A stretch of DNA of 64,000 nucleotides from Deltaproteobacteria bacterium (GTDB lineage: Bacteria > Desulfobacterota > Desulfarculia > Adiutricales > Adiutricaceae), in contig JAISEL010000094.1 of the NCBI GenBank assembly GCA_031264185.1, forward strand, positions 1 through 64,000, in the 5' to 3' direction. The notes below the pieces were generated by a model. That model had not been told where the DNA came from, did not search any database, and saw only the letters and a program-made list of their open reading frames with translations. Below are positions 1 to 64,000 of this stretch, in pieces. The position numbers and the translations under genes were made by a program. Position 1 is the stretch's first letter. Each line of letters opens with the position of its first letter.

Positions 1-172
1 GCGCCTCAAAAGTACTTAAAAGGAGAGATTTGCCGAACCTTCTGGGGCGGGATAAAAAATAGGCCTTGCCCTTTCTGGCCATTTCATAGACATACTGAGT
101 TTTGTCGGCGTAAACATAGTTGCCCAGGATAAGATCTTTAAATGTTTGAATGCCGATTGGTATTTCTTTCAT
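1..172 (-). CDS. AAA-ATPase-like / PD-(D/E)XK nuclease family protein, N-terminal fragment cut by the window edge
   Basis: Reading from an ATG at 172 down to the window edge gives about 57 residues beginning MKEIPIGIQTFKDLILGN, followed by YVYADKTQYVYEM and the Walker A-like motif SRPRRFGKSLLL. This is the start of the family that joins an N-terminal AAA-like ATPase (PF09820 type) to a C-terminal PD-(D/E)XK nuclease-like domain (PF08011 type). A purine-rich ribosome site (GGGACAGGA) lies directly before the ATG. The gene runs off the left edge, so its length and integrity are unknown. A second member of the same family lies near the right end (61128-62918). These proteins are abundant in gut and host-associated bacteria and their biological role is not established. 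Confidence 0.8.
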   Translation of the reverse strand, partial: MKEIPIGIQTFKDLILGNYVYADKTQYVYEMARKGKAYFLSRPRRFGKSLLLSTFEA

Positions 173-1000
173 TCCTGTCCCTATGGCTGGATTTTAGTCG
201 GATGATTGAAAAATCCTCAATTCTTTGATTAATACTCGCTTATTGATCCTGTATTGTCAATGACTGCTTGCTGGAAAAAAGTTTCTCTGAAACGCCTCAG
301 ATATAACCGGAGCCGGAGGAGCTAAACTTGAGGCCGGAACCGGTGCCCTGGCCGAATCCTTGGATCAGTCCTTTCCTGGTCTGGCCGGAACTCTGTCAGC
401 TATTGTGAACATTGTCCGAACCGGCTGTCCTGACAATGGGACCGCTAAGATTTTGCCCGGAAAATTGTTCAGGCCATCGGCAGTTACGCTGTTCAACGGG
501 AATCCGGACGGATTTTTCTGCCTGCCAGCAAGGCTTTTGAGCCAAATTGCTATTGTCCAAGAGCTTTTGTCCGTACAAAACGTAAACATGGACAAACTAA
601 TGAACCTGTGTACCGACGAAATTTGAACGTGGACAAACAAAAATGAACCAGCCCAAGAAGCTGTTTGAGTTTTTTGGGCAAACTATGAGCAGCCATTACT
701 CAAAGAGGCAGTGAGGCAGGACGAACCCCAAACGCTTAGTCAGCGGCACAAGCGGCTATGCCGAGCTGATCGTATGGTCAAGCGGAGGCTGGCGCTGGCG
801 GTGTGGCCGTTTCCGGGGCTTTAACAGCCAAATGAGCCGCGTAAGAGTTCGCAGGCACAAATTTCCTGCCAACCTCGCAGAAACCGATGCTGGAGTGATT
901 TTGGGTGGTCTGCTGGAGCTGCTGCTGGTATAATGGGCTGGGTCTAAGGCAGGAGAAGAGGTTTAACCCTGGGTTTCCGATTTTGTACGTATGTACGTAT
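173..1000. other. Stretch without a convincing gene
   Basis: No start with a good ribosome site, and no family, is recognised here. A short open frame around 715-932 on the plus strand encodes GYAELIVWSSGGWRWR, which faintly resembles the core of VRR-type nucleases. It is arginine-rich, has no proper start and may be a decayed remnant. The rest shows no RNA gene or repeat that I can identify. Confidence 0.35.
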
Positions 1001-1026
1001 CAACCTCCCCCTTTAGGGGGAGGTTG
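1001..1026 (-). terminator. Perfect 11-bp stem-loop downstream of the RepA-like gene
   Basis: CAACCTCCCCC, a 4-base loop (TTTA) and GGGGGAGGTTG form a perfect hairpin about 20 bp beyond the stop of the RepA-like gene. There is no strong U-run on the minus strand, so it may be a weak terminator or another structural signal. A TACGTA direct repeat (about 985-998) abuts it. Confidence 0.4.
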
Positions 1027-1044
1027 AACGGACGGACAATTTTT

Positions 1045-3312
1045 TCATTCATCGGTGGTCTTATTTTCAGCAGCGTCATCTCCCGATCCGGGTTCAGCCT
1101 CATACTGGGCCTGAGCTGGAATCTCGTTCAAGGAATTCAGATCCTCGTCTTTAAGAACCCTGGTCTCAGCTTCAAATTTAGACTTTGTTTTTGCCTCAGC
1201 TTTTGCTGCCATTGCCTCAGCTTTTTTCCTAGCCCTTCCTTCAGCTCTGGCATCTTTTGCTTCCTTTTTAAGCTCAGGAGTATTGAAATACTTACGGTAT
1301 AGTTCCTGCCTATTTTCTAATTTAAGCTCGGTGGCAACATCATCGTCTATTAAGCCAAGCTTCCAGTGTTCTAAAGCTGTTTCTATAATTTTGTCCTTAG
1401 CGGCTTGATCAAGATTCTTGTTCTTAGTTTTTTTTCCTGAGCCAGCTTTAATGGGCTCTTTCGGGACAGACTCTTCCCAAACTGCCGGTGAGCCATCCTC
1501 GGAGAAGTTCAATCTAAGTTCAAAAGGTTGTCTTTGTTCAGCAGCAGCGTATCTGGCTTTGGTGAATGTTACTACAAAATTAGTACCTTTGCTGCCTTTT
1601 ATGGCTTCTAAGGCAATTACTGCATCAGCATTATCCTCTTTAGCATTGGATCCACGTTGATCGCCGCTTTTACCGGCATGATGAACAAAGATAATGCTTA
1701 TATTACGTTTTTTTAATTCTTGAAACCAATTATTGACTGGTACCCACGATAAAGGATCGTTACCAAGCGAACTACTAGCTAAAGACGCTAAATTATCTAT
1801 AAAAATAATATCAATACGATATTTTACAATTTAATCATGAATAAGTTTCTGAAAGTTCTTATCTAATAAATCAATATTCTTGTCTTGAGCAATATTTGGA
1901 CAAATAATAAATTTACCATTATTACTGCTACTATTATTATCTTTATTGTCATCACTATTATTAGTATTATCTTTTATATTTAATAGTCTCATCCTTTCTT
2001 GCATCTTTGAGTTAATAAACTCCCCGTCAATATAAAAAACATTCTTAGGCTGTGAGACCATCCAGTCTGATTTTTGGAACGGATAGCTGCCTTCACTGAA
2101 GGCTTTGGCCAGCTCAAGACAAAACCAGCTCTTTCCGACTCCTCTGTCTGAAAAAACTTCCATTATTCCTGGCTGGGGCAAAATTCCTGGAATAATGTCA
2201 GGGATCTCTTGAAACTTTGTTTCTAAAAAAGTCTTTGCTGAGTAACAAATAAGCTCAATTTCCTGTTCTTTGCTGTCTTCCAAGGTAAGATTAAAGTATT
2301 CTTTAGCGAATTTAACAAACTGTTTTCTGTCAATTATTGGATAGACCAGAAGGGCTTCATCGGATGTTATGCCCGTGTTATCAGTGTCAATCAAAAATTT
2401 GAAACTGGAAGGGCGATAAGCCTTAACAGACTGAAAGGTTTCATAGGCCAATCTGCATGATTTAGGATTGACAGAAACTTGAAAAACAATATTCCTACCC
2501 CGCAATCCAGACCAATCCACTTTACCAACAGTATTAAATTCTCCGCCAGGCCAGCTCACAGCAAAATATTGGGTCACATTATTTATTTTGAAGATAGTGT
2601 TATTTAAATTATCACAATTTTCTTCATTGTCAGTAATTATTACGTTATTTTCCGGGAAACGAGAAAGATCTAAAATATTATAAATAGGATATGGTTCAGT
2701 AAAGAAAGATCTTTCAATATTAAAATAGTCACCAGGTTTAGAATAATCTATTATTTGAGGAAAGTGAGGACTGTAACCCATTGACTGATTGTTAGATGTA
2801 AGGCACACATTAAATATTTTAATATATTGATTAAATATTATATTTATTAAACGACCAGAATGATCTTTATAAGAGACTACAATTCCTCTTTTAGTCTTAT
2901 CAATATTGTAATATATATATTTTTTATTAATATCACAATTTATTTTATATTTATTAATACTTTCATCTATGAATTTATCATCTAAAGTTAATATATTTTC
3001 TTGTTTATAGCTATAAACATTATTATAAGGCATAATATCGTTTTTTTTCATTGATATTTGAAAAAATTCAGCAAAACTCAGATAACTGTATTCTTCTGGA
3101 ATTGCCTTTATATATGTATATAAATCAATTAAGTTATTGCCACTCACTAGTGGTTCGGAAGACTTATTCCAAGTGAAATCATTGTGAATAGTATAATCAT
3201 ACCTGCCAGAATAAATTTTATCAACTCCTTCATCGCATAATGGCAATAATTTTTTTATATAAGCGACATGATTAACTCTAGAAATCCGCTCGATATATTC
3301 ATATTCTATCAT
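1045..3312 (-). pseudogene. Primase/RepA-like AAA ATPase of an integrated element, split by an in-frame TAA
   Basis: One continuous reading frame of 756 codons is interrupted only by a TAA at 1831-1833 (codon 494). Residues about 220-310 carry a decayed Toprim-like stretch (VIITDNEENCD, SWPGGEFN, KVDWSGLRGR). Residues 385-400 hold Walker A (GVGKSW) of a RecA/RepA-like AAA_25 ATPase. The Walker B strand (DIIFIDNLASL) and the motif IIFVHHAGKSGDQRGS lie after the stop in the same frame, followed by a charged Ala/Lys/Glu-rich tail. Such proteins serve replication or excision of plasmids and integrative elements. Translation stopping at the TAA would lose Walker B, so the ATPase is probably dead unless the stop is read through. 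It lies 120 bp downstream of the integrase on the same strand and is markedly AT-rich compared with the chromosome. Confidence 0.75.
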
Positions 3313-3432
3313 ATCAGCTAAATATTATATCTTTTCTTTTGTATTGTATATTTTTTTTGGACTGCCATACATAATTAATTACCTAAATGCTTTGATAAAA
3401 GAAATATTTCCATTATAAATAAAAAGATATTC

Positions 3433-5352
3433 TCAAATTCGTTGATTAATTGGATTAATATATTTAGAATTCTTCAAATGAGATAAATCAATGCCATAGT
3501 CAAGCTTTTCTATTATTTCATTTAGTTTTTCAGCCGGAAATCGACTACCATATGTATTTTGCGCTAATTCAGGTATTTCATGACCGTAAAGTTGTCTGAA
3601 AAAATTATCTTGCAGTCCGTTTTGCTTATAAAAATCCGCAAAAGTATGCCGCAATGAATGGAAAGACTTTTTCTCAAATGTGTGATTTTCTACCTTAAGA
3701 GCATCCCTGATTACATCAGAAAATTGTTTTCCAGGTTGTTTTCCGTACTTTCCTGTGTTTTCAGTTTTCCTTAGCTCAGAAAATAAACGAATGCTGTTCC
3801 TGTCAGATATATTTCTGCAATAATCAATAAAACCTAAATCAATTAATGTGCGATGTACAGGAACTATTCGGACAGCATTTTTATTTTTGAGAGTTTTAGC
3901 ATATCCATCGGCGTCAACGCCTTCAGCATTTATATCAATAATCCAAATGCCGTTTTTATTAGATATATCTTTCGCGTGTAACTGTGAAATTTCTTCCAGC
4001 CGCATTCCAGTGAAAAGGCCGATTAACGGAATCCAAAAGAAAGCAGGGTACTTGAATTGAGCGTTTTTATACTTCGGATGTGAAAAAATAAGTTCCAAAT
4101 CTTTAATTTCAAAAGGAAGTCTCAGGTCAATAATTTGCCTGGTATCAATTATTTGTAACTTTTTAACAGGATTAAATTGAATAAAGCCTTCTGCTTGGCA
4201 CCAATCCAGCAAACTTCCAACAGTTTGGACAAGGTAGTTGACTCTTTTTGATGACAACACTTTAGGATGATTATATTTTAATAGTTCCTCAATAGATTTA
4301 TCTTTATATTGGCTATTACGCATAAAATTTGGGGGCAATTTTAAGAGAATATCTCTGTATTGCCTCATAACAGTTCGATCAATTGAAGCAATAGGTATAT
4401 CACCCATTATTTTGAGAAACAACTGAAGATCTGATTTATGTGCCTCAACCAGATGTTTTTTCCATCGATTTTCAGTTACTTTATTGGCAACAAATTGAGA
4501 TAATGCAACTGAATAAATAATTGACTGAGTTTTTACTTCAATATTTACATTTGTTTGTGATTGACTGCTGTTTATAGGTTGTGAATTTTCAATTTTTACA
4601 TTGGAATTTAATAGATTAAACAGTTGGGATAAAGTATCGTCTTTTGGATCTACTAATTCCTTAATAAATTCATTGGTTGTAAAAGTCCGATTATTATAAT
4701 TCTCAGACTTATCAAAATTGTTTAAAACAATATTTTCTTCCCCAAAAAAATTTCCTTCAGCTCTGTTCAGCAAAATAGTAATATATTTGACTTCAGATTC
4801 CAAAAATAACTTTGTAGCAATCAATTTATCAATAATCGAAGCGTTATCAGCTTGACTTTGATTTATAATTCCTGCTTTCTTTAATGTTGGCAGAACCTCT
4901 TCAGACCATGAAGACAGCGAGTCTTCATTATTGATATCATTCAGTAATTTTTTAATGATATGCTTGCACGTATCAGCATATGAATACTCAGGATGTTCTA
5001 CCTCAATACCAGTAAAAAGAGAAGAAGGCGAACGCGGGCTCAAATTGACAGTATCTTCTTCCAGCTTCATCTGGATGTTTCTGTTGAGCCGGAACCTTAA
5101 TTCTTTCAAGTCCATTTTAGGGTCATCCAACAGACTTTGTAAATCGGAGTACAATTTTCCGGAAATTTCCAGTGCCTTCTGACGGTATGGGGTCATCAGA
5201 CTGAGACGAATTTCCCGACCGAACCGTTCCCTGTACATGACAGGGAATCTGGCCCTGAAATAATAAAAATCTCCCCGCTTATAGATATGAGAAGAAACCC
5301 ACGGCCTGGATTTTTTCCTGGGAACTTTGGAGTCAGCTAATGATTTTTTCAT
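3433..5352 (-). CDS. Tyrosine recombinase (phage-type integrase)
   Basis: This site-specific recombinase would integrate or excise the element to its left. The N-terminus has the HIYKRGDFYYFRARFP signature found at the start of many proteobacterial integrases, followed by a long variable core-binding region. The catalytic domain is intact at the C-terminus: the Arg of GLFTGMRLEEISQ, then HSLRH, then LYGHE, then the nucleophile Tyr in QNTYGSRF. I prefer the ATG at 5352 (MKKSLADSKV, preceded by AAGGCGGC); an in-frame ATG at 5388 would add 12 residues. It reads away from tRNA-Leu, whose 3' end is about 140 bp upstream, the usual geometry for integration into a tRNA gene. The body is AT-rich, consistent with horizontal transfer. 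No second copy of the tRNA 3' end is visible to the left, so the far end of the element is outside the window or lost. Confidence 0.92.
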   Translation of the reverse strand: MKKSLADSKVPRKKSRPWVSSHIYKRGDFYYFRARFPVMYRERFGREIRLSLMTPYRQKALEISGKLYSDLQSLLDDPKMDLKELRFRLNRNIQMKLEEDTVNLSPRSPSSLFTGIEVEHPEYSYADTCKHIIKKLLNDINNEDSLSSWSEEVLPTLKKAGIINQSQADNASIIDKLIATKLFLESEVKYITILLNRAEGNFFGEENIVLNNFDKSENYNNRTFTTNEFIKELVDPKDDTLSQLFNLLNSNVKIENSQPINSSQSQTNVNIEVKTQSIIYSVALSQFVANKVTENRWKKHLVEAHKSDLQLFLKIMGDIPIASIDRTVMRQYRDILLKLPPNFMRNSQYKDKSIEELLKYNHPKVLSSKRVNYLVQTVGSLLDWCQAEGFIQFNPVKKLQIIDTRQIIDLRLPFEIKDLELIFSHPKYKNAQFKYPAFFWIPLIGLFTGMRLEEISQLHAKDISNKNGIWIIDINAEGVDADGYAKTLKNKNAVRIVPVHRTLIDLGFIDYCRNISDRNSIRLFSELRKTENTGKYGKQPGKQFSDVIRDALKVENHTFEKKSFHSLRHTFADFYKQNGLQDNFFRQLYGHEIPELAQNTYGSRFPAEKLNEIIEKLDYGIDLSHLKNSKYINPINQRI

Positions 5353-5376
5353 GACTGCCGCCTTGAAAAAAGGTGG

Positions 5377-5402
5377 TTTGTGGCACACATTTGTGGCACA
5401 CA
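5377..5402. repeat. Two perfect tandem 13-bp repeats between integrase and tRNA-Leu
   Basis: TTTGTGGCACACA occurs twice back to back (5377-5389 and 5390-5402), just upstream of the integrase start and about 90 bp from the tRNA 3' end. The position suits arm-type recombinase sites or binding sites of an excision factor. The function is inferred from location only. Confidence 0.6.
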
Positions 5403-5492
5403 GGCCAAAAATGGGTCAAGCAGTCATGCGAAAAAGTCATCAAATCCGAAAAGCTAAATGATTGTAATCACTTAACTTTTATTTTTTACAGT

Positions 5493-5578
5493 TGGTGCCG
5501 AAGGCCGGACTTGAACCGGCACGGGCGTTGCCCACCACCCCCTCAAGATGGCGTGTCTACCATTTCCACCACTTCGGC
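5493..5578 (-). tRNA. tRNA-Leu (anticodon GAG)
   Basis: The minus strand folds as a class II tRNA of 86 nt with an encoded CCA. The acceptor starts GCCGAAG and pairs with CTTCGGC. The anticodon stem CCATC/GGTGG encloses TTGAGGG, giving anticodon GAG. There is a long variable arm and a T-loop GTTCAAGTC. Its 3' end faces the integrase gene, making it the likely attachment site of the element on the left. Confidence 0.95.
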
Positions 5579-5588
5579 CTCTACTTTT

Positions 5589-5664
5589 TGGTGGGCGGTA
5601 GAGGATTCGAACCTCCGACTTCCACCGTGTGAGGATGGCACTCTAGCCGCTGAGTTAACCGCCC
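5589..5664 (-). tRNA. tRNA-Val (anticodon CAC)
   Basis: A 76-nt cloverleaf with encoded CCA. The acceptor GGGCGGT pairs with ACCGCCC. The anticodon stem CCATC/GGTGG encloses CTCACAC, giving anticodon CAC, and the T-loop is GTTCGAATC. It lies 10 bp upstream of tRNA-Leu on the same strand, so the two are probably co-transcribed. Confidence 0.95.
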
Positions 5665-5683
5665 AAAAGATTTGAGGTACTAA

Positions 5684-5798
5684 TGACAGTAAAATTCGGT
5701 TACCTTTACGAGGTCCTATAATCTTGTGGGCGGTTCTTAAAGCAGAAGACTTGTAGGCTCACAAGAAGGGTAACCTAATTTTGCTGTCAATACACTAG
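5684..5798. repeat. Palindromic ~106-bp repeat, copy A
   Basis: The outer arms TGACAGTAAAATTCGGTTACC (5684 on) and, in reverse complement, TGACAGCAAAATTAGGTTACC (to 5789) form an imperfect inverted repeat. An inner stem (CTTGTGGGC with GCTCACAAG) flanks AAAGCAGAAGACTTG. A near-identical copy lies at 6743-6848. It contains no ORF, and the size and terminal inverted repeats fit a MITE-like or structured-RNA element. It begins 20 bp beyond tRNA-Val. Confidence 0.75.
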
Positions 5799-6041
5799 GA
5801 CAAATTAGAATGGAATTCACTTTTGAGGTCTATTATTATTTCTATTCTAATACCAGATATTTTAGTATATTGCCGTTTCATTCGAAAGCCATGTTCAGCC
5901 AGAATTCCAAAAAATTTCGCACCAAATAGGGGGAAATGGCAATAACAAAAACTACTAACCAAGCATTTTAGTGATAAACAGATAAAAAACAGCTATTAAC
6001 ATATTATATAATAGATGTAATTATATACCTTAGGATATATA

Positions 6042-6306
6042 TTATGGCGATTTAACCCAAAAAATTATTAAACTGCCCATGAGAACAACAAAAATTCCTG
6101 TTACAGGTAGATTTTCCTACATATTTGATGCGCTTATATCTGTTTTTTATATCAGATTTAAATGCTTCAAACTTTAAATCAAAACTATTTTCCATCTTGT
6201 CCAATTTAGAATTGAACTCACTTCTAAGCTCTATCATCTCTGTCTTAAGGCCAGAGATATCAGTTGTAGTCACCGATAATTTTTTATTAATATCGACAAT
6301 TTCCAA
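6042..6306 (-). pseudogene. Remnant of a small coiled-coil protein with a C-terminal membrane helix
   Basis: The open part reads from DINKKLSVTTTD into a heptad-rich helix (ELRSEFNSKLDKMENSFDLKF). The frame then goes out of register: about 85 bases before the end, the +1 frame encodes ENLPVTGIFVVLMGSLIIFW, a clean membrane helix ending at a TAA at 6042-6044. The coiled-coil-plus-TM layout is common in small membrane-anchored proteins of the DUF1640 kind, but I cannot assign a family firmly. Upstream, the same frame continues back to a stop without an ATG, so the N-terminus is also damaged. It sits between the two palindromic repeats. The remainder of 5799-6733 shows no other gene. Confidence 0.5.
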
Positions 6307-6733
6307 TTCACGCGTTATATCACGCCGTGTAAAGTCCTTCCATGTTGGAACTCAAAGCAGAACCAACTGCTTACCCGGAAGATGCGCTGGCATTCGATTG
6401 GTCTGACGGCTGAAAATTAGTTTCGGTGCGCATGAATTTCCTTTCTTGCCCAAAAGTTAATTATCATGATATCAGTAAGTTTAGAATTCCTCAACAAACA
6501 CCTGACACCTTTTTACACTGAGGTGGTAAAAGACCATCAAGCAGGACAGTCTAAGATGGCCAACCGTACATTTGGCCAAAACTCTTCATGCAGCCCACAA
6601 ATCCATAGGACGAAGTTGACCGCCTTAATCGCTGAGGCACCCCATAACTATGAAATCTCTAGACCCCAATTTTTTCACGTCCCGATCAAAAGTCGGTCTG
6701 TCAATTTCAACCGCAGTTAAGGGTTGTTCCTGT

Positions 6734-6857
6734 CTAGCGAATTGACAGTAAAATTCGGCTACATTTATGAGGCACCATAATCTTGTGGACGGCTCTTGAA
6801 GCAGAAGACTTGAAGGCTCACAAAAAGGGTAACCTAGTTTTGCCGTCAGTACACTAG
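6734..6857. repeat. Palindromic ~106-bp repeat, copy B (with CTAG ends)
   Basis: The core at 6743-6848 matches copy A almost base for base, with scattered substitutions that mostly keep the arms paired. Here the element can be extended to CTAG at both ends (6734-6737 and 6854-6857), with CTAGCGAATTGAC mirrored by GTCAGTACACTAG. It has the same orientation as copy A and lies about 1.05 kb from it. Confidence 0.75.
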
Positions 6858-6960
6858 CTCAAATCATCCCAAAAGACAAGAGCTGTTTTTACGACTTGAG
6901 GAGTTAATTTAAAATAACACAAATAGTCTCTTTTAATTATCTTAATCTCTATTATGGCTA

Positions 6961-7467
6961 TTATACATTAAAAACAGCCCTTATCTTATAGATTTTTCTG
7001 GCCGGCATCTCATAGATCTCGTCTATTCCGCTTTCTTTTTTAAGGGACTCTAAAAAATCCTTCAATTGACCCTGATCCTTGTAACAAAACGTAAACCAGA
7101 TATTTAAGTCATTATTTCTAAGGTAATTATGCGATACTTGTTCAGAAGAAGTAACTAAATCACTAAAAAAGTCTATCTTGTCAGCCGGAACTCTGGCCGC
7201 ACACAGGGTCGAACGGTAGCCAAGCTGACTTTGGTTAAATATAGCTCCTATCCGCCTGATAAATTTCCGTTCTTTTAAAGCCTGAACTCTTTTTAAAACC
7301 TCTGCATCGGTTAAAGAGAGATTATTATCCAGATTAATTTTCTCGGCCAAAAGAGCGTAAGGTTTGGATACCAGAGGAAAACAGTCCTGGAGGGCATTCA
7401 TAATCAGGGAATCTATAGGATCTAAATCACTTACAGGCAAAATTATCTGACCTTTTTTTTGGTTCAT
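6961..7467 (-). CDS. ahbA: Siroheme decarboxylase subunit AhbA (Lrp/AsnC-like)
   Basis: AhbA forms the siroheme decarboxylase with AhbB; the enzyme turns siroheme into 12,18-didecarboxysiroheme in the alternative heme pathway of sulfate reducers and archaea. The 168-residue protein has the AsnC-type winged-helix start (LDPIDSLIMNALQDCFPL) and then the family signatures RRIGAIFN, LGYRSTLCAARVP, SHNYLRNNDLNIWFT and ARKIYKIRAVF. The STLCAA and HNYLR blocks identify AhbA rather than AhbB. Its start overlaps the end of ahbD by 41 bp, indicating translational coupling. It is last in the ahbC-ahbD-ahbA cluster. Its partner ahbB lies almost 6 kb away on the other strand. Confidence 0.9.
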   Translation of the reverse strand: MNQKKGQIILPVSDLDPIDSLIMNALQDCFPLVSKPYALLAEKINLDNNLSLTDAEVLKRVQALKERKFIRRIGAIFNQSQLGYRSTLCAARVPADKIDFFSDLVTSSEQVSHNYLRNNDLNIWFTFCYKDQGQLKDFLESLKKESGIDEIYEMPARKIYKIRAVFNV

Positions 7468-8482
7468 GCGGGCAGAGAGGCTCTGAACCTAAAAAGTTAC
7501 CGGCGGAGTGAGCTCTGGCCCGGCAACCGCCGCAAATTGACCAGTATTCACAGTCCCTGCAGCGTCCTAAGTACTCTTCCCTGTTTCTCAGGCTTTTAAA
7601 CAAAGCCGAATTTTCGTATACGGCCATGGGGTGTTCTTGCCGGACATTACCGGCAGCCAAAGGCAGATAGCCGCAGGCCCTGACTTCCCCTGCGTGGCTG
7701 ACAAACATGAATCCCTGGCCGCCCAAACAGCCGCGTCCGCTGTGCCGGGAGCCTTTTATCCCCAATTGACGGCCTATCCGGTTGTACTGGGGAGCGCAGG
7801 TAGCCTTAAAATCCAGTTTCAAAAACGGTTCCCTAGTTTTTAGATCTACCAAAGCCTCTTCGTAGTCTTCCGGCCGGACAGATGATTCTGAAGCCAAGTT
7901 TAAAGCCCGCCCCACCGGAACCAATAAAAAAACATGATGGGCTATGGCCCCAAGTTCTTCGGCTAATGAGGTAATGGCCGGAATTTGGGAGATATTATAA
8001 GCGGTTATAGTAGTATTGATCTGAAAAGGCAGACGTTCCGCCCTCATGATCCCTACCCCTTGGACCAAACTGTCAAAGGAACCGGCCAAACCTCTAAAAC
8101 TGTCATGTTCCTTAGCGGTAGGACCGTCCAGACTGACACTTAACCGGGCCACTCCAGATGCTTTAATCTCTTTGGCCAAAGACGGAGTCATCATAGTTCC
8201 GTTGGTAGATAGGAGCATCCTCATGCCCAGAGACGTTCCCAGATAGGCCAGATCCAGGATATCCGGCCTCATTAGCGGTTCTCCCCCGCTCAAAATGACC
8301 ATCGGCTTTGGTTCCCAAAGGGCTAATTGTCTGAGCAGATTTTGAGATTCCTCCGGTTCTAACTGACCGGGCAGAGGCTCTGAAACGGCTTCGGCCCGGC
8401 AGTGACGGCAGGCTAAATTACAGGCTGCCGTCGTTTCCCAGGCCACCAGGCGAGGTGGGGCTATTTTTCCAAAACCGTCCAT
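7427..8482 (-). CDS. ahbD: Radical SAM heme synthase AhbD
   Basis: AhbD oxidatively decarboxylates the two propionates of Fe-coproporphyrin III to give heme b, the last step of the siroheme-dependent route. The N-terminal radical SAM cluster motif is CNLACRHC, preceded by PPRLVAWETTAA. GGEP follows the barrel start, and NTTITAYNI and HHVFLLVPVGRA are typical of AhbD. The C-terminal SPASM-like region binds an auxiliary cluster through CLGGQGF, CGYL, CRDCEYWSICGGC and CPHEP. I take the ATG at 8482; a TTG one codon earlier is possible. It starts 6 bp beyond the ahbC stop and overlaps ahbA. About 350 residues is the normal family length. Confidence 0.92.
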   Translation of the reverse strand: MDGFGKIAPPRLVAWETTAACNLACRHCRAEAVSEPLPGQLEPEESQNLLRQLALWEPKPMVILSGGEPLMRPDILDLAYLGTSLGMRMLLSTNGTMMTPSLAKEIKASGVARLSVSLDGPTAKEHDSFRGLAGSFDSLVQGVGIMRAERLPFQINTTITAYNISQIPAITSLAEELGAIAHHVFLLVPVGRALNLASESSVRPEDYEEALVDLKTREPFLKLDFKATCAPQYNRIGRQLGIKGSRHSGRGCLGGQGFMFVSHAGEVRACGYLPLAAGNVRQEHPMAVYENSALFKSLRNREEYLGRCRDCEYWSICGGCRARAHSAGNFLGSEPLCPHEPKKRSDNFACK

Positions 8483-8488
8483 CAAAAG

Positions 8489-9703
8489 CTACATTTCGGC
8501 AGCCAGAAAAGTTCTGCCGGAGGCGGATATTTCTTCGTCAGTTAAATAACAGGCCGGATCCGGAGCCCAGATATCGCCTGAGGCAAAGTCCGCTCTGGCT
8601 CTCAAACCGCCTCCGCAATGGTACAGAAAAACACAAATCCGGCAGCGGCCGGTCAGGTATTTTTTCTTCTCTTTCAGCTTCATCAGCAGTTCGTTAGACT
8701 CATCGTGCCATATTTCGGCAAAAGGTTTCTCCCGAACTGAGCCCAAAACCCTGGTCCGCCAGAACTGGTCGGGATAGACAGCCCCGTCCCAGGAAATAGA
8801 CCCAATGCCGTGGCCGGAACTGCTGCCGCCGTTTAAACGTAGCAGTTCCAGGACATTTTCCGCCTCTTCATGGCGTCCTTCTTCTTTCATCTTTAAATAC
8901 AGGTAAGGCCCGTCGGCCTGATTGTCGACCGTCAGAACTTCCGGACTATAACCTTTCCGGTAAAGCTGGGCAGTCCTTTGGGCGATTAAATCGACCGCTT
9001 TTCTGGTCTCTTCGGCCGAAAGTTTTTCGGATAAAAGATCTGTTCTCTGGCCGTTATCCACCAGATGATAAAAACATATTCTGGGAATAGACTCAGCCTC
9101 AAGTAAATCAAAGATGGTGCCAATATCCTGGTAGTTACTTCTGGTCATAGTAAGGCGAAGACCGACTTTTAAACCTGCCTGTTTGGCTATGGCAATGGCC
9201 TTTAAAGCCTGTTCAAAAGCCCCTTTTTGGCCTCTCATGAAGTCATGGTGTTCGGAAAGACCATCCAGACTTATACCGACATAGGAAAGGCCGATGTCTT
9301 TGAGCTTAGTGGCGTATTTTTCCGTTAAAAGAAGTCCGTTGGTGGACAGGACGGCTCTTGTTCCGTTTCTGACCGCCAAATCCACTAACTTGAAAATATG
9401 AGGATGCAGAAGAGGCTCGCCGCCGGAAAATAGAATAACCGGGACACCGAAATCCGTCAGATGTTGGACCAAGGCCCTGGCTTCGTTATAGTTGAGTTCG
9501 TCGTCAGCTGGCTTTTTTGTGGCCGAGGCATAACAGTGAATACAGGACAGATTACAGGCTCGGGTCATATTCCAGGCGATGACAGGTTTTTTGTCTTCGG
9601 AAAATTGGAGCAGATGGCTGGGCAGCTCTCTGGACAGGCGCCGGTAGCGCAACAGGTCAGATGGCTCCACCGTGCCGCAATAGAGTTTGGAAATGCCGAT
9701 CAT
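8489..9703 (-). CDS. ahbC: Radical SAM protein AhbC (12,18-didecarboxysiroheme deacetylase)
   Basis: AhbC removes the two acetate side chains of 12,18-didecarboxysiroheme to give Fe-coproporphyrin III. The family opening ISKLYCGTVEPSDLLRYRR is present, followed by the radical SAM motif CNLSCIHC, GGEPLLHP and GISLDG. CRICVFLYHCGG near the C-terminus serves the auxiliary cluster, and the end carries WAPDPACYLTDEEI, typical of AhbC. I prefer the ATG at 9703 (MIGISKLYCG, with GAAAGG upstream); the frame stays open to an ATG at 9799, which would add 32 residues without family support. It is first in the ahbC-ahbD-ahbA cluster. One oddity is LYHCGGGLRAR, where related proteins usually have a shorter CGG-N form. 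Confidence 0.92.
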   Translation of the reverse strand: MIGISKLYCGTVEPSDLLRYRRLSRELPSHLLQFSEDKKPVIAWNMTRACNLSCIHCYASATKKPADDELNYNEARALVQHLTDFGVPVILFSGGEPLLHPHIFKLVDLAVRNGTRAVLSTNGLLLTEKYATKLKDIGLSYVGISLDGLSEHHDFMRGQKGAFEQALKAIAIAKQAGLKVGLRLTMTRSNYQDIGTIFDLLEAESIPRICFYHLVDNGQRTDLLSEKLSAEETRKAVDLIAQRTAQLYRKGYSPEVLTVDNQADGPYLYLKMKEEGRHEEAENVLELLRLNGGSSSGHGIGSISWDGAVYPDQFWRTRVLGSVREKPFAEIWHDESNELLMKLKEKKKYLTGRCRICVFLYHCGGGLRARADFASGDIWAPDPACYLTDEEISASGRTFLAAEM

Positions 9704-10232
9704 ATTTTTTAGCCTTTCTCTGCTAGTCAGCCTGCTGACTTCTTCTGGACATTTTAACACAGGATCTGATTTTTGGTAACCGACATGAAATTTTTTCATG
9801 ATCTTTTAAAAAGTTACCGGTTTATATGCTTATTATTAATCTTAATGCTATATAACTATATATTATTAAACTTTTAATATACAAAGAAGGATTTTAAATT
9901 GACAGCCTAAATTCGTATTCTTGACCTAAGATCATGTGGACCAAAAAGCCTGAAGCCTTCAGACTTTCAGATTCTGTTTGTTAAATGCAATCCATTAAGG
10001 CTTTTAAGCAAAAAATAAATATAATAGACTAAAATATATAGCAAATAACGCTTTTCTGGACAGTATGAAGTCCTCAGGTTCATTCCTGACCAAAAAATGA
10101 TATTATGTTCCGGTCTCAATCGCTGGAACTTTTGGCTCCACCGCCCGGGCCTTCTGTCTCCGGGAGGTTATGCGGGTTGCTTGGACGAAATTTATAAATT
10201 CTAACATTTTTGCACCGAAATAGAGGATATTT
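9704..10232. other. Divergent intergenic region between ahbC and the gtrB-like gene
   Basis: AT-rich in its left part, and it should hold the promoters of both divergent operons, but I cannot fix either one. A stretch near 9899-9945 (TGACAGCCTAAATTCG, then GATCATGTGGACC) vaguely recalls the palindromic repeats at 5.7 and 6.7 kb. TGACCAAAAAATGAT at 10087-10101 resembles the motif repeated upstream of the first pilin gene. Confidence 0.35.
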
Positions 10233-11198
10233 ATGGTTGAATTAAGCATTATCGTGCCGATATACAATGAGGAAGAAGCTCTGCCGCCTTTTATTGAAGC
10301 CGTTAAAGGTGTTCTCAAAAAGGTCACCGAAGATTACGAAATTATATTCTGCATGGATCCGTGCAAAGATAAGACCGAAGAAGTGGTCATTAAAGCCCGT
10401 CAGGATGAGCCCAGGATCAAGCTTTTAAAATTCTCGCGGCGTTTTGGTCAGCCCGGGGCCATTTGGGGCGGCCTTTCCTATTCCACAGGCCGGGCGGTTA
10501 TTGTCATGGACTGTGATATGCAGGATCCGCCTGAGGTTATCCCGGAAATGGTCAGAATCTGGCGCCAGGGTGAGTATAAGGTGGTCATTCCCCAGAGAGT
10601 CAGCCGGGAAGGCGATAATCCTGTCAAAAGACTGGTGGCTTATGTGGCCTACTGGCTGATTAACAAAACCTCTACTGTGGAAATTCCCAGAAACGCCGGG
10701 GATTTTCGGCTTTTAGACCGTAAAGTGGTGGAAGAGCTCTTAAAGCTTAAGGAGACCAATGCCTTTTTGAAGGGTCTGACCGGGGTGGTGGGCTACAAAT
10801 ACACTTTAGTCCCTTTTGCCCGTAAGCCAAGAATTGAGGGAGAAGGCAAATATTTTCCCCTGACCGGCGGTATTTTTATCGGCTTTAACGGTGTCATAGC
10901 TTTCTCCGGAGCCCTTTTAAGGCTCATGACCATAGCCGGTTTCATTCTGGCCGCTCTGGCCATTTTTGGAGCGTTTACCATAATCATCGGCAAAATAACT
11001 GACTGGTATCAGTTTGAGGCCGGTCTGGCCACTATAGGCGTGCTAATCGTTTTTCTGGTCGGCTGTCAGTTTGTGGGCATGGGCATATTGGGCGCCTACA
11101 TTGGCCGGATTTATGAAGAAACCAAACAAAGACCAATATTTATAGTTGAAGAGGCGATCGGTTTTGACAGCCGGAAGCTAAACGGTTTAACCGGTTAA
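10233..11198 (+). CDS. GtrB/DPMS-type polyprenyl-phosphate glycosyltransferase (GT2)
   Basis: This enzyme should transfer a sugar from a nucleotide sugar to undecaprenyl phosphate on the inner face of the membrane. Residues 1-165 form the GT-A domain, opening VELSIIVPIYNEEEAL with the catalytic DCDMQD at 93-98. The C-terminal third has two membrane helices (about 228-252 and 268-290) and the family-typical tail GRIYEETKQRPIFIVEE. At 321 residues it has the length of GtrB, ArnC and dolichol-phosphate-mannose synthase relatives. GAGGATATTT precedes the ATG. It heads a group with a methyltransferase and a heptose kinase and lies just upstream of the large membrane proteins, as expected if it supplies their lipid-linked sugar donor. 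The sugar cannot be read from the sequence. Confidence 0.88.
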   Translation: MVELSIIVPIYNEEEALPPFIEAVKGVLKKVTEDYEIIFCMDPCKDKTEEVVIKARQDEPRIKLLKFSRRFGQPGAIWGGLSYSTGRAVIVMDCDMQDPPEVIPEMVRIWRQGEYKVVIPQRVSREGDNPVKRLVAYVAYWLINKTSTVEIPRNAGDFRLLDRKVVEELLKLKETNAFLKGLTGVVGYKYTLVPFARKPRIEGEGKYFPLTGGIFIGFNGVIAFSGALLRLMTIAGFILAALAIFGAFTIIIGKITDWYQFEAGLATIGVLIVFLVGCQFVGMGILGAYIGRIYEETKQRPIFIVEEAIGFDSRKLNGLTG

Positions 11199-11208
11199 CT
11201 GCTCCTTT

Positions 11209-12111
11209 ATGCCCGAAAAAAATCCCAAATGCCCCATTTGCACTGACATCGCTCAATTAGTTGGGGACATTCCCGGCCGTATTCCGCCTATTGCCAGATT
11301 TGCCATTTATCACTGTCCCAGGTGTCATTTTTCCTTTATTCCCGAATATCGGACAGATTATCAAACTGTCTACTCAGAGGCTTATTACCGTGGTCAGGGG
11401 GCCGATCCTCTGGTCAATTACGCCTTTGATCACCAAAGGCCGGAAATAACTCTGCGACAGTATGAATGGCATGGTTTAACCGATATCTTCAGGACTTTAA
11501 TGAAATATTCGGCCGGTAAAGCCAGATGGCTGGACTACGGCTGCGGTCTGGGCAGTCTCGTCCGCTACGGCCGGCAGCAAGGAGTCAATGTTTTCGGCTA
11601 CGAACCCTACGGCTCTCAGAACCAGCCTAATCAGATTTCACCGGCTGAACAGAACTCAGGCTCATATCTTTTGCCTAAAGAGTCTCTGCAAAAAGAATCC
11701 TTTGATTATATCACCGCCATTGAAGTCATTGAACACACCGCTGACCCTCTGGCTTTTTTAAGAGACATAAGGCCTCTTTTAAAAGCAGGCGGCATTTTGT
11801 TTCTGACTACAGGCAACGCCAAACCCTTTAGGGACAGGCTGGCCAAGTGGTCTTACGCCGGCTGCCCTGATGTCCATATCAGCTTTTTTGAGCCTGAGAC
11901 TTTGGCCTTAGCTCTGGAGAAAACCGGATTCAAGCCAGTTTATGCCGGTTATATCCCCGGCTTTACGGAAATTATTAAATACAAAATCTTAAAAAACCTG
12001 GGCTTTAAAAAACGTTCGGCTCTTTTCGATGTCTTGCCCTGGCCGATTCTCTCCCGTTTAGCCGACTCTAAAATTAAAGTAACCGCCTTGCCTATTGGGG
12101 TGGCATTCTGA
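11209..12111 (+). CDS. SAM-dependent methyltransferase with N-terminal zinc ribbon
   Basis: Residues 1-45 carry two Cys pairs (CPICTD and CPRCHF) that form a zinc ribbon. The class I methyltransferase fold follows, with WLDYGCGLGSLVRYG as the SAM-binding glycine loop, FGYEPYG at the end of strand 2 and YITAIEVIEHTADP at strand 4. This architecture is common in lipopolysaccharide and capsule loci, where such enzymes methylate sugars or sugar nucleotides. The exact substrate is unknown. It starts 10 bp after the gtrB-like gene and is probably in the same transcript. About 300 residues, complete. Confidence 0.75.
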   Translation: MPEKNPKCPICTDIAQLVGDIPGRIPPIARFAIYHCPRCHFSFIPEYRTDYQTVYSEAYYRGQGADPLVNYAFDHQRPEITLRQYEWHGLTDIFRTLMKYSAGKARWLDYGCGLGSLVRYGRQQGVNVFGYEPYGSQNQPNQISPAEQNSGSYLLPKESLQKESFDYITAIEVIEHTADPLAFLRDIRPLLKAGGILFLTTGNAKPFRDRLAKWSYAGCPDVHISFFEPETLALALEKTGFKPVYAGYIPGFTEIIKYKILKNLGFKKRSALFDVLPWPILSRLADSKIKVTALPIGVAF

Positions 12112-12234
12112 AACTATTTGAATCACGGGCTGCCTTGACTCATAGGTATAATTGTATTATATTTATTTATCCTATTTTCTGTTAAGATTTTATGAATTTT
12201 TCAACACTCAGGGTCGGTCCTAGGAAGAAGAACG

Positions 12235-13218
12235 ATGATAATTGCCCGCTCGCCCCTTCGCGTCAGTTTAGGCGGAGGCGGAACAGATTTAGCCTCCTAT
12301 TACCGGGAACACGGGGGAGGTTTTCTGATCGCCGCAGCCATTGACAAGTACGTGTATGTTACCGTACTCAGACCTTTTTCCGAAGGAGTTTATCTTAAAT
12401 ATTCCCAGATGGAGGCCGTCAAATACGTTGTGGATATTCAGCATCGGATAATCAGAGAGGCTCTGCTGCTGCAAAATCTTAAAACCCCTCAGCTGGAAAT
12501 CACGGCTCTGGCCGATATCCCGGCTGGCACCGGTCTGGGTTCATCAGGCTCATTTACCACGGCCCTTCTTAAAGCCCTTTACGCCCACCGGCGGCAAATC
12601 CTTCTGCCCCAACAATTAGCTGAACTGGCGGCTCACATTGAAATAGATCTGTTAGGCGAACCCATCGGCAAACAGGATCAGTATATTGCCGCTTACGGCG
12701 GTCTGACCTGCTTTACCTTTAACCCTGACGACACTGTCGAAGCCGTGCCCTTAAATATTCCGATAATGGGACTTTTCGAGCTGGAAGAGCGTCTGACTCT
12801 CTTTTTTACCGGTTTTACCAGAAACGCCGGAGATCTTTTAAAAGATCAGCATGAAAAGTCCAAAAAAAATGACAACGAAATGCTGGATAATCTTAATTAT
12901 GTTAAAGATTTAGGGTTTCGCAGCCAAAAAGCCTTGGAAGAATCCGATGTCTACGCTTTCGGACGCCTTATGCACGAACATTGGGAAAACAAGAAAAAAC
13001 GCACTCAGGGCATGTCCAATCCCAGAATCGATCACCTATATCAGGTAGGCTTAAACAACGGAGCTGTCGGCGGCAAAGTGGTCGGAGCCGGGGGAGGCGG
13101 TTTTCTGATGTTTTTAGCGGAAGACAAATCCCGCCTGAGGAAGGCTATGGCTGAGGAAGGCCTGGAAGAACTCCGCTTCAAATTTGACTTTGACGGCTCC
13201 AAAGTCGTGTTGAGCTGA
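12235..13218 (+). CDS. hddA: GHMP-family heptose-7-phosphate kinase (HddA-like)
   Basis: It phosphorylates D-glycero-alpha-D-manno-heptose 7-phosphate at C1, a step towards GDP-heptose. The 327-residue protein opens MIIARSPLRVSLGGGGTDL, has the GHMP ATP loop IPAGTGLGSSGSF and ends with the third motif KVVGAGGGGFLMF. GEPIGKQDQYIAAYGG is typical of the HddA branch. GGAAGAAGAACG precedes the ATG. The other enzymes of this route (GmhA, GmhB, HddC) are encoded about 15 kb downstream at 28.3-30.9 kb. The preceding 120 bp probably carry a promoter. Confidence 0.87.
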   Translation: MIIARSPLRVSLGGGGTDLASYYREHGGGFLIAAAIDKYVYVTVLRPFSEGVYLKYSQMEAVKYVVDIQHRIIREALLLQNLKTPQLEITALADIPAGTGLGSSGSFTTALLKALYAHRRQILLPQQLAELAAHIEIDLLGEPIGKQDQYIAAYGGLTCFTFNPDDTVEAVPLNIPIMGLFELEERLTLFFTGFTRNAGDLLKDQHEKSKKNDNEMLDNLNYVKDLGFRSQKALEESDVYAFGRLMHEHWENKKKRTQGMSNPRIDHLYQVGLNNGAVGGKVVGAGGGGFLMFLAEDKSRLRKAMAEEGLEELRFKFDFDGSKVVLS

Positions 13219-13241
13219 AATTTTCTAAGGAGTTACAGGCC

Positions 13242-13748
13242 ATGGCCGACAGCCAGACTTTAATGAATAACGGACCGGACAGCCTAACCCCTTCGGACAA
13301 AAAGCTTATAAACCTATTAAGCGGGGATTTGGGCTTATCGCCTAATCCTTATGCCGAACTGGCCGACAAGCTGGCTCTTTCTGAGTCTGAAGTCATTCAA
13401 AAAATCAAAAATATGACAGAGACCGGCTTAATTCGCCGTTTTGGGTCAGTGGTCGTCCACCAAAAATCAGGCTTTACGGCTAATGCCATGATAGTCTGGC
13501 TGTTGGATGAAGACAATGTGGACCAGACCGGAGAAAAATTTGCCTGCCTGCCTTTTGTTTCTCACTGCTACCGCCGCTGTCCGGCACCAGGTTGGCCCTA
13601 TAACCTTTATACCATGATCCACGCCGAAAACAGGGACAAGCTGGACAATATGGTCCGGCAAATGGCCGAGCTTTCCAGGTCCAAAGATTGGAAGGTATTA
13701 GAGAGCCTTAGGGAATTTAAAAAAGAATCTCTAAGGCTATTTACTTAG
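13242..13748 (+). CDS. ahbB: Siroheme decarboxylase subunit AhbB (Lrp/AsnC-like)
   Basis: This is the second subunit of siroheme decarboxylase. The 168-residue protein has the winged-helix start (SDKKLINLLSGDLGL) and the AhbB signatures IRRFGSVVVHQKSGF, VSHCYRRCPAPGWPYNLY and a conserved His at YTMIHAENRDK. The SHCYRR...WPYNLYTM block separates it clearly from AhbA at 6961-7467. AAGGAG lies upstream of the ATG. It follows hddA by 23 bp and seems to be co-transcribed with glycan genes rather than with ahbC-D-A. Confidence 0.9.
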   Translation: MADSQTLMNNGPDSLTPSDKKLINLLSGDLGLSPNPYAELADKLALSESEVIQKIKNMTETGLIRRFGSVVVHQKSGFTANAMIVWLLDEDNVDQTGEKFACLPFVSHCYRRCPAPGWPYNLYTMIHAENRDKLDNMVRQMAELSRSKDWKVLESLREFKKESLRLFT

Positions 13749-14520
13749 CAAGCAGCCCGGCAGGACTAAAGTAAAAAAGAAATCAGTCAAATTTACGAAA
13801 AATCTTAAGAAATAAGACTTCCGGAAGATTGGTCAAAACACTAAAACGTTCTGCCTTCATGCGGGGAGGTGTAAAGTTATTTCCAGCGGCTGTAGTTATA
13901 ATAAATTTTCCGCCTATTATTTGGTTTTGGGGACAGCAGCCGAACCGGCTGACCATAGGACCTTTAGATTTTAGGCGAAAAACTTATTTTACTAAATTTT
14001 TAACCATACTTTTTGATAGGTTAGACAGCTATACAAGCAAGTCTTTAATCTTTTATTGCATCTTTTTACCATTAAATGCAGTTAATTATTTTATATTGGT
14101 GTTGTTTTTTTAAAACAGTTCTGACAAAAAAACCGCACCCGCAGACTAAATAAATAATCTCCGGTTTTCCGATATTGTGGTAGAATTAAGAGAGTAACGG
14201 GAAAAATTAAACTTAAATGATTCAGGCGGCTGAATAAATTGTTCATTAAACCCGGCCAAAGAACTTAAAAGTTTTTTAAAAACACCCAAGTCAAGGCTCC
14301 GGTTCGTTAACTTAGGAACTAACTGAATTAGCTGAAATCACAACTGAATCGGGAGTTTTACAGCCCGCCATCGGCAGAGGTTTCGCGGCTCACCATTTTT
14401 TCTCTTATAGCCGCAACGTTCCGGTCAAGAAAAAAATTACGATTGAATTCAGTCTTCAGGTCAGAACTAACCGTAACTGTGTATAAATTGTTCTTTTCTG
14501 GCCAATATGGTACTTTAGCC
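13749..14520 (+). other. Intergenic stretch before the first large membrane protein
   Basis: No convincing gene. A 94-codon open frame at 13829-14113 has no ribosome site and no recognisable family, although its end is hydrophobic. The open frame of the next gene extends back to 14443, but its paralogues support the later ATG at 14521. Confidence 0.4.
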
Positions 14521-16914
14521 ATGCAATCAATAAATATACTTCTTTCAGTGTTGTCTTTTACAACTTTATATTTATTGCTGGTCTTGTCTTTATCTTTTTG
14601 GGGCCGAAGAATTCTTAGTCTGGTCAAGGTCGAAAGGCACAGCTACGGCCAGACCCTGCCCATAACCGCCGGACTGGCCTGGCTGGTTTTTCTGTGTTCA
14701 GCTATTTATCCTTATATCCGCAACTATCAAGGTTTTTTAACATTATTCTATTTTGCCGGCTTAATCGGTTTTTCTATAGAATTCATTATATTTTACTTTA
14801 AAAATATCAAAAATAAAGAACATAAAATTAGCACATTAAAGCAAGCCTTACTCCAGCATAAAACATTAATGGCTACTTTAATACTGGCTATGATTTTTGC
14901 CTTTATATATTCAGTCGTCTGGCCATCGGGCAGTATGGACAACTGGATGGACACCAGCGCTGATTATTACGCCTGGATCTTCATAAGCGAATATCTGGTA
15001 GGCGGAATCAGAACTGAAACTTTGGAGCTGAATCACTATTTTAGCTCCGGACTGTTTGACGCTTTCGGAACCTACAACATTATTGACCTCATATCAGTTG
15101 CCAACCTAAAGACCCCTCTTTTAGCCAGCTCGGCTGTCTCGGTCACATTTCTGGTCTGGTGGGCTACAGCCATCTATTTTATTATCAAGCGAGTCTTTGG
15201 CTTCAGGTTTCGTTATTCTTTGGTCCTAACTTTAGGTGTGTCTGTAAGCTGGCTTTTTACCTATATTATTGTCTTTGGAATGTTCGGCCACCTGGTGGCC
15301 ATGACCTCTTTTTTGGTAGCTCTGGAACAGATCATCCCATCCGAAGAGGATGGCTGGCCTGCCAAACAGCCAATAAGAAAGCTTTTCTTTCCGCTTTTCG
15401 TTCTTTTCATGTCCTATCAGGCTGGCTATGTTCCCAGCGCCCTGTTGGTGATAATGACGGCCAGTCTTCTGGCTTTTTTCAGTCTTAAAAACCGGCCGCT
15501 CAGTTCTAGGCTGCTGAGGGCATTTGGTCGAGGCCTTTTCCCTGTTCTTTTTCTGACAGCCATTTTTGGCCTCCTGATGCCCGGGGTCTTTTACCACATG
15601 GGCTTCAGAATCCAGGAAGTAGTCGAACAAATCTCCGGTTGGAATCTGCCGTTATTCAGCCCTTTGTTTTTTTCCGGCCTGCCGTACTATCCCCACCGTC
15701 TGGTTTATTCCAGCTATGTCTCTGAAGGCTACCATACTTCTGTTCTCCAGTATATCCCTTTTGTTCTGATTGTAATTATTTTATTGGTAACCAACCTGAC
15801 AATTAATTCTAAAAAAACCCTCACTGAAAATGACGGTAATTCAGATAATAATGGTCTCTTCCCTACTTTCCAGCCCAAAGCTGTTTTGACCTTGACCATA
15901 GTTTTTCTGACCTGTTTAATGGTTTATTTGACCGGTTACTTTTTATACAACCATATCTACCGAGTCTGGAAGTTTGCGGCCTATACTGTCCTGCCTCTGT
16001 CTTTTTTGCCAACAGCTCTAGCTTTCAGTTTGCTGATTCGGCTGATCAAAAAAAATCAGAAACATGTACTTAACCTAATTTGTGTTTTTTCTGTAATACT
16101 TTTTTTTATTCAATTCATAAATCTCAGAATTGAAGCAATACCCAATAAATACTTTAATATGAGATCAGCTAGACGTATTATCAGAACAATAGGACAAATA
16201 TCAGTTGATATACCTTATAATTCAACAATAATAGTCGATCTGTCAAGTTTAAGCCATAATTTAATTGCAGCAATAATTCTAGGTAATAATAATTTTATTA
16301 GGACAAAATTTGTTACATCTTTATTTTTCATTTCACAAAATATTAATTATTATAAATTATTCAGTAAAAATACATATATACTGTCCGATGTTAATTACAA
16401 AGAACTAATTAGTTCTAGTCTGTTGTCGGCATCCGCCCAAAACTTTTTTGTTTACAATTTCCCAAGAATCAGAAAACAAGGCCATGTCGAAATTCACGGG
16501 AACAATTTATTTGAAAACAGATTGACTAAATATTCAAAGTTTAATTGGTATATAAAAAAAAGTCCTATATATGCAATATTTACGATTCCAATAGATAAAA
16601 TAAATAAAAATTTACTTCTGTCGTTCAATCTAAATCCCAAGACTTCTTTGCCTTTACCATGCCAAAAAGGGAGAATCGGCATCTTCCTGGAAAATAACGA
16701 AATCAGATGGACAGAACACGAAATCGGCAGCCTCTTTACGCCGGTTCCGGCTGAGATGACTTCCAGCGGTGTATTAAAGACTGTCTTGGAAGCCGGTCCC
16801 TTTCCTGAAGCGGCTGCTCATTCGGATACTGCTGACAATCAGGATATTGTTCTTTGTAATTTTGAAATTGAAAGCCTTAATTTACTTTATTTTAACTATA
16901 GAAATGAGCATTAA
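14521..16914 (+). CDS. Large multi-pass membrane protein, family A (putative GT-C-like), member 1
   Basis: About 797 residues with a dozen or so hydrophobic helices in the first 560, then a soluble C-terminal part of about 240. Blocks shared with the proteins at 17197, 22449, 44366 and 46677 are SVVWPSGSMDNWM..SADYYAWIF, GHLVAMTSFLVALEQ, FSPLFFSGLPYY and YRVWKFAAYTVLPLSF. The layout recalls polytopic GT-C glycosyltransferases or O-antigen-modifying GtrC-like proteins, but I see no decisive catalytic motif, so the function is inferred. I chose the ATG at 14521 because the paralogues align from there. A strongly AT-rich block (about 16060-16640) covers the start of the C-terminal domain. The shared end motif LPCQKGRIGIF..NNEIRWTEHEIG is retained. 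Confidence 0.7.
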   Translation: MQSINILLSVLSFTTLYLLLVLSLSFWGRRILSLVKVERHSYGQTLPITAGLAWLVFLCSAIYPYIRNYQGFLTLFYFAGLIGFSIEFIIFYFKNIKNKEHKISTLKQALLQHKTLMATLILAMIFAFIYSVVWPSGSMDNWMDTSADYYAWIFISEYLVGGIRTETLELNHYFSSGLFDAFGTYNIIDLISVANLKTPLLASSAVSVTFLVWWATAIYFIIKRVFGFRFRYSLVLTLGVSVSWLFTYIIVFGMFGHLVAMTSFLVALEQIIPSEEDGWPAKQPIRKLFFPLFVLFMSYQAGYVPSALLVIMTASLLAFFSLKNRPLSSRLLRAFGRGLFPVLFLTAIFGLLMPGVFYHMGFRIQEVVEQISGWNLPLFSPLFFSGLPYYPHRLVYSSYVSEGYHTSVLQYIPFVLIVIILLVTNLTINSKKTLTENDGNSDNNGLFPTFQPKAVLTLTIVFLTCLMVYLTGYFLYNHIYRVWKFAAYTVLPLSFLPTALAFSLLIRLIKKNQKHVLNLICVFSVILFFIQFINLRIEAIPNKYFNMRSARRIIRTIGQISVDIPYNSTIIVDLSSLSHNLIAAIILGNNNFIRTKFVTSLFFISQNINYYKLFSKNTYILSDVNYKELISSSLLSASAQNFFVYNFPRIRKQGHVEIHGNNLFENRLTKYSKFNWYIKKSPIYAIFTIPIDKINKNLLLSFNLNPKTSLPLPCQKGRIGIFLENNEIRWTEHEIGSLFTPVPAEMTSSGVLKTVLEAGPFPEAAAHSDTADNQDIVLCNFEIESLNLLYFNYRNEH

Positions 16915-17196
16915 TATTAAAATAACTTAATTTATTTGTTATTTAATCACCGCTGCCACGGCTCTTCTGCTGTCACAAAAAGCCTGTCCCATGGGTCAAC
17001 CGCCAGACGAACCGGTTAGTCTAAATAGTCTAGCACATCCTCTCTTTTCTTCTGTTGGCCTAAAAGGCTGAAATAGTTTAAAGTAGTTACCTGATTGTCA
17101 GGCCTTTTTAGTTCCAAACCTTTAGCTGAAAAGTTCTAACACTGGCAGTTATATTACGTAATTGCAGGAATATATAATTATTTTAGAATAATAATA

Positions 17197-19488
17197 ATGC
17201 CCGTATTAACTATACTTAAATCGGCCATCTCTTTCACATTTTACTTTACCATGTTGAATCTGGTTCTGTATTTTTGGGGAGTTCTGGTTCTTAGACTGTT
17301 CAAGGTCCGGTCAACCGGCAATACCACCAGTTTAGCGGTGGTGGCCGGCTTAGTCTTAATGGTTCTTTTAAGCTACGGTATCTCAGTTTTTGTTATTAAT
17401 TATAGCTTTTACTTATTTTTATTTTATATATTAGGCCTTGTTGGCCTATTTATTTCTTTCTTTTTTCGAATCAAACCATCTTTAAATTCAATCAAAATAC
17501 AAAATTTAGCTGCTTATTTAATAAAAAATGATACTTTTATAGTGTCTATAGTATTGTCCCTTTTTCTTTCTTATCTCTTGTCGGCTGTTTGGCCTTCCGG
17601 AAGGATGGACCTCTGGATGACCTACAGTGTTGATTATTATGACTGGATCTTTTACGGCGAGTATCTGGTCGGCGGCATAAGTCCCGATGTCCTGAGTTTA
17701 ACGCCCAGATTTTACCGGCTGATTCAAGATGCTTTCGGAACCTATTTAATTATAGATCTTATTGCTGCAGCCAATTTAAAAACCCCATTCTTAGCCGCCC
17801 CCGCCATATCAGCCACCATGCTCCTCTGGTGCAGCACGGCAGTCTACTGTTTAATAAAAAAAACCTTCAGCCTTAAAACCTGGCTGTCATTGGCCCTGAC
17901 CCTGGGAGCCGTCTCCGGCAGCCTCTTTAATTACATAGGTCTAATCGGGATGTTTGGCCATCTGGTGGCCATGACCGCCTATCTGGTGGCTTTAGAGCAG
18001 ACCATGCCGGACTTCGGCTCTGTCTGGCCTCAGGCCCAATTAAAAAGAAGGCTTTTTATACCTGTTTTTATTATATTTCTGTCTTACCAAGCCGGCTATG
18101 TCATGTATTCCGGGTTAATCGTCCTGGCCGGAATACTCCTGGCTTTTTTAAGCCATAAAAATCTGCGTGTCATTAAAAGAGCGGCTAAGGCCGTCTTCAC
18201 CGGAGCTAAACCAATAATTATAATAACTTTTATTTCAGGCCTTTTGATGCCGCAAGTCTTTAGTCACATTTTCTCAAGAAGCCTTGAGGTGGCCGCCCAG
18301 ACCTTGGGCTGGAAACTGCCATTTTTCAGTCCCTGGCTCTTCTCAGGGATACCATACTATTCCCCGGAGGCCTTAGATCCGACCTTTCCCAGCGAGCTGG
18401 ATCTCTCTCCTTTAGCGTATCTGCCTTTGGTTGCCTTGGTCATAGGCTTATTGATAATTGTTGTTCGGCTTCCCCAAAAAAGGCCGGCAGTTCACAACCC
18501 GAACCCGGAGCCAACGGAGACCGCAGCCATTCTGTCTCTAACCGGCATTTTCCTAATTTCTGTGGCCAGTTACCTCCTTTTGTATGTTTTTGGAGACCAC
18601 AGCTACAAAGTCTGGAAATTCGCCGCCTATACAGTCCTGCCTCTTTCTTTCGTGCCCACGGCTCTATTTATTTCAGCTCTGACCCGTTTCCCATGCCAAA
18701 ATAGGCAGTATCTGCCGACAGCTGCAGTCATAATCGCAGCTATATTCATTGGGAAAAATTTCCTGGCCATGCTTCCGCTTAATGATGTCGCCAGTAAATA
18801 TTTTGATATCGTTTCAGTTGAGGGTTTTATTGCTGACTTAAAATCAATCAGAAATAACACCCCTTTTGAAAAAATTATTCTTTTTGATTTTGATAACCCA
18901 GTCTTAGGTTTGATTTCTGCCATAATTTATGGCAATAATCTAACTTATAAAGCATATTTTACTTCATATATGTATTTTATGTATGGTAAAATTGATAATT
19001 TTAATATTATATCTGAAAATCTAATAATTATAACTAATAAAAATTTTGAAAACATAATTAATAGCAGTAAATATACAAATAATTTATATCATATTAATCA
19101 ATATGACTATGGCTTCATCAAAGCCCTCGGGTATGTTAGCCTAAAAAACGGCACCTTATCCTTTAACTGGCAAACTGGGGCGCTACCAATACACGCTACT
19201 TTCCTCGTGCCGGAAAATAAAATCGGCCGGAACCTGAATTTTAAGGTATCTCTTGACTTGCAATACGAGATCTCGGCAGCCTGTCAAAAAGGCCGGTTGG
19301 GAGTGGTCAACAGCCAAGGAGAAATAATCTGGTCCGAACACAATATAGACAGGTTGAGTACTCCAATCCCGGCTGATCTTATAGGCCAAAAAATCATAAG
19401 AACTGTTTTTGAGGTCCGGCCAATCCAAAAGGAATCGGCATTGTTGAAAGCATGTCAATTAAAAATAAAAAGCATTATATTAGACTAA
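17197..19488 (+). CDS. Large multi-pass membrane protein, family A, member 2 (putative GT-C-like)
   Basis: 763 residues, same family as the gene at 14521. It contains SAVWPSGRMDLWMTYSVDYYDWIF, EYLVGGISPDVLSL, GHLVAMTAYLVALEQ, FSPWLFSGIPYYSPEAL and YKVWKFAAYTVLPLSFVPTAL. The helices occupy about residues 1-560. The C-terminal extracytoplasmic-looking domain has FNWQTGALPIHATF and CQKGRLGVV. The region around 18950-19110 is very AT-rich. It is the closest relative of the broken gene at 22449-24717 and forms a two-gene unit with the family B gene that follows. The catalytic role is not demonstrable from sequence; transfer of a lipid-linked sugar to a surface acceptor is the best guess. Confidence 0.7.
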   Translation: MPVLTILKSAISFTFYFTMLNLVLYFWGVLVLRLFKVRSTGNTTSLAVVAGLVLMVLLSYGISVFVINYSFYLFLFYILGLVGLFISFFFRIKPSLNSIKIQNLAAYLIKNDTFIVSIVLSLFLSYLLSAVWPSGRMDLWMTYSVDYYDWIFYGEYLVGGISPDVLSLTPRFYRLIQDAFGTYLIIDLIAAANLKTPFLAAPAISATMLLWCSTAVYCLIKKTFSLKTWLSLALTLGAVSGSLFNYIGLIGMFGHLVAMTAYLVALEQTMPDFGSVWPQAQLKRRLFIPVFIIFLSYQAGYVMYSGLIVLAGILLAFLSHKNLRVIKRAAKAVFTGAKPIIIITFISGLLMPQVFSHIFSRSLEVAAQTLGWKLPFFSPWLFSGIPYYSPEALDPTFPSELDLSPLAYLPLVALVIGLLIIVVRLPQKRPAVHNPNPEPTETAAILSLTGIFLISVASYLLLYVFGDHSYKVWKFAAYTVLPLSFVPTALFISALTRFPCQNRQYLPTAAVIIAAIFIGKNFLAMLPLNDVASKYFDIVSVEGFIADLKSIRNNTPFEKIILFDFDNPVLGLISAIIYGNNLTYKAYFTSYMYFMYGKIDNFNIISENLIIITNKNFENIINSSKYTNNLYHINQYDYGFIKALGYVSLKNGTLSFNWQTGALPIHATFLVPENKIGRNLNFKVSLDLQYEISAACQKGRLGVVNSQGEIIWSEHNIDRLSTPIPADLIGQKIIRTVFEVRPIQKESALLKACQLKIKSIILD

Positions 19489-19748
19489 TTTATATTTCAT
19501 ATATTTATTCATCATGTCACTAAAACTGGAAAACTTTTTTTTGGATGTTATAATGACGCTACATTTTTTCATTCAGCCAAATTTGCTCATCGAACCATAT
19601 TTTTTAGTAGAGTCATGATGCATCCATAAAAACCCGGCTCCGTACCCTTGAGGCTAATACATTTCAAAACTTATGGCCAAAGAATTCCTCCAACTGTCAT
19701 AATAATCATCAGGCCTTAATTTTATTGTTGAGCAATTGGAACTACAAC

Positions 19749-21572
19749 ATGGTAATTAAAGATTATTCAAAAATTACATTATTGATATCTTCTGTTATAG
19801 GATGTATTATACTATTTTTTGCAGCTAAATTTTTTAATTATGGCTTTGATTTATCTGATGAAGGCTATTATCTACAATTAATGACGCAATCAGCTAATTA
19901 TAGTGCTACAGGAACTCAATTTGGATTTTTATATAATTTATTATTTAAATTAATTAATTTTAACATACCTTTACTTAGATTAATAACTTTTATTATACTT
20001 TTTATTTTAGTATTATTATTTAATTATCTATATTTATGTCTATTACTTAATAATAATATCATTAAACTAAATTATTTTAATTTTGTTATATCTTTTATTT
20101 TAACATTTTCATTATTTCCATTATACACTCTCTGGCTGCCTACACCTAATTATAATATCTTAAACTTTAAATCAATTGTTTTAATATTAATTGGAATGCT
20201 AATTGCTTCCAACAATACCATCAAAGAAAAAAATATTTATTTCGGCTGGATTATAATTGGCCTGGGAGGATGGTTGTCTTTTTTGGCCAAACCAACAACT
20301 GCTGTGGCTCTGGGCCTAATGGTTTTCATATGGGTAATAGTCATAAAACCAATAAAATATAAATTATTATTTATATCTGTATTTACTTCTGTATTATTAT
20401 TGTTTTTGACTTCATTATATATAGATGGATCTATTAGTGCCTTTATTGATCGTTATACAGTACTTATCAGTGAAGATAGTATTTTAGGAACACATGGATT
20501 TGATAAATTTTTATCTATTTACTTAATACATCTATATGAATATATTTTACATAAGAATTTTATATTATTTTTATTATTAATAACCTGTATAGGATATTTA
20601 TTATCTTTATATTCACATAAAAAGTCTAATATTATATGTTTAATAACAATAATGATTTGTCTAACTTCTTTTTATTTATTTATTATTACATATGAAAATT
20701 TCAAATGGTACATTTTAGGTGCCGGACACTTGATTTGGGCTCCAATTTTAGGAGCACTTATCCAATCAATTGTCAATAAATCTCCTAAAACCTTTGAAAC
20801 AGATACCAAAAGTAATGCTGCCTGGACAATTTTTCTGGCCTTACTGCCTATAGCCTATGGCCTGGGGAGTTCCAATTCTATCTTTGCGACCTCAGCCTTT
20901 TCTGCCTTCTTTTTACTTTTAGCCCTTTTAACTTTTTTAAGAAGATTTAGTAGCTTAACGGAATATACAACTCGTCTTATTATTCTGGCTATTTGTTCTC
21001 AATTTTTGTCAATTGGTATTTTATATACTTCATTGGCAAATCCATATAGACAAATAAAAAATATTTGGACATATAATAAACAAATAAGTATTCAAACAGG
21101 AACAGAACCAGTGTATCTTCCGGATTATCTGGCAAGTTACCTCTCCAGCCTTCATAAAATTGCTGAAGACAATAACTTCCGCCCAGGTGATCCAATTATA
21201 GACCTCTCCGGCCGGATCCCTGGAGTAGCCTTTGCTGTAAGAGGCTTGACACCAGAAACTCCATGGATTATCGCCGGCAACCCAGGAAGCCAAGCTTTAT
21301 TTAGCCTGGCTCTCAAAAAAATTCCCTGCCAGGATCTGGCTAAAACCTGGCTTTTGTGGGACACCAAGCCTTCTTCTGAACCTTTGAACCCAAAAGCTTT
21401 ACTCGAATCTGGTATTGATCCTGAAGATGTTGATATCATTGGAACTTTAGCATATCCTCGACTTTTAGAAGACAATGTTTTGGAGTTCGGCAGACATATC
21501 ATTTTTAAACCTAAAAAACCTTACAATGAACTTGTAGAATCTTGCCTAAAAGCTAGAAGCACGCTTGATTAG
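19749..21572 (+). CDS. Multi-pass membrane protein, family B (GT39/PMT-like), member 1
   Basis: About 607 residues. The first external loop reads FNYGFDLSDEGYYLQL. This acidic loop, with Asp and Glu after helix 1, is characteristic of GT-C transferases such as the PMT/ArnT group, which use lipid-phosphate sugar donors. Ten or more helices follow, with the conserved loop YTLWLPTPNYNIL and GWIIIGLGGWLSFLAKP. The C-terminal 190 residues are soluble (PVYLPDYLASYLSSLHKIAE, GSQALFSLALKKIPC). I prefer the ATG at 19749, which aligns with the start of the paralogue at 24807; a TTG at 19725 would add 8 residues. The 5' half is extremely AT-rich, the 3' part much less so. The substrate is unknown. Confidence 0.7.
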   Translation: MVIKDYSKITLLISSVIGCIILFFAAKFFNYGFDLSDEGYYLQLMTQSANYSATGTQFGFLYNLLFKLINFNIPLLRLITFIILFILVLLFNYLYLCLLLNNNIIKLNYFNFVISFILTFSLFPLYTLWLPTPNYNILNFKSIVLILIGMLIASNNTIKEKNIYFGWIIIGLGGWLSFLAKPTTAVALGLMVFIWVIVIKPIKYKLLFISVFTSVLLLFLTSLYIDGSISAFIDRYTVLISEDSILGTHGFDKFLSIYLIHLYEYILHKNFILFLLLITCIGYLLSLYSHKKSNIICLITIMICLTSFYLFIITYENFKWYILGAGHLIWAPILGALIQSIVNKSPKTFETDTKSNAAWTIFLALLPIAYGLGSSNSIFATSAFSAFFLLLALLTFLRRFSSLTEYTTRLIILAICSQFLSIGILYTSLANPYRQIKNIWTYNKQISIQTGTEPVYLPDYLASYLSSLHKIAEDNNFRPGDPIIDLSGRIPGVAFAVRGLTPETPWIIAGNPGSQALFSLALKKIPCQDLAKTWLLWDTKPSSEPLNPKALLESGIDPEDVDIIGTLAYPRLLEDNVLEFGRHIIFKPKKPYNELVESCLKARSTLD

Positions 21573-22448
21573 GGACCATATTTTCTTTTGCCAGGGTTTT
21601 CATTGAAAACTGGCATTTAGACTTAAGGCAACGGTTGTGTGCATATTTAACTGAAAGGATTTAGCGGATAATATTTTTTTCGATTATAACTATGCACTGG
21701 TTCCGTCAATTTTCTTTCAATGCCATGAGATAAGTAATCCTGACGAATAAGCAGTACTGAAGATTTTACACTCTCAAATTACCTGGAGGTCATCATCAAT
21801 ACACCGCTATCCAATTTCAGACCAAGGTATCTCGAAGCTGCCGCCAAGGAGTACGCTGCTTTAGACAGCCACCATTGCTAACCCTAGGTGAAGTGGCCTT
21901 AATTGACTTTATTATTAATATTTAACAGCTTATTTTTATATCAATAAATATTTAAATATATATTAATAAATCAAATAGATCTGCGTTGTGTGATGCTTTG
22001 AAGACCACATTTTTTCCGGGTCTACTGATTATTCTTGAGATAGTCTCCAGATAAACATATTAAATTTGTTTATTAAAGGACTATATTATTGCAATATAGT
22101 AATTATTTTAGCTAAAATAAAGCATAACAATTAAAATTAGAGGCTCTTGAACCATTACCGGGGTTAGCCTAGAGTTTCTGTTCACTGATGGTCATTTGGA
22201 GTCACCTCGGAGAGAGAAAACATTTAGTTATTCGTTTCGGCTGGGCTACATCCATCAATCCCGCAAGCTGTACTCGCGCCGGCACCAGTTCTTGTTCATA
22301 GCTAAAAAATGTAAAATTATTTGTCCTGACCGGCAATCAATTTGTATTAAAGGGATTTACAAACCTTTCGCGCTATATCATTTAAAAACATATGTAATAT
22401 ATCTTTAAAACTATAAAAACATCTATTTATTATTTTTATACCAATATA
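21573..22448. other. Long intergenic stretch between the duplicated gene pairs
   Basis: Nearly 880 bp with no gene that I can support. Its centre (about 21905-22140) is highly AT-rich. It separates the first family A/B pair from the second. I find no terminal repeats of an insertion element. Confidence 0.4.
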
Positions 22449-24717
22449 ATGTATACATCAACAATAATTAACTCAATGCTGTCTTTCTCTCTTTCCTTTA
22501 CCCTGTTAAATCTGATTTTGCATTTTTGGGGACAGCAGGTTCTTAGGCTTTTCAAGATCCGAGAGACTGATAACACTACAAGTTTAACTGTGGTGGCCGG
22601 TTTAGTTTTCCTGATTTTTTTGAGCTACGTGCCTTTCCCTTTTATTCGTAATTATAGTTTTTTTCTGTTTATATTCTATGTTTTAAGACTAACAGGGCCA
22701 TTAATTTCCCTGCTATTAAAAATCAAATTATCATTAAAAAATGCCAATATAAAGAAATTACTTATTAATTTATTAAATAAAGATATTTTTTCCGTTTCTA
22801 TAGTATTATCTCTATTTCTGTCATTTCTCTTTTCGGCTATTTGGCCTTCCGGCCGGATGGGCCTATGGATTTCTTACAGTGTTGATTTTTGTACCTGGAT
22901 CTTTTTAGGTGAGTATCTGGTTGGCGGGATAAATCCAGAGGTCCTTGATTTAACTCCATTATTTTACCGGCTGGTTCAAGACGCGTTCGGAACCTATGCT
23001 GTTATTGATTTCATCGCCGCCGCCAATTTAAAAACCCCATTTTTAGCCTCCTCTTGTGCCGTAGTCACCATGCTACTGTTGTGCGGGACGGCTGTCTGCT
23101 GCTTATTAAAGAAATCATTTAATCTGAAACCCTGGCTTTCTCTGGTCCTGACTTTGGGTTTAGTTTCGGGCAGTCTTTTTAATTGCATCGGCCTAGTCGG
23201 AATGTTTGGCCATCTGGCAGCCATGACTGCTTATCTGGCCGCTGCTCTAGAGCGAATTATACCCTCCGATAATCCAGAATGGCCTTTCGGTCAATTAAAA
23301 AGAAGACTGTTTATCCCTGCTTTTTTTATCTTTTTAGCTTATCAGGCTGGCTATGCTATGTATTCTGGACTAATAATCCTGGCTGGTATGCTTCTGGCCT
23401 TTTTAAGCCATAAAAATCCGCCCTTCATCAAAAGAACTGTAAAAGCCACCTTCGAAGGCGTTAAACAGGTAATACTAATAACAACTGCAATTTCCGCTAT
23501 TTTAATGCCATCGGTTTTTAGCCACATTTTTTCCAGTAGTCTGGAGGTGGTGGCTCAGACTTCTGGTTGGCATATGCCTTTTTTCAGTCCCTGGCTCTTT
23601 TCCGGCTTTCCGTACTATTCCCCGAAGGCCTTAATTCCTGCCTGCTATGACCAGCTGACTCTATCCCCGCTTCTGTATCTGCCTTTGGCTGCTGCGGTCA
23701 TTGGTTTACTGATTTCTGTTGTCAGGCCAAATAAAAAAAGACTGGTGGAGCAAGCCCGTAAAACGACTGCCCAAAACAGAGCCATTTTATCTCTCGCAGT
23801 CATTTTTCTGAATTCCCTGGCCGCTTATTTGTTTCTGAACAATATTTTCGGGCATATATACAAGGTTTGGAAGTTTGCCGCTTATACGATTCTACCCCTT
23901 TCTTTTTTACCCACCACCCTTTTTATTTCAGCCCTAGCCCGCATCGCCGGCCAAAAAAAACAGCACTTACCGACTGTGGCGGTCATGATTGCGGTTTTAA
24001 TTACCGGAAAAACTTCCTGACCATGCTGCCGCTCAATAATATTGCCATTAGATGCTACGGTATTGTTTCCGCTGAGGGGTTTGCTGCCAGTTTAAAATCA
24101 ATAAAGAATAACATTTCAGAAGATCAGTCCTTTATTGTTGCTTTTAATGACCATGTCTTAAATTTGATTTCTGCCATAATTTTTGGCAGCGAATTCACCT
24201 ATAAATCAACTTTTAAAATATCATTTAAATACTGTAAATTTAATAATTTTAATCTATTTTATAAGTATTTATTGATTTTATATAATTATTATTAATGATA
24301 TATATTCAGATAATTCTAGAAATATATATGTGTACGAATATGACAGCATAAAAAACTCGGCTACGTAGGCTTAACAGATGGCACATTTTCATTTAACTGG
24401 CAAACTGGAGTCCTCCCTATCCATGCAACTTCCTGGTGCCTGAGGGTAAAATCGGTCAGAGCCTGAAGTCTACAGTCTCTCTTGACCTGGATAATGAAAT
24501 CCCAGTCTCCTGCCGAAAAGGCCGATTGGGCGTGGTCCAACTAAAAGGTGAAATAGTCTGGTCAGAACATAATATAGACTAACTGAGCACTCCAATACCG
24601 ACTGAACTTATTGATCAAAAAATTATAAGGACCGTTTTTGAGGTCTTTCCAAGTCGAAATGCCATTGTTCCAAAAAATGGCGGACTATTAAAAATATTGA
24701 GTTTTTCTTTGGAATAA
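22449..24717 (+). pseudogene. Decayed copy of the family A membrane protein (tandem duplicate of 17197-19488)
   Basis: The first 523 codons are open and closely match the neighbour at 17197 (SAIWPSGRMGLWISYSVDF, FSPWLFSGFPYYSPKAL, YKVWKFAAYTILPLSF). At about 24005-24012 a run of A is one base short relative to the intact copy, giving TGA at 24018. The homology continues in another frame (NFLTMLPLNNIAIRCYG) until a second shift near 24290. It resumes at GYVGLTDGTFSFNWQTG, shifts again in the ATFLVPE equivalent near 24430 and meets an in-frame TAG/TAA where the intact copy reads NIDRLSTP. Homology ends near 24717. With four disabling changes this is decay, not a single sequencing error. The ribosome site and the first two thirds still look translatable. 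Confidence 0.88.
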
Positions 24718-24806
24718 TCAATAAATTGTTTATAAATCGCAAGGTTAAATAACTATTTTTTGGGCAATACAACACTATTAATTTTTTATTAATATATGAG
24801 TATATA

Positions 24807-26654
24807 ATGATAACTAATAATTATATAAAAGTTACGATAATTGGATCTTTTATCATAGGGTTATTTGTTCTATATTTTCTTGTAAATTTATTTAATTATG
24901 GTTTTGACACAACAGATGAGGCTTCTTATCTTCAGTTTATATCTTATCCAGATCTATTTAATGCAACAATGAGTCAATATGGATTTTTATATAATTTATT
25001 ATTTAAATTAACTAATTTTAATATTCCTATTATTAGATTAATAAATTTTATTACTCTTTTTATATTTACTTTTATTTTTAACTACTTATTTATTTGTAAA
25101 TCATCTACTAATATTCATAAAATAAATATTTATTATATAATAATTTCTTTTATTTTATCATTTTCATTTTTTTCTTTATATACAATTTGGCTTCCAACTC
25201 CTAATTATAATCTTTTAAACTTTAATTCGATTATTATAACTATTATAGGAATGTCAATTGTGTCTAATAATGCTTTTAAAACTAAATATATCTATTTCGG
25301 CTGGATTATCATTGGACTGGGAGGTTGGCTGACTTTTTTAGCCAAACCAACAACTGCGGCGGCTTTAGGTCTCATGGTTTTGATATGGGTTGCTGGCCAA
25401 AAATCTATGAAATTTAAGCTATTGTTCATATCTATATTTACTTCATTAATCTTATTATTTTTAACTGCATTATATATTGATGGCTCTATTGATTTATTTA
25501 TTGAAAGATATAAAGAAATTACATACGAAGATAATCTTGCAGGAACACATTCTTTTGCAACAATAATTACAATTAATTTAAGAGATTTATTTAGGTTTAT
25601 ATTTAAACTTGAATATATATTGTTTTTTATTTTATTATTGTATATAGGATTTATTATTTCTAAAAATTTATCTAAAATTAGTAGTATTAATGTTTTATAT
25701 GTATTATTTGTCTGTTCGCTCTCTCTTTACATTTTTATTTGTAAGTATGAAACTTTAAGATGGTACGCTCTTAGCGCAGGGCACTTGACTTGGGCACCTG
25801 CTTTAGGTGCAATTATCCACTCAAAAAACCACAAATCTCCAGAACAGTCTAATAAAGATACCAGATGCGATACAAGCTGGACCATTTTCCTGGCATTATT
25901 GCCATTAGCTTACAGTTTGGGTAGTAACAATTCAATTTTTTGTACCACTGCCTTTGCGTCTTTCTTTGTCCTTTTGGCTTTTTTAACTCATTTAAGAAGA
26001 TTCCATGCTCCAGGTGAATACTTAAGCATATTAACTCTGCTGGCTATTTGCTCTCAATTTATATCTATTGGAATTTTATACACTGCTTTAGCAAACCCAT
26101 ATAGGCAGCAAAACAATATTTGGGAGTATAAACAACTAATAAGTATCCAGACTGGAACGCAACCTGTTTACCTTCCAGACTATTTAGCCGATTATCTGAC
26201 CAGTCTTCATAAAATAGCTGAAAATAATAACTTCCAACCAGGTAATACATTTATAGACCTCTCCGGCAAAACCCCAGGGGCGGCCTTTGCCTTAAAAGGC
26301 CTAACTCCTGGTACTCCCTGGATTTTTTCCGGTTACCCGGGAAGCCAAGCCCTATTCAGCCTGGCCCTTAAAAAAATACCATGTCATGATTTGGCCAAAA
26401 CCTGGTTACTGTGGAGTACAACGCCAGTGTATGAACCTTTAAATCCTTTTACACTGCATGAATCAGGCCTGGATCCGAGTTATGACTTTGAAGCCATTGG
26501 GGTTGCGCATTTTCCTATTCCAGTAACTGACAAATCTTATGTTTTAGCCGAGCATTTCATTTTAAAGCCCAGAAAGCCCTATAATGACCTTTTAGAATCT
26601 TGCAAAAAAGCCAGAGCTGAATTAACTGATTCCATGCCTTACAGTTTAAAATAG
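24807..26654 (+). CDS. Multi-pass membrane protein, family B (GT39/PMT-like), member 2
   Basis: 615 residues, paralogous along its whole length to the gene at 19749. Shared blocks are FNYGFDTTDEASYLQ in the first loop, YTIWLPTPNYNLLNF, FGWIIIGLGGWLTFLAKPTTA, SLGSNNSIF, GTQPVYLPDYLADYLTSLHKIAE and PGSQALFSLALKKIPC. The Asp-Glu pair after helix 1 is kept, as expected of a GT-C transferase. The first half is very AT-rich. It follows the decayed family A copy by about 90 bp, as its twin follows the intact family A gene, so the pair was duplicated as a unit. This member appears intact although its partner is dead. Confidence 0.7.
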   Translation: MITNNYIKVTIIGSFIIGLFVLYFLVNLFNYGFDTTDEASYLQFISYPDLFNATMSQYGFLYNLLFKLTNFNIPIIRLINFITLFIFTFIFNYLFICKSSTNIHKINIYYIIISFILSFSFFSLYTIWLPTPNYNLLNFNSIIITIIGMSIVSNNAFKTKYIYFGWIIIGLGGWLTFLAKPTTAAALGLMVLIWVAGQKSMKFKLLFISIFTSLILLFLTALYIDGSIDLFIERYKEITYEDNLAGTHSFATIITINLRDLFRFIFKLEYILFFILLLYIGFIISKNLSKISSINVLYVLFVCSLSLYIFICKYETLRWYALSAGHLTWAPALGAIIHSKNHKSPEQSNKDTRCDTSWTIFLALLPLAYSLGSNNSIFCTTAFASFFVLLAFLTHLRRFHAPGEYLSILTLLAICSQFISIGILYTALANPYRQQNNIWEYKQLISIQTGTQPVYLPDYLADYLTSLHKIAENNNFQPGNTFIDLSGKTPGAAFALKGLTPGTPWIFSGYPGSQALFSLALKKIPCHDLAKTWLLWSTTPVYEPLNPFTLHESGLDPSYDFEAIGVAHFPIPVTDKSYVLAEHFILKPRKPYNDLLESCKKARAELTDSMPYSLK

Positions 26655-27134
26655 AGACCACAAAGGCCTGCTGCTGCCCTATCTTTTTTACGAACAAATA
26701 TGGTCAGGAAATGGATGCCTTATGTTAAGCTGCACCCATGCGATAATTATTGTTGTTAGTTCTTTAATAGGTATTTTTTATTTAGCATATTATCATAAAT
26801 ATATTATAATTATTTCATATTAAAGAGCAATTTTTTGAATCTTTGACGCTACACTATTTTTTTCCGTGAAACATACACCCCCATCCCACTGCCTGATCAG
26901 CAGGTTAGCCTGTTTTAAGCACAAAACTCCCCTGGCCGAGTCTGGAGGGCCCGATTAAATTGTCATATATATTGCTTATCAGCCGCATAGTCCTTTAATG
27001 TTTCCATTTACCAGTACAAATTAAAATGCTAATATTATCTGCCTTTTTCTTCTGGTCTTATTTTGCAAAATTTCCCGGTACCCTGTAAACAGATCTCTGA
27101 AAATTTCCTGTTCTGCTCACTTTAGGAGATTAAT
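26655..27134. other. Intergenic stretch before the peptidase-heptose operon
   Basis: 480 bp, AT-rich on the left, with no ORF or RNA recognised. The promoter of the following operon should lie in the right part. TTAGGAGATTA at 27122-27132 is the ribosome site of the peptidase gene. Confidence 0.35.
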
Positions 27135-28256
27135 ATGCCTTACCCTCGTATTGTTGAAGAATTTTTGGAACTTGTACGAATACCAACCCATTCCTATAAA
27201 GAACGGGCTATAGCCGAAGTCCTCAAAAATAAGCTGCTGTCTTTAGGCTGCCATGTCGAAGAAGACACAGCCGGAGCGGCTATCAACGGAGAGGCCAATA
27301 ATCTCATAGCCCGATGGCCCGGCCGTCAGGACCGGGAGCCTATTCTTTTTTCCGCCCATATGGATCGTGTATCCAATCCAGGTCAGATTAACTCCGTCGT
27401 TAATCTGAATGATGACCGGATAACCAGCGACGGTCAGACCATTTTGGCCGCCGATGACATCTCCGGGCTAGTCTCCATCTTAGAGGGCCTCCGCCTAATA
27501 GAGGCTGAAGGAACAGAACACGGCGACGTTGAAATTGTTTTCTCCGTAGCCGAAGAAGTGGGACTCCAGGGAGCCAGGCAGTTAGACGCCACCCGGATTA
27601 AATCACAATACGGCTATATTCTGGACAGTTCCGGCAGTGTCGGGACCATAGTTAACCGGGCTCCCACCCAAAAAACTGTGACCGTAAAAATTCATGGCTT
27701 AAGCAGTCACGCCGGCATGGCCCCGGAAAAAGGGATCAACGCTATCATGGCCGGGGCTATTGCTCTGTCTAAAATCAAGGAAGGCCGTCTCTCCCCCATT
27801 ACTACCTCTAATTTTGGGGTAATTCACGGCGGCAAGGCTACCAACATTGTCTGCGATTATCTGGTAATTAAAGGCGAAGCCAGGAGCCACAATGAAGACG
27901 AACTGGCCGACTATATTACTCATGTCAACGAAATCTTCACCAACACTATCCTGGAATTCGGCGCCAGAGTCGAAATCAGCTGGGACCTGGAATATTCATC
28001 GTTTTACGTCAAAGAAGACGATCCGGTCATTACCCTGGCCGATAAAGCTTTTAAAAATCTGGGGCTCAAGACCCAAATCATCACCGGAGGCGGGGGTATG
28101 GACGGCAATATCTACAATGAAAAGGGAATAAAGTCGGTCGGACTTTCCACCGGCTACCAAAACGTCCACACGGAAAAAGAAGAGCAGTCTATTTCTCAGT
28201 TAATTCTGTGCAGCCGGGCGGTAGCCGAAATAATTAAAGCCGCTCCACCCAAATAG
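27135..28256 (+). CDS. M20-family metallopeptidase (PepT-like)
   Basis: A cytoplasmic zinc peptidase related to tripeptidase T. The metal ligands are visible in order: FSAHMDRV (His, Asp), LAADDISG (bridging Asp), SVAEEVGLQGA (catalytic and ligand Glu), YILDSSG (Asp) and NVHTEKEE (His). The inserted dimerisation domain lies at about residues 180-290. At 373 residues it matches the shorter PepT-like branch rather than PepT itself (about 410). A strong ribosome site (TTAGGAG) precedes the ATG. The heptose operon begins 77 bp downstream on the same strand. No functional link between the two is evident. Confidence 0.88.
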   Translation: MPYPRIVEEFLELVRIPTHSYKERAIAEVLKNKLLSLGCHVEEDTAGAAINGEANNLIARWPGRQDREPILFSAHMDRVSNPGQINSVVNLNDDRITSDGQTILAADDISGLVSILEGLRLIEAEGTEHGDVEIVFSVAEEVGLQGARQLDATRIKSQYGYILDSSGSVGTIVNRAPTQKTVTVKIHGLSSHAGMAPEKGINAIMAGAIALSKIKEGRLSPITTSNFGVIHGGKATNIVCDYLVIKGEARSHNEDELADYITHVNEIFTNTILEFGARVEISWDLEYSSFYVKEDDPVITLADKAFKNLGLKTQIITGGGGMDGNIYNEKGIKSVGLSTGYQNVHTEKEEQSISQLILCSRAVAEIIKAAPPK

Positions 28257-28332
28257 CTTCAGCCGGTATCCGTTTTAATTGGTTTAATACCAATAATATA
28301 GTCCTTCTGCCTTCAATCTGAGAGGTTTTCAA

Positions 28333-29037
28333 GTGCTGCCGATCATTATTCTGGCCGGCGGATTGGGGACAAGGTTGGGAGAACGCTCCTTGATAACTCC
28401 CAAAGCCCTGATGCCGGTAGCCGATGAGCCATTTATCTTTCACCAGCTGCGCTTACTGAAAAAAAACAATCTGGAGACGGTCATAATCTGTGTCGGCTAT
28501 CTTGGCCGAAAAATTGAGGAAGCGGTCAGGGATGGCCAGGAATTCGGTCTTAAAGTCGTTTACTCCTATGACGGTCCAAAACTGTTAGGAACCGGAGGAG
28601 CTCTAAGAAAAGCGGCCTTGTTATTAGAAAGTCATTTTTTAGTTACTTACGGCGACAGCTATCTGGATATTGACTACCAGGAAGTGGCCGAGGCTTTTTT
28701 AAACTCAGGTCAACCGGCTTTAATGACTGTCTATCTTAATGAAAACCAGTTCGACCGCAGTAATGTCCTTTACTCCAACGGCACAATCCGCCTCTATGAC
28801 AAGAAGCTTAATGACCCGGACATGAAGCACATTGATTATGGTTTAAGCGGTCTGACTCGTGATATAATACTTTCCGGCCCGGAAGGGGAAGCTTTTGATT
28901 TAGCTGATTTAATGACCAGTCTGGCCCGTAAAAACCAGCTGGCCGGATTTTTAGCTGCCAAAAGGTTCTACGAAATCGGCTCTGCCGCTGGTCTTTCCGA
29001 GCTGGACTCTCTTTTAAGAAATAAAACTAAAGGATAA
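28333..29037 (+). CDS. hddC: Sugar-1-phosphate nucleotidyltransferase (HddC-like)
   Basis: It should activate heptose 1-phosphate with GTP (GDP-heptose) as HddC does. The signature LAGGLGTRLGERSLITPKALMPVADEPF is at the N-terminus, followed by LLGTGGALRKA and the metal-binding YGDSYLDIDY. 234 residues is the length of HddC and related short pyrophosphorylases. The start is GTG with GAGAGG seven bases upstream. It is followed 8 bp later by the GmhA-like gene, so its placement in the heptose route rests mostly on context; specificity for another sugar cannot be excluded. Confidence 0.78.
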   Translation: MLPIIILAGGLGTRLGERSLITPKALMPVADEPFIFHQLRLLKKNNLETVIICVGYLGRKIEEAVRDGQEFGLKVVYSYDGPKLLGTGGALRKAALLLESHFLVTYGDSYLDIDYQEVAEAFLNSGQPALMTVYLNENQFDRSNVLYSNGTIRLYDKKLNDPDMKHIDYGLSGLTRDIILSGPEGEAFDLADLMTSLARKNQLAGFLAAKRFYEIGSAAGLSELDSLLRNKTKG

Positions 29038-29045
29038 CTGAAGGC

Positions 29046-29630
29046 ATGTCATTCAGCCAGGATTATCTGAAAGAAGTCGTCTCGATTGCCGAAAAACTGA
29101 ATCCCGAACAATTGGAGACCATGGCCGGACTTCTGGCCGGCATCCGGGACCGAGGCGGACGGCTTTTCATTCTAGGCGTCGGCGGTTCGGCTGCCTCAGC
29201 CTCTCACGCAGTCAATGATTTCCGGAAACTGGCCGGTTTTGAAGCTTACTGCCCCACAGACAATGTTTCGGAACTGACCGCCAGAACCAACGATGAAGGC
29301 TGGGAAAGCGTTTTTGCCCAATGGCTTATCGGCTCCCGTTTAGGGCCTAATGACGGGGTTATGGTCTTGTCTGTCGGCGGAGGCGATCTGGCCAGAAATA
29401 TTAGTCCCAACCTGGTTCGGGCTTTAGAATTTGCCAGAGAAGTTAAGGCCAGAATCCTGGGCATTGTCGGCCGGGACGGCGGCTACACCGCTCAAGTTGC
29501 TGACTCGGCTGTCATCATACCGCCCTTAAATCCGGATAGAATCACTCCCCACACAGAGGCTTTTCACGGGGTGGTCTGGCATCTTCTCGTTACTCACCCC
29601 TGCTTAAAGAAAAACCCCACCAAATGGTAA
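29046..29630 (+). CDS. gmhA: Sedoheptulose 7-phosphate isomerase (GmhA-like, SIS domain)
   Basis: It isomerises sedoheptulose 7-phosphate to heptose 7-phosphate. The 194-residue protein is a single SIS domain: LGVGGSAASASHAVNDFRKL is the phosphate-sugar loop, LSVGGGDLARNIS the second, and the C-terminal HTEAFHGVVWHLLVTHP carries the histidines of the active site. The final ATGGTAA overlaps the start of the next gene, a typical sign of translational coupling. Its place between hddC-like and gmhB-transaldolase genes supports the assignment. Confidence 0.85.
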   Translation: MSFSQDYLKEVVSIAEKLNPEQLETMAGLLAGIRDRGGRLFILGVGGSAASASHAVNDFRKLAGFEAYCPTDNVSELTARTNDEGWESVFAQWLIGSRLGPNDGVMVLSVGGGDLARNISPNLVRALEFAREVKARILGIVGRDGGYTAQVADSAVIIPPLNPDRITPHTEAFHGVVWHLLVTHPCLKKNPTKW

Positions 29631-30892
29631 ACCAAGGCTTAAAACGAGCGGTTTTTTTTGATCGGGACGGAGTTTTAAACCAAGCTGTGGTCAAAGAAGG
29701 GCGTCCCTGTCCGCCGGCGGACTCTGACAGTACAGTTGTAACACCGGGAGCCGGGGATTTATTATTAAAACTAAAAGCTCAGGGCTATTTTCTTTGCGTT
29801 ATAACAAATCAGCCGGATGTGGCCAGAGGAACCCGAACCAAAGAAAACGTCAGGGCCATTAATGACAAAATAATGGTCAATTTGCCTTTAGATGATCTTA
29901 AAGTCTGCTTTCATGACAATAAAGATAACTGTGCTTGCCGAAAACCTAAGCCAGGCCTGATTTTGGATGCAGCCAAAGAACACAGCTTAGATCTGACCTC
30001 AAGCTGGCTCATAGGCGATCGGGCCAGTGACATAGAAGCCGGACGCAGAGCCGGCTGTCAGACTATTTTATTAGATTTTAACTACTCTGAACCGGGGCCG
30101 GCCAATCCCCCTGATTATACCTGCAGCGATCTAAAGTCGGCGGTCGCCCGTATTTTAAAGGAGTCTCACATGACCTCTGTCTCAAGCCTAAAAGTAAAAC
30201 TCTTTGCCGACGGAGCTGACCGGGCCGGCATGCTGGAAATGTACGCCAATCCGCTCATCAAAGGCTTCACCACCAACCCCACTCTGCTTAGGAAAGCCGG
30301 GGTGACTGATTATGAGGCATTTGCCAGGGATATTGTCAAAGCCATTCCGGACAGATCCCTTTCTTTTGAGGTCTTCACAGATGACTTTAAGGAAATGGAA
30401 AAACAGGCCAAATACATAGGCTCCTGGGGCCCCAATGTCTACACCAAAATTCCGGTCACCAACAGCTGCGGTGAATTCTCCGGGCCTCTGATCCGCCGTC
30501 TGGCCGACAGCGGGGTTAAACAAAACGTCACTGCCCTGACCTCACTTTCCCAGGTGGCCCAGGTGTCCCAATGTCTGGCCGGCGGTCCCCCGGCTTACGT
30601 TTCGGTTTTTGCCGGCCGTATAGCCGATACGGGCCGGGATCCGGTCTCTTTAATGGCGGCGGCGGTGGAAATTTTAGCCCTAAATCCCAATATAGAGCTT
30701 ATTTGGGCCAGTCCCAGAGAACTCTATAATGTCTTTCAGGCCGACTCGGTGGGCTGCCATATAATTACGGCCACTAATGATATTTTGAAAAAGCTGTCTT
30801 TGGTGGGCAAGGACTTATTGGAGTATTCTTTGGAGACTGTCAAAATGTTCCAGTCGGATGCCGAGGCCGCCGGCTACAAATTCGCTTTATAG
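29624..30892 (+). CDS. Fusion: heptose-bisphosphate phosphatase (GmhB-like HAD) + transaldolase
   Basis: 422 residues in one frame. Residues 1-182 are a GmhB-type HAD phosphatase: the nucleophile is in FFDRDGVLN (D13, D15), the zinc loop is C95-x-H97...C103-x-C105 and IGDRASDIEAG is at 130-140. It would remove the 7-phosphate of heptose 1,7-bisphosphate. Residues 188-422 are a small transaldolase: KGFTTNPTLLRKAG and the Schiff-base Lys275 in VYTKIPVTN, then ISVFAGRIADTG-like sequence. Transaldolase makes sedoheptulose 7-phosphate, the substrate of the GmhA encoded just upstream, so first and later steps of the same route are joined. The junction contains an in-frame ATG (codon 183) with its own strong ribosome site, so a separate transaldolase may also be made. 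Confidence 0.87.
   Translation: MVNQGLKRAVFFDRDGVLNQAVVKEGRPCPPADSDSTVVTPGAGDLLLKLKAQGYFLCVITNQPDVARGTRTKENVRAINDKIMVNLPLDDLKVCFHDNKDNCACRKPKPGLILDAAKEHSLDLTSSWLIGDRASDIEAGRRAGCQTILLDFNYSEPGPANPPDYTCSDLKSAVARILKESHMTSVSSLKVKLFADGADRAGMLEMYANPLIKGFTTNPTLLRKAGVTDYEAFARDIVKAIPDRSLSFEVFTDDFKEMEKQAKYIGSWGPNVYTKIPVTNSCGEFSGPLIRRLADSGVKQNVTALTSLSQVAQVSQCLAGGPPAYVSVFAGRIADTGRDPVSLMAAAVEILALNPNIELIWASPRELYNVFQADSVGCHIITATNDILKKLSLVGKDLLEYSLETVKMFQSDAEAAGYKFAL
30157..30172 (+). promoter_or_regulatory. Internal ribosome binding site and in-frame ATG at the phosphatase-transaldolase junction
   Basis: AAAGGAG (30157-30163), then six bases, then ATG (30170-30172) in the same frame as the fusion. It marks the exact domain boundary and would start a free transaldolase of about 240 residues. 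Confidence 0.7.
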
Positions 30893-30905
30893 GAGCCGGC
30901 CGGTT

Positions 30906-31583
30906 TTAGGCCGCTGTCATGGACAGCACCCAGGCCAGATAGCAAATCAGAAACAGGCAAATTGCTATTCTGGCTCTAAAATAGCGGTCCTTAACCGTCA
31001 AAATATTTTTATTGCTGGTAAAAACGCCGATGATTTTGATAAAGCTGGCGATCCAACCTAAAAATGAGACCGCCACGATTAAAGCAAAAAACTCAGAAAA
31101 ATTAACTCCTGCACTATAAACTTTAAAATAATAAGAATACAGATCATCTCTGTTTCCCTGGTTTCCTGAGACCTCCAGTTTCCGGTCAGTCAAATAACTG
31201 GCCAGAAATTCATTGGCCTGGTTAAATAGTTCCCGCCGTGGCAGATAAAAGCTTCGGGCCGCCATTAGTCCGGCCCGAAGACGCAGGAAAGCCGAGTAGG
31301 CTAAATCCTTATTTCCGGTCTGATTATATTTCTGGCCTAAAGCCGCCAATTCCTCAGCCGCGTTCTGGCTGGCTCCCCAAGGAGCGTACCAGTTCATTGC
31401 CTGAAAATAATGACGTACGGCATTCTCACTTTTTAAAGGGTCCGCAGCCATGACTCTAGCCAAAGCCAGTTCATTCCTGGCTTTTACTTCCACAAATATG
31501 ACCAAAAATAAAATGCTTATAATAATTAGCGATAAAAATTTGAAAAATATTATTTTTATATCCCGGCTTGTTCCGCTAATCAT
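30906..31583 (-). CDS. Small membrane protein of unknown function with TPR-like helices
   Basis: 225 residues. One membrane helix is near the N-terminus (FFKFLSLIIISILFLVIFV). A helical, repeat-like middle (YFQAMNWYAPWG, AAEELAALGQKYNQTGN) follows, and two helices are near the C-terminus (EFFALIVAVSFLGWIASFI and ARIAICLFLICYLAWVLSM). Its start overlaps the end of the DUF2723 gene by 8 bp, so the two are translationally coupled and the products probably act together. I do not recognise a named family. Confidence 0.6.
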   Translation of the reverse strand: MISGTSRDIKIIFFKFLSLIIISILFLVIFVEVKARNELALARVMAADPLKSENAVRHYFQAMNWYAPWGASQNAAEELAALGQKYNQTGNKDLAYSAFLRLRAGLMAARSFYLPRRELFNQANEFLASYLTDRKLEVSGNQGNRDDLYSYYFKVYSAGVNFSEFFALIVAVSFLGWIASFIKIIGVFTSNKNILTVKDRYFRARIAICLFLICYLAWVLSMTAA

Positions 31584-33840
31584 TTTCTAATTCTTTCATT
31601 AGCTCGACATCAGTAAAATATCCGATTTCCTCAGGAGGCAATAGAAAGCAATCCCGCATCTGCAAAGCTAAAGCAGACAAATTCTGCATATATTCCCCTT
31701 TAAAAAATCCGGCCCGCTCTTCTAGAAATTTAACAGCCTCCTGGACTGACCTGTATTTAGCCAGGGCCAAACTGTAATGGTAGAAAAAACCTATCTCGTA
31801 TTTATCAATTTCCGTAGCCGTCTTCCAAGCGGCCAGAGTCTCCTCGGCCATTTTTTGATTATCGTAAATTAACCCCAGCATATAGTGACTGTTCGCATTG
31901 TAAGGCGATAAAGAAATAAGTTTCTTAACATATTTTAAAGCTTTCGGATAATTTTTTTCCAACCTAAAAATGTTTGCCAAAAAAGCGTGTAGATTCAAGG
32001 CCACATCTGAGGGAAACATAAAGGTCCCGTCATTTCTGGTAAAACTGTTTATGTATGTTTCCACCGTTTGGGTAGCCTCACCGTAGTATTTCAAGTCAGC
32101 CGCCGCCAAGAAAACAGGATCGGAAATATACATAAGATAAGCCGGCACCTTAGAGGCTAAAGGCGGATCGTCAGATAAAGACAGACTGACAAAATAACGG
32201 CGGAACCATTTGAGGTATTTTGGATAAAGACCGCTTTCAAAGGATTTGTCGACCATTTTTATATCTTTAGTCAGACGTCCCATAAATCTTATTGGCTCTT
32301 CCGGAACCATATAGTCGAAAAGGGGGCCCATTTCGGAGCCGTACTGGATATAGACCGGCTTACCGGCATCCATATTAAGGACAACAAAATGAGTAAAATA
32401 ATCAGGATAATAAGCTGGCATTATAGAACCGTCTGGGAGACGAGGAAAGATAAGATTGGGAAACTTAGCCGGCACCGGGGAGACGAAATACTGAGGCTGA
32501 ATCAAGCCGTTTAAAAAAACAATGGACACATCCGGCCTGACCGCATAAAGATTCTGAAGTGCCAGTTCCGAAAACCATTGGGCGCTGTGAAAGGCTAAAG
32601 CGTCCGGGGGCAAGTGTTCCAGATCCCACCAAAAAAATTCAGTGGCCATAAAGCCCGATTGAGCATCTGATTCATTATACCTCTGTTCACCCATAATAAA
32701 AGCCGAACTGAACAAAATAATGACTGCCAGAGGATTAACCAACTCGGGCAAAAACTTTTTCCCTCTGATGCTCCGGCCCAGCTGACCTAAACCCAACCCC
32801 AGCAAAATGAAAAAACAGACTAAAGAGGGAATAAAAGCTGAAGTTCCGTCAATCCAGTAATAAAAGAAAAATAAATTAATACCAATTAACACTATCAAAG
32901 CGACCGAGAGAATCTGATACCGGCGCCAGAGGTATTTTAAACCCCATAAAATAAAAGGAACAGCCAGGTAAAACAAAGGAGATGTTAGGCGTTCAAAATG
33001 TATTTTTATAAAATAAAATAATTCTTTAAAATTTAATAATCCTTGAAAATGATATTGTTTGTCTTTGGAATCCGAGATGTGCATCCAGAATCTGGCCCAG
33101 GTATTGGTCCGGCTGAAATCAACTGGCAGCCGATCAGTCTGGGAGCGGATGATGAGCATCAGATAGACCGAAAGACCGACCAGAAAAAAAACAGCCAGCC
33201 ACAGGATACGCCGGCTGTGGACCTTCAAACTGGGTAATTCTTCATCAGGCGGTCTGGTCCAAAAAGTCAGAAGAATCAAGACCGGCAAATACAATGAAAG
33301 GGAGGCATGATTGCCGCAGGCCAACCCGTAAAGAAATCCGCCTATAAAAAGCCAGACCACCCCCAGTCCGCTGTACCACAAAGTGGAGCAAAATAAAAGT
33401 ACAGCTATCAAGGCAGCGTTTAAAGAATAGACCTCAACTTCAATAGAGGAGCCAAAAATGCTTTGGTGCAGGGCAAAAAACAAAAGTGGCAGGAAAAGGA
33501 AGAAATAACTTGGTTTTTCCGGAGCTAAGTTATGAAGTTTTTTTAAAAGAAGGCCCAGACAAAAGGTAGCTGCTCCCCCGGCCAAAGCCGTAAACAGGGT
33601 CACCCTAAAAGGCAGAGAGGCTAAAGGCAGCCAAGTAAAAATTTTAGCCAGTAAGTTAAAGGAAGGAAAGCCTGAAGGGTGGGCGACATCCAAAAAAGCG
33701 GCCGTGACAGCTAATTCAGGTCCGTCACGAAAGCCGTAAGTTGGAGTCGCGCATATGACGTAAAAAAAAACACTTAAAAGAGAAAACAACCCCAGTAAAT
33801 AATTTACCGTAAATATTTCCTTAAAAAGGCTTTTATTCAC
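31576..33840 (-). CDS. DUF2723-type polytopic membrane protein with C-terminal TPR repeats
   Basis: 754 residues. The N-terminal loop YGFRDGPELAVTAAFLDVAHPSGFP is the hallmark of the DUF2723 family, which is related to protein O-mannosyltransferases (GT-C fold). About ten helices follow to residue 400. The C-terminal 350 residues are soluble and include TPR-like repeats (FRLEKNYPKALKYVKKLISLSPYNANSHYML). Members are thought to transfer sugars to proteins or lipids outside the cytoplasmic membrane. The gene lies 96 bp upstream of the 3' end of the first pilin gene on the same strand; pilin glycosylation is therefore possible, but this is inference. Confidence 0.8.
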   Translation of the reverse strand: MNKSLFKEIFTVNYLLGLFSLLSVFFYVICATPTYGFRDGPELAVTAAFLDVAHPSGFPSFNLLAKIFTWLPLASLPFRVTLFTALAGGAATFCLGLLLKKLHNLAPEKPSYFFLFLPLLFFALHQSIFGSSIEVEVYSLNAALIAVLLFCSTLWYSGLGVVWLFIGGFLYGLACGNHASLSLYLPVLILLTFWTRPPDEELPSLKVHSRRILWLAVFFLVGLSVYLMLIIRSQTDRLPVDFSRTNTWARFWMHISDSKDKQYHFQGLLNFKELFYFIKIHFERLTSPLFYLAVPFILWGLKYLWRRYQILSVALIVLIGINLFFFYYWIDGTSAFIPSLVCFFILLGLGLGQLGRSIRGKKFLPELVNPLAVIILFSSAFIMGEQRYNESDAQSGFMATEFFWWDLEHLPPDALAFHSAQWFSELALQNLYAVRPDVSIVFLNGLIQPQYFVSPVPAKFPNLIFPRLPDGSIMPAYYPDYFTHFVVLNMDAGKPVYIQYGSEMGPLFDYMVPEEPIRFMGRLTKDIKMVDKSFESGLYPKYLKWFRRYFVSLSLSDDPPLASKVPAYLMYISDPVFLAAADLKYYGEATQTVETYINSFTRNDGTFMFPSDVALNLHAFLANIFRLEKNYPKALKYVKKLISLSPYNANSHYMLGLIYDNQKMAEETLAAWKTATEIDKYEIGFFYHYSLALAKYRSVQEAVKFLEERAGFFKGEYMQNLSALALQMRDCFLLPPEEIGYFTDVELMKELEND

Positions 33841-33861
33841 CAGGCACCATGGATTTAATAA

Positions 33862-33911
33862 ATAAAAAAGAGCAGAATTCCTCTAATTTAAAATTATTGG
33901 AATTCTGCTCA
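33862..33911 (-). terminator. Rho-independent terminator of the first pilin gene
   Basis: GAGCAGAATTCC (33870-33881) pairs perfectly with GGAATTCTGCTC (33899-33910). On the minus strand the stem is followed by CTTTTTTATT. It separates the pilin from the DUF2723 gene downstream. Confidence 0.88.
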
Positions 33912-33936
33912 GAAGTCAGCTGATCAGCCGAATATC

Positions 33937-34383
33937 TTAGCTCCAACCATTACTTAAAGCAGTAGTGTTGGAAGTGACGGTCACAGAACTGGCACTGTCA
34001 TAGTTATAACGAGTGGTGCCAGGAGCCTCGTGCTTAACGCTGAATTTAAAACCAGGCTGACCAGTGGTGCCATTGGTAGTTAAAGTTATCGCACCGTAGA
34101 CAACATTCTGGTCGCGGACCAGACCGGCACGCACGACAAGACTCTGAGTGCTGGTGCCGGCTCCAGAATACTGGGTGGAATAATGGTTATTCTGAGCGAA
34201 GAAAGCTTCCTGAGCCAGAGCAACGGCATGATAAGCGGACTGAGCGGCGTTGTCCTGAGCGCCCCTACGATAACGGGCGTACTGGGGGATAGCGATGGCG
34301 GCCAAAATACCGATGATGGCCACGACGATCAAAAGTTCGATAAGAGTGAAGCCTTCACGCTTCTCCTGCAACTTTGAAATCAT
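33937..34383 (-). CDS. pilA: Type IV pilin (PilA-like), copy 1
   Basis: A 148-residue major-pilin-like protein. The short leader [11 protein letters not shown] is cut by prepilin peptidase before [20 protein letters not shown], with Glu at +5 for assembly. The globular part is short, has no cysteine and is rich in Ser/Thr/Asn ([34 protein letters not shown]), offering possible O-glycosylation sites. Very similar to the pilin at 49888, with the same [14 protein letters not shown] segment. A sigma-54 promoter lies about 115-130 bp upstream, and a strong terminator follows. GGAGTC precedes the ATG. Confidence 0.95.
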
Positions 34384-34496
34384 TTCCGACTCCTTGTGAT
34401 TTTGCCTTTCGGCGTTTACCCAGTTAAAAACTTAAGGGTTAATGTTTAATATATTGTGTGTGTTGAACCACGCTTCAAAAACTTGACAGACTCTGT

Positions 34497-34513
34497 TGCA
34501 AAGACTGGGCCAA
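34497..34513 (-). promoter_or_regulatory. Sigma-54 (-24/-12) promoter of pilin copy 1
   Basis: On the minus strand it reads TTGGCCCAGTCTTTGCA: GG and GC exactly 10 bases apart, matching TGGCAC-N5-TTGC. Transcription would start near 34486, leaving a leader of about 100 nt. Confidence 0.7.
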
Positions 34514-34663
34514 CTTTTGGTTTCAGTTCGTTAATTTCGACAAAACATAATTATTTCAATAACTTAAAAAATTCACCCTCCTTTTTATCTTATTTTTGCT
34601 TCTTTAACTCCAACCCTCCTTTTTCCAGCTGTTGACAAAAATTTAAGATCAGGCCATGGGTAA

Positions 34664-34940
34664 ATCAAATTCCGGTCACTAAAATCATTTGAGGTTTCTT
34701 AAAACTGACCAAAATTTGATATTTTTTATGTCCCAGCTGAATTTTTGTTTAATTTCCGTCTACCAAAATTTGATCTCTTGTTCCAAATCCTGACTGGCTA
34801 TAAAATTCTCTGAAAAAATGAACACAATTAAGGCTTTAGGGAGAGACTAATTTAATTAATGTTGATATTGAGTCTTTTTAGGAAAATTTTAAATTTTTGA
34901 CTTTTCTGAAGACTAATATTGAAACTGACCAAAATTTGAT
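34664..34940. repeat. Four copies of a TGACC-AAATTTGAT motif upstream of pilin copy 1
   Basis: TGACCAAAATTTGAT occurs at 34706-34720 and 34926-34940, CTACCAAAATTTGAT at 34760-34774, and an inverted variant (TGACCGGAATTTGAT on the minus strand) at 34664-34678. They lie 150-430 bp upstream of the sigma-54 promoter, where enhancer-binding activators usually act. Apart from these motifs and the promoter, the 34384-35066 stretch holds no gene. Confidence 0.6.
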
Positions 34941-35066
34941 GCCTCAGCAAAAAACCTCAGTTTCCTAAAATCAGGCTCAAAAAAGAAAATAATATCAAAG
35001 TGTTCTACACCGAATTATTAAAAACTGACTTTTTGCGAGCCGCCAAAAATAATGTACTGATGAGTA

Positions 35067-36068
35067 CTAAAACACCACTTCCACCATCCCAGGCCCAATG
35101 ACCTTACCGGAGATGGTTTTTTTACTGTCCTGGTTGATGACCGCTATGGTCTGGCCTAAGGCTCCGTCCTGCTTGGCCTGGCCTAAAGCCGTGACTTTAA
35201 GGCCTCCGCTCTGGGCTATAATGGTTACTGTCTCACCTTTTTTAACCATGGAGGTTTTGACCAGGTCTCTGTCCCTGACCGGAGACCCGGCTCTTAAACT
35301 GACCCTTAAAGTCTGACCCTCAGCTTGGGCGGCCTCTTTTAAGGCGCCTTTGGACTGGCTGTAAGACACCACACTTTCGGTCAGATCCCCTTCGGAAAGG
35401 ATCTGTCCTCTGGGCAGATCCCTGGCTGCCACCAAAGCCGGCATCTGGAGATCAATCTGGGCCGTAATCCTTAGACGAGCTGCGTCTTTTCCGTTTAAAG
35501 AAAAATAAATTGTTCCGGTCAGATAGCCGGGATTAGAGGAAGGCAGAGGCACAAAACGATATTCAGCCTGCCCGGGCGGCATGACCGGCGGAGTGCCGGC
35601 AGTCAGGCTGACCAGCTCATATTGGCCGGAGATATAGGGTTCCGAACGCGCTAAATACTCTAAGATGATTTTCCGGATTTCCGAGTCCCCGGTTCTTTGG
35701 CCGCTGCCGGTCAGAACAACTTCAAGCGGGATATTCCATCTGACTTCAGCCACCGGTGTCCCGGAGGCGGCCAGTTTCTGTTCTATGATCTGGCGGCGGA
35801 GAGTAATCGTTCTTCCCGGTCCGGGATTCGGACCTAAATCAACAGCGGCCATCAGTTCGGCCAGCTGCTGATCTTCCGGACCATCCGGGGCCACAGTGGC
35901 TATATCGCCTAAAAGGATGCGGCGGCCGTCGACCGTATTTTCCGGAGGGAAAATAATATTAACCCCGGCTGAGGCAGGAAAGGGCTGTCCCAAGACTCCA
36001 GCTATTATAACAGCTGTTATAATAGCTGTTATCAAAGGGCCATAATATTTTTTCCATATATAAAACAT
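35067..36068 (-). CDS. flgA: Flagellar P-ring assembly chaperone FlgA
   Basis: Periplasmic chaperone for P-ring formation. A signal peptide is clear (YYGPLITAIITAVIIAGVLG...ASA). The mature part has a RILLGDIATVAPDG start and, from about residue 210, the SAF domain VVAARDLPRGQILSEGDLTES. The C-terminus VKKGETVTIIAQSGGLKVTALGQAKQDGALGQTIAVIN...GPGMVEVVF is typical of FlgA. 333 residues is longer than enteric FlgA but normal for Desulfobacterota. It lies on the same strand as flgF and flgG but is separated from them by about 1.2 kb containing a pilin gene in the opposite orientation. The usual flgH and flgI do not follow it. Confidence 0.92.
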   Translation of the reverse strand: MFYIWKKYYGPLITAIITAVIIAGVLGQPFPASAGVNIIFPPENTVDGRRILLGDIATVAPDGPEDQQLAELMAAVDLGPNPGPGRTITLRRQIIEQKLAASGTPVAEVRWNIPLEVVLTGSGQRTGDSEIRKIILEYLARSEPYISGQYELVSLTAGTPPVMPPGQAEYRFVPLPSSNPGYLTGTIYFSLNGKDAARLRITAQIDLQMPALVAARDLPRGQILSEGDLTESVVSYSQSKGALKEAAQAEGQTLRVSLRAGSPVRDRDLVKTSMVKKGETVTIIAQSGGLKVTALGQAKQDGALGQTIAVINQDSKKTISGKVIGPGMVEVVF

Positions 36069-36442
36069 TAATTATAAATTTTCCTGAAATTTAAACATAA
36101 TAATACGGCAAGCAGCATAAAAGATCTTAGCCAATATCTGAACAACCTCTTCTGAAATCTTCGCATTTCCCCAATTAAAGTTTAAATTAGAAACAAAGCA
36201 CCCTTACGAGTTTTTTAAGGATAGGCTCGTTTGTGCCGCTCCCCATGTAATGCTTTAAGTAGGTTGGTTTTGGGCCCTAACCCATCTCATGCCTTCACTT
36301 TGCTTGTCTGCCGCCCTAGACTTCAGGATGGCAGAGCTGACGGAGAACCCAATCACCTTGAGGTTAGAAAATTTTACACCTTTTTTCGAAAAAAGTTAAT
36401 TTTATCTTATTTCGCTGTTATAATTAATTTTCTACCTTAGCT
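36069..36442. other. Divergent intergenic region between flgA and pilin copy 2
   Basis: About 370 bp before the -24/-12 promoter, AT-rich near flgA. No gene is supported. A 69-codon open frame at 36231-36440 has no ribosome site. No -24/-12 promoter for flgA is visible. Confidence 0.4.
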
Positions 36443-36459
36443 TTGGCCGACTTTTTGCT
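36443..36459 (+). promoter_or_regulatory. Sigma-54 (-24/-12) promoter of pilin copy 2
   Basis: TTGGCCGACTTTTTGCT has GG (36445-36446) and GC (36457-36458) exactly 10 bases apart. The predicted start is near 36470, giving a leader of about 58 nt before the pilin ATG. Confidence 0.72.
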
Positions 36460-36527
36460 AGCTTATGAGTCATGGTTTTAGATAATTATCTTTCAAAACC
36501 AAAAGTCTCCTACGGAGTTGACAACTT

Positions 36528-36983
36528 ATGCCAACCACTCACCTTTCCGACCGCAACGGGCGGGGTTTCACCTTAATTGAGCTGCTGATTGTAGTGGCTA
36601 TCATAGGAATTCTGGCGGCTATCGCTATCCCCCAGTACGCCCGTTACCGCCGTTCCGCCATGAACAATGCGGCCCAGGGGGCCTTCCATTCGGTGGCCGT
36701 GGCTCAGGAAGCTTACTTCATCACTAAAAATAACTACACCACCAGCTATTCGGCTCTGATCAGCGAGGCCGGCCTGGTTATTGACTACAATATCCTTTAC
36801 GGCCCTATAACTTTGGTTCTTTCCACCGACCCGCCATCATTTAATTTCTTTGTTAACCACGTCAGCGAGGCCACGACGACCTATTTTTACAACAATGACG
36901 GAGGAGAACTAATCCAGTCATTTGAACCGCCCACCCCTAACCGGGTGCTGGTTAATGACTCCACAGTGCCCCCTAAACCCTGA
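36528..36983 (+). CDS. Type IV pilin-like protein, copy 2
   Basis: 151 residues with leader MPTTHLSDRNGRG cut before [20 protein letters not shown], and the same YARYRRSAMNNAAQ helix end as the other two pilins. The globular part is more divergent (YSALISEAGLVIDYNILYGPI) and ends in a proline-rich tail (EPPTPNRVLVNDSTVPPKP). It has no cysteines. It may be an alternative major pilin or a minor pilin. The gene sits in opposite orientation between flgA and flgG and has its own sigma-54 promoter. GGAG is present 10 bp before the ATG. I see no clear terminator in the 290 bp that follow. Confidence 0.92.
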   Translation: MPTTHLSDRNGRGFTLIELLIVVAIIGILAAIAIPQYARYRRSAMNNAAQGAFHSVAVAQEAYFITKNNYTTSYSALISEAGLVIDYNILYGPITLVLSTDPPSFNFFVNHVSEATTTYFYNNDGGELIQSFEPPTPNRVLVNDSTVPPKP

Positions 36984-37270
36984 TCTTCATGGTAAGAATT
37001 TCATGGGGCAGTCTTTGCCAGAACTAAAAAATCCCGGCCGGTCAACTTTTTTGGTAGTCACCAATTTGCCAGGATTTTTCTGTTTTGGCAGTCAGCATGA
37101 AGCATTAGCATATAACGTGCTGTATTTACAGAATTTTATAACAACTAATATAAAAGTAAGTGTTTTGGCAATGCCATCATTTTTGGACACCGGGCTGACA
37201 AATTAGCCGCCATTTAATCAGGAAATCAAAGCTTTATAATTTATCAGCTTAACTGTTCCTTAACTTGATC

Positions 37271-38053
37271 TTACCTCTTGAGGTTGTTGGCTATTGCCAG
37301 CATCTCATCGGAAGTGGTGATGGCCTTGGAGTTCATTTCATAGGCTCTCTGGGCCGTAATCATCTCCACCATTTCCATGACCACCTCGACATTGGACAAT
37401 TCCAAAAATCCGTGAGCAATGGTCCCAAAACCTTCCTCGCCGGGGTTGCCGTCAATGGCCGGTCCCGAAGCCTCGGTCGGCTGGTAGATATTGTACCCCA
37501 GGCTAAAAAGTCCCGGAGGGTTGATAAAACGGGATAAAATGAACCGGCCCTGGGCTAGGATATTACCGCGCTGGTCCAAGGCCGCGATAAAGCCGGCCGA
37601 ATCAATTTCTATGTGAACCGCCTCGGCCGGTACGGTAAACTCCGGATCAACCGGATTTCCGTCCTGACTGACCAGAACGCCGTCGCTGTTAAGCTTAAAA
37701 GCTCCGTCCCGGGTATAATAAAGTTCCCCGTTTCTTAAAACCCGGTAGTAGCCCTCACCTTCAATGGCGGTATCCAGAGGACTGTCTGTTTTGACGTAAT
37801 CGCCCTGGGTATGGATCTTGGCGGTGGTGTTGACTTTAGTGCCCAGGCCGACCTGAACGCCGACCGGAATCTGCTGGCCGCCGATGGTTTCAGTCCCGGC
37901 AAACTTGTGGGTCTGATAGATCAGATCCTGAAATTCGGCCCGGTTTTTCTTGAAACCGGTGGTGTTGACGTTTGCCAGGTTATGGGCAATAACGTCCAAG
38001 TGTGTCTGCTGGGCGATCATACCGGTGGCTGCGGTATAAAGGGAACGCATCAT
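37271..38053 (-). CDS. flgG: Flagellar distal rod protein FlgG
   Basis: Distal rod subunit of the flagellar basal body. 260 residues, the standard length, opening MMRSLYTAATGMIAQQTHLDVIAHNLANVNTTGFKK and ending with GFLELSNVEVVMEMVEMITAQRAYEMNSKAI, both universal FlgG signatures. It follows flgF by 54 bp on the same strand, so the two form an operon driven from the flgF promoter. Downstream flgA is interrupted by a pilin gene. Confidence 0.97.
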   Translation of the reverse strand: MMRSLYTAATGMIAQQTHLDVIAHNLANVNTTGFKKNRAEFQDLIYQTHKFAGTETIGGQQIPVGVQVGLGTKVNTTAKIHTQGDYVKTDSPLDTAIEGEGYYRVLRNGELYYTRDGAFKLNSDGVLVSQDGNPVDPEFTVPAEAVHIEIDSAGFIAALDQRGNILAQGRFILSRFINPPGLFSLGYNIYQPTEASGPAIDGNPGEEGFGTIAHGFLELSNVEVVMEMVEMITAQRAYEMNSKAITTSDEMLAIANNLKR

Positions 38054-38107
38054 AATGAGGGCCTCAATTATCCTTAACTTAAGGTTTATGTTCAGCTCCG
38101 AAAAATC

Positions 38108-38815
38108 TTAGGTCAGCTTGCCCAATTCTCCGGTGGCTTTCTGGTCCATTTCCTGCTTGGTATGTACAATCTTCTGGAGAGCTTCGTAGACACGGTAAAT
38201 GTCAATGAGTTCCACTGACTCGTTGACCGGATTTACATTGGACATCTCCAAAAAGCCCTGTTCAATCCTGGTCTGGGCGGCCGCTTCGGGTATAAAGTCC
38301 GGCGACTTAGGCACATAAAAATCATACCCCTCTTTGATGAGCATGTTGGGATCAGCAATTTCGACCAGTTCGATCTGGCCGATAACCTCGGATTCCAGGT
38401 CCACATTGACGGCCTGAACCCGGCCCTCTGGCTCAATGATGACTTTAAGTGTCCCTTCTGGCACTACTCCGGCGCCGACCAGAGCATAACCGTCGGCGGT
38501 CACTATCTGACCGGCGCTGTTGACGCTGAAGGTACCGTTCCGGCTGTAACGGATGCCGTTAGGGGTCTCAATCTGAAAAAAACCCGGCCCGTCCAGAGCC
38601 ATATCAAGATCGTTTTCAGTCAGCTTAAAAGGGCCCTGGCCGAAATAAGTCTTCGACTGCTTGACCAGGTAACCTTCAAAAACCGGCACGTCTTTCTTGT
38701 AACCGGCTGTATTGACATTGGCCATATTGTTGGAGGCAAGGTGCATCCGTTCTTCCTGGGCCATCATGCCCAGATAGGTGTTGCTGGAATGGTATGGATA
38801 AGGTCCGACGAACAT
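38108..38815 (-). CDS. flgF: Flagellar proximal rod protein FlgF
   Basis: Rod protein of the FlgF/FlgG family, 235 residues. It opens SSNTYLGMMAQEERMHLASNNMANVNTAGYKKD, has the D1-type motif ALDGPGFFQIETPNGIRYSRNGTF and ends EMSNVNPVNESVELIDIYRVYEALQKI. The shorter, more variable N-terminus distinguishes it from FlgG next door. A good ribosome site (GGAGG) precedes the ATG. A sigma-54 promoter about 25-40 bp upstream would give a very short leader that still contains the ribosome site. Confidence 0.92.
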   Translation of the reverse strand: MFVGPYPYHSSNTYLGMMAQEERMHLASNNMANVNTAGYKKDVPVFEGYLVKQSKTYFGQGPFKLTENDLDMALDGPGFFQIETPNGIRYSRNGTFSVNSAGQIVTADGYALVGAGVVPEGTLKVIIEPEGRVQAVNVDLESEVIGQIELVEIADPNMLIKEGYDFYVPKSPDFIPEAAAQTRIEQGFLEMSNVNPVNESVELIDIYRVYEALQKIVHTKQEMDQKATGELGKLT

Positions 38816-38837
38816 ATTTCACCTCCGGCCTGTAACT

Positions 38838-38855
38838 AAGCAAGTTTGAGGCCAA
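38838..38855 (-). promoter_or_regulatory. Sigma-54 (-24/-12) promoter of flgF-flgG
   Basis: On the minus strand it reads TTGGCCTCAAACTTGCTT, with GG and GC exactly 10 bases apart. The predicted start lies near 38829, about 14 bases before the flgF ATG. The remaining 38856-39218 region, up to the promoter of the kinase gene, holds no supported ORF. Confidence 0.7.
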
Positions 38856-39218
38856 AAAAGCTGAGAAATTCCGGACCAAAGTTTTGAATATTCTGAAAGA
38901 GGCATCTTTTTTAATACCTCAAGCAATATATGAGGAAAACGTAATTTGATTATCGCCACTGCCTGCTGGGGATCAAATTTGCGACTGTTAATATAGTTAC
39001 CGGCCTTCTCGTCCGGAAAAATCTTCCGCCACTTAAATACACTGCAAAATCCGAGCCGACCGGCTCTTTTCTGCCTGACAAACAAGACAAGGTTTACGGG
39101 GAAACAATCTCCGTCTGACCTGGTCTCAGGCGGCAGTTTCTTCTTCTAAAAGACCTCAGCTTAGTGTCAAAATTTTGACTTCTCTAAGTTAAGTTACTAA
39201 TTTTATTACGTTTTTTTG

Positions 39219-39235
39219 TTGGCACCTGTTTTGCT
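39219..39235 (+). promoter_or_regulatory. Sigma-54 (-24/-12) promoter of the flrB-flrC-like pair
   Basis: TTGGCACCTGTTTTGCT matches the consensus TTGGCACN5TTGC base for base, with 10-base GG-GC spacing. The predicted start is near 39246, upstream of the ribosome site CGGAGG. Confidence 0.82.
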
Positions 39236-39274
39236 TAAGCCATTATCGGACAAAGTTTTCACGGAGGTTTCCAA

Positions 39275-40381
39275 ATGCCCTTTATTAATACCGGCCCCAG
39301 GCCGATCCAAGGATTTGGTTTTCGCTTATGGCCGGCTATGGACTGGTCCAACGAGTTCTGGATGGCTCTCTTTGACCATATCCCCTGTCAGATTCTGGTC
39401 TTCCGGACTGACGGACAGCTTGTTTTAACCAACAGGAAAGCGGCCGGCCAATTGGGCTTAGAAGGTCTGGAAGGGCACAAAATGCCCGAACACCTCTATG
39501 CCCTGAAAAAAGCGGTCCACCACCTTAAAAATTACGCTTACGGCTGCCAGGTGACCGTCAGCGCTCTGGACGGCGCCCCGGTCACCTTTCTGGTTAAAAG
39601 CCTGCCGGAATATCTGGCCGACGGTCTGGTTTTAGCGTTCAGTCAGGAAAAAAGTCAGCCTATACACGTCACCGAACCCCGGGAATGCATTGAGGAGAAA
39701 GCGGCCATGGCCGACGCTGTCAGTCAAAAAGTAAAAGGACCTCTGGCCGGCATTGAACTTTGCGCCTCAATATTAGGCGAGGAGTTAAACGAGGCCGGGG
39801 AAACGAATCTGACCGATCTTATTGAAGAAATCAGGTACAGCGTCCGGGAAGTCAACGAATATCTGACCAGTTTCGAATCTATGACCAAGCCTTTGGTTTT
39901 GGATTTAAAACCCCAGAATCTGGCCGAAGTAGTTGACGAGGCTTTATCGGCTATGAACGGAGTTTTCAAGGCCAACGGCATCGGAGTCCTGGTCGACCAA
40001 AAAGATGCGGTGGTCGAGATGGACCGGGCTTTAATGGTCCAAATGTTTTTGAACCTGTTTTTAAACGCCGCTGAGGCTATGGACAGGGGCGGACGGTTGG
40101 AGATTAATTTCCAGGTTAACCGTCAGGGCCAGGTGGAAGTTATTGTTACCGACAGCGGTCCGGGAGTTTCTTTGGGCAATATGAAAAAAATATTCAATCC
40201 CTTTTTCACCACCAAAAATCAGCCTTTAGGCCTGGGGCTTCCGGTCAGCCTGCGGATTGCCGAAGCTCATCAAGGCAGCCTGATAGTGGGAACAAACGGG
40301 GATTACGGGGCCAGAGCCGTAGTGGTCATGCCTTCCATACCGGATCCTAAACCGGTTTTCGGGGAGCATACCTTAAACTAG
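39275..40381 (+). CDS. FlrB/FleS-like sensor kinase lacking the phospho-accepting histidine
   Basis: 368 residues, cytoplasmic. A PAS-like domain is at about 28-125 (MALFDHIPCQILVFRTDGQLVLTN), then the dimerisation helix, then a HATPase domain with N-box FLNLFLNAAEAMD, G1 TDSGPGV and G2 PLGLGLPVSL. The H-box region reads VSQKVKGPLAGIELCASIL. Relatives have AH-E-IR-N-PLGGIELFAS, so the catalytic His is Gln151 and the following Asn is Gly. ATP binding may persist, but normal autophosphorylation should not. It precedes the FlrC-like regulator by 54 bp and is driven by a consensus sigma-54 promoter. In Vibrio and Pseudomonas this pair (FlrBC, FleSR) controls mid-class flagellar genes. The rest of the protein is well conserved, which argues against simple decay. 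Confidence 0.82.
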   Translation: MPFINTGPRPIQGFGFRLWPAMDWSNEFWMALFDHIPCQILVFRTDGQLVLTNRKAAGQLGLEGLEGHKMPEHLYALKKAVHHLKNYAYGCQVTVSALDGAPVTFLVKSLPEYLADGLVLAFSQEKSQPIHVTEPRECIEEKAAMADAVSQKVKGPLAGIELCASILGEELNEAGETNLTDLIEEIRYSVREVNEYLTSFESMTKPLVLDLKPQNLAEVVDEALSAMNGVFKANGIGVLVDQKDAVVEMDRALMVQMFLNLFLNAAEAMDRGGRLEINFQVNRQGQVEVIVTDSGPGVSLGNMKKIFNPFFTTKNQPLGLGLPVSLRIAEAHQGSLIVGTNGDYGARAVVVMPSIPDPKPVFGEHTLN

Positions 40382-40434
40382 GCCTCAAAAACGAGCGCTG
40401 ATTACTGTCTTTACGAGCAAACAGAGGTGACCGG

Positions 40435-41964
40435 ATGAGGGCAAAATATATATTAGTGGCGGAAGGCGATCGGCCCATGCGATCGGCCCTGTTTACCGCC
40501 CTGACCCGGCTGGGGCATGCGGTGGAATTGGCCGAAGACGGCGAAAGAGCCAAAAGCCTCTTTTCCGGCCAGAAATTTGATCTGGTGGTCACGGAACTTA
40601 AGCTGCCCCGTCTGGACGGAATAAGTCTACTTAAGGAAGTCAAAAAACTGAGGCCTCAGGTGCCGGTCATAGTCATGTCCTCCGGCGGAGCGGTCGAAGA
40701 CGCAGTGTCCGCCATGAGAGAAGGAGCCCAGGATTTTCTAATCAAGCCTTTTCCCAATGAGGCCATTTTAGAGTCATTAAACCGGGCCTTCAGCCTATGC
40801 CAGGATGACGATACGCCCCAATCTCCGGAACCCTCACCGCAAGAGCGCCCCATTATAGCCAAAAGTCCTATGATGCAAAGGCTTCTGGCCTTGGCCCGGA
40901 GCCTGGCCGGCTCATCGGCCACTGTCCTTCTTCAGGGGGAAAGCGGCACCGGCAAAGAACTGCTGGCCCGCTTCATTCACAATAATTCCAGCCGGTCAGG
41001 CGGTCCGTTTGTGGCTGTCAACTGCGCCGGCCTGCCGGAAAGCTTATTGGAAAGCGAGCTTTTCGGCCATGAAAAAGGGGCTTTTACCGGAGCCCTGAAC
41101 AAAAAGCCCGGCAAATTCGATCTGGCTCACAACGGCACTCTGCTTCTTGATGAAATAAGTGAGATGGACATCTCCCTCCAGGCCAAACTCCTGAGGGCTC
41201 TTCAGGAAGGGGAAATCGATCCGGTGGGCGGCAAAGGCCCCCATAAAATAGATGTCCGGGTCATTGCCACGACCAACCGGCGCCTTAAAAACTGGGTGGA
41301 TGAAGGGCGGTTCCGCCCGGATCTCTATTACCGCTTAAATGTCATGCCTTTTTATATCCCGGCCTTGAAGGAAAGGGCCGAGGATATCCCGGTTTTAGCC
41401 GAGTACTTCCGGGAAAAATACGCAGCCCAAAATCATAAAAACGTGACCGGCTTTTCGCCCGGAGCCCTGGAAATCCTTTCCAGCCACAGCTGGCCGGGAA
41501 ATATCCGGGAACTGGAAAATACTGTTGCCAGGGCCGTCTTAATGGCCCAAGGCCAGACCGTCGACTCTTATGATATTTTTATGGATGAAACAGGATTCAT
41601 GGCTGCTTTGGAAAGGAACGCGGACGGCTTAACCCGGGAAAAACCGGCCCCCGATGAGACCCAAAGCCCGGGAAATAACCTGGTTTCCGAGTGGGCGTTA
41701 CCTGAGCCGTCTGATGAAGACGGCGAAAGCATATCTCTCAGCTCAGGGCCGGGTGGTCCAAAAGATTCATCCGCTCAGGCCCCGGAACTGCCGATCATGA
41801 CCATTAATGAGATGGAAAGGAAATTAATCGGCCAGGTCCTGTCGGAAACGGCCGGTAACCGGACCAAAGCCGCTTATTTGCTGGGCATCAGCGTCCGGAC
41901 CCTCAGAAACAAGCTGAACGAATACAGAGAACAAGGCGAGCATCTGGCCGCCATGGGCTCTTGA
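40435..41964 (+). CDS. FlrC/FleR-like sigma-54 activator with a Glu in place of the phospho-acceptor Asp
   Basis: 509 residues. The receiver domain (5-120) keeps Ser82 and Lys104, but at the phosphorylation site it reads FDLVVTELKLPRLDG, so the Asp is Glu54, and the first acidic pair is reduced (VAEGD). The AAA domain (about 140-375) is intact: Walker A GESGTGKE (168-175), GAFTGA (215-220) for sigma-54 contact, DEISEM, and an R-finger region. The C-terminal Fis-type helix-turn-helix is NRTKAAYLLGISVRTLRNKLNEY. It should activate -24/-12 promoters such as those of flgF and its own operon. Asp-to-Glu changes often mimic phosphorylation, so it may be constitutively active or controlled some other way. 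Confidence 0.88.
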   Translation: MRAKYILVAEGDRPMRSALFTALTRLGHAVELAEDGERAKSLFSGQKFDLVVTELKLPRLDGISLLKEVKKLRPQVPVIVMSSGGAVEDAVSAMREGAQDFLIKPFPNEAILESLNRAFSLCQDDDTPQSPEPSPQERPIIAKSPMMQRLLALARSLAGSSATVLLQGESGTGKELLARFIHNNSSRSGGPFVAVNCAGLPESLLESELFGHEKGAFTGALNKKPGKFDLAHNGTLLLDEISEMDISLQAKLLRALQEGEIDPVGGKGPHKIDVRVIATTNRRLKNWVDEGRFRPDLYYRLNVMPFYIPALKERAEDIPVLAEYFREKYAAQNHKNVTGFSPGALEILSSHSWPGNIRELENTVARAVLMAQGQTVDSYDIFMDETGFMAALERNADGLTREKPAPDETQSPGNNLVSEWALPEPSDEDGESISLSSGPGGPKDSSAQAPELPIMTINEMERKLIGQVLSETAGNRTKAAYLLGISVRTLRNKLNEYREQGEHLAAMGS

Positions 41965-41993
41965 AGACACTCAAAAACCTATTTTAATTGAAG

Positions 41994-42028
41994 AAAGCCT
42001 TCCGTCTTAAGGATGGAGGGCTTTTTTT
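41994..42028. terminator. Bidirectional terminator between the FlrC-like gene and the aminotransferase gene
   Basis: AAAGCCTTCCGTC, a short TTAA loop and GGATGGAGGGCTTTTTTT form a hairpin with some G-U pairs and a T-run. It serves the plus-strand gene, and on the minus strand the A-rich flank (GAAGAAAG) can act similarly for the convergent gene, which ends inside it. Confidence 0.75.
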
Positions 42029-43191
42029 ATGCCTCTGGTGGCCTGCTTAATTCTTTGGATATTTTCCACCAGGGCAAACCGGACGTAGCCTTCGCCGCCG
42101 ATGCCAAATCCCAGACCCGGCGAGACAGCCACTTTGCCTTTGGTGATGAGCATTTTGGCAAATTCCACCGAGCCCATGGCCTGAAACTTATCCGGAATCC
42201 TGGCCCAGACAAACATGCCGCCCCTGGGCGGCTCCACTTTCCACTCAGCCCGCCCCAGACCGTCAATCAAGGTATCCCGGCGTTCCCGGTAAGTCCGGCA
42301 GATTTCGTCCACACATTCCTGGGGACCGTTTAAGGCTATAATGGCCGCTATCTGAATCGGCTGGAAAGCTCCGTAGTCTAAATAGCTTTTTAGTCTGGTC
42401 AAGGCGGCTACCATCTGCCTGCTGCCGCACATGAAGCCTATCCGCCAGCCGGCCATGCTGTAGCTTTTGGACAGAGAAAAGGCCTCGACCCCTATTTCCC
42501 TGGCTCCGGGAACCTGAAGAAGGCTGGGGGCTTTATAGCCGTCAAAGCACAGATCGGCATAGGCTAAATCGTGGACAACTAATATCTGGTGCTCTTTGCA
42601 GAAATCCACCACTTTATAGAAAAAATCCGGCTCCACCACCGCTCCGGTCGGATTGTGGGGAAATGAGATGACCAGCATTCTGGGGCGGGGCCAGGTTTGG
42701 CGGACCGCTATCTGCAGCTCAGAAAAAAAGTCCCGATCCGGTCCGATGGGTACGCTCCGGAGCTCCCCGCCGGCAATTATGGCTGCGTAAGTATGTATCG
42801 GATAAGTGGGATCAGGGGCCAAAACCACTTCCCCTGGGGTAATGGTGGCCAAAGTCAGATGGGCCAGACCTTCCTTGACCCCTATGGTCACTACCGCCTC
42901 GCTGTCGGGATCTAATTCCACCTTATAGCGCCGTCTGTACCAGCCGCAGATGGCGTACCTTAACTTGGTGATGCCCCTGGAGGCAGAGTAGCGGTGATTA
43001 GTATCCTTAGCCGAGGCTTCCAGAAGCTTTTCGACAATGTGTTTTGGGGTGCCCAGGTCGGGATTGCCCATGCCCAGGTCAACAATATCTTCCCCGGCCC
43101 GACGGGCGGCCATTTTGAACTCATTGACTGTGGCAAAGACATAGGGGGGCAAGCGGTCCATCCGCTGAAACTCAAAAAGATCCCTGGGCAT
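42007..43191 (-). CDS. alaC: PLP-dependent aminotransferase (AlaC-like, alanine/glutamate type)
   Basis: Class I/II fold-type I aminotransferase of 394 residues. The PLP lysine is in [16 protein letters not shown], the PLP Asp/Tyr segment is [12 protein letters not shown], and [11 protein letters not shown] and [11 protein letters not shown] follow the AlaC pattern. The N-terminus [38 protein letters not shown] is highly typical of the AlaC/YfdZ group, which makes alanine from pyruvate and glutamate. Substrate prediction within this group is not certain. It is convergent with the flrC-like gene and shares its terminator. Confidence 0.85.
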
Positions 43192-43267
43192 GACGAAAAA
43201 TCCTTAGTGAAACAACAAATATCTCTCAAACCGCCTAAAAGGTTCAAAAGCGACTATAATTTAAAAA

Positions 43268-43999
43268 TCATCTTGGCTTTAAGGTAAGGCCTATGAACAA
43301 ATTAATATATAGTATTGGTATAAAAGCCGGATAAAAAGTACGGTGAATTATCTTAAAATAAGGCGCCAGCTCTTCCAGTATCTCCGCAGGCATATTAATG
43401 TGTTCGCTTTGGATAAACCAGTCATAACTGTCATGATATGTCTTTTCAAAATGAGGCCGGGCCGAGATGTTTCTGGCCATTCTGGTAGCCAGACTGCCTT
43501 CACATGGTATAACCGCCGACAGGACCCCGTCATCTTTCAAAAGCCGGCGCATCTCTTTAATGGCGGACGGCAGATCAGGCAGATGCTCCAAAACATGGAT
43601 AGCCAGAATCCGGTCAAAGTAAGCGTCCTCATAAGGCAGCCTCTTTTGGCAGTCCCCTTCTTCGGCCTCGACTCCCGGGTAGTTCTTTTTAATAAGTTCA
43701 CACAAGGCGGGCCGTAACTCGTTGCAGTGATACTCCTGCTCCTGATATTTTTCCCACTTAAGATGGGCTCCCAGACCGGCTCCGATTTCCAGGGTTTTCC
43801 GGCCGGGAACAAAAGTCCGGAGCGGATAGCCGTGATTGAACCTCTCCACGAACCCGTACCAGCTTTTTTGAACCGCCTCCAGATGCCGGCGCATAAAATC
43901 GTCCCGAATAGCCTGCCGTTCGGGAGACAGCTCCGGAAGTTTCTTTGGCCATTTTCCTGTTTTAAAGGAAACCGGATCTTTGGGATTGGTATCTTCCAT
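43268..43999 (-). CDS. Class I SAM-dependent methyltransferase
   Basis: 243 residues. Motif I is KTLEIGAGLGAHLKW, the acidic residue of strand 2 is in HCNELRPAL, motif post-II is EAEEGDCQKRLPYED and motif III/IV is FDRILAIHVLEHLPDL, all of the Methyltransf_11/25 type. The C-terminus has a hydrophobic stretch (FIPILYINLFIGL) that may touch the membrane. The substrate is unknown; position next to glycan membrane proteins suggests a sugar or lipid-linked substrate. It starts 77 bp upstream of the aminotransferase gene on the same strand. Confidence 0.75.
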   Translation of the reverse strand: MEDTNPKDPVSFKTGKWPKKLPELSPERQAIRDDFMRRHLEAVQKSWYGFVERFNHGYPLRTFVPGRKTLEIGAGLGAHLKWEKYQEQEYHCNELRPALCELIKKNYPGVEAEEGDCQKRLPYEDAYFDRILAIHVLEHLPDLPSAIKEMRRLLKDDGVLSAVIPCEGSLATRMARNISARPHFEKTYHDSYDWFIQSEHINMPAEILEELAPYFKIIHRTFYPAFIPILYINLFIGLTLKPR

Positions 44000-44365
44000 T
44001 AGTTTTCTTTCATAACCCTGTTTAAGACCAATAAACCGCCAGTCTCATCCATGAGTGATTTAAGTGGATTATTCATAGGCCAGAATTTCAATAACCGGAT
44101 AAAAATTCAAACTTTCACGCGACGGTCTGCCAATATAATAGCAATTTAAATTCCCCGGTCAAGATCTATTTCATTTTTCCAGTTCTTCTGTCTTTAACCG
44201 TAGCAGCTCATTGCCAAAAAATTGAACTATTAGAATTATTATCATACTATTATGACGTTAAAATAAAATTTAATCATCTAAAAATATAACAATTAATTAT
44301 TAAAATTTTTATATATTAATTTATATAAATAGATTATTTTAAATCTATAAACATTAATTTTTAGT
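44000..44365. other. AT-rich intergenic stretch
   Basis: About 365 bp between the methyltransferase start and the end of the family A membrane gene, both on the minus strand. The left third of the tract (44200-44365) is over 80 percent A+T by eye. No gene or hairpin with a T-run is clear. Confidence 0.35.
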
Positions 44366-46645
44366 TTATTTAACTTCAATTTTATTAAAAAAATAAACAC
44401 AGACATTTGAATCAGAGGAGTTGTCTTCAATCACCACCGAAACTTTTAAAAATCCGCTTTCAGTCAGTTCAGGACCTGCGATTCCGGTAATTTCCGGAAA
44501 ATCAGGGCCACTTCGGGCCAAAGTCGGTCCATGAATTCCCAGATAGGCTCTGGGAAGACAGGACTTGGAATTTTGATCTGATTCCCGGACAACCGCAGTC
44601 ACTTCAACCTCTTTCCCTTTCAAACCCTCAGGAAGCAGAATTCTGGCTGAGGCCCAGTTGTCTTTTATCAGCCAAAGGCGCTCTCGCCCAATACCAAAGA
44701 TATCTGCGTATCCATGCTCCTCGATCCAATCTTTGGTCGTAACGTAGATGTTTCTGCCCTCCCTAAGCCCAAGAGCATTATTGTACATATTTTCATACTT
44801 CCTATCTGTAATAAATAAATATTTACTATTTTTATTTGTTATAACATTAAATATATCATTTGAATCAAAAAATAAGCTATCATTCATTACGCTGAATTTA
44901 TTTAATTTATTGTTTTTAAAAATTTCAGCAGCAAAAAGCATATCCCCTGGATCTCCAAAATTGAGTATAAAGTTGGTCTCCGGGTCTTCAGCCGAAACAA
45001 TTCGGCCCATTATTCCTAAAAAAGGAGTGGCCGAAATAATATTGTAGTATGTTCCTGGCATTTTAGTCAAATTTATAATGTTCTTAAGGCCAAATCCAAA
45101 AATTACAGCCAAAATAACTATACTACCAATAATTATACATCTTATAGCTTTCTTCTTAATAAAAATAACCAGAGAAACAATCAAAGCCGATGGCACGAAA
45201 GAAAGAGGTAAGCCTATATATGAAATAAATTTCCATACCTGATATCTGTTGTCAAAAATATAAAATGATATTATATAAATTAATATAGATACAGTAAATA
45301 GAAAAATTATTGAATATATTAATCTGATATTGAGTAACTTAGATTGACTATCGGCTGCTGTATTAGACAGTTTACTGACACTCAGGCCCATAATAAAAAT
45401 AACTGCCAAAAAAGGAACATATAGCAGAACTGAAAAGTTGGGATCTGTTAAAAAGTTAAAATACTCAAGCCGGTAAACCGGAAGGCCTGACAAGAGCCAG
45501 GGACTCAAAAAGGATATTTTCCAGCCTGACATCTGTCTGGCGGATTGCATAGTTCGAAAAATAACCAGCCAGGTCAAAAACGGGGTTAAAAGCGCCGACA
45601 AGGCCAAAGAGAAAAAAACCGGCTTAATTCCAGACTTACATGCCTGAAAGGCCTTTTTAAAAAGAGATTTTTGGGGATCAGTAAAAAAATGCACCGCCCC
45701 CGCAGCCAGAATCAAAAAAACAGCAAACGGCGCAAACCCTCCTGGGTAAGTTATAAAAATAAAAAAAACAGGCAGGAAAAATCTGGTCTGTTCACGGACT
45801 GTCTTTTGGCAAGGCGACCAAGAGTAGATCTCTGTCAGAGCGGCCAAAAAGCCGAACATCGCCGCTAATTGGCCGACCTGTCCTTTGGCGATCAGATAAT
45901 TGAAAAAGGAGCCTCCGATCACACCTAAGGTGACCATGAAACTGGTCCAATAGCCCAGGCCGAAAATTTTCCGAACTAAAAGCTGAACAGATAACCCTGT
46001 CCATATTACCAAAGTCACCATAAAGGCGGTGATGGCGCCAAGAGCCATCTTTCCGTAGCATAACGCATAAAGGGCGAAAAGTATCCTGGTACCTATAGCT
46101 TCATATAATAACATAAACCGGGCTTTATATGAAAGATGAAAAGAATCCGGATCGATGGATCCCAACAGATAGTCAGTACACATAGCCCAATTTAAGTAGT
46201 CGGCACTCCCGTAAATCCATGCATCCAGCTGACCTGACTCCCAGACAGCTGAATGGAAAAAGGAAATAATTATTGAAAGAAACACCCCGGCGGAAAAACA
46301 GCTGCCGGAAACCAAACAATTATTGACAGCCGCCTGTTTATTCTTTTCCCTCCAAAACCTAGGCAGCGTAAATAGAAGCAACTCCAGTCCGGCACCCAAA
46401 ACACCTCCGTATAAGACCGCAGTCAGGTAGGTCCGGAAGTCTGATATCCAATTGTTTATAAGCCAGCCTGTAAAAACCAAAAGTGCAGCCCCAGAGGCCA
46501 CAGCAAGAGGCTCTCCGTAATTGGGCTTGTCATGGGCTCTGCACAAACGAAAGATCAGCCTTCCCAAAAAGCTAAGAGACAATGAAAGCAATATATATAC
46601 CGATGTAAATGCTAATACTGAATTAAAAATATTAAGACTTCGCAT
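44366..46645 (-). CDS. Large multi-pass membrane protein, family A, member 4 (putative GT-C-like)
   Basis: 759 residues. Family blocks are SAVWESGQLDAWIYGSADYLNWAM, LSPWLLSGLPVYRLEYF and YQVWKFISYIGLPLSFVPSAL. The C-terminal domain ends with SCLPRAYLGIHGP and PELTESGFLKVSVVIEDNS, a version of the CQKGRLGV..E end found at 14521 and 17197. An AT-rich segment at about 44780-45330 covers the linker and early C-terminal domain. The open frame extends to 46705, but the start at 46645 aligns with paralogues and avoids overlap with the preceding gene. It is closest to the adjacent gene at 46677, indicating a second tandem duplication. Function as for the other members: unproven transferase. Confidence 0.7.
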   Translation of the reverse strand: MRSLNIFNSVLAFTSVYILLSLSLSFLGRLIFRLCRAHDKPNYGEPLAVASGAALLVFTGWLINNWISDFRTYLTAVLYGGVLGAGLELLLFTLPRFWREKNKQAAVNNCLVSGSCFSAGVFLSIIISFFHSAVWESGQLDAWIYGSADYLNWAMCTDYLLGSIDPDSFHLSYKARFMLLYEAIGTRILFALYALCYGKMALGAITAFMVTLVIWTGLSVQLLVRKIFGLGYWTSFMVTLGVIGGSFFNYLIAKGQVGQLAAMFGFLAALTEIYSWSPCQKTVREQTRFFLPVFFIFITYPGGFAPFAVFLILAAGAVHFFTDPQKSLFKKAFQACKSGIKPVFFSLALSALLTPFLTWLVIFRTMQSARQMSGWKISFLSPWLLSGLPVYRLEYFNFLTDPNFSVLLYVPFLAVIFIMGLSVSKLSNTAADSQSKLLNIRLIYSIIFLFTVSILIYIISFYIFDNRYQVWKFISYIGLPLSFVPSALIVSLVIFIKKKAIRCIIIGSIVILAVIFGFGLKNIINLTKMPGTYYNIISATPFLGIMGRIVSAEDPETNFILNFGDPGDMLFAAEIFKNNKLNKFSVMNDSLFFDSNDIFNVITNKNSKYLFITDRKYENMYNNALGLREGRNIYVTTKDWIEEHGYADIFGIGRERLWLIKDNWASARILLPEGLKGKEVEVTAVVRESDQNSKSCLPRAYLGIHGPTLARSGPDFPEITGIAGPELTESGFLKVSVVIEDNSSDSNVCVYFFNKIEVK

Positions 46646-46676
46646 TATAAATACACCGTAAGCGCATGAACGTTGT

Positions 46677-48998
46677 TTACCAATCTGATGCTTCTTTAAC
46701 CTCAATTTTTTCGAGTAAATAAACGCACCTGATTAAGTCGTCAGAATTATCCTCAAGCGTCACCGAGGCCTTTAAAAAGCCGTCCTTAGTCAGCTCCGGG
46801 CCTGCGGTTCCGTATATTTCCGGATAATCAGGTCCGCTCCTGGCAAAAGCCGGGCCGTGAATTCCCAGATAGGCTCTGGGCTGACAGGACTTGGGATTTT
46901 TATCGCGTTCCTGTAAAGTCACAGTCACTCTGACTTCCTTCCCCCTTAAACCCTCCGGGAGCAAAATTCTGGCTGCGGCCCAGTTATCTTTTATCAGCCA
47001 GCGGCGCTCCCGGTCAATGCCCAATATATCTGCGAAACCATGCTCTTCGACCCAGTCTTTGGCCGCGACGTAGATATTTTTGCCTTCCCTGACTCCCGGA
47101 GAATTGTTGTACAATGTTCTATAGTCTCTGTCCGTAATAAATATATATTTACTGTTATTTGAGTTTATTACAGGAAATACATCATTTGATTTAAAATAAA
47201 GACTATCATTCATGACGCTGAATTTGCTGATCTTACTGCCTTTAAAAATTTCACCCGCCAGAAGCATATCCGCCGGTTCACTGAAATTGAAAATGAAATT
47301 CGTCTCCGGATCTTCATTGACTATAATTCTGACAAGTGTTCCCAGAAAAGAATCGGCAGACATAATTCCGTAATATGTTTTTGGCATTTTAGTCAGGTTC
47401 TTCAAATTTTCAAGCCCGAACCCAACACAGACGGCTATGACAGCAATACTGCCTATAACAGAATATCTTATAATTTTCTTTTTGACGAAGCCGGCCAGAC
47501 AAACAATCAAAGCCGCCGGCACAAAAGAGAGAGGCAGGCCTGTATAGGAAATAAATTTCCAGACTTGATATTTATTGTCAAAAACAAAAAAGGAAACAAT
47601 ATATACTAATATGGAAATAATAAAAATTACTGATATTGAGTATATTAAGCCTGTATTCAGCTTGTCCGGACAGCAGGAGGGAACTTCATCGGATATCCCG
47701 GAACTGTTACGGGCGGACAGTTTGCCGATAGCCAGACACATGCCCAAAAGAGCGGCCAAAAAAAGAACGTAGGAAAATCCGTAATCAGCAGTTTCGGCCA
47801 GTGAGGTAAAATACTCCGGCCTATAAACCGGCAGGCCCGACAGGAGCCAGGGGCTTAAAAAGGATATTTTCCAGCCCACCGCCTGCCTGGCCGACTCCAG
47901 AGTTCGGACACAGACCCGCCAGGACAAAAAAGGGACCAGGGCCACGGACAGAGCCAAAGATAAAAAGACCGGCTTAAGCCCGGATACAGCAGACTCAAAG
48001 GCTCTTTTGAAAAAGGAATTTTGAGGGGCGGTAAAAAAATGGACCGCCCCGGCCGCCAGAGACAAAAAAGCGGCAAATGCCGCAAACCCGCCCTGGTAGA
48101 CCATAAAAAGACAAAACACCGGAATGAAAAATCTGACCTGGTCCCCGGCTGTTTTCTGGCCGGACGGCCAGGAGTAAATTTCAGTCAGAGCAGCCATAAA
48201 GGCGGCTGTAGCCGCCAACTGACCGACCAGTCCTTTGGCGATTAAATAATTGAAAAAAGCCCCGCCGATCACCCCAAGGGTTAAAAACAGACTGATCCAA
48301 AAGCCCAGGCCGAAAATTTTTCGGACCAGAAGCTGGACAGATAAGCCTGACCAAATGACCGCAGTCAGCATAAAGGCTGAAATTGCCTTCAAGGCCGTCT
48401 CACCGGAAGACAGAGAGTAAAGCGCGAAAATTATATGAGTTCCGATGGAATCATAGAACATGACCTGTTCGTTATAGGAAAGATGAAAAGAGTCCGGATT
48501 AACATAACCCAGCCAGTAATCAGTCACCAAAGCCCAATTGAAGTAATCGGTGCTCCCAAAAAGCCAGACATCCAGCCGGCCCGACTCCCAGACAGCCGCC
48601 TGAAAAAAAGCCAGAATTAAGGAAAGAATTACTCCGGCCGAAAAACAGCTGCATGAGGCCAGCAGTCTTTTGATCTCACCCGGCTTATTCCGCTGAGACC
48701 AAAACTCAGGCAGCTTAAGAAAAAAAATCTCCAGCCCGGCGCCGAAAATTCCGCCGTAATAGACCGATGTCAGATAGCCCCGATAGTTCAATATCCAGCC
48801 GTTTATGAGCCAGCCGGCAAAAACCAAAAAAGCCGCCCCGGCCACCACAGACAGGGGATGGCCGTACTCAGGCTTATCCTTAACTTTGGCCAGACCCAGA
48901 ACCAGACGCCCCCAAAAGCTTAAGGCCGATGTTAGCAGCATATATACTGATGTGAATGACAGCATACAATATAATATATTTATATAATAATTCTGCAT
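46677..48998 (-). CDS. Large multi-pass membrane protein, family A, member 5 (putative GT-C-like)
   Basis: 773 residues, very similar to the next gene downstream. It has SAVWESG-type QAAVWESGRLDVWLFGSTDYFNWAL, YWLGYVNPDSFHLSYNE, FLSPWLLSGLPVYRPEYF, YQVWKFISYTGLPLSFVPAAL and the ending CQPRAYLGIHGPAFARSGPDYPEI. Base composition is closer to the chromosomal average than in the other copies, so this may be the least-drifted member. It ends 31 bp before the downstream paralogue begins and is probably co-transcribed with it. The upstream 890 bp lead to the third pilin gene, which is divergent. Confidence 0.72.
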   Translation of the reverse strand: MQNYYINILYCMLSFTSVYMLLTSALSFWGRLVLGLAKVKDKPEYGHPLSVVAGAAFLVFAGWLINGWILNYRGYLTSVYYGGIFGAGLEIFFLKLPEFWSQRNKPGEIKRLLASCSCFSAGVILSLILAFFQAAVWESGRLDVWLFGSTDYFNWALVTDYWLGYVNPDSFHLSYNEQVMFYDSIGTHIIFALYSLSSGETALKAISAFMLTAVIWSGLSVQLLVRKIFGLGFWISLFLTLGVIGGAFFNYLIAKGLVGQLAATAAFMAALTEIYSWPSGQKTAGDQVRFFIPVFCLFMVYQGGFAAFAAFLSLAAGAVHFFTAPQNSFFKRAFESAVSGLKPVFLSLALSVALVPFLSWRVCVRTLESARQAVGWKISFLSPWLLSGLPVYRPEYFTSLAETADYGFSYVLFLAALLGMCLAIGKLSARNSSGISDEVPSCCPDKLNTGLIYSISVIFIISILVYIVSFFVFDNKYQVWKFISYTGLPLSFVPAALIVCLAGFVKKKIIRYSVIGSIAVIAVCVGFGLENLKNLTKMPKTYYGIMSADSFLGTLVRIIVNEDPETNFIFNFSEPADMLLAGEIFKGSKISKFSVMNDSLYFKSNDVFPVINSNNSKYIFITDRDYRTLYNNSPGVREGKNIYVAAKDWVEEHGFADILGIDRERRWLIKDNWAAARILLPEGLRGKEVRVTVTLQERDKNPKSCQPRAYLGIHGPAFARSGPDYPEIYGTAGPELTKDGFLKASVTLEDNSDDLIRCVYLLEKIEVKEASDW

Positions 48999-49660
48999 TA
49001 TGTCAGACTGCGCTCAGGGTCAGGAGTCACAGGGAAACCGAGGCAAAAGGATAAATTTATTAACCGGTTTAAATTCATATGTCCCTGGACCCGGCAGAAA
49101 AAACTTAAATAAAATTTATCATAAATCTAAGACAAAACCTGACATGGGACATTCAGTCAACCCGGGCCAAAAACAATGCCATAGATTTAACTACATGATC
49201 AGGCCTTTCGTATAATAACAAGATTAACTTTACGGTCAAGAATTATTTTTGTTCATTTATTATGTCAAACATTACTCCGGTGTTTTATTACTGGGCTCAC
49301 CTGAAGTCAAAAAGACAGGATCCAAAATAACCCAGAACCAAATCGACGGCCTGAAGCTGACCGTAAGAGAACGAGCCGACCTCACAGCATGACTGCATAT
49401 CCGGTCCGCCCTGAAAGGAAACTGCCAGGACGATCCGGGTGCGCATCCGCGGGCGCAATAAGTCCTGTATTTTCTCACAAATAAAAACAGGTAAGGCAGT
49501 AAAATGAAGAGAGATGAGAAATAAAATCAAAGCAATACATTTTTACGCGGAATAAGTAATATTAATACGTGTTGTTCTTGTTTTGTGCGCTATTCCGGTC
49601 AGTCCGGAAAAGAATTCACCGCTAAAGACAGAAACAGTAAAATGAGAAAAGAGAAAAATA
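48999..49660. other. Divergent intergenic region between membrane gene and pilin copy 3
   Basis: About 660 bp before the pilin promoter. It holds only short open frames with no ribosome site. A minus-strand stretch around 49300-49430 reads GGPDMQSCCEVGSFSYGQLQ and may be a gene remnant, but I cannot link it to a family. Confidence 0.35.
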
Positions 49661-49689
49661 TTGACTGGAATTGTCAACTCAGCTAGAAT
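49661..49689 (+). promoter_or_regulatory. Sigma-70 type promoter of pilin copy 3
   Basis: TTGACT (49661-49666), a 17-bp spacer and TAGAAT (49684-49689) match the -35/-10 consensus in 10 of 12 positions. No -24/-12 site with correct spacing is seen in the 350 bp before this pilin, unlike the other two. Confidence 0.55.
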
Positions 49690-49887
49690 TAGTTCAGCCC
49701 TTTTTATCACTACTAAAAAATGGGTAATGATATATCTGGCCGCTATCCGGAAGCGGTCAAAAAGAAACCCAAAATTAAAGGGCAGGTTTATTGAGCGTGA
49801 CCATCCGCGCTCCTGGTCTTTAAATGTTCTAGCCTTAGTTTTAACTGGGCAGTACGGCCTCAGGGCAAAATTTTTTTCGGAGTCCAA

Positions 49888-50340
49888 ATGATCTCTAGCC
49901 TGCAGCAAAACAAGAAGCGCCAAGGCTTCACTCTAATCGAACTTCTGGTCGTTGTGACCATCATCGGCATTCTTTCTTCCATCGCTGTCCCTCAGTACGC
50001 CCGTTACCGTAAGGGCGCTCAAGATAACGCCGCTCAAGCCGCTTACCATGCCATTGCTATGGCTCAGGAGGCTTACTTCACCCAGAGGAACCATTACTCA
50101 ACCGAGTATTCCGGAGCCTCCGGCAGCACTCAAAGCCTGGTTCTGCAAGCCGGTCTGGTCCGCGACCAGAACATAAGCTACGGAGCAATCACTCTGACCA
50201 CCAACGGCAACACCGGCATGCCGGGCTTCGTCTTTGATGTTCAGCACGCGGCCCCGGGCACAACTCGTTATCACTATGACAGCGCCAGTTCCAGAACCGT
50301 CACCACAAACACCGTTTCGCTGACTCAAGCCTGGAGCTGA
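49888..50340 (+). CDS. pilA: Type IV pilin (PilA-like), copy 3
   Basis: 150 residues. Leader MISSLQQNKKRQG precedes FTLIELLVVVTIIGILSSIA. The mature part nearly repeats copy 1 ([57 protein letters not shown]) and again has no cysteine and a Ser/Thr-rich end. The 50 bp before the ATG also resemble the leader of copy 1 (TTTTAACTGGG, then GGCAAAAT, then GGAGTC). Promoter type differs from copy 1. A strong terminator follows. Confidence 0.95.
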   Translation: MISSLQQNKKRQGFTLIELLVVVTIIGILSSIAVPQYARYRKGAQDNAAQAAYHAIAMAQEAYFTQRNHYSTEYSGASGSTQSLVLQAGLVRDQNISYGAITLTTNGNTGMPGFVFDVQHAAPGTTRYHYDSASSRTVTTNTVSLTQAWS

Positions 50341-50364
50341 GATTTACGGCCAGCTGGCTTAATT

Positions 50365-50420
50365 AGGGCGGAACTCCTGTAACTTATAATTAAAGGAGTT
50401 CCGCCCTTATTTTATTTATC
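50365..50420 (+). terminator. Rho-independent terminator of pilin copy 3
   Basis: AGGGCGGAACTCCT (50365-50378) pairs perfectly with AGGAGTTCCGCCCT (50394-50407), followed by TATTTTATTTAT. Confidence 0.92.
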
Positions 50421-50663
50421 ATTCGCAAAAAATATGATGATTCTGAAAAGCCTTCAGGACATAAGTCACATTCAAGTGATCATACAGCTGATATTAAGAA
50501 TATCCGGATAGAATCCTACTTAAATTTTCTTACTTTTCAAACAATAAGACATAGTCAGGTCTTTTATATTTCGCTGCTATATCTTTTTTACTGCCTGCCT
50601 GAACGTCCTTAAAGAGACTTTTTTCTCCGTTTTTGTTACAGCTCAAAAGCAGCAGTTTCAGAG

Positions 50664-51557
50664 TCAGTCCCAGGGCCTTTTGATCTCCAGCAGGTCTAAA
50701 AAGCGCTCCATATGAAATGACCAGAGCGGCTGACTGACCCCAAAGACCTGACGAAACCTGCTGTTGTCCAGAACCGAGTTGTGAGGTCTTCTAGCCGGAT
50801 AAGCCGGAAGCTGTCCGGTCACAGGCCTGATATTCTCCGGGTTCAGCTTATGAGGCCAGGATCTTTTAGCTGCCTCCCGGACCAGATACTGGGCCAGCTC
50901 ATGCCAGCTGACCTGTCCTCCGGCCGTAAGATTATAAAGCCCGTACTCCCGAGGCCCGCCAAAGACAGCTGAAAAAGAGGCCAGAGCTAAAAAATCGGCT
51001 GATGTGGGGGCGCCTACCTGATCGCTGACCACCTCCAGACTGTCTTTGGTCCGGGCCAGCTTAAGAATGGTTTTGGGAAAATTGGAGCCGTAAAAGCTGT
51101 AGACCCAGCTCGTCCTGAAGACATAGCATTTTCCGGCCAGACCGAGGATGGCTTCATCTGCGGCCAGTTTGCTCCGGCCGTAGACATTTAAAGGATTGGG
51201 CTGATCGGTTTCCAGATAGGCGCCTTTCTTCTCTCCGTCAAAAACGTAATCTGTGGAATAGTGAATTAAGGCGGCTCCATTGGCGGCCGCCCATTCGGCT
51301 AAGAGCTGAGGCGAGAGGGCGTTTATCCGGAAAACCAAATCCTCTTCTTTTTCGGCTGCGTCTATCCGGGTGTAAGCCGCCGTATTAAAGATAAAATCCG
51401 GCTTAATCCCGTCTAAAAGCTTCGGCAAAGACCTGGGGCTGGCCAGGTCAGCTTCTTTTCGGCCCCAGATGTCCACCCGGCCTTTTAAAGGCAGAATTCC
51501 GGCCAGAGCCGTCCCCAGCTGCCCCTGGCCGATCAGCAGAATCCTAGGCTCCGGCAC
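50664..51557 (-). CDS. rmlD: dTDP-4-dehydrorhamnose reductase (RmlD/RfbD)
   Basis: Last enzyme of dTDP-L-rhamnose synthesis. 297 residues. The Rossmann start is LLIGQGQLGTALA, then NTAAYTRIDAAEKEE, HYSTDYVFDGEKKGAY and the catalytic YGRSK. FRTSWVYSFYGSNFPKTIL and GLYNLTAGGQVSWHELA are typical of RmlD. Its start lies 3 bp after the gltD stop, so it appears to be the last gene of the gltB-gltD transcript, an unusual place. No rmlA, rmlB or rmlC is seen in the window. Confidence 0.9.
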   Translation of the reverse strand: MPEPRILLIGQGQLGTALAGILPLKGRVDIWGRKEADLASPRSLPKLLDGIKPDFIFNTAAYTRIDAAEKEEDLVFRINALSPQLLAEWAAANGAALIHYSTDYVFDGEKKGAYLETDQPNPLNVYGRSKLAADEAILGLAGKCYVFRTSWVYSFYGSNFPKTILKLARTKDSLEVVSDQVGAPTSADFLALASFSAVFGGPREYGLYNLTAGGQVSWHELAQYLVREAAKRSWPHKLNPENIRPVTGQLPAYPARRPHNSVLDNSRFRQVFGVSQPLWSFHMERFLDLLEIKRPWD

Positions 51558-51560
51558 GCC

Positions 51561-52955
51561 TTAAACCGCCTGACCTAAAGATCTTCTGTCAGTCCGGCAA
51601 TCCTCCAGGACTGTTCCGGCCACCTTCAGACCGTCACTGATGGCCCTGACCACTAAAGACGGTCCGTTGGCCGCATCCCCGGCTGCGTACAGTCCGGGAG
51701 CCAGCCGGCCGGAGCTGTCGGCTTTCAGGTCACGGGCCCGGGTCAGATGGCCCGGCTCCGGGCCGGTAAAGCCCATGGCCAGTAAGACGAGATCAGCCTC
51801 AACAATGAATTCCGAGCCTTCCCTGGGCACGGGCCTTATTAAGCGGCCCCCTTCCTCGAGCCATTTCACTTCCAGAGCTTTCAGCGATCCCAGCCGCTCG
51901 GGCGAGCTGCGGTCCGGCAAAAACTCCAGGGTACTGATATTCCAGCGCCTTATGCCTCCCTCCTCGTGGCTTGAGGAAGTTCTTAAGGTTCTGGGCCACT
52001 GGGGCCAGGGATTGTCCGGAGCTCTGCCGGCAGGCGGCTTGGGCATAATCTCGAACTGGGAAACTTCCACCGCTCCCTGACGCCAGGCAGTGCCGATGCA
52101 GTCGCTGCCTGTGTCCCCGCCGCCGATGACCGCAACTTTCCGGCCAAAAGCGTTTAAATCAGGCGGCAAGGCCATTTCCTCCCCGCCGTTGACCCGGTTC
52201 TGGGCCGACAGATAATCGGCGGCGAAATGGATGCCCTTAAGATCCCGGCCGGGTATGGGCAGATCTCTTTTTTTTCTGGCCCCGATGGCTAATATGATGA
52301 CCTCGTGGCGTTTGCGGAGGAGCCTTTCCGAGATGTCAAGGCCGGCCTCCACCCCGCAGATGAAATTAACTCCCTCGGCCATCATAAGTTCCAGCCGCCG
52401 GTCAATGACTTCCTTCTCCAGCTTAAAATCGGGAATGCCGTACCTTAAAAAACCGCCGGCCCGGGCGTCTTTCTCGTAGACCGTCACTGTGGCCCCGGCC
52501 CTGGAAAGAGCAGAAGCGGCGGCCAGTCCGGCCGGACCGCTGCCGATTATGCCCACCGAAAGGTCCAGAGCGGCTTTAGGAGCCCGGCGTCTGATCAGAC
52601 CCTGGGCAAAACCTCTTTCAATGACCTCAAGCTCGGCCAGTCTGGCCGGAACCGGCGCTTCGTGGAGACCCTGGACACAGGAACCCTCGCATAAAGCCGG
52701 ACAGACTCTGCCGGTAAATTCCGGAAAAGGATTGGTCTCCAGAAGCCGGCCCAGCGCCCTGGCCAGGCGGCCTGAAGAGGCGTTGGAATTGATTTCGGGA
52801 ATTAGATTGCCCAAAGGGCAGCCCGCAGCGTGACAAAAAGGAATGCCGCAGTCCTGGCAGCGGGCCAGTTCCTTCCGGAAAGCCGCCTCGTTCAAGCGCA
52901 GCTCCACCGGCCGGAAGTCCCGGAGCCGTTCTGTTATCGGTCTGTATTCGCTCAT
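51561..52955 (-). CDS. gltD: Glutamate synthase small subunit (GltD)
   Basis: 464 residues. It delivers electrons from NADPH through FAD and two 4Fe-4S clusters to the large subunit. The N-terminal cluster cysteines are in CQDCGIPFCHAAGCPLGN and CPALCEGSCV. The FAD loop is VGIIGSGPAGLAAA with VTVYEKDARAGGFLRYGIP. The NADP loop is KVAVIGGGDTGSDCIGTAWRQGA, and the C-terminal FAD segment GLYAAGDAANGPSLVVRAISDG closes the protein. It follows gltB by 75 bp and precedes rmlD by 3 bp. Confidence 0.95.
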   Translation of the reverse strand: MSEYRPITERLRDFRPVELRLNEAAFRKELARCQDCGIPFCHAAGCPLGNLIPEINSNASSGRLARALGRLLETNPFPEFTGRVCPALCEGSCVQGLHEAPVPARLAELEVIERGFAQGLIRRRAPKAALDLSVGIIGSGPAGLAAASALSRAGATVTVYEKDARAGGFLRYGIPDFKLEKEVIDRRLELMMAEGVNFICGVEAGLDISERLLRKRHEVIILAIGARKKRDLPIPGRDLKGIHFAADYLSAQNRVNGGEEMALPPDLNAFGRKVAVIGGGDTGSDCIGTAWRQGAVEVSQFEIMPKPPAGRAPDNPWPQWPRTLRTSSSHEEGGIRRWNISTLEFLPDRSSPERLGSLKALEVKWLEEGGRLIRPVPREGSEFIVEADLVLLAMGFTGPEPGHLTRARDLKADSSGRLAPGLYAAGDAANGPSLVVRAISDGLKVAGTVLEDCRTDRRSLGQAV

Positions 52956-53030
52956 AGATTATCCAAAATATCGCCTTAAGGTTTAGCAGCTCAAAACGGG
53001 ACCGGACTCTGACCCGAAACGAAGAGGCTC

Positions 53031-56000
53031 CTAGGCCGCCGGATCCGGCGGCCTGTAGGCTAAAGTCCGGTTTTCCAGGGCGATCCCCTGCCGGTATTCC
53101 ATGGGAAAGACCTTTATGAACTTAGCTTTCTCCCTGGTCCAGCCGGCCAGAATGCTCCCGGCTTTTTTCGAGTCAGTGTATCTTAAGTGGCGGCTGATCA
53201 AAGCTTTAAGCTCCTCTTCGTCTTCCCGGTCCAAAAGGTCCAGATCAACCATTTCCAGATTGCAGTGATTGTCAAAAAAGCCGTCCTGATCATAGACGTA
53301 AGCCAGGCCGCCGCTCATACCGGCCGCGAAATTGACCCCGGTCTGCCCCAGAACCGCCACCCGGCCGCCGGTCATGTATTCGCAGCCGTGATCGCCCACG
53401 CCTTCCACCACAGCCAAAGCCCCGGAGTTCCGGACGGCAAATCTTTCCCCGGCCAGCCCGGCCAGGTAGAGTTCGCCGGAAGTGGCCCCGTAGAGAGCGA
53501 CATTGCCGACAATGGTATTTTGGGAGGGCACGAAATCAGGGTGGATGTTTTTAGGGGGCTTAACTATCAGTTTGCCGCCGGAAAGGCCTTTGCCCACATA
53601 GTCGTTAGCCTCCCCTTCCAGCTCAATGGTCAGCCCCCTGGCCGCAAAAGCCCCGAAAGACTGACCGGCGATGCCTTTCAGCCTTAAGGTCACCGTATCT
53701 TCCTTTAAACCGGCTGAAGCGTGCCTGCGGACGATGCGGGAAGATATTTTCGCCCCCACGGTCCGGTCGGTATTTTTAACCGGGCTTTCCAGAACAACCG
53801 GCTCTCCGGTCTCGACGGCAGGCAGGATCTGAGCCATTAAGCGGTCGTCCAGGGAATCGGCCGCCGGTTTGGGAGCGTAGCCTTCAAATGACAGGCCCTG
53901 CTCGGCCGGTTTATACAGAATTTTGGAAAAATCCAGACCTCTTTCCGAAAACTGGACCGAATCAGCCCTGGGGCTTAAGCGATCGACCCGGCCGACCATT
54001 TCCTGCAGGGTCCTGAAACCCAAAGAGGCCATGATCTCCCTTAGTTCTTCAGCCACAAACGTGAAGAAATTTATGACATGCTCGGGTTTTCCGGCAAAAC
54101 GGCCCCGCATTTTAGGATCCTGAGTGGCCACTCCCACCGGGCAGGTGTTGGTATGACACTTGCGCATCATCAGACAGCCCATGGAAACTAAAACGGCTGT
54201 GGCAAAGCCGAACTCATCGGCGCCGAGTAAAGCGGCCACGGCCACGTCGCGTCCGGTTTTCAGCTGGCCGTCAACCTGAAGACGCACCCTGGTCCTCAGA
54301 TTATTCAGAACCAGAGTCTGCTGGGTTTCGGCCAGGCCTATTTCCCAGGGCGAACCGGCATAACGGATGGAAGATAAAGGAGCGGCCCCGGTTCCTCCGT
54401 CAAAGCCTGAGATTAATATTGATTCGGCCCGGGCTTTAGCCACTCCGGCGGCAATGGTGCCCACTCCGACCACTGAAACGAGCTTGACCGAAACCGTAGC
54501 CTTGTCGGCCGCCTGATGAAGATCGTAAATAAGCTGAGCTATATCTTCAATGGAGTAGATATCGTGATGAGGCGGCGGGGAGATTAAAGTCACGCCCGGG
54601 GTGGAATGCCTGACCCGGGCGATTTCGCTGTCCACTTTATGGCCGGGCAGCTGGCCGCCTTCGCCGGGCTTGGCGCCCTGGGCGATTTTTATCTGGAGCT
54701 CTTCGGCCTGGGCCAGATACTCGGCCGTCACCCCGAACCGGCCGCTGGCCACCTGCTTGACGGCTGAGACTGCCGAACCGCCGCCGGGCCGGGGTTTGTA
54801 GCGTTCGGGATCCTCTCCGCCCTCGCCGGAATTGCTTCTGGCCCCGATGGAATTCATGGCCAGAGCCATAGTCGTATGGGCTTCCCTGGATAATGAGCCG
54901 AAGGACATGGCCCCGGTGGCAAAGCGCTTGACTATCTCCCCGGCCGGTTCGACTTCCTCTACCGGCACCGGCGGCTGAGAGTATTTAAACTCCATCTGCC
55001 CCCGCAGAGTGAAGGCTTTTAGAGACTGGTCATTAATTAAAGAGGCGTATTTTAAATAAAGATCATAGTCGCCGCGCCGGACAGCCTCCTGAAGGGCGGT
55101 CAGGCTTTCGGCCGTCCAGAGATGGGCCTGGCCTTTGTTTCTCAGGCGGTACGTGCCGCCGACCGGCAAAGGCTCTTCCGGTCCGGCCGGCTCAATGACC
55201 CGGTAATTTCCGGACAGCTTTAAGCGTCCCAGGGCCCCTTCCTCCAAATGGCCCAGGTTTATGCCGCCGACACGGGAAGGAATGCCCGGAAAATACTTAT
55301 CCATGAGATCCTGGCCCAACCCCACAGCCTCAAAAATCTGGGCCCCCCGGTAACCCCTTAAAGTCGAGATGCCCATTTTGCTCATGATTTTAAGGAGGCC
55401 TTTTTTAAGGGAATTGACGTAATTTTCCACCGCCGTCGTCGGGCTCAATTCCGTGGCCAGGGCCTTTCTTCTGGCTAAGTCAGCCACGGTTTCATAAGCC
55501 AGATAAGGATTAATGGCCGAAGCGCCCAAACTTAAAAGCATGGCCATATGACTGACTTCCAGAGCGTCGCCGGTCTCTAAGGCCAGACCTACCGAAACCC
55601 GCTGGCCGGTCTCTAGCAGTTTTCGGTTAACGGCGGCTACAGCCAGCAAGGACGGAATGGGCAGTAAAACGCCGCCCCCTTCGCTTCTGGGCTGTCCGGC
55701 TGTCCGGTCGGAGATAACAATAATGTGGGTGCCGGCCCGGGCGGCCACGGCCGCTTCCTCTTCCAGGCGGTTTAAAGCCTGAGCCAGAGCCTGGCCGGGT
55801 TTTTGGTCCGGGGCCGGCGGTGAGAAGGTGGCCGAGATGGTGGAGCTGTGAAAATCGTCGTACTTTAAATCTTCCAGACGGCTTAAATCGTCATTGGACA
55901 AAAAAGGATGGGTCAGTTTGATCAGCCTGGCCTGATGGGGCTCCTCGCTCAGGATGTTGGGATTGTAGCCGATGAAGGTCATCAGGCTCATGACAAGTTC

Positions 56001-57596
56001 TTCCCGGATAGGATCAATGGGCGGATTGGTGATCTGAGCGAACTGCTGCCTGAAGTAAGAAAAAAGCGGCTGGGGATTTTGATCCAGCACGGCCAGAGGA
56101 ATATCGGCCCCCATGGAGCCGTTGGGTTCGGCCCCGTTTTGAGCCATAGGGGCCAGAATGATCTCGGTATCGTCCCGGGTATAGCCGAACAGAGCCTGCC
56201 GGTAAGGCAGATCTTCCAAGCTCTGGGTAAAATCGGGATTTAAAGTAAAAAAGCCGGGAATATCGACCCGGTTTTCCGAAACCCAGCGCCGGTAAGGTCT
56301 CCGTCTGGCCAGAAGACTTTTTACTTCCGTGTTCTTAAGAAGCCGGCCCGACCCGGCTTCGGCCAGGATCATCTGCCCTGGCCTTAAGGAGCCTTTTTCC
56401 ACCACTTCCGAATTTTCCAGAGGCAGAGCCCCGGATTCGGACGCAAATATCAGAAGACCGTCCTGAGTCAGACTGTAGCGGGCCGGCCGCAAGCCGTTGC
56501 GGTCCAGAGCCGCCCCGACCCTTAAGCCGTCGGTTACGACTACCGCCGCCGGTCCGTCCCATGGTTCCATTAAGCCGGCATGATACTCAAAAAAACCTCT
56601 TAAGTTGGTGCTCATGGGATATTTCTGGCCCCAGGCCTGGGGCAGAAGCATAGTCAAAGCGTGTTCCAATGACCGTCCGCCCCTGGTCAGAAACTCCATG
56701 GCGTTGTCCAGGCTGGCCGAGTCGCTGCTGTCCGGCTCTATGACGGGCAGAATTTTTTTTATGTCCTCCCCGAACAAAGGGGACGAAAAACTCGGTTCCC
56801 TGGCCGAAAGCCAGGCCCTGTTGCCCCGGATAGTATTGATTTCCCCGTTATGGGCCAGACCCCGGAAAGGCTGGGCCAGACGCCAGGAAGGGAAGGTATT
56901 GGTGCTGTACCTCTGGTGAATGACCGCCAGAGGAGATTCAAAGAGAGGATCTTTTAAGTCAGGGTAAAAGTCTTCCAGCTGGGGCCCTATTAACATGCCC
57001 TTATAGACTACGGTCCGGCAGGAAAGTGACGGCAGATAGAACTGGTCCTGAGTTAACCCGGCTTCCCGGGCTTTCCGCTCCAGGCACTTTCTTAAAATGT
57101 AAAGCTGGCGCTCAAAGCTGTCGTAGTCGTACAGTTCCCTTCCGGGCGAAGCTACGGCAAACTGCCAGATGGCAGGCAGAGTCTTTTTGGCCAGATCCCC
57201 CAAAACTTCCGGATTGACCGGCACTTTCCGCCAGCCCAGAAGCCTCCAGCCCATGGATTCGGCCTGGTTTTCGGCCAGTTCCCGGCATCTGGACTCAGGA
57301 TCCGGCTCAGCCGGCAAAAATATCTGGCCGATGCCGTAAGAACCGGCCGGCGGCAGCTGTCCGAAACAGTTTCTTAAAAACCGGTCCGGCAGAGACAGAA
57401 GAATGCCCGCCCCGTCGCCGGAGCTGGCGTCGGCCCCGGCGGCGCCGCGGTGAGACATGTTGACTAACAGCTCTAAAGCCAGAGAGACCACCTGATGGCC
57501 GGCCTGGCCGTCCAGGCGGCAGAGGCAGCCGACCCCGCAGGAATCATGCTCAAAAGCCGGATCATAGAGACCTATTTTTGGGGGAGAAAGAATCAT
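53031..57596 (-). CDS. gltB: Glutamate synthase large subunit (GltB)
   Basis: 1521 residues, full length. It makes two glutamates from glutamine and 2-oxoglutarate. The class II amidotransferase Cys is Cys20 in EHDSCGVGCLC, exposed after removal of the propeptide. The central and FMN/2-oxoglutarate synthase domains follow, with SGEGGEDPERYKPRPGGGSAVSAVKQVASGRFGV and the 3Fe-4S motif CHTNTCPVGVATQDP. The C-terminal beta-helix domain has the repeated G-rich turns (GGRVAVLGQTGVNFAAGMSGGLAYVYD). It is GC-rich with no visible disruption. Gene order glnN, gltB, gltD on one strand places ammonia assimilation together. Confidence 0.97.
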   Translation of the reverse strand: MILSPPKIGLYDPAFEHDSCGVGCLCRLDGQAGHQVVSLALELLVNMSHRGAAGADASSGDGAGILLSLPDRFLRNCFGQLPPAGSYGIGQIFLPAEPDPESRCRELAENQAESMGWRLLGWRKVPVNPEVLGDLAKKTLPAIWQFAVASPGRELYDYDSFERQLYILRKCLERKAREAGLTQDQFYLPSLSCRTVVYKGMLIGPQLEDFYPDLKDPLFESPLAVIHQRYSTNTFPSWRLAQPFRGLAHNGEINTIRGNRAWLSAREPSFSSPLFGEDIKKILPVIEPDSSDSASLDNAMEFLTRGGRSLEHALTMLLPQAWGQKYPMSTNLRGFFEYHAGLMEPWDGPAAVVVTDGLRVGAALDRNGLRPARYSLTQDGLLIFASESGALPLENSEVVEKGSLRPGQMILAEAGSGRLLKNTEVKSLLARRRPYRRWVSENRVDIPGFFTLNPDFTQSLEDLPYRQALFGYTRDDTEIILAPMAQNGAEPNGSMGADIPLAVLDQNPQPLFSYFRQQFAQITNPPIDPIREELVMSLMTFIGYNPNILSEEPHQARLIKLTHPFLSNDDLSRLEDLKYDDFHSSTISATFSPPAPDQKPGQALAQALNRLEEEAAVAARAGTHIIVISDRTAGQPRSEGGGVLLPIPSLLAVAAVNRKLLETGQRVSVGLALETGDALEVSHMAMLLSLGASAINPYLAYETVADLARRKALATELSPTTAVENYVNSLKKGLLKIMSKMGISTLRGYRGAQIFEAVGLGQDLMDKYFPGIPSRVGGINLGHLEEGALGRLKLSGNYRVIEPAGPEEPLPVGGTYRLRNKGQAHLWTAESLTALQEAVRRGDYDLYLKYASLINDQSLKAFTLRGQMEFKYSQPPVPVEEVEPAGEIVKRFATGAMSFGSLSREAHTTMALAMNSIGARSNSGEGGEDPERYKPRPGGGSAVSAVKQVASGRFGVTAEYLAQAEELQIKIAQGAKPGEGGQLPGHKVDSEIARVRHSTPGVTLISPPPHHDIYSIEDIAQLIYDLHQAADKATVSVKLVSVVGVGTIAAGVAKARAESILISGFDGGTGAAPLSSIRYAGSPWEIGLAETQQTLVLNNLRTRVRLQVDGQLKTGRDVAVAALLGADEFGFATAVLVSMGCLMMRKCHTNTCPVGVATQDPKMRGRFAGKPEHVINFFTFVAEELREIMASLGFRTLQEMVGRVDRLSPRADSVQFSERGLDFSKILYKPAEQGLSFEGYAPKPAADSLDDRLMAQILPAVETGEPVVLESPVKNTDRTVGAKISSRIVRRHASAGLKEDTVTLRLKGIAGQSFGAFAARGLTIELEGEANDYVGKGLSGGKLIVKPPKNIHPDFVPSQNTIVGNVALYGATSGELYLAGLAGERFAVRNSGALAVVEGVGDHGCEYMTGGRVAVLGQTGVNFAAGMSGGLAYVYDQDGFFDNHCNLEMVDLDLLDREDEEELKALISRHLRYTDSKKAGSILAGWTREKAKFIKVFPMEYRQGIALENRTLAYRPPDPAA

Positions 57597-57740
57597 AAAG
57601 CCACTTACCTGAAATGCCGGAACCTTAAAAGACTCTCAAAAGGCTTGACTATAACAGCCCAATAGAGACATAAACCAGATAAAAACACTTAATTATTCAA
57701 TAGAAATTTAAAAACAGTAAAAATAAAACAGACCGGCTGA

Positions 57741-57785
57741 GAGAAAAAGGCGGGAAAGAGCCGCTGAAATTTCGGCCCTTTCCCG
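57741..57785 (-). terminator. Rho-independent terminator after glnN
   Basis: On the minus strand CGGGAAAGGGCCGAAATTTC and its partner close a GC-rich hairpin (stem CGGGAAAG with CTTTCCCG plus an inner GCC/GGC pairing) followed by CCTTTTTCTC. It separates glnN from gltB. Confidence 0.8.
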
Positions 57786-57818
57786 TAAATTTTTCCTGAG
57801 ACGCAGATTATAGCACAG

Positions 57819-60008
57819 CTACTGCCATAAAAGCTCACCGTACTTTGGCAGAGGCCAGAGGTTGTCGTCTACGCACAGCTCCAGACCGTCGACCGCAGCC
57901 CTGATTCTGCCCATTAAAGGCAGCAAGGTATCCCGGGCTCCCTGGGCCCTGGCCAGAACACCGGACATGGAGTCGAGCTGGGCGTGCTTTTGGTCAAGTT
58001 CGTCCAGCAGCACGGTCAGATCGGCCGAAAGCGCGTAGAGATTCTGGTAGTACAAAACTTCCGGTTTAACCGGAGTGCTGGGCCGGGGCAGGTCGGAGAC
58101 GGCCTTGACTAAATCGGCCGCTTTTTTAAGAGCCGACAGGGCGACCGGCAGGATAGCCGACCGGCCAAGAGTCTGGACCAGCTTCGTTTCCACGTGGACT
58201 TCCCGGATGTAGTTTTCCAGGAGAATGTCCTGACGGGCCACCAGTTCCCTTTCCGTTAAGATGCCGTGCCGGGTAAAGACGTCTTTAACTTCCGGATCCG
58301 TATAGTGAGACAGGGCGGCGACACTGTCCTTCAAATTCCACAGGCCTCTCTTTTCGGCCTCCACTTCCCATTCCGGGGCGTAGTTGTTGCCGTTAAAGAC
58401 GACCGGCAGATGCTCCTCAAAGAACTTGGACAGAACCTGTCTGGCCGCCTTCCGGGGATCGCTGCCGCCGGCCGCTTTTTCCAGTTCAGTGCAGATATCA
58501 TCTAAAGCGCAGGCCGCCGCCGCGTTCAGAGCGATGTTGGCCGCCGCGATGGACTGAGACGAGCCCACGGCCCTGAACTCGAACTTATTGCCCGTGAAAG
58601 CGAAAGGACTGGTCCGGTTGCGGTCGGTAATGTCTCTGGCCAAAGGAGCCATAGCCGAAACTCCCGGGGCCATGGCTCCGCCCCGCCAGCTTTCGGTATC
58701 GTCTTTGCCCTCAATAAAGGACTTAATGACATCGGTCAGCTGATCGCCCAGAAAAACGGAAAGGATGGCCGGCGGAGCCTCATTGGCGCCGAGACGGAAA
58801 TCGTTGCCCGCTCCGGTCACCCCAATCCGGAGGGGTATGGAGTACTTGTGAACGGCCCTTAAAACCGCAGCTAAAAAGACCATAAACTGGCTGTTCATCC
58901 AGGGAGCAGGTCCTGGATCCAAGAGGTTATTGCCTTCGGAATCGGCCAAAGACCAGTTGTTGTGCTTGCCGGAACCGTTGACCCCGGCGAAAGGCTTTTC
59001 ATGGAGCAGACAGGCCAGCCCGAACTCAGCCGCAGTTTCCCTTAAGATCTTCAGGATCAGCATATTGTGGTCAACGGCCAGATTAATCTGCTCATACAAA
59101 GGAGCCAGCTCAAACTGGGCCGGAGCCACTTCGTTGTGACGGGTCCGAGCCGGAATGCCCAGAGCCCAGAGACGGTTTTCGGCCTCGGTCATGAAAGCCA
59201 GAACCCGGGGCGAGATGGCCCCGAAATAGTGGTCTTCCAGTTCCTGGCCTTTGGGCGCCGGAGCGCCGAAAACAGTCCGGCCGGCCATGATCAGATCGGG
59301 CCTCAAATTATAAAGGCGCCGGTCGACCAGGAAATATTCCTGTTCCGGTCCGACATTGGCCCTGACTCTTGTTACCCGGTCATTGCCGAAAAACCTGAGC
59401 ACCCGGATAGCCTGTCTGGAGACCGCCTCCTGGGACCTCAAAAGAGGGGTCTTGGCGTCCAGCGCTTCGCCGGTATGGGACAGAAAGATGGAAGGCACAT
59501 ACAAAGTCAGCCTTTCCCCGGTTTTCAGCAAAAAGGCCGGGCTGGTCGGATCCCAGGCCGTATAGCCTCTGGCCTCAAAGGTAGAGCGGATTCCGCCGGA
59601 GGGAAAGGAGGAGGCGTCGGGCTCGCCTTTAATGAGCATCTTGCCGGAGAATTCATTAATGATATCCCCGTGGGAAGTGGGAGTCAGGAAGGCATCGTGT
59701 TTTTCCGCCGTCACCCCGGTCAGAGGCTGAAACCAGTGGGTATAGTGGGTGGCGCCGCGCTCAATGGCCCAATCCTTCATGGCGCTGGCTATGACATCGG
59801 CGTCGGCCGGAGAAATTGGAGCATCATTGTGGATGGTGGAAAGGAGCCGCTCAAAGACTGACTTGGGCAGCCGCTCCCGCATGAGCTTGAGGTTAAAGAT
59901 GTCCCGTCCGAACAGTTCAGCTGGGGGCGGGCTGGCGAAAAAAGGGGCAATCGGGGAGGTGGTGGCCATATGGGCCCGGATCGCCCGGCGAGGGCTGTCG
60001 AATGACAT
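57819..60008 (-). CDS. glnN: Type III glutamine synthetase (GlnN)
   Basis: 729 residues, the size of GSIII enzymes (GlnA is about 470). It makes glutamine from glutamate, ammonia and ATP. The N-terminus FGRDIFNLKLMRERLPKSVFERL and the GSIII signature HYTHWFQPLTGVTAEKHDAFL are present. NGSGKHNNWSLAD, FRLGANEAPPAILSVFLG and the glutamate-binding region NRTSPFAFTGNKFEFRAVGSSQS follow. I place the start at 60008 (MSFDSPRRAIRAH, with AAGGAG nine bases upstream) rather than at the in-frame ATG at 60068. It is separated from gltB by a terminator, so it probably has its own transcript. I find no -24/-12 promoter upstream. Confidence 0.95.
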   Translation of the reverse strand: MSFDSPRRAIRAHMATTSPIAPFFASPPPAELFGRDIFNLKLMRERLPKSVFERLLSTIHNDAPISPADADVIASAMKDWAIERGATHYTHWFQPLTGVTAEKHDAFLTPTSHGDIINEFSGKMLIKGEPDASSFPSGGIRSTFEARGYTAWDPTSPAFLLKTGERLTLYVPSIFLSHTGEALDAKTPLLRSQEAVSRQAIRVLRFFGNDRVTRVRANVGPEQEYFLVDRRLYNLRPDLIMAGRTVFGAPAPKGQELEDHYFGAISPRVLAFMTEAENRLWALGIPARTRHNEVAPAQFELAPLYEQINLAVDHNMLILKILRETAAEFGLACLLHEKPFAGVNGSGKHNNWSLADSEGNNLLDPGPAPWMNSQFMVFLAAVLRAVHKYSIPLRIGVTGAGNDFRLGANEAPPAILSVFLGDQLTDVIKSFIEGKDDTESWRGGAMAPGVSAMAPLARDITDRNRTSPFAFTGNKFEFRAVGSSQSIAAANIALNAAAACALDDICTELEKAAGGSDPRKAARQVLSKFFEEHLPVVFNGNNYAPEWEVEAEKRGLWNLKDSVAALSHYTDPEVKDVFTRHGILTERELVARQDILLENYIREVHVETKLVQTLGRSAILPVALSALKKAADLVKAVSDLPRPSTPVKPEVLYYQNLYALSADLTVLLDELDQKHAQLDSMSGVLARAQGARDTLLPLMGRIRAAVDGLELCVDDNLWPLPKYGELLWQ

Positions 60009-61127
60009 CGCTACGAACTCCTTGAGAAAAAAAGTACTGCCTGACTCCCTTGCAACAAATATGCACAAAATCGAATTCGGGGGAAAAAACCTTAAAAATT
60101 CATTAATTTCCGATAGTTAACTGATAGCACTGCCCCTGTACCCTCAAAATTTAGTAACATAAATGTCGTATTTATCGGAACGATTCAGGCTTTCCTGTGG
60201 ATTTGGCTGTTTTTGGTCCTGAAGGAAAGCCAGTAATAAGAAAAAATGCCGGTAAGTCCGTGGTCCTGAATTTGACAAATATATACAAAACTTAATTTCA
60301 GAGCAAATTTTCTTTGCCGGTCTGATTTCTAAACTTAATTGCGCTTACTATAAGCTTAAATAAATTGTATATAATAGTTAATATATCACTATATTTAAGT
60401 AATATAAAATATCTGACAATAATATGGTAAGTATTTTTAAAAGGCAATTAAATCTTTTAAGGGAAAATTCCGGCCGGAATTTATAAAGCGCCGGCAGGGC
60501 GCTCTGCAGGCTAGATTAACCGGAATAGTTTGCGGGTAAGCCAGAAGATAAGCCAGTCTCTCCGGCCAACAGGACCAGATGCGGCTCAGACTTGAGGCAG
60601 TGACAGCTTCCAAAGACTTACCATGTAAGTGGAATATTTTAATCATACGCTTAATAAGACCTTAAAAAACGAAAACAGCCTTTTGGTCAGGGTCCAGCCG
60701 CTGTTCTTCAGCCGGTAAGTCCTGAACTGCCACTAAAAATTAAATCCAATCAGCCATGAAGTAAATAATTTGCTGCACTGAGCCAGCGGGAATCAGTCCC
60801 CGGGCGTTCTTAAAAGGCAAAAGTCCATAAGGACGGACAGCCGAAACAATCCCGCCGACCGGGAGTCCTCCTGCAGTAGCTGCTTTGCATAAAGGCCGCG
60901 TTGGGGAAACCCGGCAATTTGTCAATTCTCGACCAAAGTCCTTGATCTTTTTTTATAAAACACCCAAAACTTGTAACCATTCACAGGAGGCAGAGCCGCC
61001 TAAGGTGTCCTCCCCGCCTAATTTGAAGAACCCCCCAATGCTGTAATATAATATTAAGCGGAACTGCATGATAAGCCTGTGAAGTATCAACAAAATATTG
61101 TGAGGTCTTGGCCCAAAGGAGGCTTAG
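60009..61127. other. Long non-coding stretch upstream of glnN
   Basis: About 1.1 kb between the divergent glnN and the nuclease-family pseudogene. The part near glnN should hold its promoter. The middle (60340-60430) is strongly AT-rich. Short open frames at 60437-60646 and 60740-60925 have no ribosome site and no family. No RNA gene or repeat is recognised. Confidence 0.4.
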
Positions 61128-62918
61128 ATGGAACATAAGCCGCCGGAACTGCCGGAACTGCCCGCTGGGATACAGACCTTTGAGGAAGTGCGGGACAGGC
61201 AGGCTGTATATGTGGATAAGACGAAATATTTTCCGCTGCTGCCAAACGGGCGAAAAGTCGTTTTCTGCGCCCGGCCCCGGCGCTTCGGCAAATCCCTGAC
61301 CGTATCGGCCCTGGACGCCTTCTTTTCCGGGCGTAAGGACCTTTTTAAGGGATTGGCTGCCGAGGAATTCATGAATTCACCCGAATTCACCCCAAAACCG
61401 GTCATTCATCTGGACATGAGCGAATTTGACAACAGCCGGAGTCTGGAGATTTTGGAAGGAAAAATAAGAAAATATCTGACGGTCATCGCTAAACAGTACA
61501 AAGTCGCCTTACAGTGGGATGATGCGGCCAGCGCCTTTTCAAATTTACTGAAGGATGTCAGCGAGGCCGCCGCCCAAAAAATCGTCCTTCTGATTGACGA
61601 ATACGACGCTCCCGTTATAAGTCTGATCCAGAGGGAACTGACCTATGACCCCAAGCTGGCGGAACAAACCCGAAACTTAATGCGAAGTTTCTATTCTAAA
61701 ATAAAATCCAATGATAAAGTCCTGGACTTCGTCTTCATCACCGGGATTTCCAAGTTTTCCCGCATGGGGGTCTTTTCGCCTCTCAATAACCTTGTGGACA
61801 TCTCCATTGATTCCAAGTTCGCCGCCTTCATGGGCCTGACCCAGAAGGAACTGGAGGTAAATTTCGCCCCTCATTTACGGGCCACGGCCAAGAAGCTCCG
61901 GCTGAGAAAAAAAGAACTTTTGGAGCGTATCCGGGAGTACTATGACGGCTTCTCCTTTGACGGAAAGACCAGAGTCTGCAACCCCTTCTCCGCTCTGCTC
62001 TTCTTCACGGACAGCAAATTTAATAAATACTGGATAGAATCCGGCTCCAGCGGATTTATCAGAAAATTCCTCCGAGACAAAAAACTCACGGTTGAAGAGT
62101 TTTCCGGCGTTCCGGTCACCGAGGATTTCGCCAGAACACCGGGGGAAATCGGCTCCGCGCCTCCGGAAGGGTTTCTTTATCAGGCCGGGTACCTGACCCT
62201 GCGGGAAGGCAGTAACGGTTACTACACCCTGGACTATCCCAACTTTGAAGTCCGGACCGCGCTGTCGGCCCTGTTTATGGATAATCTTTATTCATCTGAA
62301 AGAATGGCTGAGGCGGCGGCCGTCTAATTGTGCCAGTATCTGGCCGCAGGCGATGTAACCAATATGCTGGTCATTTTTATGCGCCTGTTTTCAGGCCTGT
62401 CCTGCCGGGACCATAAAGATGCGGTTTCCGTTAAAACGGACCAGGATGTTCTGACCGGGACGGCTCCGGAACAGGCAGAAGAGAGGCCGGGCGTGTCCGA
62501 ACCGAATTCGGCCGTGAATTTCATGGAATCCTTGAGTCTGAAAAAGGGCGAAAATTTCTACCGGAGCGTCCTGCAGGCCTGTCTGTGGTCAGCCGGGGCC
62601 GATGTCCGTCCGGAAGCCGGTAAAAACAGGGGCCAGGCCGATATGGAAGTCAAGTACAAGGATCTCAGTTACATAATTGAGATGAAAACTGCGGAAGACA
62701 GCCCGGCGGCTCTCAAGTCGGCCCAGGCCGGGATGACCCGGATCCGGGGCCGTGACTACGGCGGCGCCTCAAAAAACCCCATCCTCATTTCTTTGGCCGT
62801 GGATTTGAAGGCCCGGAATATCGGGGCCTGCGTCTTTGTGAAAAACGGACAGACCCATGTTCTGGACAGTCAGGATTTGCTGCAGCTCCGTGAACCGCCG
62901 TCTGAAGAGGCGGAATGA
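61128..62918 (+). pseudogene. AAA-ATPase-like / PD-(D/E)XK nuclease family protein, split by an in-frame TAA
   Basis: Codons 1-399 and 401-596 are in one frame, separated only by TAA at 62325-62327. The first part is the AAA-like domain: IQTFEEVRDRQAVYVDKTKYF, Walker A-like CARPRRFGKSLTVSALDAFF, Walker B-like VLLIDEYDAPV and TGISKFSRMGVFSPLNNL. The second part is the PD-(D/E)XK nuclease-like domain: ENFYRSVLQACLWSAGADVRPE, then GQADMEVKYKDLSYIIEMKTAE, with the catalytic D...E-x-K visible. AAAGGAGG precedes the ATG. The total length equals that of intact family members, so a single base change explains the split. Whether two polypeptides are made (a TTG follows the stop directly) is unknown. 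Confidence 0.85.
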
Positions 62919-63096
62919 AACCGAGCTGCCCAAAAGAAAGAGGATTTGAGGGAAAAAGCCATAACGCTTTGTGCTTTTTGGTCAAAAATATTCTGAGCGG
63001 CTCATTTCATCAGACCAGTTGCGCTCTTAGGCGGACACCATAGCAGTTTTGATTGCCGCTCAGGAATAATTCCGTGAACGGTTACCAAAACTTCAG

Positions 63097-63470
63097 CTAT
63101 GATATTTCCTTGGTTTTCACCAAATCGAACAGGCTCGCTGACAGGAAGAAATCCCTCCAGCGCAGCCTAGCCGCTGCATCGTCAAGGAAGCTCCAGTCCG
63201 TACTTTTGACATCATGCTGAGTGGAGCATTCCAGTCCGCTCGGAACGGAAAAGCCACATTGATCTGTCAGGATAAAACGATCATGCATTGGCTTAGAATT
63301 CTCTTTTTTCCCCACAGGAAAACCCTGAAACGGCGGCCATCTTTCGCGATCAACGGACGAAGCAGTTGTTCCCAACCATAGAGGTAGTCTGAAATTGGCT
63401 TGCCATACGGCTTTTGTCTGTCAGCTCTGGCGTGAATATCAAAACGACCTCGGCTCTCATCAAGTACCAC
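63097..63470 (-). pseudogene. Unrecognised gene broken by a frameshift, downstream of hsdS
   Basis: Two overlapping frames look like parts of one protein. The first (from 63470) reads VLDESRGRFDIHARADRQ and DYLYGWEQLLRPLIAKDGRRF. The second (to 63097) continues with PMHDRFILTDQCGFSVPSGL and LRWRDFFLSASLFDLV. The change of frame lies in the run GGGGAAAAAAGAG near 63302-63314, where one more A would restore a single frame. HDRFILTD followed by a GFSVPSGL-like segment recalls the C-terminal part of phospholipase D-like proteins, but I cannot name the family with confidence. It directly follows the hsdS gene on the same strand. Confidence 0.5.
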
Positions 63471-64000
63471 ATGACAAACTGCTCAAAATCAGCGGCACAC
63501 CAACCCCCTTGGACTGGGCTTCCATCTCTGAAAGCAATTCAGTCATATGAGCCAGGCGCCAACCGGCGGTGAGATCGCCGGAAAAAGCCCGGGCCATGAG
63601 AGCAGAAAATAAGGATCTTAACCGAAACAATGAATTCTGTCCGTCGCATCGGTATTTGTCAAACTCTAAAGCCAGACTGATGAATTTTTCCTGCTCTTCT
63701 GAAGGAGGAATAACAATCTCAATGGGGTAAATTCGGCTGGCTGACAGCAGCGGTTGTCTGGAATTCGTTACGTATTGACCAAGATTGGCTGTCCGCATGA
63801 CTTCAGCCAAATAACGGGGAAGAATCTCTCCGCTGACTTCCGAGACATACATGACTTGTTCCGAGATCCAGCTTTTGGACTCAGAAAACGTAATTTTTCC
63901 GCAGCAGCGGCCGTACCGGCTTATTAAAATAGCCGGATCTTCAAGCATAAACTCCATATAGCGTCCAGTTACTCCATCTCCGCCGTAGACCGGATAATTG
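63460..64000 (-). CDS. hsdS: Type I restriction-modification specificity subunit HsdS, C-terminal part
   Basis: The frame enters from the right edge (NYPVYGGDGVTGRYMEFML) and ends at 63460. GGDGVTG...ILISRYGRCCGKITF is the typical start of a target-recognition domain, and PLLSASRIYPIEIVIPPSEEQEKFI begins the conserved helical spacer, continued by SLFSALMARAFSGDLTAGWR. HsdS recognises the DNA target for the methylase and nuclease subunits. Only about 180 residues are inside the window, so hsdM and hsdR, if present, lie to the right. The last 25 residues (EMEAQSKGVGVPLILSSLSCGT) may be out of register or altered compared with relatives. Confidence 0.88.
   Translation of the reverse strand, partial: NYPVYGGDGVTGRYMEFMLEDPAILISRYGRCCGKITFSESKSWISEQVMYVSEVSGEILPRYLAEVMRTANLGQYVTNSRQPLLSASRIYPIEIVIPPSEEQEKFISLALEFDKYRCDGQNSLFRLRSLFSALMARAFSGDLTAGWRLAHMTELLSEMEAQSKGVGVPLILSSLSCGT

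Follow-up and report, generated by a model that had tools for sequence, protein, structure and literature searches.

The two near-identical palindromic elements, here called A and B, that lie next to tRNA genes in the window (the whole stretch of 64,000 nucleotides that was analysed) are best read as MITEs of the IS630/Tc1-mariner type, DNA elements that cannot move on their own. Our overall reading, in which we have good confidence, is that both derive from an IS630/Tc1-mariner transposon and moved by cut-and-paste at a TA within CTAG, and that the pair, together with a dead gene that it encloses, is now situated at the -10 TA of the promoter of a tRNA pair. The elements represent a new and small family, found so far in one genome, of the known IS630-type MITE kind but with an unusual insertion site.

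The earlier note had described two near-identical palindromes in one orientation beside tRNA genes, with long imperfect inverted arms and with CTAG at both ends of copy B. The pair is real: the elements share one orientation, are 1059 bp apart and are bordered by the tRNA-Val(CAC)/tRNA-Leu(GAG) genes on one side and by the gene of a 168-aa protein on the other (Table 1). They form a direct repeat of 122 nt with 87% identity in a slightly shifted frame (5684-5805 / 6743-6864), or 101/122 identical positions once the terminal repeats fix the boundaries. The arms, present in both copies, are imperfect inverted terminal repeats of 29 bp set within CTAG (consensus in the inward reading: TAGTGTAYYGACRGYAAAATTCGGTTACC). 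The proposed comparison of insertion-site duplications gave a mixed picture, with TA in CTAG found at both ends of B, as the note had claimed for this copy, and at the right end of A, but with the left end of A out of register (GGTACTAA) and preceded by G, not C. This end is degenerate, and the TA on that side is thus uncertain. Neither element has any coding capacity; no ORF of at least 60 aa overlaps A or B.

Table 1. Features around elements A and B (positions in the window)
Feature	Position	Strand	Remarks
tRNA-Leu (GAG)	5493..5578	-	
tRNA-Val (CAC)	5589..5664	-	
MITE copy A	5676..5797	+	122 bp; bounds set by terminal repeats
A left terminal repeat	5676-5704		6 mismatches to consensus; damage in first 8 bases, GGTACTAA
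A right terminal repeat	5769-5797		1 mismatch
Relic of small coiled-coil/membrane protein gene	~6042..6496	-	sister is an open 176-aa ORF on C116
MITE copy B	6735..6856	+	122 bp; CTAG at both ends
B left terminal repeat	6735-6763		4 mismatches
B right terminal repeat	6828-6856		2 mismatches
Candidate stranded ancestral promoter	6851..6880	-	C plus TTGTCT (-35) at 6880-6874; 17-bp spacer at 6873-6857
-10 position of candidate promoter	6856-6851	-	now the first six bases of the B right terminal repeat, TAGTGT
Upstream neighbour gene, 168-aa protein	6961..7467	-	conserved

The note had also proposed that substitutions between the copies mostly preserve pairing and that a conserved inner loop suggests an RNA. 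We consider a structured or regulatory RNA family (a small RNA or a tRNA-leader element) very improbable. Copy A does fold better than its shuffled versions (z -5.9, 0/200 as good), but copy B stays close to them (z -1.5, 12/200 as good). On the structure of A, 32 of 39 pairs are invariant between the copies; among the 7 that vary, 6 are broken in B, 1 turns into G-U and 0 are compensatory, so that the suggested folding and covariation check speaks against preserved pairing. The Rfam search of positions 5300-7600 returned tRNA-type matches only, a MITE on another contig (C113, see below) combines the same ends with a different interior, and the inner loop corresponds in register to the right subterminal stretch of that MITE family's parent transposon (C74, see below). 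The pair counts and the lack of an Rfam match led us to reject the RNA element.

The search for further copies was answered in two ways: the full interior occurs only twice in the 4.4-Mb assembly and in none of the 36 family relatives searched, whereas the terminal repeat is found genome-wide. A 21-base pattern of the repeat matched 13 sites in the own genome, and a 24-base pattern with up to 3 mismatches matched 15 (reversed control patterns: 1 and 0 sites, respectively); these counts include the ends of A and B, four among the 13 and three among the 15, and the remaining sites fall at 12 other loci, mostly as single decayed ends. One of the family, the 110-bp MITE at C113:40828-40937, has these ends around a different interior. 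Among own-genome ends with up to 6 mismatches, 11 of 18 are preceded by C and start with TA. Because the terminal repeats recur across the genome, A and B are not a mere local duplication, and this candidate was rejected. Integron-type recombination sites or a plain duplication unrelated to transposition would also leave two direct copies about 1 kb apart, each an imperfect inverted repeat, but such an origin is hardly credible given that these ends recur at many further loci and bound a DDE_3 element on both sides, and that no attC consensus was seen by eye. Beyond the own genome, the terminal repeat had no match in 40 other genomes of the order or in 394 other genomes of the phylum; the 29-base pattern with 3 mismatches was found in the own genome only, among 395, and an exact 22-base pattern matched nothing in the contigs of other genomes. 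An origin from a phage or plasmid was discarded, as blastn with copy A returned nothing from phages and plasmids and the pattern scan of viral contigs was empty.

The ends sort by their subterminal bases into a left type and a right type, and A and B are likely to be a left end and a right end joined together. A profile built solely from elements that lie outside the window recovered B, for both types in the expected register and above all 600 shuffles, with weak scores (E 1.6 and 0.38) and, for the left type, with two chance places elsewhere in the window outscoring B; it did not find copy A. The match being weak for B and absent for A, the joining of the ends is likely rather than proven. 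Two further profile models, R1 and R2, gave 23 and 25 own-genome matches at E up to 10, but their scores for A and B are circular, since both copies were included in the training. Other short elements were encountered in the same genome. On C48 (L039, 736-1222), an element of about 485 bp has apparently right-type ends on both sides (8035 plus; 8460-8519 minus on C48). On C113 (L047, ~936-1120), a second short inverted-repeat element (ends: TTAACCCGGCGGATAATTATGATA) directly adjoins the terminal TA of the 110-bp MITE, and loci L037 and L038 have related ends; as similar ends (TATTACTCCGGCGGATAATT) flank the DDE_3 loci L049, L053 and L064, it looks like another IS630-type MITE family.

A decayed relative points to the transposon type of A and B. 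The 1668-bp segment C74:115973-117640 has both ends (6 and 5 mismatches in 29) around a DDE_3 transposase recognised at E 1.7e-12, with broken frames. The terminal repeats common to this IS630-type transposon and to other sites, located at TA within CTAG, bear out the suggestion of a mobile MITE made in the earlier note. A 56-residue stretch of the broken transposase is related to sequences from many bacterial phyla, and 80 of the 466 found were retained. A TA-anchored arm pair passing the filter was present at 24 of these 80 transposase loci, including same-genome copies (L190/L192 and L207/L211); in 19 of the 24 the left arm starts with TAGTGT. The locus nearest to the A/B family (L194, arms TAGTGTTCTGAC/TAGTGTACTGAC) encodes DDE_3 and helix-turn-helix domains. 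The TAGTGT starts, the TA and the surrounding CTAG place the elements with IS630/Tc1-mariner. An intact transposon with these ends was found at none of the 30 DDE_3 loci examined with flanks (of 66), the broken C74 copy alone carrying them, and Pfam analysis of the solo-end elements on C146 and C48 revealed an AAA-ATPase_like relic and the end of an unrelated synthetase, with no transposase. The own genome is heavily colonised by IS630-type elements: DDE_3 (PF13358) has 66 matches, many of them fragmentary, with stops or in broken frames. A and B would then consist of two 29-bp terminal repeats with short left and right subterminal stretches of the transposon, without its transposase, and would have been inserted by cut-and-paste into a TA within CTAG by a transposase of the type that has decayed on C74.

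The upstream sequences of related tRNA loci point to the nature of the insertion site. The search with the tRNA pair yielded loci with this tRNA-Val or the pair in 22 family relatives (L219-L240), and all 22 carry the pattern TTGNNN-17-TANNNT in the 75 nt that precede tRNA-Val (0.6/22 expected from shuffles), with C before TTG at the site used in 21 of them and with the -10 ending 12 to 43 nt from the tRNA. In a different tRNA-Val group, taken as a comparison, 1 of 7 loci has the pattern; the anticodon TAC was typed for four of these seven and for a second tRNA-Val of the own genome. In the window, the 75 nt in front of tRNA-Val do not contain the pattern. Three matches occur on the minus strand from 5665 to 6930: two fall in the middle piece that separates A from B, with ends at 6466 and 6032, and in the third, CTTGTCT-17-TAGTGT, the TA coincides exactly with the outer end of B. 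In a profile built from the 22 sites (for L227, the upstream one of two promoter matches was used), the B-end site is placed 7th among 127,940 positions of the window when the -10 is counted in, 19th for the -35 plus five bases, and 106th for the -35 and spacer without the -10. It is the best site in 5665-6960 minus by the first two measures and is outscored by 5943 minus in the third. A general pattern scan found promoter-like sites at the level of shuffled sequence (4 vs 3.8) and no terminator-like sites. The flank beyond B aligned only weakly (80/2000 shuffles as good) with that of G015, the nearest relative and the one within the genus that shares the gene order, and the promoter pattern of the 22 relatives was relied on instead. 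The neighbour gene, whose product we take to be a siroheme decarboxylase of the AhbA/AhbB type, precedes the tRNA pair in 15 of the 22 relatives with gaps of 97-821 bp, versus 1299 bp here; the other 7 had no match to it within the locus sequence compared. The promoter pattern and ranks, taken together with these gaps, suggest that A, the dead gene and B (~1.18 kb) probably separate the ancestral -35 from the tRNAs, and we infer that the match at the outer end of B is the ancestral promoter.

On the other flank of the tRNA pair, near the 3' side of tRNA-Leu, starts the gene of a 651-aa tyrosine integrase (Phage_integrase, DUF6538; 3433-5388 minus), with a perfect 13-bp tandem repeat (TTTGTGGCACACA, 5377-5402) at its start and followed by a gene for a 493-aa AAA_25 protein (1831-3312 minus). 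The two genes are likely to belong to an island that integrated next to this tRNA; inside the window, the end of tRNA-Leu is not clearly repeated.

The middle piece, about 940 bp long, contains the broken small gene that the earlier note had pointed out. Its relatives in the genome are a coiled-coil ORF of 176 aa on C116, which is still open, and further copies on C94 and C60; the Pfam search with the coiled-coil protein gave a CCDC90-like match below the cut-off. These sisters lack such terminal repeats, and the idea that the dead gene is the MITEs' own passenger was rejected. In the genome, L248 (C116, 1733-2326), L249 (C94) and L250 (C60) are dispersed coiled-coil genes with a hydrophobic C-terminus and internal tandem repeats.

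How the pair and the dead gene came together may be explained in more than one way. When joined at one TA, the flanks read GATTTGAG-GTAG-CTCAAATC; this perfect palindrome of 8 bp agrees with one common target of the outer ends, although the left end of A is damaged and a TA is a short sequence. We would guess that A and B mark, with their outer ends, one insertion site. Such a site could have been created by a composite transposon, in which A, the middle piece and B moved together using the outer end of each copy (left for A, right for B), in the manner of Tn3-derived TIME-COMPs or IS630-associated composite transposons. This is a tentative proposal, for which we would not give an even chance: the outer ends flank a single promoter position, the palindrome GATTTGAG/CTCAAATC agrees with it and the 1.2 kb is missing from the relatives, but the left end of A is damaged with an uncertain TA and a preceding G, the A-gene-B unit is present once only, and the dead gene elsewhere is not flanked by MITEs. 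A stepwise origin, which in our opinion could equally well be right or wrong, would begin with one MITE in the -10 TA, followed by a second MITE-bearing segment acquired by homologous recombination between MITEs (from a circle or by duplication) or by later insertions that separated the two copies. It agrees with the direct repetition of A and B, as left by single-crossover integration or tandem duplication, with their likeness running 8 bases past the right ends (5805/6864) and with the sisters on C116, C94 and C60 being free of such terminal repeats. It takes more steps than one insertion, and the assembly is without a second MITE copy or a second junction of MITE and dead gene. The arrangement may thus have arisen by transposition of a composite, by an addition through a single crossover between MITEs, or by an insertion that entered between two MITEs at a later time.

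To our knowledge, the sequence of RUP, the repeat unit of pneumococcus, is unrelated to that of A and B, and that of the Correia/NEMIS elements of Neisseria differs from it; the similarities lie in organisation. In PMC2229807, RUP is described as a 107-bp element linked to IS630-Spn1, with more than 100 highly conserved copies. It is like A and B in its size (~107-122 bp), lack of a gene, TA ends, terminal repeats common with an IS630-family transposon and intergenic location, whereas the interior of A/B is known from two copies at 83% and the family is decayed. The Correia/NEMIS elements, according to PMC2229807 and PMC10969869, are 105-155 bp long, have TA termini and long terminal repeats, lie near promoters and affect expression; they are comparable in size range, termini, repeats and promoter-side insertion, except that here no TTGNNN-17-TANNNT promoter is present within 75 nt of the tRNA. 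IS630-type elements insert at TA and duplicate it, as stated in PMC2170065, where the preference of IS630/ISY100 for CTAG appears in a cited title. A and B resemble these Tc1/mariner-type cut-and-paste elements in the TA within CTAG at both ends of B and at the right end of A, but encode no transposase, and the only full-length element found with their ends is broken. In TIME-COMPs, Tn3-derived MITEs bound composites, also in direct orientation (PMC13367494), just as two miniature elements bound a passenger segment in A-gene-B; those are of the Tn3 family with other termini, while A-gene-B is known from one site and its mobilisation is putative. MITEs that carry or alter promoters were reported before (PMC10969869). 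Thus IS630-type MITEs (RUP), MITE-bounded composites (of Tn3 type) and promoter-affecting MITEs are already known, and in the titles and abstracts of a limited literature collection no IS630-type MITE in a tRNA promoter was found.

The order of events and the present transcription are both matters that we infer from the arrangement. If A, the dead gene and B occupy the -10 TA of the tRNA-Val/tRNA-Leu promoter, its -35 and spacer would be stranded beyond B, 1.2 kb from the tRNAs. The terminal repeat starts with TAGTGT, a TANNNT hexamer that might serve the stranded -35 as its -10, in which case transcription could run inward over 1.18 kb. The tRNAs may then be read by long read-through, either from this -35 combined with the TAGTGT of the repeat or from some promoter between A and B; this is a guess, as is the alternative that they are read only weakly, with the second tRNA-Val (TAC) of the genome as partial cover. 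The most specific version, in which an IS630-type MITE-bounded composite hit the tRNA -10, TAGTGT acts as the -10 and both tRNAs are processed out of a transcript whose 1.2-kb leader consists of two MITEs and a dead gene, is unlikely to hold in all its parts.

Taken alone, A and B add another IS630-derived MITE family to an IS-rich genome. Of more use is their placement, as a housekeeping tRNA promoter kept in 22 of 22 relatives would here be interrupted by mobile and dead DNA of about 1.2 kb. The landing site raises the question of how these tRNAs are still made. It could serve to test, in nature, if terminal inverted repeats are able to provide a -10 box or if the tRNA-Val(CAC)/tRNA-Leu(GAG) pair can be left almost silent.
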